Assembly: GCA_016932965.1 (NCBI GenBank) | Contig: JAFGBW010000260.1 | Location: 1 to 15,732, forward strand | DNA from: Candidatus Auribacterota bacterium | GTDB taxonomy: Bacteria; Auribacterota; JAFGBW01 | Reading direction: 5' to 3' | Length of the DNA stretch: 15,732 bases | In this document: piece by piece, positions 1 through 15,732 of the stretch | Numbering within the stretch: position 1 is the stretch's first letter | Layout of the letters: each line of letters opens with the position of its first letter | The notes under the pieces: generated by a model | Seen by the model: the letters and a program-made list of their open reading frames with translations, nothing else | What the model was told of the DNA's origin: nothing | The model's database searches: none | Made by a program: the position numbers and the translations under genes

Positions 1-21
1 CATAAAAAATTAGGAAATTTT

Positions 22-177
22 TTATGATTTTTTAAGGGGAGAAATAATTGTCGTCAATGGGGAAGAATAATTGTCGTTGACCATTTCGCTTTTAATATAT
101 TTTTTTGCAGCGAGAAGCTTTTCAATACATTTTTTTTCTTTGAAACTTCTTTAACAAAATGGACAAGAGTTTGCCCT
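22..177 (-). pseudogene. decayed C-terminal remnant of a second serine recombinase
   Basis: Read on the minus strand, this stretch repeats the C-terminal end of the intact recombinase at 1627. Positions 148-176 are a perfect 29-nt inverted match to 2803-2831, and 99-115 match 2862-2878 over 17 nt. Reading from high to low coordinate it encodes GQTLVHFVKE, then, after a net 2-nt length change in an A-run relative to the intact gene, CIEKLLAAKKYIK followed by an unrelated tail and a TAA at 22-24. The N-terminal 85-90 percent is absent: homology ends near 177, and the nuclease-like gene begins only 180 nt further on. It is therefore a truncated and frameshifted fragment, with no start codon or promoter. 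It could be a relic of an earlier copy of the same element or of a related one. The homology is read directly from the sequence; the history is inferred. Confidence 0.75.
43..77. repeat. 12-bp direct repeat pair
   Basis: AATAATTGTCGT occurs at 43-54 and again at 66-77, 23 bp apart, in otherwise AT-rich sequence downstream of the recombinase remnant. Closely spaced short direct repeats of this kind occur at the ends of some insertion sequences and at protein-binding sites. No transposase is visible here, so the role is unknown. Confidence 0.5.
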
Positions 178-203
178 CCCCCGCCCCAAATCCCAGGAAA
201 ATC

Positions 204-257
204 GTCACAGACGGGCGGCTCATCCGCAAGCGTATTTCGCTCCGCCCTTAATGTGAC
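204..257. repeat. imperfect long hairpin
   Basis: Nested complementary segments: GTCACA (204-209) with TGTGAC (252-257), GGGCGG (213-218) with CCGCCC (242-247), and AGCG (229-232) with CGCT (238-241). Together they fold into one 54-nt stem with small internal loops. It lies between the recombinase remnant and the terminator-like hairpin of the nuclease gene. On the minus strand a short T-run follows it, so it may be a second terminator. Otherwise it is unexplained. Confidence 0.5.
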
Positions 258-277
258 TCAGGAAGATAAATAAGAAT

Positions 278-352
278 TAAAAAATTAAGGAAAACAGTCT
301 CAGTCTGGCGACCTCAATCCTCCGGATTTCGGTTGCGCCATTTGTGAGACTG
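278..352 (-). terminator. probable intrinsic terminator of the DUF4268 gene
   Basis: On the minus strand, directly after the nuclease gene's stop codon, the arms at 345-352 and 295-302 (TGAGACTG/CAGTCTCA) pair. The inner segments CGCCA/TGGCG, GGT/ACC and GGAT/ATCC extend the stem to about 20 bp with interruptions. The T-rich tract 294-278 follows at once. The position, just past the stop and ahead of a T-run, is what a factor-independent terminator needs. Confidence 0.6.
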
Positions 353-359
353 AAAGATA

Positions 360-1292
360 TTAAATTTTTAAAAGTTTGATATGCTTTTTAAGAGATGCTT
401 CCAGTTTTATCATTGCTTCAATCATATCATCTTGTAATTTCGCCCATTTTTCCTTATCATTGAGGCCAGCGCATTCTATTCGTTTACTTATGCGGCAAGC
501 ACGGCGGTCATCCAGCCTTTCCCATCTTAATTCACTACCAAAATCTTTTTCTATTTCTGGACGGTGAGAATTTAATTCATCAAATATGCGTTTATTTTCT
601 TCATCACTCTCTTTACCGCGATCAATATATAGTTCCGCTTGCCCGTATTTATTAGTGATAGCATAATTGTAACCCAAACCCCTAACACCAGAACTAATTC
701 CGATCCAGTTTGCGATACCTGGTGAAATATTTGAGTGTAATTGTGTTTTTAGCTTACTTCTTTCCAGGAATGTCTTCCAAAAGTCATAGCGTAAACGATC
801 TCGTTCAGCCATTTCCTTTTTTTCAGCACTTACAATCGCTGTTTTCTCACTGGGCCCCGTTTTAATCGTAAATTTTGGTGCAGGTTCAGAATCTCCTATT
901 TTATATGCTTCAACCAGTACGATATAAAACTGAACACCGCTTCCTGTTTCGTTAAGCCATTCAATAGCTTTTATATGCTCATCTCTTGGTTCGCTTGAAA
1001 TCCAAATAGCTATTTTAGCATCCAGGTTTGAAATATAAGTTAAAATTTGTCCTAGATGGGTATGGTCTGTTTTTTCAAGTTGATTTTCAATTAATACGAG
1101 TTGTCCTGAACTATCTTCTGCTACGATGTCAGCAGAAAATGAACCTACGCTTTTTTCTTTTTCAGTTGGTGTTAATTCAAGGTCTAGCTCTTCACCCAGG
1201 ACATCAAGATTTTCATAAAGCCAACTCGTAAAATCCTTGGCTTCTTTTTTCCAGACTTCCCTTAGTGGAACTTGTTCCATCCTTCCAACCAT
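360..1292 (-). CDS. DUF4268-type PD-(D/E)XK-like nuclease family protein
   Basis: A 310-residue protein with two parts. Residues about 20-130 resemble the nuclease-like fold seen in DUF4268/DUF91-type proteins: an acidic residue in SADIV (D55), then the strand LVLIENQ with E69 and Q71 (an E-x-Q variant of the E-x-K metal site), then HTHLGQILTY. Residues about 165-305 match the look of DUF4268: an RYDFWKTFLE helix, a GLGYNYAI strand, AELYIDRG, and a charged C-terminal helix. Family members are found in accessory islands and beside restriction-like genes, but their function is not established. The start at 1292 follows GGGAGG at a good distance; an internal ATG at 1280 is possible. It is transcribed from the same strand as the XRE gene just upstream (33 nt apart), probably as one unit, and ends at a terminator-like hairpin. 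DNA cleavage is inferred from the fold only. Confidence 0.7.
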   Translation of the reverse strand: MVGRMEQVPLREVWKKEAKDFTSWLYENLDVLGEELDLELTPTEKEKSVGSFSADIVAEDSSGQLVLIENQLEKTDHTHLGQILTYISNLDAKIAIWISSEPRDEHIKAIEWLNETGSGVQFYIVLVEAYKIGDSEPAPKFTIKTGPSEKTAIVSAEKKEMAERDRLRYDFWKTFLERSKLKTQLHSNISPGIANWIGISSGVRGLGYNYAITNKYGQAELYIDRGKESDEENKRIFDELNSHRPEIEKDFGSELRWERLDDRRACRISKRIECAGLNDKEKWAKLQDDMIEAMIKLEASLKKHIKLLKI

Positions 1293-1325
1293 GACAAGCC
1301 TCCCCTGTTTGTAGTTAAATAATTT

Positions 1326-1538
1326 TTATTTCTTTTTAGGGACTTTTCTTCCAATTAATTCATCAATTGATAAAGAAAAGGCATCGGCTATTTTTGCTAT
1401 TGTCTGAATCGTTGGCTGTTTCGATGATCCCTGTTCTAATTTTGTTATAGCGTTGTAGGATAATCCGGCCTTTTCAGCTAGTTGCTGTTGTGACCAACCT
1501 TCAAGCTTTCTGAATTTTTTTATGTTTATTTCTATCAT
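1326..1538 (-). CDS. XRE-family HTH transcriptional regulator
   Basis: A 70-residue single-domain helix-turn-helix protein. The core FRKLEGWSQQQLAEKAGLSYNAITKLEQG (residues 9-37, quoted here only as landmarks: WSQQQLAEKAGLS for helices 2 and 3, and TKLEQG closing) is the classic Cro/C1 pattern, followed by IAKIADAFSLSIDELIG, the usual last helices. There is no extra sensor domain, so it resembles the small controller proteins of restriction-modification and phage modules. It has an AGGAT-type ribosome site just before the ATG. It sits 33 nt ahead of the DUF4268 gene in the same direction and faces the recombinase across a short divergent spacer holding a 7-bp inverted repeat. It plausibly represses its own operon, the recombinase, or both; that is inferred from layout. 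Confidence 0.88.
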   Translation of the reverse strand: MIEINIKKFRKLEGWSQQQLAEKAGLSYNAITKLEQGSSKQPTIQTIAKIADAFSLSIDELIGRKVPKKK

Positions 1539-1552
1539 AATATCCTATACTT

Positions 1553-1572
1553 ACTACTACATATTTAGTAGT
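1553..1572. promoter_or_regulatory. candidate XRE operator in the divergent spacer
   Basis: A perfect inverted repeat, ACTACTA (1553-1559) and TAGTAGT (1566-1572), separated by 6 bp. It lies 15 bp ahead of the XRE start codon and 55 bp ahead of the recombinase start. Arm length, spacing and location suit a dimeric XRE protein controlling both directions. The flanking AT-rich sequence could hold both promoters, but I could not fix -10/-35 boxes with confidence. Confidence 0.5.
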
Positions 1573-1626
1573 CTGATTGTAATTGTAAATATTTAATACC
1601 ATATCAACAATAAAAAGGGGAAACAA

Positions 1627-3309
1627 GTGAAATTAAAATGTGCAATTTACACCCGTGTCAGTACTGACGGCCAAGCCGAAGTTGAGTTCAATTCCTGTGA
1701 AGCACAGGAAAATAAAATAATGTCTTTCATAAACAGTCAGGAAGACATGCAAATTTATAAGACCTATTCTGACCCCGGATTCACGGGGGCAAACATGGAA
1801 AGACCAGCATTAAGGGAAATGTTCAAGGATATCCGTGAATATAAAATCAACCTTGTGATTGCTTATAAGATCGACCGCTTAACCAGAAGCCCGAAAGACT
1901 TTTATCAGATCATTGAATTCTTTGAAAAATATGAGGTATCTTTTATTTCCGTTACTGAACGCTTTGATACCTCCACACCTTCGGGACGCCTTTTGAGAAA
2001 TATCATGCTGACCTTCGCGCAATTCGAGCGAGAACTTACCGGGGAACGTGTCAGGGACAAACTTCTTGAACGGGCGCAAAAGGGATTTCCCAGCGGTGGA
2101 AATCGACCATTGGGGTACAGAAAAGAAAACAAAAGGCTTGTTGTGGATGAACAGGAGGCCAAGGCCGTAAAATATATTTTTAGCGAATACATCAAAAGAA
2201 CTCCATTGCCACAAATTGTCCAAGGATTAATCGATAAAAACTTAAAATCTAAAGAAGGAAAAATCATTGATAAAAGCCGTGTCTGCCATGCAATCGATAA
2301 TCCGGTTTGCACAGGAATTATAATGTTCAAGGGGAAGCCCTATAAAGGTATTCATGAACCTATCATTTCTGAAGAACTCTTTAACGCGGCACAGGAGATT
2401 AATCCTAAAAGGGCAAATGGAATCCGGCATTATAAAACAAATTATTTTGGAGGGCTAATACAATGCGCTGAATGCGGCTCGTTCATGACTCCCACGCATT
2501 CAGTAAAAATCAGAGAAGGAAAAAGAACAAAATATTATTATTACCGTTGCACATCCACTCATAAGAAAAGCTGGAGTGTCTGTACAACGAAACAGGTAAG
2601 TGCAGACAAACTTGAGGATTATATTGTAAGCAATCTTGAAAGAATCTCAATTGACGGAACTTACATAGAAAATTTACTTTTTAAAATGCATAACTCCGAG
2701 AGTTCGAAAAAACCGGGTAATTTTGGGGGTACACCCTTTGGTTCGGGATACGAACCTTCGGGGTTGTCCCCAAAATTACCCGAAATAACCCCCACCCAGG
2801 TCGGGCAAACTCTTGTCCATTTTGTTAAAGAGCTTAAAGAAAAAAAGGGCATTGAAAAACATCTCGCTGCAAAAAAATTCATTAAAAACATCATCTACTC
2901 AAAAGAAAAAATCACTATAAATCTTTTTCTTATAAATATTTGCAATTGCTGCGCACAGAGTGCTTGTCCTTCGGACTCCCTGCGGTCGCGGTCTCCGCTT
3001 CGATCCGGCACGCATATCGCCGCCGAACGGCGGCGCGATTTTTCGGGTTTTTCTGGGGATATTTTGCCGGTTTCAGACTCAAAAAAAACGCCGCAACTGC
3101 CTTCCGGCGCTGCGGCACGAAAATTAGAAGCGGAGAAAGAGGGATTGCTGCAGCCTTCCTGGCTTTGCCCTTTCGGGCTCCTTCGGAGCGCTGCTCCGCC
3201 TTCCTGGCTCCGCAGACGAACCCAAGGGTTCTCATCCCTCGCTATTTTAATAACGGAGAAAGAGGGATTCGAACCCTCGGAAGAGGCATACACCCCTTCA
3301 ACAGATTAG
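1627..3309 (+). CDS. serine recombinase (resolvase/integrase family), C-terminus abnormally extended
   Basis: Site-specific DNA recombinase of the large serine class. The N-terminal catalytic domain covers residues 4-150: YTRVSTDGQ with nucleophile S12 and R10, DPGFTG, YKIDRLTRS (R84, R87) and the long helix FAQFERELTGERVRD. A recombinase domain follows at about 160-260 (GNRPLGYR onwards). A zinc ribbon follows, with C280, C283, C308 and C319, then a helical segment to about residue 435. The GTG start is placed by AAGGGG 6 nt upstream. Recognisable protein ends near 435. The remaining 125 residues are low-complexity, cross a terminator-like hairpin at 3016-3043 and finish antisense inside tRNA-Ser, so the natural stop has probably been lost. 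Residues about 362-392 are encoded by a palindromic insert. It may have mobilised this island; whether it is still active is uncertain. Confidence 0.9.
   Translation: MKLKCAIYTRVSTDGQAEVEFNSCEAQENKIMSFINSQEDMQIYKTYSDPGFTGANMERPALREMFKDIREYKINLVIAYKIDRLTRSPKDFYQIIEFFEKYEVSFISVTERFDTSTPSGRLLRNIMLTFAQFERELTGERVRDKLLERAQKGFPSGGNRPLGYRKENKRLVVDEQEAKAVKYIFSEYIKRTPLPQIVQGLIDKNLKSKEGKIIDKSRVCHAIDNPVCTGIIMFKGKPYKGIHEPIISEELFNAAQEINPKRANGIRHYKTNYFGGLIQCAECGSFMTPTHSVKIREGKRTKYYYYRCTSTHKKSWSVCTTKQVSADKLEDYIVSNLERISIDGTYIENLLFKMHNSESSKKPGNFGGTPFGSGYEPSGLSPKLPEITPTQVGQTLVHFVKELKEKKGIEKHLAAKKFIKNIIYSKEKITINLFLINICNCCAQSACPSDSLRSRSPLRSGTHIAAERRRDFSGFSGDILPVSDSKKTPQLPSGAAARKLEAEKEGLLQPSWLCPFGLLRSAAPPSWLRRRTQGFSSLAILITEKEGFEPSEEAYTPSTD
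2714..2782. repeat. palindromic insert inside the recombinase frame
   Basis: Two 15-bp arms (2714-2728 and 2768-2782, CGGGTAATTTTGGGG and its exact complement) enclose 39 nt that itself contains a 6-bp stem (GGTTCG/CGAACC at 2740-2745 and 2751-2756). The whole unit stays in frame and encodes a Gly/Pro/Ser-rich linker just before the last helix. The decayed sister copy at the left edge loses homology at about the place where this element lies. It looks like a small protein-coding palindromic element, similar in principle to those described in Rickettsia, though not shown to be related. Confidence 0.6.
3016..3043 (+). terminator. intrinsic-terminator-like hairpin of the recombinase
   Basis: ATCGCCGCCG (3016-3025) pairs with CGGCGGCGCGAT (3028-3039), with one bulged C. 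This gives a very stable GC stem, followed at once by a run of five T (3039-3043). This is the textbook form of a factor-independent terminator on the recombinase strand. It lies inside the nominal reading frame, about 90 nt after recognisable recombinase sequence ends. Confidence 0.65.
3131..3146. repeat. displaced copy of the tRNA-Ser 3' end (possible attachment site)
   Basis: CGGAGAAAGAGGGATT here is identical to 3254-3269, the last 16 nt of tRNA-Ser (read on the opposite strand), and has the same orientation. The copies are 123 bp apart. Duplication of a tRNA 3' end is the usual scar of an integrating element, since the recombinase restores the tRNA from the copy it carries. I found no further copy at the left edge of the window. 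Confidence 0.5.
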
Positions 3310-3344
3310 CAATCTGCCGCCTTCAGCCACTCGGCCATTTCTCC
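3254..3344 (-). tRNA. tRNA-Ser (anticodon GCU)
   Basis: On the minus strand, the 7-bp acceptor stem GGAGAAA (3344-3338) pairs with TTTCTCC (3261-3255), and the discriminator is G (3254). The D-arm is GGCCGAGTGGCTGAAGGC. The anticodon loop TTGCTAA carries GCT (plus-strand 3308-3310). A long variable arm typical of class II tRNA-Ser follows, then the T-arm with GGTTCGAATCC. CCA is not encoded. A good promoter lies upstream. The serine recombinase frame ends inside this gene on the opposite strand. The 3' end is duplicated at 3131. Confidence 0.95.
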
Positions 3345-3356
3345 TTAAGGTTTTCC

Positions 3357-3385
3357 CTTATATCCTGTCTATCCCATTTTGTAAA
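3357..3385 (-). promoter_or_regulatory. sigma70-type promoter of tRNA-Ser
   Basis: On the minus strand, TTTACA (3385-3380) and TATAAG (3362-3357) are separated by exactly 17 bp. The -10 box ends 12 nt before the mature tRNA 5' end. Each box differs from consensus at one position. Spacing and placement make this a convincing stable-RNA promoter. Confidence 0.65.
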
Positions 3386-3455
3386 ACACAAAACAATGGA
3401 CGCCATATGAGTTCTCAGTTAAAATCTCTCTGTTCTCAATCAAAGGAAAATAATC

Positions 3456-4235
3456 ATGGATTCCATGCAGAACTATCTCTCGTTTGCCTGTTACCTGGCT
3501 GAAAAAAGCGCCAAAATCATCATGCCATGGTTCAATAAAACCAATCTGAAAGTCGAAACCAAATCCGATTCTTCCCCGGTCACCATCGCTGATAAGGAAG
3601 CGGAAAACTTCATGAGGGAAACCATCCAAAAAACTTATCCTGAACACGGCATCATCGGTGAGGAATTCGGGAACACCAATGAAAACGCCCCCTATTCCTG
3701 GGTCCTGGACCCCATTGACGGAACCCAGTCCTTCATCTGCGGAGTGCCCCTTTTTGGAACCCTCATTGCATTGCTTGAAAATAAAAAACCCGTTATCGGA
3801 ATCATTAACCTCCCTGCCTTGAATGAACTGTATGTCGGCTATGCCGGAGGTAAAACCACTTTGAATGGAAAAGAAATCTCCGTGAGACAAACAGCCTCCC
3901 TCACAGATGCTGTCCTGGTCTGCACAGACCACTTGAGTGTTGCCAAATATAAAAATGAAAAAGCCTTCCTGGATCTCGCAAAACAAGTGCGGCTTTACCG
4001 TAACTGGGGTGATTGCTATATGTACACGCTCCTGGCCCGGGGTAATGTGGATATTGTGGTGGACCCTGTCATGAACCCCTGGGATATCCAGGCCCTCATT
4101 CCTGTCATCAACGGAGCCGGCGGAGTCATAACGGATTATGAAGGCCGACCGCCTGAACAGGGTAAATCCATTGTGGCCGCTGTCCCGGAATTGCACACAC
4201 AAGTGATCCAGACCCTCAATTTCCATCCAGAATGA
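3456..4235 (+). CDS. hisN: inositol monophosphatase-family phosphatase, probably histidinol-phosphatase HisN
   Basis: Mg-dependent phosphatase of the IMPase superfamily, 259 residues, full length. The metal site is visible: GEEFG (E69/E70), DPIDGT (D85, D88, T90) and NPWD (D210). Several segments are closer to HisN (histidinol-phosphate phosphatase, next-to-last step of histidine synthesis) than to SuhB: WVLDPIDGTQSFICGVPLFGT, the WGDCYMY motif, and PWDIQALIPVINGAGGVITD. No other his genes are nearby, so inositol-phosphatase activity remains possible. The start is placed by AAAGGA 8 nt before the ATG at 3456; a second ATG follows three codons later. The stop overlaps the next gene as ATGA, which implies translational coupling with the membrane protein that follows. 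Confidence 0.8.
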   Translation: MDSMQNYLSFACYLAEKSAKIIMPWFNKTNLKVETKSDSSPVTIADKEAENFMRETIQKTYPEHGIIGEEFGNTNENAPYSWVLDPIDGTQSFICGVPLFGTLIALLENKKPVIGIINLPALNELYVGYAGGKTTLNGKEISVRQTASLTDAVLVCTDHLSVAKYKNEKAFLDLAKQVRLYRNWGDCYMYTLLARGNVDIVVDPVMNPWDIQALIPVINGAGGVITDYEGRPPEQGKSIVAAVPELHTQVIQTLNFHPE

Positions 4236-4621
4236 GCCCGCCTTTATCTAAACTGCAGGAACTCGTTAAAAATCGTAAAGGCGTGATCCTCCTTTATGTT
4301 TTCATTTTCATGGTTGCTCTGACCCTTCTGGCAGTGGTCTATATGGAGAATAATATCAAAGACCACCGTTTTGTCTCTGACGCTGAACATGAAATCCAGG
4401 CCAGATGGCTTGCTTATGCCGGCATCTGCCAGGGTGTCAAAAAACTCGATAAAGACCCCTCTTTCCGCGGCAGCCTCCCCCTGGAAACCATGAATACCGG
4501 TACCGTGCTTGTTAAAATCTCAGAAACATCAAGCCGTAAAATTAAAATTACTTCAACCGGCGTCTCAGCCCATGTCCAGATACAGGCTGAAAAAGTCATT
4601 GCCCGCGAAGAATCAAAATAA
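4232..4621 (+). CDS. single-span membrane protein resembling PilX/GspK N-termini
   Basis: A 129-residue protein. A short positively charged N-terminus (KNRKG) precedes one long hydrophobic helix at residues 18-38 (VILLYVFIFMVALTLLAVVY), then an extended, probably periplasmic domain with ARWLAYAGICQGVKKL. A KG-V junction followed by that helix, and a later (A)xxLAxAG motif, are seen in PilX and GspK-type minor pilins. The conserved Glu at position 5 after cleavage is missing, so processing by prepilin peptidase is unsure. It starts inside the stop codon of the phosphatase gene (4-nt overlap) and is followed 14 nt later by the lipoprotein. A role in a type IV pilus/type II secretion-like apparatus is a guess; no other pilus genes are in the window. 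Confidence 0.65.
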   Translation: MSPPLSKLQELVKNRKGVILLYVFIFMVALTLLAVVYMENNIKDHRFVSDAEHEIQARWLAYAGICQGVKKLDKDPSFRGSLPLETMNTGTVLVKISETSSRKIKITSTGVSAHVQIQAEKVIAREESK

Positions 4622-4635
4622 GGAAGTGATCTATT

Positions 4636-5442
4636 TTGAAAAAATACGGATTGTGTATTTTGACTCTGTTTATTGTTGTTATTTTTTCAGGATGCGCCAC
4701 CTTTGATAACGTGGGAACAAAACCCCTCCCTCTTTCCGAGCCGGTTCAGCCTTTTATCGGATTGTCTTCACGGTTGAAAAATAAAACCGTTGGGGTTTAT
4801 CTTTCCATAGACCAGACGAAAATTGACGGCGGTCATTATGAAGGCCTTTTGCAAGCCAAACAGGTCTGGATCACAGCCCCGTCAAAAAAGCAAAAAGCCG
4901 CCCTTTACGGGCCCGCAAAAGAAGTATCTCTCTATTCGTTCATGGATGAACTGGGACGTCAGGGCCTTCTCATTCATTTCATCAAAGAATGGAATAATTC
5001 TCTATCGACACAGTTTGATTATGTGATCACAGGAACTATCGAAAAAATTATACTCAACACCTATGGCAGAGGCTTCATAGGCGGATATGGATCAGCAGGT
5101 GATTATTGGGAGGCGAGGATATTTTTTACCGGCATCAAGCTCATTGAAACTGCTTCCTCCAACACTATTTACGAGGATAATATGGAAACCTATGCCAAGC
5201 TTGCACCATGCCCCATAAAATTAAATTGGTCCCTGTTTACCGTAGTCAGCAATTCCTTGAGTATGGCATTCCAGGTTCCGGCAAAAACATTTTTAGGCAC
5301 TGTTGCCCAGGGAAGAGATGCCATATACTCATGGAAAGCCACTTACCAAATGGATAATTATATGGTCACGCCCATTGAAGTGGCTTCCAGAAAAGGGGCT
5401 TGTGAGCTGTTAAAAAGAATCAAGGAAACTAAATCCCCTTAA
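4636..5442 (+). CDS. lipoprotein of unknown function
   Basis: A 268-residue protein. It begins with a classic lipoprotein signal: KK, a hydrophobic stretch and the lipobox FSGC with C20 as the lipidated cysteine. Phe at -3 is less common than Leu. The start is TTG at 4636, supported by AAGGAAG about 10 nt upstream and by the way it completes the signal peptide. The mature part has alternating strands such as KTVGVYLSI, FDYVITGTIEKIIL and a Gly/Tyr-rich stretch (GRGFIGGYGSAGDYW), then ARIFFTGIKLIE. This resembles the general style of outer-membrane-associated small lipoproteins that oligomerise, but I cannot assign a family. It sits 14 nt after the pilin-like gene and 26 nt before the hydrolase gene, so all are likely co-transcribed. 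Confidence 0.8.
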   Translation: MKKYGLCILTLFIVVIFSGCATFDNVGTKPLPLSEPVQPFIGLSSRLKNKTVGVYLSIDQTKIDGGHYEGLLQAKQVWITAPSKKQKAALYGPAKEVSLYSFMDELGRQGLLIHFIKEWNNSLSTQFDYVITGTIEKIILNTYGRGFIGGYGSAGDYWEARIFFTGIKLIETASSNTIYEDNMETYAKLAPCPIKLNWSLFTVVSNSLSMAFQVPAKTFLGTVAQGRDAIYSWKATYQMDNYMVTPIEVASRKGACELLKRIKETKSP

Positions 5443-5468
5443 TGACCGGATACCCTGATTCATAATAA

Positions 5469-6455
5469 ATGAAAAGAAATTCCGTGAGGTCAGGGAACAA
5501 AGCCAATATGGTACAGTTAAGCATGCAAACCCTATCGTTTATTCTCATTTGCGGATTCGCATTCGCAGGTCCGCTCCGTGACCGGATTTTGGAACGCCGA
5601 AATGCTCATGAAGAAAATGAATATATGGAAGATGATGCTGATGCCAAAGGTCCAGCCTATTTGCCTGCGGAGATTCGCGTTGAGCGCGATGTTCCTTACG
5701 GCAGTGACGACAGACAAAAGTTCGACGTTTATCATATCCCCGGGAAATCAAAAAACGCGCCCGTCATCTTCATGGTGCATGGCGGCGCATGGATCATCGG
5801 CGATAAAACTTCAAGGGCTGTGGTCGAAAACAAGGTTTCCCGCTGGGTGCCAATAGGGTTTGTCTTCGTTTCAGCCAATTACCCCATGCTGCCGCAGGCT
5901 GACCCATTAGAGCAGGCGAAAAACGTGGTGCGCGCGATTGCAAAAGCCCAGGAAAAAGCCCCTTCCTGGGGCGCCGACCCGGCTAAATTCATCCTCATGG
6001 GACATTCGGCCGGAGCCCACCTGGTCTCACTCATAACCACTGACCCCCTTATTTCCTCAAGGGTCGTTTCAACCCTCTGGCTGGGTACAGTCTCCCTCGA
6101 CAGCGCGGCGCTTGATATCGTTCAGATCATGGGATCAAAACATTTCGGTTTCTATGACCGGGCGTTCGGATCTGATAAAAAATATTGGGAATCCGTCTCC
6201 CCCTTCCACACTCTGAAAAATAAAGGACAGCCCATCCTGCTTGTCTGCTCCTCCAGGCGTAAAGATTCCTGCTCCCAGGCGAATAAATTCGCCTTAAAAG
6301 CCAAATCACTCGGCATGAAGGCCTCCCTGCTCAAACAGGACCTCTCCCATAGAGATGTCAACCGCACTCTGGGTAAGGATTCTCCCTATACCCGGGCAGT
6401 CGAATCCTTCCTCTCCAGCCTCGATGAGACAACCGCTAAACTTTTGAATAGGTAA
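5469..6455 (+). CDS. secreted alpha/beta hydrolase (esterase/lipase-like, BD-FAE/kynurenine formamidase-like fold)
   Basis: A 328-residue serine hydrolase. HGGAW (residues 104-108) is the oxyanion-hole motif. GHSAGAH (178-184) holds the nucleophile S180. The triad is plausibly completed by D266 (SSRRKDS) and H294 (LSHRD). The layout matches small carboxylesterases of the HGG-type family; the substrate cannot be told. The N-terminus has a hydrophobic signal (LSFILICGFAFA) ending before residue 34, so export is likely. The first ATG (5469) has no ribosome site. The ATG at residue 14 (5508), behind an AGGG, or the one at residue 19 would give a more normal signal peptide. It is the last gene of the plus-strand run before a convergent hairpin. 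Confidence 0.85.
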   Translation: MKRNSVRSGNKANMVQLSMQTLSFILICGFAFAGPLRDRILERRNAHEENEYMEDDADAKGPAYLPAEIRVERDVPYGSDDRQKFDVYHIPGKSKNAPVIFMVHGGAWIIGDKTSRAVVENKVSRWVPIGFVFVSANYPMLPQADPLEQAKNVVRAIAKAQEKAPSWGADPAKFILMGHSAGAHLVSLITTDPLISSRVVSTLWLGTVSLDSAALDIVQIMGSKHFGFYDRAFGSDKKYWESVSPFHTLKNKGQPILLVCSSRRKDSCSQANKFALKAKSLGMKASLLKQDLSHRDVNRTLGKDSPYTRAVESFLSSLDETTAKLLNR

Positions 6456-6472
6456 AATGAAAGTGGAGAGAT

Positions 6473-6510
6473 GCGGGGAAATCTTTTTTAAAGAAAGAAG
6501 GTTTTTCCGC
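6473..6510. terminator. hairpin between convergent hydrolase and nadC genes
   Basis: GCGGGGAAA (6473-6481) pairs with TTTTTCCGC (6502-6510) with two G-U pairs. The loop region can extend the pairing through TCTTT/AAAGA. It sits 17 nt after the hydrolase stop and 6 nt before the nadC stop (opposite strand), the expected place for a shared terminator. T-rich sequence lies within the loop and beside the stem. Confidence 0.45.
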
Positions 6511-6515
6511 ACTTC

Positions 6516-7370
6516 TTAATCCCTGGCAATCAACAGCGACAAATCCGCGGATTTGAAGGAATGGGTCAGAGCTCCGACGGAGATGTAATCCACACCGGGG
6601 AGGGCGTAGGAACGGATGTTGTTGAGAGTGATCCCGCCCGAAACTTCGATTTTGGCCCGTTTGCGGATGATTTTTACCGTTTCTTTAATTTCTTCACAGC
6701 TCATGTTGTCCAGCAGGATGATGTCCGCTCCGGATTCACAGGCTTCCTCCGCCTGAGTGAATTTTTGTATTTCCACCTCGATCTTCAGCTTCGGATATTT
6801 TTTCCGGCATTTCCGGACCGCGCGAAAAATGTATCCATCCCCTTTTCTGGCTTCAATGGCAAGATGATTCTCTTTTAACAGCACCATGTCAGACAGGCCG
6901 AAACGATGATTGGTCCCCCCGCCGGTCATGACCGCGTACTTTTCAAACCGCCTCATTCCCGGTGCGGTTTTCCGGGTATCTAAAATGATGGTTCCGGTGC
7001 CTTTAACTGCGTCAACATACGACCTTGTCTGTGTGGCAATTCCGCACAAACGCTGAAAAATGTTCAAAACCGATCGTTCCGCCTCTAAAATGGCTTTGGT
7101 AGGGCCTTTCCCTGAAAGAAAAAGATCGTTCTTCTTCAGCCAGATCCCGTCCCTGGAAACATGCCGAAAAATAAATTTTGAACTCAATGATTTGAACGAG
7201 GCTTCGGCTAAAGCCGCGCCGCAGGAAATGATCCGCTCCTTGGCAATGATCCGGAATGAGGAAATATCCCCTTCCGGCACCACTGATTCGGAGGTCACGT
7301 CCTTTCCGGGACAGTCCTCCTGAACAGCCATGCGGAACAGATTGCGAATGTCTTGTACGGTCGGTTTCAT
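6516..7370 (-). CDS. nadC: quinolinate phosphoribosyltransferase (nicotinate-nucleotide pyrophosphorylase, carboxylating)
   Basis: Converts quinolinate and PRPP to nicotinate mononucleotide, CO2 and PPi in de novo NAD synthesis; cytosolic. It has about 284 residues, the family's normal length. Recognisable motifs in order: EDCPGKDVT, ERSVLNIFQRLCGIATQTR, LDTRKTAPGMR, GGGTNHRFGLSDMVLLKENH, EVEIQKFTQA, DIILLDNMS and the closing EVSGGI plus YISVGALTHS, which forms the phosphate site of the TIM-like barrel. I chose the ATG at 7370; a TTG two codons upstream (7376) is also open. Neither has a clear ribosome site. The gene starts about 25 nt after tRNA-Lys on the same strand, with no visible terminator between, so tRNA and mRNA may share a transcript. 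nadA and nadB are not in the window. Confidence 0.97.
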   Translation of the reverse strand: MKPTVQDIRNLFRMAVQEDCPGKDVTSESVVPEGDISSFRIIAKERIISCGAALAEASFKSLSSKFIFRHVSRDGIWLKKNDLFLSGKGPTKAILEAERSVLNIFQRLCGIATQTRSYVDAVKGTGTIILDTRKTAPGMRRFEKYAVMTGGGTNHRFGLSDMVLLKENHLAIEARKGDGYIFRAVRKCRKKYPKLKIEVEIQKFTQAEEACESGADIILLDNMSCEEIKETVKIIRKRAKIEVSGGITLNNIRSYALPGVDYISVGALTHSFKSADLSLLIARD

Positions 7371-7395
7371 AGACAACTGCTTCAGAAATAGAAAA

Positions 7396-7468
<73 letters not shown>

Positions 7469-7480
7469 TTCAGGGTTTAG

Positions 7481-7555
7481 GGTGGCTAACGGGACTTGAA
7501 CCCGCAAAAACTCGAGTCACAGTCGAGTACGTTTACCAATTTCGTCATAGCCACC
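7481..7555 (-). tRNA. tRNA-His (anticodon GUG)
   Basis: On the minus strand, the acceptor arm is GTGGCTA paired with TAGCCAC. The extra G at -1 (7555) faces C73 (7481), the tRNA-His hallmark. U8 follows in register. The anticodon loop inside CTCGACTGTGACTCGAG carries GTG, and the T-loop is GGTTCAAGTC. CCA is not encoded. It is the first gene of the His-Lys pair. Confidence 0.94.
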
Positions 7556-7580
7556 ATTTCCGTTATTTTATGATGCCCCC

Positions 7581-7608
7581 ATGTTACCGCGGAAAGGGGA
7601 GTTATCAA
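7581..7608 (-). promoter_or_regulatory. possible promoter of the tRNA-His/tRNA-Lys(/nadC) unit
   Basis: On the minus strand, TTGATA (7608-7603) and TAACAT (7586-7581) are 16 bp apart. They lie 25 nt upstream of the tRNA-His 5' end. The -35 box is good and the -10 box moderate (4 of 6), so this is only a candidate. Confidence 0.35.
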
Positions 7609-7794
7609 TAGTACATCACGGCTAAATTAAAGAAAAGATTCTTTTGTAAGCCTGTTTGCCCTCAGATAAGCATCATCTGCTAATCAAACCGGACCAGCTT
7701 CCAGCCTCTCCGGCCGCAGAAAATCTTTATAAAACAGGAAGACCTTGAGCCTATAAAACAGATTTAAAAAACTTGGATGATTCGCATCTCCGCG
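7609..7794. other. spacer downstream of the acidic zf-TFIIB gene
   Basis: This spacer contains no plausible coding region. A 10-bp direct repeat, TATAAAACAG, occurs at 7728-7737 and 7752-7761. CAGAT/ATCTG near 7664-7680 can form a weak stem. I see no strong terminator for the upstream minus-strand gene. Confidence 0.4.
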
Positions 7795-8580
7795 TTAAAT
7801 ATCCTCGTCCTCGTCTTCTTCATCCTCTGCCTCCTCGATCTCCTCTTCAGGACGGTCATACGCAAGCAAAGCGGAAAAAGTTTTCGGCACTCCCTTTTTG
7901 CGTTTTAACTCCAGATTCAGCACTTCTTCCGAGTTGTCAATCCAGTAATAGTCGCTTTCAGAACAAAGTCCGATCGTACATTTGAGTTTGTCCGTGACAT
8001 GATAAGTGAATATCTTCATGGGTGTCCCGGACACAGGAGATGTCCAGAAAATGGTCTCGGTTTCCTCGATTTCAGCGGTGTCCTCCTCCTCCTCTTCAAT
8101 GATGTCATTGGAATCAGAATAGCCGTCAGCCGCGTCATCCACCGCATCTTCGAAATCCCCGTCTTCACCGAGATACGTTCTGTCCACCACCCTCTGGTCA
8201 TCAAATGAAATCTCCTCCACCTCCTCGTCATCATCTTCCTCATCGTCTTTCTCTTCCTCTTCATCTTCATACTCATAGTCCTCATCAAAGTCGTCATCAT
8301 CATCCTCATCCAGGTTCATGGAAGCTGTTTCATCCAGCACATCAAAATCCGACTTCCCCTTCACCTCCGCTATGTCCTCCAGAGGCACCTCTTCCAGCTC
8401 AGGCTGCTTGATTTCCTCCAGCTGGGATTCCAGTTGTTTTAACTTCTTCTTGCCCCACAATTTTTCCAGTGCTTTCCTGGAGACCCAAACCCCTTCGCAC
8501 CCGCTTTGACAGGCAAGATATTCAAATTTATCCTGTTGAACCGGTTCCAATTCAATTTCATTGCATTTGGGACAAAACAT
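7795..8580 (-). CDS. zf-TFIIB zinc-ribbon protein with long acidic linker
   Basis: A 261-residue protein. Residues 1-43 are a zf-TFIIB-type zinc ribbon: C3/C6 in MFCPKC, then C24 and C28 in LACQSGCEGVWVS. Residues about 60-175 are extremely acidic (runs of D and E, only scattered hydrophobics), as is the C-terminal tail EEAEDEEDEDEDI. Between them, residues about 180-224 look like a second, worn copy of the first module. SPVSGTPM replaces the CPxC pair with serines, KCTIGLC keeps a later Cys pair (C201, C206), and YYWIDNSEEV matches VWVSRKALEKL. Zinc binding by the second module is doubtful. The start is well set by GGAG 7 nt upstream. The family is widespread and uncharacterised; the charge suggests binding to a basic partner, which is inference. 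The gene is monocistronic as far as can be seen. Confidence 0.85.
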   Translation of the reverse strand: MFCPKCNEIELEPVQQDKFEYLACQSGCEGVWVSRKALEKLWGKKKLKQLESQLEEIKQPELEEVPLEDIAEVKGKSDFDVLDETASMNLDEDDDDDFDEDYEYEDEEEEKDDEEDDDEEVEEISFDDQRVVDRTYLGEDGDFEDAVDDAADGYSDSNDIIEEEEEDTAEIEETETIFWTSPVSGTPMKIFTYHVTDKLKCTIGLCSESDYYWIDNSEEVLNLELKRKKGVPKTFSALLAYDRPEEEIEEAEDEEDEDEDI

Positions 8581-8685
8581 AATCCTCTCCTATCCTCTTT
8601 CAAATCCTAAAACGGTATAAAATCACATTAAAACACAAACGCGTTACGCAATAACATAGAGCTTATTTTCAGACAACAAAAAAAA

Positions 8686-8714
8686 TTGAAAAAATTTATG
8701 GGATAAAATATAAG
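8686..8714 (+). promoter_or_regulatory. sigma70-type promoter ahead of rmlA
   Basis: TTGAAA (8686-8691) and TATAAG (8709-8714) are separated by 17 bp, each one base off consensus. The implied start would give a roughly 140-150-nt leader. That leader opens with a GGGGAA...TTCCCC stem (8714-8719 with 8728-8733) and holds a second stem, GCAGC/GCTGC, around 8768-8797. Confidence 0.55.
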
Positions 8715-8862
8715 GGGAATTGGAAGCTTCCCCGAGCTTTAGGGAATCTCCGCTCAAAAGGATGCTTCGCAGCTGTTTCTTAGACTAACCCGGCTGCAAG
8801 CAAAGAAATTTGCGGCCAACACACTCATTGTCCCGTTTAACAGACTGAAAGAAGGGATTACC

Positions 8863-9747
8863 ATGAAAGGTATTATTCTAGCAGGCGGGTCCGGCACCCG
8901 GCTTTATCCTATTACAAAAATTCTTAGCAAGCAATTGCTCCCTATTTATGACAAACCCATGATCTATTATCCCCTTTCCATTTTGATGCTCGCAGGAATC
9001 CGGGAAATTCTGATCATTTCCACCCCTTCGGACCTGCCCTTTTACAAGAACCTCCTCGGAGACGGTTCCCAGCTGGGCATGTCTTTTTCCTATGCCGAGC
9101 AGCCCCGTCCTGAAGGATTGGCCCAGGCTTTCATTATTGGAAAAAATTTCATCGGAAAAGACGCTGTCTCATTGATTCTGGGAGACAATATCTTCTATGG
9201 CCAGGGATTGTCTGAAATCCTGAAAAACGCCGTCCGCCTTGAAAAAGGAGGGCTCATTTTCGGTTATCCGGTGAAAGATCCTGAACGTTACGGAGTCGTG
9301 GAGTTCGATTCCACCCATCATGTCATCGGCATTGAAGAAAAACCCTCCAACCCCAAATCCAAATATGCTGTTCCGGGATTGTATTTCTACGACAACCAGG
9401 TCATGGAGATCGCACAAAATCTGAAACCCTCCCCCAGGGGCGAACTGGAAATCACCGATGTCAATCTCGTTTACCTTAAACACAGAGAATTGAAAGTGCA
9501 GTTGCTGGGAAGAGGATTTGCCTGGCTGGATACCGGCACTATTGAATCCTTCCAGCAGGCCAGCCGGTTCGTCCAGTCCATCCAGGAAAGACAGGGCCTT
9601 AAAATCGCCTGTATCGAGGAAATCGCTTTCCATGCAGGATACATCTCATGTGAACAGCTTAAAAAACTCTCCCAGCCCATGCTCCAGAATGAATACGGCC
9701 GCTACCTCATGGAAATCGCCGACGAAGATCCTCTCGGGCTGCCTTAA
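8863..9747 (+). CDS. rmlA: glucose-1-phosphate thymidylyltransferase
   Basis: Joins glucose-1-phosphate and dTTP to give dTDP-glucose, the first step of dTDP-rhamnose and related sugars for surface polysaccharides; cytosolic. 294 residues, the standard length. The nucleotide site is at the N-terminus: [18 protein letters not shown]. It is followed by [25 protein letters not shown] (D108, metal), [17 protein letters not shown] (sugar-phosphate binding), GLYFYDN, the ELEITDVN loop and AWLDTGT (D223 near the second metal site). The ATG is placed by AAGGGA 8 nt upstream. The rest of the rml pathway (B, C, D) is not adjacent, so the gene stands alone here, with its own promoter and a hairpin right after the stop. 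Confidence 0.97.
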
Positions 9748-9759
9748 GAATTAAGAATA

Positions 9760-9804
9760 CTGAAGGCATACTTTTCTTTTAAAAAAAGAAAAGTATGCCT
9801 TCAG
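9760..9804. repeat. hairpin 1: perfect 21-bp stem, 3-nt loop
   Basis: Arms 9760-9780 and 9784-9804 are exact complements around an AAA loop. The outer half is mixed sequence (CTGAAGGCATAC), the inner half T/C-rich. It begins 12 nt after the rmlA stop, so it may end rmlA transcription or protect the mRNA 3' end, but no T-run follows. Confidence 0.85.
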
Positions 9805-9829
9805 ACTTCCTTTCAAAAGAAAACCATCC

Positions 9830-9870
9830 CCGCCTTTCATTTTTCTTGAAGCAAGAAAAATGAAAGGCGG
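9830..9870. repeat. hairpin 2: perfect 19-bp stem, 3-nt loop
   Basis: Arms 9830-9848 and 9852-9870 are exact complements around AAG. The outer part is CCGCCTTTC, the inner part T-rich, the same plan as hairpin 1 but a different sequence. Confidence 0.85.
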
Positions 9871-9924
9871 AAACAGTCTTTTAAAATAATCATGGATATT
9901 ATTCCTTCTGATTAAAAACTGTTT
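9871..9924. repeat. hairpin 3: 13-bp stem with one bulge, long loop
   Basis: AAACAGTCTTTTAA (9871-9884) pairs with TTAAAAACTGTTT (9912-9924), leaving one unpaired base. It abuts hairpin 2 directly, with no spacer base. Confidence 0.65.
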
Positions 9925-10043
9925 AACTTAAATACCTGATCCAGATAAAAAAATTCCAACACATCACTCCCCCAGATGATATTGCAATGGATTTCTATTC
10001 GCAGGGATCAAGAATTGCTGAATAATTTAAAACAATATAGTTC

Positions 10044-10078
10044 CGCATTCATGGAAACAAAATGTTCCCATGAATGCG
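10044..10078. repeat. hairpin 4: 16-bp stem with one mismatch, 3-nt loop
   Basis: CGCATTCATGGAAACA (10044-10059) faces TGTTCCCATGAATGCG (10063-10078), 15 of 16 positions paired, with an AAA loop. A T-run (TTTTTT) lies about 9 nt beyond on the plus strand. Confidence 0.8.
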
Positions 10079-10175
10079 CCAATAAAATTTTTTGTGAGCG
10101 AAGACAAGGATGTCGGCGCTTGGTGACCGAAGAGAACCCTCAAGGGCAAGGCCACGATGGCCGCGACAGAAGGGT

Positions 10176-10209
10176 ACGGGAAAAACTCTTTTATAAAAAG
10201 TTTTCCCGT
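10176..10209 (-). terminator. hairpin 5, probable aconitase terminator
   Basis: ACGGGAAAA and TTTTCCCGT form a 9-bp outer stem; CTTTT/AAAAG continue it around an ATA loop, with a 3-nt bulge. It starts 5 nt after the aconitase stop on the minus strand. That position argues for a terminator or 3'-end-stabilising role, although only the stem itself provides the U-rich part. Confidence 0.5.
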
Positions 10210-10213
10210 TCTG

Positions 10214-12475
10214 CTATCCCTTTTCCAAAGATTTCATATGGTTTAAAGCCGAACCGGCTTTGAACCAGTCGATCTGGTTTTCAGAATAGGAGTGAACCAG
10301 GGACACGGTCTCCTTTGCACCGTCTGAATGCATGATTTCCAGGGTAAGGGGCTGTCCGGGTTTGAAATGATGAAGACCGCAAATGGTCAGGATATCGTCT
10401 TCCCGGATACGTTCGTAATCTTCAGGTTCAGCAAAGGTGGCCACCAGGACCCCCTGTTTTTTGAGGTTGGTTTCAGCTATCCGGGCAAACGAACGCGCCA
10501 GAACCGCCCTGCATCCCAGGAATCTGGGTTCCATGGCCGCGTGCTCACGGGATGAACCTTCACCGTAATTCGTGTCCCCGATCGCAATCCAGTTCCTTCC
10601 CTTTTCCCGGTACATCCGGGCTGTTTTTGAAAAAACCTGCCCGGTTTCACCGCTCAAGATATTTTTGCCCTTTCCTGTGTCACCGGTAAAGGCATTCACC
10701 GCTCCCAGGAATAAATTGTCTGAAATCCTGTCCAGATGCCCCCGGTATTTCAACCATTTCCCTGCCGGAGAAATATGGTCGGTTGTGCATTTACCCTTCA
10801 CCTTGACCAGCACAAAACAATCCTGAATCTCGTCTCTCTGGTCCCAGGGAAGAAAAGGTTCAAGCAGTTGAAGACGCTCTGAAGCAGGGTTGATTTCAAT
10901 ACGGATATTTTTGCTTTCTTTTAATGGTTCAGGTTTCTTCTCTTCCTCAATGAAACCCTTTGGCGGCAGTTCTTCTCCGCAGGGGGGATTCAAAATAAAC
11001 GACTGGCCGGAAGACAAGCTCAATGAGTCTGTCAAAGGATTGAAATCCATTCGTCCGCTGACAGCAAAAGCTGTGGCTAATTCCGGCGAAGTAATAAAAG
11101 CAAGCGTAACTGGATTCCCGTCGTTCCTTGCCCTGAAATTGCGGTTGAATGTCGTCACAATGCTGTTGGGGACCTCCTGTTTAAAATCCTGCCTGTCCCA
11201 TTGACCTATGCAGGGGCCGCAGGAATTGCTGAGAACAACGGCCCCGAAATCCGTGAATATCTTCAGAATTCCATCCCGATCAAGGGTGGCCCGGATCCGC
11301 TCTGATCCGGGGGAAATATACAGGGCTGATTTTGATTTCAGACCTTTTTCCATGGCCTGCTTCATGACAGAAGCGGCACGGCTCAAGTCTTCATATGAAG
11401 AATTGGTACAGGACCCGATCAAAACGGCTCTGGATTCGGCCGGGTATTTTTTCTCAGAAATTTCTTTTCTGAATTCCGTGATGGTCCGGTCCAAATCCGG
11501 CGTGAACGGCCCGACCAGATGCGGTTCCAGAGCATCCAGAGCTATTTCAATGACCTGGTCATAATACTGACCGGGATTGTTGTAGACCTCTTCATCCGCT
11601 CTTAAATTGGAGCTAAAAGAACGCGCCAAACCAGCAGCGTCCTTTCGGCCCGTAGCTTCCAGATACAGCGCCATTTTTTCATCATAAGGAAATACAGATG
11701 CAGTGGCACCCACTTCAGCGCCCATGTTTGTGATGGTGGATTTGCCCGTTGCGGAAAGAGAGGAGCAACCCTGCCCGAAATATTCGATCACACACCCGGT
11801 CCCGCCTTTGACAGTCAATAGCCCGGCCAGTTTTAAAATCACATCCTTTGCCGAGGCCCAGCCGGACAGAGTTCCTGTGAGTTTTACTCCGATCAATTTC
11901 GGCCATCGCAGTTCCCAACTCATTCCTGCCATCACGTCCGATACATCCGCGCCTCCCACCCCTATCGCCATCATACCGAGTCCCCCGGCATTCGGCGTGT
12001 GCGAATCCGACCCGATCATCAAACCCCCTGGAAAAGCGTAATTTTCAAAAATGATCTGATGAATGATCCCTGAGCCGGGTCCCCAAAAATCAATCCCGTA
12101 CTTAAAACAAACCGAAGAAAGAAAATCATAAACTTCCCTGTTTGTGAGCAAAGCTGCTTTGAGGTCCTTTTCCGCGCCGGATCTAGCCACGATCAAATGA
12201 TCGCAATGCACTGTTGCCGGCACCATGGTTTTATCCTTTCCGGAGAGCATAAACTGGAGCAGGGCCATCTGCGCAGTGGCGTCCTGCATGGCCACCCGGT
12301 CCGGATAAAGATGAACATAAGTTTTCCCCCTCTGTGGGATATGAGAAAGTGACTTGTCCAAATGGGAAAACAGAATCTTTTCAGTTAAAGACAAGGGAAT
12401 GCCTGTCAGACTTCTCGCTTCAGCCAGGCGACATTCCATTTTTGAATAAACATTTTCAATGATACGGCTGTTCAT
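10214..12475 (-). CDS. acn: aconitate hydratase, mitochondrial-type
   Basis: Interconverts citrate and isocitrate via cis-aconitate (TCA cycle); a cytosolic [4Fe-4S] enzyme. 753 residues, the normal length of the mitochondrial-type aconitase subfamily rather than the roughly 900-residue AcnA. Cluster ligands are visible: C356 in IGSCTNS, and C419 and C422 in NSCGPCIGQW. Other active-site signatures are MVPATVHCDHLI, IGSDSHTPNAGGLG (157-160), NFRARND, KCTTDHISPAGKW and GEGSSREHAA (S642-H645). The C-terminal swivel domain starts near residue 560. The ATG at 12475 was chosen because it completes the N-terminal helix; a strong ribosome site is not obvious. It stands alone, 197 nt after the kinase gene on the same strand. 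Confidence 0.97.
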   Translation of the reverse strand: MNSRIIENVYSKMECRLAEARSLTGIPLSLTEKILFSHLDKSLSHIPQRGKTYVHLYPDRVAMQDATAQMALLQFMLSGKDKTMVPATVHCDHLIVARSGAEKDLKAALLTNREVYDFLSSVCFKYGIDFWGPGSGIIHQIIFENYAFPGGLMIGSDSHTPNAGGLGMMAIGVGGADVSDVMAGMSWELRWPKLIGVKLTGTLSGWASAKDVILKLAGLLTVKGGTGCVIEYFGQGCSSLSATGKSTITNMGAEVGATASVFPYDEKMALYLEATGRKDAAGLARSFSSNLRADEEVYNNPGQYYDQVIEIALDALEPHLVGPFTPDLDRTITEFRKEISEKKYPAESRAVLIGSCTNSSYEDLSRAASVMKQAMEKGLKSKSALYISPGSERIRATLDRDGILKIFTDFGAVVLSNSCGPCIGQWDRQDFKQEVPNSIVTTFNRNFRARNDGNPVTLAFITSPELATAFAVSGRMDFNPLTDSLSLSSGQSFILNPPCGEELPPKGFIEEEKKPEPLKESKNIRIEINPASERLQLLEPFLPWDQRDEIQDCFVLVKVKGKCTTDHISPAGKWLKYRGHLDRISDNLFLGAVNAFTGDTGKGKNILSGETGQVFSKTARMYREKGRNWIAIGDTNYGEGSSREHAAMEPRFLGCRAVLARSFARIAETNLKKQGVLVATFAEPEDYERIREDDILTICGLHHFKPGQPLTLEIMHSDGAKETVSLVHSYSENQIDWFKAGSALNHMKSLEKG

Positions 12476-12494
12476 GAATCCAATCAGTAAATAT

Positions 12495-12543
12495 GCTGCC
12501 GGCAGAGCCGGTAGCTTTAAAATGTAACCGCTTCATCGCGGTT
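12495..12543. other. two small hairpins in the aconitase upstream region
   Basis: A 9-bp stem (12495-12503 with 12507-12515, one G-U pair, loop AGA) and a second stem, AACCGC/GCGGTT (12526-12531 with 12538-12543), lie 20-68 nt ahead of the aconitase start codon. They would be in its 5' leader if transcription begins further upstream. They might affect translation or end a transcript on the opposite strand; nothing more can be said. Confidence 0.4.
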
Positions 12544-12616
12544 TATTTTAATAAATAAACTATAAAATATCTATGTTGTTATTTCTTTTTAAGAATTTCC
12601 GGAATTGTCAAACTTT

Positions 12617-12659
12617 GTTAGTCCACATCCTGTGGCGGTGGTTTACCGGATTAACTAAC
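12617..12659 (-). other. branched structured element after the kinase gene
   Basis: Outer arms GTTAGT (12617-12622) and ACTAAC (12654-12659) enclose two small stems, CCACA/TGTGG (12623-12627 with 12631-12635) and CGGT/ACCG (12636-12639 with 12645-12648). It could form a three-way junction just downstream of the kinase stop. No T-run follows, so a terminator role is weakly supported. Confidence 0.35.
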
Positions 12660-12672
12660 GAGATAAAGTCAT

Positions 12673-15198
12673 TTATTGCGCTGCTTCCTTCATGAGCAGG
12701 CTGCCTTTTTGCTCCTGACTCAGAATGTTGCCCGGAATCAATTCAAGGTACTTCTTATAGGCCTCAAAAGCCTCTTTTTTCAATCCGGCATTACGGTAAA
12801 TCTGGTGCATCAATTTATAACCAGGCAATGCGAAATATTCCGGATCCAAGATGATGGCTTTTGTCAGGTTCTCCACGGCTAAATCATATTGGTACTTTTC
12901 AGAATAAATCTTTCCCCGCTCAAAATAGGCATCCGCGTAACGGGATTTTTTTTCAATGGCCATTGTGAATTCCGGGATCGAAAGATCTTTTTTACCGGTC
13001 CGGACGTACGCCGCACCTCGTTCATAATAGATAAGCGGATTGTCCGGATCCATCTCCAGGGCCTTGTTAAAATCAAGGAAAGCACGCTCCTCGTCTCCCT
13101 TCCTTGAATAAGCACTTCCGCGCCAAAGATAGGTTTTGACAAGAGCGGGATTGATCAAAAGCGCCTGGTCCCATTCCGTTATGGCCTGATCCAATTCGTT
13201 GGAACGATATTTCTGAACGCCCCTTTTGAAATGGGAATGAGATTTCAGGACGATTTTAATCAGACTGATGAATCTATCTTTTACTTTCGAATAATCCGCT
13301 GCATTCTTGGGAGCCAAATTCAAATAAGCATGATAAGCCTTGCAGGCTCTCTCCAGTTTTCCGGCTTTATCACTGGATATGCCGTACCAGTACCACGCCT
13401 CCCAATACTTCGGGTCTATCTCAACAGCCTTCATGAAATCACGCAGAGCCTCCTGATGCTTCCCGGAGCTGATTTTCTCCCTTCCCCGGATATAAAATAA
13501 CTCCGGATAGGGTTTAACCATGAATTCGATCTTCTGTGAAACACCCAGTGACAAGTTAACATTCTGGGGAAGCGCTGTTATGACTTTATAGCCCTCAATT
13601 CTGATCTGGACTTGATAAACCTGAGAATGCAGGTTTTCCTCAATCCACGGAAAGTCCACTTCTCTCCATTCCATAGAACCGATCTTGATTTCCCCTTTCT
13701 TAGGCAGCTTGCACCAGCCGCCTTCTTCGTTTTTGAGTTCAAACAACAGATGACATGAAACAGGAGACAGTTTAAGCGGTTGGACGGTTCTTATCTTATT
13801 CCCTTCGACCTCGATTTCAATATTCAAAGGGAAGTAATCCTTTTTCCTTATCTCCAATGAAACAATTCCCGGAAGAAAAGGGCCGAAAACACTGGGGGTA
13901 CTGCCTAGCAGTTGTCCGCAATACCAGATTTCTGCATCGGAGGGCTGGGTCTGTATCCGAAGCTTTCCTGTGCTGGCAAACGGCAAGGAAAAGTCATAAT
14001 CATATTTTCCGATTCTTTTATCCAGTTTTGGAGGAAGGGGCAATCTCGTTCTTTGCTGAGATGCCGTATGGGTTCGGTCGTCAGAGGGATAATAATACTT
14101 GGAAAAAAAAGATTCTGAATAAAAAGAAATCCATCCGCAGGAAATACCCATGAAAACCAATAGAAATGACCGGATCCAGGGCAGTCCCTGTTTTGCTTTT
14201 TCTTCGGACTGGGGAGGGTGATAAGGTTTGATTTTTGTTTTTGCTTTGACCTTTTCAATTTCCCGTTTCAAGTCCAGGACAGAAAGGAACCGGTTTTCCG
14301 GAAGCTTTTGAAGGCATTTCATGATGATTTTTTCCAGCTCCCTTGATATATGAGTATTGTATGTTTTGATCGGAGTAGGATCATCATGAATATGCTTATG
14401 AATGATCCCCCAGGGAGTGGAGGCCTCGAACGGCAGCCGGTTTGTGAGCATCTGATACAAGATGACCCCCAAAGAATACAAATCGCTCCCAGGGCCTATG
14501 CGGCTGGAATCCCCTTTGGCCTGTTCGGGAGAAATGTAATGGGGCGTTCCGAGCGTAATGCCGGTGGAACTGACGCTCAGCTGATCCGCATCCGGAATAT
14601 CAATGGCTTTTGCCAGTCCGAAATCCAGTATCTTCACGATATTCTGATGACTAAGAGCCACGACAAAAATATTGTCTGTTTTCAAGTCCCTGTGGATGAT
14701 GCCTTTGTTGTGGGCATACTGGATTCCATCGCAAATCTGCATGGATAATTCAAAAAATTTATCCAGAGGAATGACCCCGCTATCATTCAATATCTGTTTG
14801 AGGGACTTTCCTTCCACAAAGTCCATCACAAAATAATGTTTTCCGTCATCGGTCTCAGAAAAATCAAAGACATTAACGATATTGGGATGCTGAAGCATGG
14901 ACTGGAGCTTCACTTCCCTTTTAAAACGCTGAATCGTATTGAAATCTTCAACGGCAGAATGAATGATTTTAACTGCGACGATTTTCCCGGTACTCAGCTG
15001 TTTTGCTCTATAAACAACGCCCATTCCTCCTTCACCGATTTTCTGAATGATCTCATACCGCTGATTGAAGATATTGCCTTCCAGTGAATCACTTGAACGG
15101 ATGGCCAGCCGGATTCCATCAAACGGACAAAATTTGACATCTTCCGAAAATTCACGATGGCATAGGGGACAAAAGGGTTTGATCGGAGTATTATTCAA
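12673..15198 (-). CDS. membrane Ser/Thr protein kinase with zinc ribbon, PEGA and TPR domains
   Basis: 841 residues. Domains in order: a zinc-ribbon-like N-terminus with C10, C13 and C24 in the CPLC...FCPFDG pattern; a Hanks-type kinase at residues 48-315, with glycine loop GEGGMG (55-60), K77, E95, HRDLKTDN (D171, N176), DFG (192-194) and GTPHYISPE. A transmembrane helix follows at about 343-361. A PEGA-like domain at about 410-476 (GKLRIQTQPSDAEIWYCGQLLG) and TPR repeats from about 563 to 830 complete it. The catalytic set is complete, so an active kinase is expected, with PEGA and TPRs outside the cytoplasm sensing or scaffolding. The start is TTG at 15198, overlapping the stop of the upstream FN3 gene as TTGA, with AGGAG about 13 nt upstream (long spacing). 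The substrate is unknown. Confidence 0.93.
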   Translation of the reverse strand: MNNTPIKPFCPLCHREFSEDVKFCPFDGIRLAIRSSDSLEGNIFNQRYEIIQKIGEGGMGVVYRAKQLSTGKIVAVKIIHSAVEDFNTIQRFKREVKLQSMLQHPNIVNVFDFSETDDGKHYFVMDFVEGKSLKQILNDSGVIPLDKFFELSMQICDGIQYAHNKGIIHRDLKTDNIFVVALSHQNIVKILDFGLAKAIDIPDADQLSVSSTGITLGTPHYISPEQAKGDSSRIGPGSDLYSLGVILYQMLTNRLPFEASTPWGIIHKHIHDDPTPIKTYNTHISRELEKIIMKCLQKLPENRFLSVLDLKREIEKVKAKTKIKPYHPPQSEEKAKQGLPWIRSFLLVFMGISCGWISFYSESFFSKYYYPSDDRTHTASQQRTRLPLPPKLDKRIGKYDYDFSLPFASTGKLRIQTQPSDAEIWYCGQLLGSTPSVFGPFLPGIVSLEIRKKDYFPLNIEIEVEGNKIRTVQPLKLSPVSCHLLFELKNEEGGWCKLPKKGEIKIGSMEWREVDFPWIEENLHSQVYQVQIRIEGYKVITALPQNVNLSLGVSQKIEFMVKPYPELFYIRGREKISSGKHQEALRDFMKAVEIDPKYWEAWYWYGISSDKAGKLERACKAYHAYLNLAPKNAADYSKVKDRFISLIKIVLKSHSHFKRGVQKYRSNELDQAITEWDQALLINPALVKTYLWRGSAYSRKGDEERAFLDFNKALEMDPDNPLIYYERGAAYVRTGKKDLSIPEFTMAIEKKSRYADAYFERGKIYSEKYQYDLAVENLTKAIILDPEYFALPGYKLMHQIYRNAGLKKEAFEAYKKYLELIPGNILSQEQKGSLLMKEAAQ

Positions 15199-15732
15199 GC
15201 GTTCTCGTTTACTCCTGCATTGATCACGTTCTCAGTTGCTTCCGCATCGGGTTCGACTACTTTTTTTTCTCCGGGAATCTCTTTTTTAGCGGAGGAATTA
15301 GGCGAAGCAGGTGTGATCTCCGTCATGATCGCATTGGCGGAAATGGGGGTAACAGATAAAATTTCAGACCATCTCCCATCCACTCCAGCCAGATTCACCG
15401 CCTGAATGCGATACGAATACGTTTGCTTCGAAGTGGTTCCTTCATGGGCGTAGATATAGGAATTCTGAACAGGAATGGCCGAAACAACAGCCAGTTTCTT
15501 AAAACGGTTTGTATTTCCTTTTGCATAATCGATCTGATATTCTTTGATATCTGTTTCAGGATTTGCAGGCCAGCTCAGCTCTATGATGGAGCCATTCCCA
15601 TTCCATTGACAGGTAAGTCCTGTAGGAGCAACCGGAACCGGTTTGGTTTTTACCGTAACAATCTCAGACGCTTCTGAGATAAGTCCGGCTGAATTGATAC
15701 AATAAATTTTATATTGATACTCCTGATCATCC
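15195..15732 (-). CDS. fibronectin type III repeat protein, C-terminal part (runs off the right edge)
   Basis: An open frame of 178 codons from the window edge to the TGA at 15195. The first 30 residues are the end of one FN3 domain (YQYKIYCINSAGLIS). A full FN3 domain follows: VPVAPTGL, then IELSWPANPETDIKEYQIDY, YSYRIQAVNLAG and WSEILSVTP, with the conserved Trp, Tyr and Ala-x-Asn-x-x-Gly positions in place. The last 50 residues are low-complexity and charged, ending NENA. The true start lies beyond the window; the ATG-like positions within it are internal. FN3 repeats usually occur in exported or surface proteins binding polysaccharide or protein. The 4-nt overlap with the kinase start implies translational coupling, so the two products probably act together. 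Confidence 0.88.
   Translation of the reverse strand, partial: DDQEYQYKIYCINSAGLISEASEIVTVKTKPVPVAPTGLTCQWNGNGSIIELSWPANPETDIKEYQIDYAKGNTNRFKKLAVVSAIPVQNSYIYAHEGTTSKQTYSYRIQAVNLAGVDGRWSEILSVTPISANAIMTEITPASPNSSAKKEIPGEKKVVEPDAEATENVINAGVNENA

Follow-up and report, generated by a model that had tools for sequence, protein, structure and literature searches.

The convergent spacer described here belongs to a stretch of 15,732 nucleotides of contig JAFGBW010000260.1 of Candidatus Auribacterota bacterium, which is referred to as the window throughout. The spacer separates two genes, an NTP-transferase/RfbA-like one whose stop is at 9747 and an aconitase gene whose stop is at 10214, and it carries five long hairpins within 450 nt, all of them present as given in a preliminary description, with loops of 3 nt in four of the five (Table 1). 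Such an array is far beyond chance; folded as single-stranded DNA, the 471-nt region reaches a z-score of -13.7 against 100 dinucleotide shuffles. It is, however, no local oddity, since four of the five hairpins fall into two units of a dispersed repeat family. The earlier suggestion of a nest of small palindromic repeats was thus apt, the spacer holding two units of paired hairpins together with a REP-like insertion, while the remark that the hairpins lack a common sequence needs correction, because their sequence is shared with other copies in the genome at 75-94% identity. The type I unit (9760-9870) and the type II unit (10209-10044) face each other, an arrangement also seen on other contigs; in the copies read, the interiors between such facing units are unlike one another.

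Table 1. Features of the convergent spacer and of a second family site (positions in the window)
Feature	Position	Arms	Strand	Description
Type I unit, outer palindrome (stem 1)	9760-9804	9760-9780/9784-9804	+	perfect 21-bp arms; loop AAA; the stop of ORF 8863-9747 is 12 nt away
Type I conserved spacer	9805-9829		+	acttcctttcaaaagaaaaccatcc; from alignment A1 and the unit list
Type I unit, inner palindrome (stem 2)	9830-9870	9830-9848/9852-9870	+	19 bp, perfect arms, loop AAG
One-off bulged stem within the composite (stem 3)	9871-9924	9871-9884/9912-9924		13 bp, 1-nt bulge, large loop; from the DNA fold; outside the family matches and in no repeated unit
Type II unit, inner palindrome (stem 4)	10044-10078	10044-10059/10063-10078	-	one mismatch in 16 positions; loop AAA
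Type II spacer, inner part	10079-10094		-	ccaataaaattttttg on the + strand
REP-like core, 73 bp	10095-10167		+	contains mini-hairpins GACaaggatGTC and GGCCacgatGGCC; interrupts the type II spacer, flanked by TTTTTTG and AGAAGGG; from interrupted versus uninterrupted copies
Type II spacer, outer part	10168-10175		-	agaagggt on the + strand
Type II unit, outer palindrome (stem 5)	10176-10209	10176-10192/10196-10209	-	9+5 bp, bulge of 3 nt, loop ATA; the stop of the aconitase ORF 10214-12475 (-) is 4 nt away
Second type II outer palindrome of the window, lone and degenerate	6472-6512			match C46:6457-6537, E=0.0036; between ORF 5469-6455 (+) and ORF 6516-7376 (-)

Elsewhere in the window, the palindrome at 6472-6512 constitutes a second family site, flanked by the stop codons of an esterase-like and a nadC-like gene. 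A large serine recombinase ORF with Resolvase, Recombinase and zinc-ribbon domains (1627-3344) overlaps with its end a tRNA-Ser gene (3254-3344), possibly the remnant or the edge of an integrative element.

When used as a query, the spacer gave 59 matches in its own genome (3.14 Mb in 300 contigs, 92.6% complete) and none in 28 relatives, the nearest of which belong to the same order. Genome-wide statistics were drawn from fetched stretches, many of which had been selected for such matches. A scan for stems of at least 15 bp, with loops of up to 8 nt and at most one mismatch, found 85 in 458 kb of 41 contigs of this genome, many of them chosen for matches, versus none in a shuffled copy; contigs of the same genome picked blind yielded one stem in 103 kb, and two genomes of the same order four in 168 kb and one in 68 kb, respectively. 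Such hairpins are therefore not at background level, as the refutation proposed in the preliminary description would have required, but strongly enriched, and the enrichment is carried by one repeat family. An assembly artefact, which had been named as a possible refutation of the array, is excluded by dozens of non-identical copies across many contigs.

Most hairpins of at least 15 bp occur in pairs, with 20-27 nt (about 24 nt) between the partners. Such a pair is termed a "unit" here and is composed of an outer palindrome, a conserved spacer of about 24 nt (CCTTTTcAAAAAA-like), and an inner palindrome. Type I units follow the layout TGAAGGGAAACTTTTCTTTT... / cttcctttcaaaagaaaa / ...GATTTTTCTTG-AAA, type II units the layout TGCGGGAAAAACTTTTTTAT... 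/ cccttttcaaaaaactttattgg / CGCTTTCATGGGAACA..., and a third outer-palindrome variant, CGCGGAAAAACCTTTATGAAT, is followed by the spacer ccttttccaaacacttttattgg. Covariance models (R1 and R2) detect about 80 units in this genome and none in other genomes of the phylum (43 genomes for the type II model, 23 of those for the type I model). Weak model matches in two further genomes (E 2e-4 or worse) look like generic long hairpins. Many arms have a single occurrence within the sequence searched, and certain inner arms show no relationship to any other arm; for a 31-bp inner arm of this kind, in L125, the genome holds no second copy, only chance-level matches of about 20 nt. Neighbouring copies are locally similar to a mild degree only (0.60 versus 0.52, permutation p=0.013).

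With regard to genomic placement, simple codon-bias gene calls made for this work on the fetched contigs put none of 75 units inside a gene. Units are no speciality of convergent spacers: the unit-carrying spacers comprise 39 between tandem genes, 17 convergent and 6 divergent ones, with divergent spacers depleted (p=0.001). The units are polar: of 72 outer hairpins, 50 point towards a 3' end, and 47 of these 50 lie between -13 and +45 nt from the stop codon (median 18.5). Among solo units, the side nearer to the coding sequence is the outer one in 40 of 46 (p=3e-7), and solo units in tandem spacers face the stop of the upstream gene at a ratio of 22:7 (p=0.008); some units are found directly upstream of start codons. 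This polarity towards stop codons could have its cause in function rather than in tolerance.

The main rival to the view of these units as tolerated repeats takes up exactly this point. It holds that they are functional transcript 3'-end elements and spread as a supply of terminators, with an outer hairpin that acts in both directions, halting RNA polymerase or capping the 3' ends of mRNA. The proximity of the outer hairpin to stop codons (at most 45 nt in 47 of the 50 3'-facing units), the 22:7 bias and the depletion of divergent spacers speak for this reading, and the convergent spacer of the window is mostly composed of units, with the type II hairpin framed by AAAAGGG...CCCTTTTC in the manner of a bidirectional terminator. 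The U-tract of intrinsic terminators is, however, missing: reading away from the gene, at least six T within the 8 nt past the outer hairpin occur in only 1 of 68 units, so that canonical intrinsic termination is unlikely. Strong T-tails are rare elsewhere in this genome, too, being present at only 5 of 130 convergent 3' ends that lack a unit, and a different signal may take their place; on the other hand, the units just upstream of start codons and the lack of an enrichment of G-T pairs, which are harmless in RNA, speak against a role at transcript ends. On balance, we regard this reading as doubtful. The array may still be the "double-ended transcription barrier" of the preliminary description, with which the placement after stop codons agrees, whereas the absence of U-tracts does not.

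The arms of the palindromes covary extensively. In 15 aligned type I units (alignment A1), 28 of 39 pairs have undergone two-sided changes, amounting to 126 two-sided compensatory cells versus three one-sided ones (all U-G). The covariation score of 0.598 compares with 0.147 after shuffling and was reached by none of 500 shuffles; sliding the partners by 1-3 columns lets it fall to about 0.1 and abolishes the signal. Ten type II units (alignment A3) display 23 two-sided cells and no one-sided one. As the units in both alignments came from a strict Watson-Crick scan, pairs were counted again in 82 model-found units, giving 2731 Watson-Crick, 27 G-T, 36 A-C and 48 other pairs. G-T is not preferred over A-C, and neither strand shows the wobble tolerance typical of RNA.

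The preliminary description had also considered a hairpin-RNA source, an idea that loses ground both by this result, with G-T tolerated no more than A-C on either strand, and by the lack of any Rfam family at gathering score. The 49 Rfam matches up to E=1 are all under the gathering scores and mostly concern eukaryotic miRNA and snoRNA models, which are drawn by any long hairpin.

Within a hairpin, the arms are identical to each other at a mean of 96% and a median of 100%, against 84% for the nearest arm of any other copy (114 hairpins versus 13). The two neighbouring copies on contig C202 share the same 22-bp outer arms, and their loops, TGC and GCA, are reverse complements of each other. Arms that are unique to each copy yet matching, about 150 two-sided versus three one-sided changes, and no excess of G-T indicate old palindromes whose perfection is actively maintained at the level of DNA. 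Of the "recent formation or active maintenance" read earlier from the perfect arms, maintenance is therefore the part that stands, while recent formation does not agree with copies that are widely diverged and have kept their pairing.

Template switching between the arms is the most likely way in which such perfection would be maintained. Diverged unique arms, unrelated inner arms and the loop inversion on C202 together make up the signature expected of this process (PMC8794818). Quasipalindrome correction and template-switch mutations likewise render arms identical by the copying of one of them, with paired multi-base changes and loop inversion; as a mutation process, however, they have mainly been described from single sites or RNA genes, and here the process would act on an entire repeat family (PMC8794818, PMC7202029). 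Two observations on the enzyme inventory touch on this mechanism. The genome encodes the large subunit of exonuclease VII, in E. coli a suppressor of quasipalindrome mutations, and its presence is counted against arm copying as the means of maintenance. The hairpin nuclease SbcD (TIGR00619) was not found in this 92.6% complete genome, and it is present in 13 of 14 control genomes; as a lead only, its absence may be linked to the tolerance of palindromes, or to the incompleteness of the bin.

The observed family, the anatomy of its units, their placement and polarity, the two-sided covariation without G-T excess and the nested insertion into palindromes are probably best accounted for by a mosaic of non-autonomous repeats that are tolerated at gene ends and whose arms are kept perfect by arm copying. 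The spacer would, accordingly, be a mosaic of dispersed non-coding palindromic repeats, in which a type I unit adjoins the end of one convergent gene and an inverse type II unit that of the other, while a younger REP-like element has entered the type II spacer. The units may represent an originally mobile family specific to this lineage that spread into intergenic spacers through copying by some activity. They would have been retained mainly where promoters remained unharmed, with the outer hairpin beside the coding end and mostly just past stop codons, and their effect there would be near-neutral or a mild one on 3' ends. One arm would be copied onto the other in the course of replication (template switching or quasipalindrome correction), rather than the pairing being upheld by selection on RNA, so that pairing persists while the sequence drifts.

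As to the route of spreading, a MITE would have terminal inverted repeats, a target duplication and a related autonomous element; the composites have inverted ends but unlike interiors, no target duplication is evident around them by eye, and no autonomous copy was seen. For a unit itself, neither an empty site nor a target duplication came to light. The genome gave no match to Y1_Tnp (PF01797; RAYT/Y1 transposase), with E. coli as a positive control, nor to reverse transcriptases (PF00078; retron, group II intron, or DGR), at 92.6% completeness in both cases. A phage or plasmid origin was rejected, since there is no DNA match of the whole spacer to phages or of the core to plasmids, and viral contigs likewise contain nothing that matches the patterns exactly. 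On contig C85 (L125 3735-5263), a tyrosine recombinase gene, XerC-like by reading, is situated between complete type I plus type II composites on both sides; this is probably due to chance, but the enzyme is a candidate for hairpin recognition.

Among known systems, the closest parallel is provided by the REP, BIME and REPIN elements of proteobacteria and others, which are short extragenic palindromes in tens to hundreds of copies, with inverted pairs, conserved spacers, mosaics and compensatory stem changes (PMC3116915, PMC3733652). The units might accordingly be members of this class, mobilised in trans by a RAYT transposase, and they share with it the extragenic location, palindromic nature, copy numbers in the tens, mosaic structure and inverted pairing; compensatory changes are found in REPINs, too (PMC3116915), and the core resembles a REP doublet that enters palindromes without evident duplication. 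However, a REP is recognised by a GTAG or CGTC tag at one end and a stem of 5-13 bp in which GT pairs are common (PMC3733652), whereas the consensus of the units (alignments A1 and A3) lacks the tag and their stems measure mostly 15-31 bp, do not conserve the arm sequence and show no G-T tolerance. Each unit, moreover, comprises two complete hairpins, and Y1_Tnp was not found in the genome despite the positive control. We therefore consider membership improbable; the units disagree with REPs in the tag, the length of the stem, the RAYT and the tolerance of G-T, and they are rather a RAYT-less REP/BIME-like variant that works like REPs. REP-like palindromic repeats at gene ends are, thus, seen here in a genome where the RAYT transposase was not found.

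A further parallel is offered by the double-hairpin, or repetitive hairpin-forming, elements of mitochondrial DNA, as they are described at second hand (Paquin 2000, as cited in PMC2800124). According to that description, these lineage-restricted, intergenic repeats also consist of two adjacent hairpins and are thought to be mobile without flanking duplications. The present units differ, by description and not by sequence, in being bacterial-chromosomal, in their conserved 24-nt spacer, in their polarity towards coding sequences, and in some inner arms of unrelated sequence.

It has also to be considered whether the outer hairpin and the spacer are selected to form an intrastrand DNA triplex (GGGAAAA / TTTTCCC / CCCTTTT, with a mirror third strand). 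Intrastrand triplex repeats are known from bacteria (PMC4666352), and the length of the C-run in the type II spacer tracks that of the G-run in the outer-hairpin arm (Spearman 0.81, n=45), a correlation that stems partly from the common ancestry of a few subfamilies. Type I units obey the rule only loosely, and the stem base (TGC/GCA) would have to be opened or spanned; selection for a triplex is regarded as highly improbable. The known PIT/BoxC motifs resemble the units in being repeated, intergenic hairpins followed by a mirror tract, but they are of the G/C-rich purine type with 9-nt tracts, while the units have a short pyrimidine tract beside a long palindrome (PMC4666352).

The REP-like core measures 73-78 bp and occurs in seven full or nearly full copies in the genome. 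The core is located in the type II spacer, flanked by TTTTTTG and A(A/G)AAGGG, on C46, C132 and C202, and in the loop of an outer hairpin (CTTTTTTATAA / core / AAAAG) on C214, C154 (twice) and C150, and the copy on C58 is cut off by the contig end. No duplication is evident at the insertions into palindromes. On C150, the core itself is split by a palindromic MITE-like insert of about 280 bp with repeated GTAAG, which sits in the mini-hairpin CCCgtaaGGG of that core; the insert has one further copy, on C149. As both the core and the MITE-like insert reside within palindromes, palindromes appear to attract further elements.

Long perfect palindromes should be unstable, and it is a long-standing question how compensatory change can leave stems perfect. 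The family offers about 80 natural replicates in one genome, with about 150 two-sided versus three one-sided changes among the aligned units, hardly any wobble intermediates and a clean loop inversion in at least one case, rendering maintenance by template switching directly testable. Tentatively, the units may even stand for a bacterial repeat class that inherits base pairing and not sequence, with paired palindromes at gene ends in a lineage where SbcD was not found, arms rewritten as a whole by template switching, an outer hairpin that a third mirror tract makes capable of forming a triplex, and palindromes on which further elements land.

The MITE-like element of about 280 bp, at L140 3600-4040 and L133 6700-6980, carries repeated GTAAG along its edges and a 20-bp palindrome (TATTGAGACATGTTTATTTG) in its centre. 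Another REP-like family, CGAAGCCAGGATGGC...GGGCAAGGGCACGATGCCCGCAGTCC, whose plan is related to that of the core of the window, is found at L117 (~10020-10085), L142 (~160-225), and L213 (~1065-1140).
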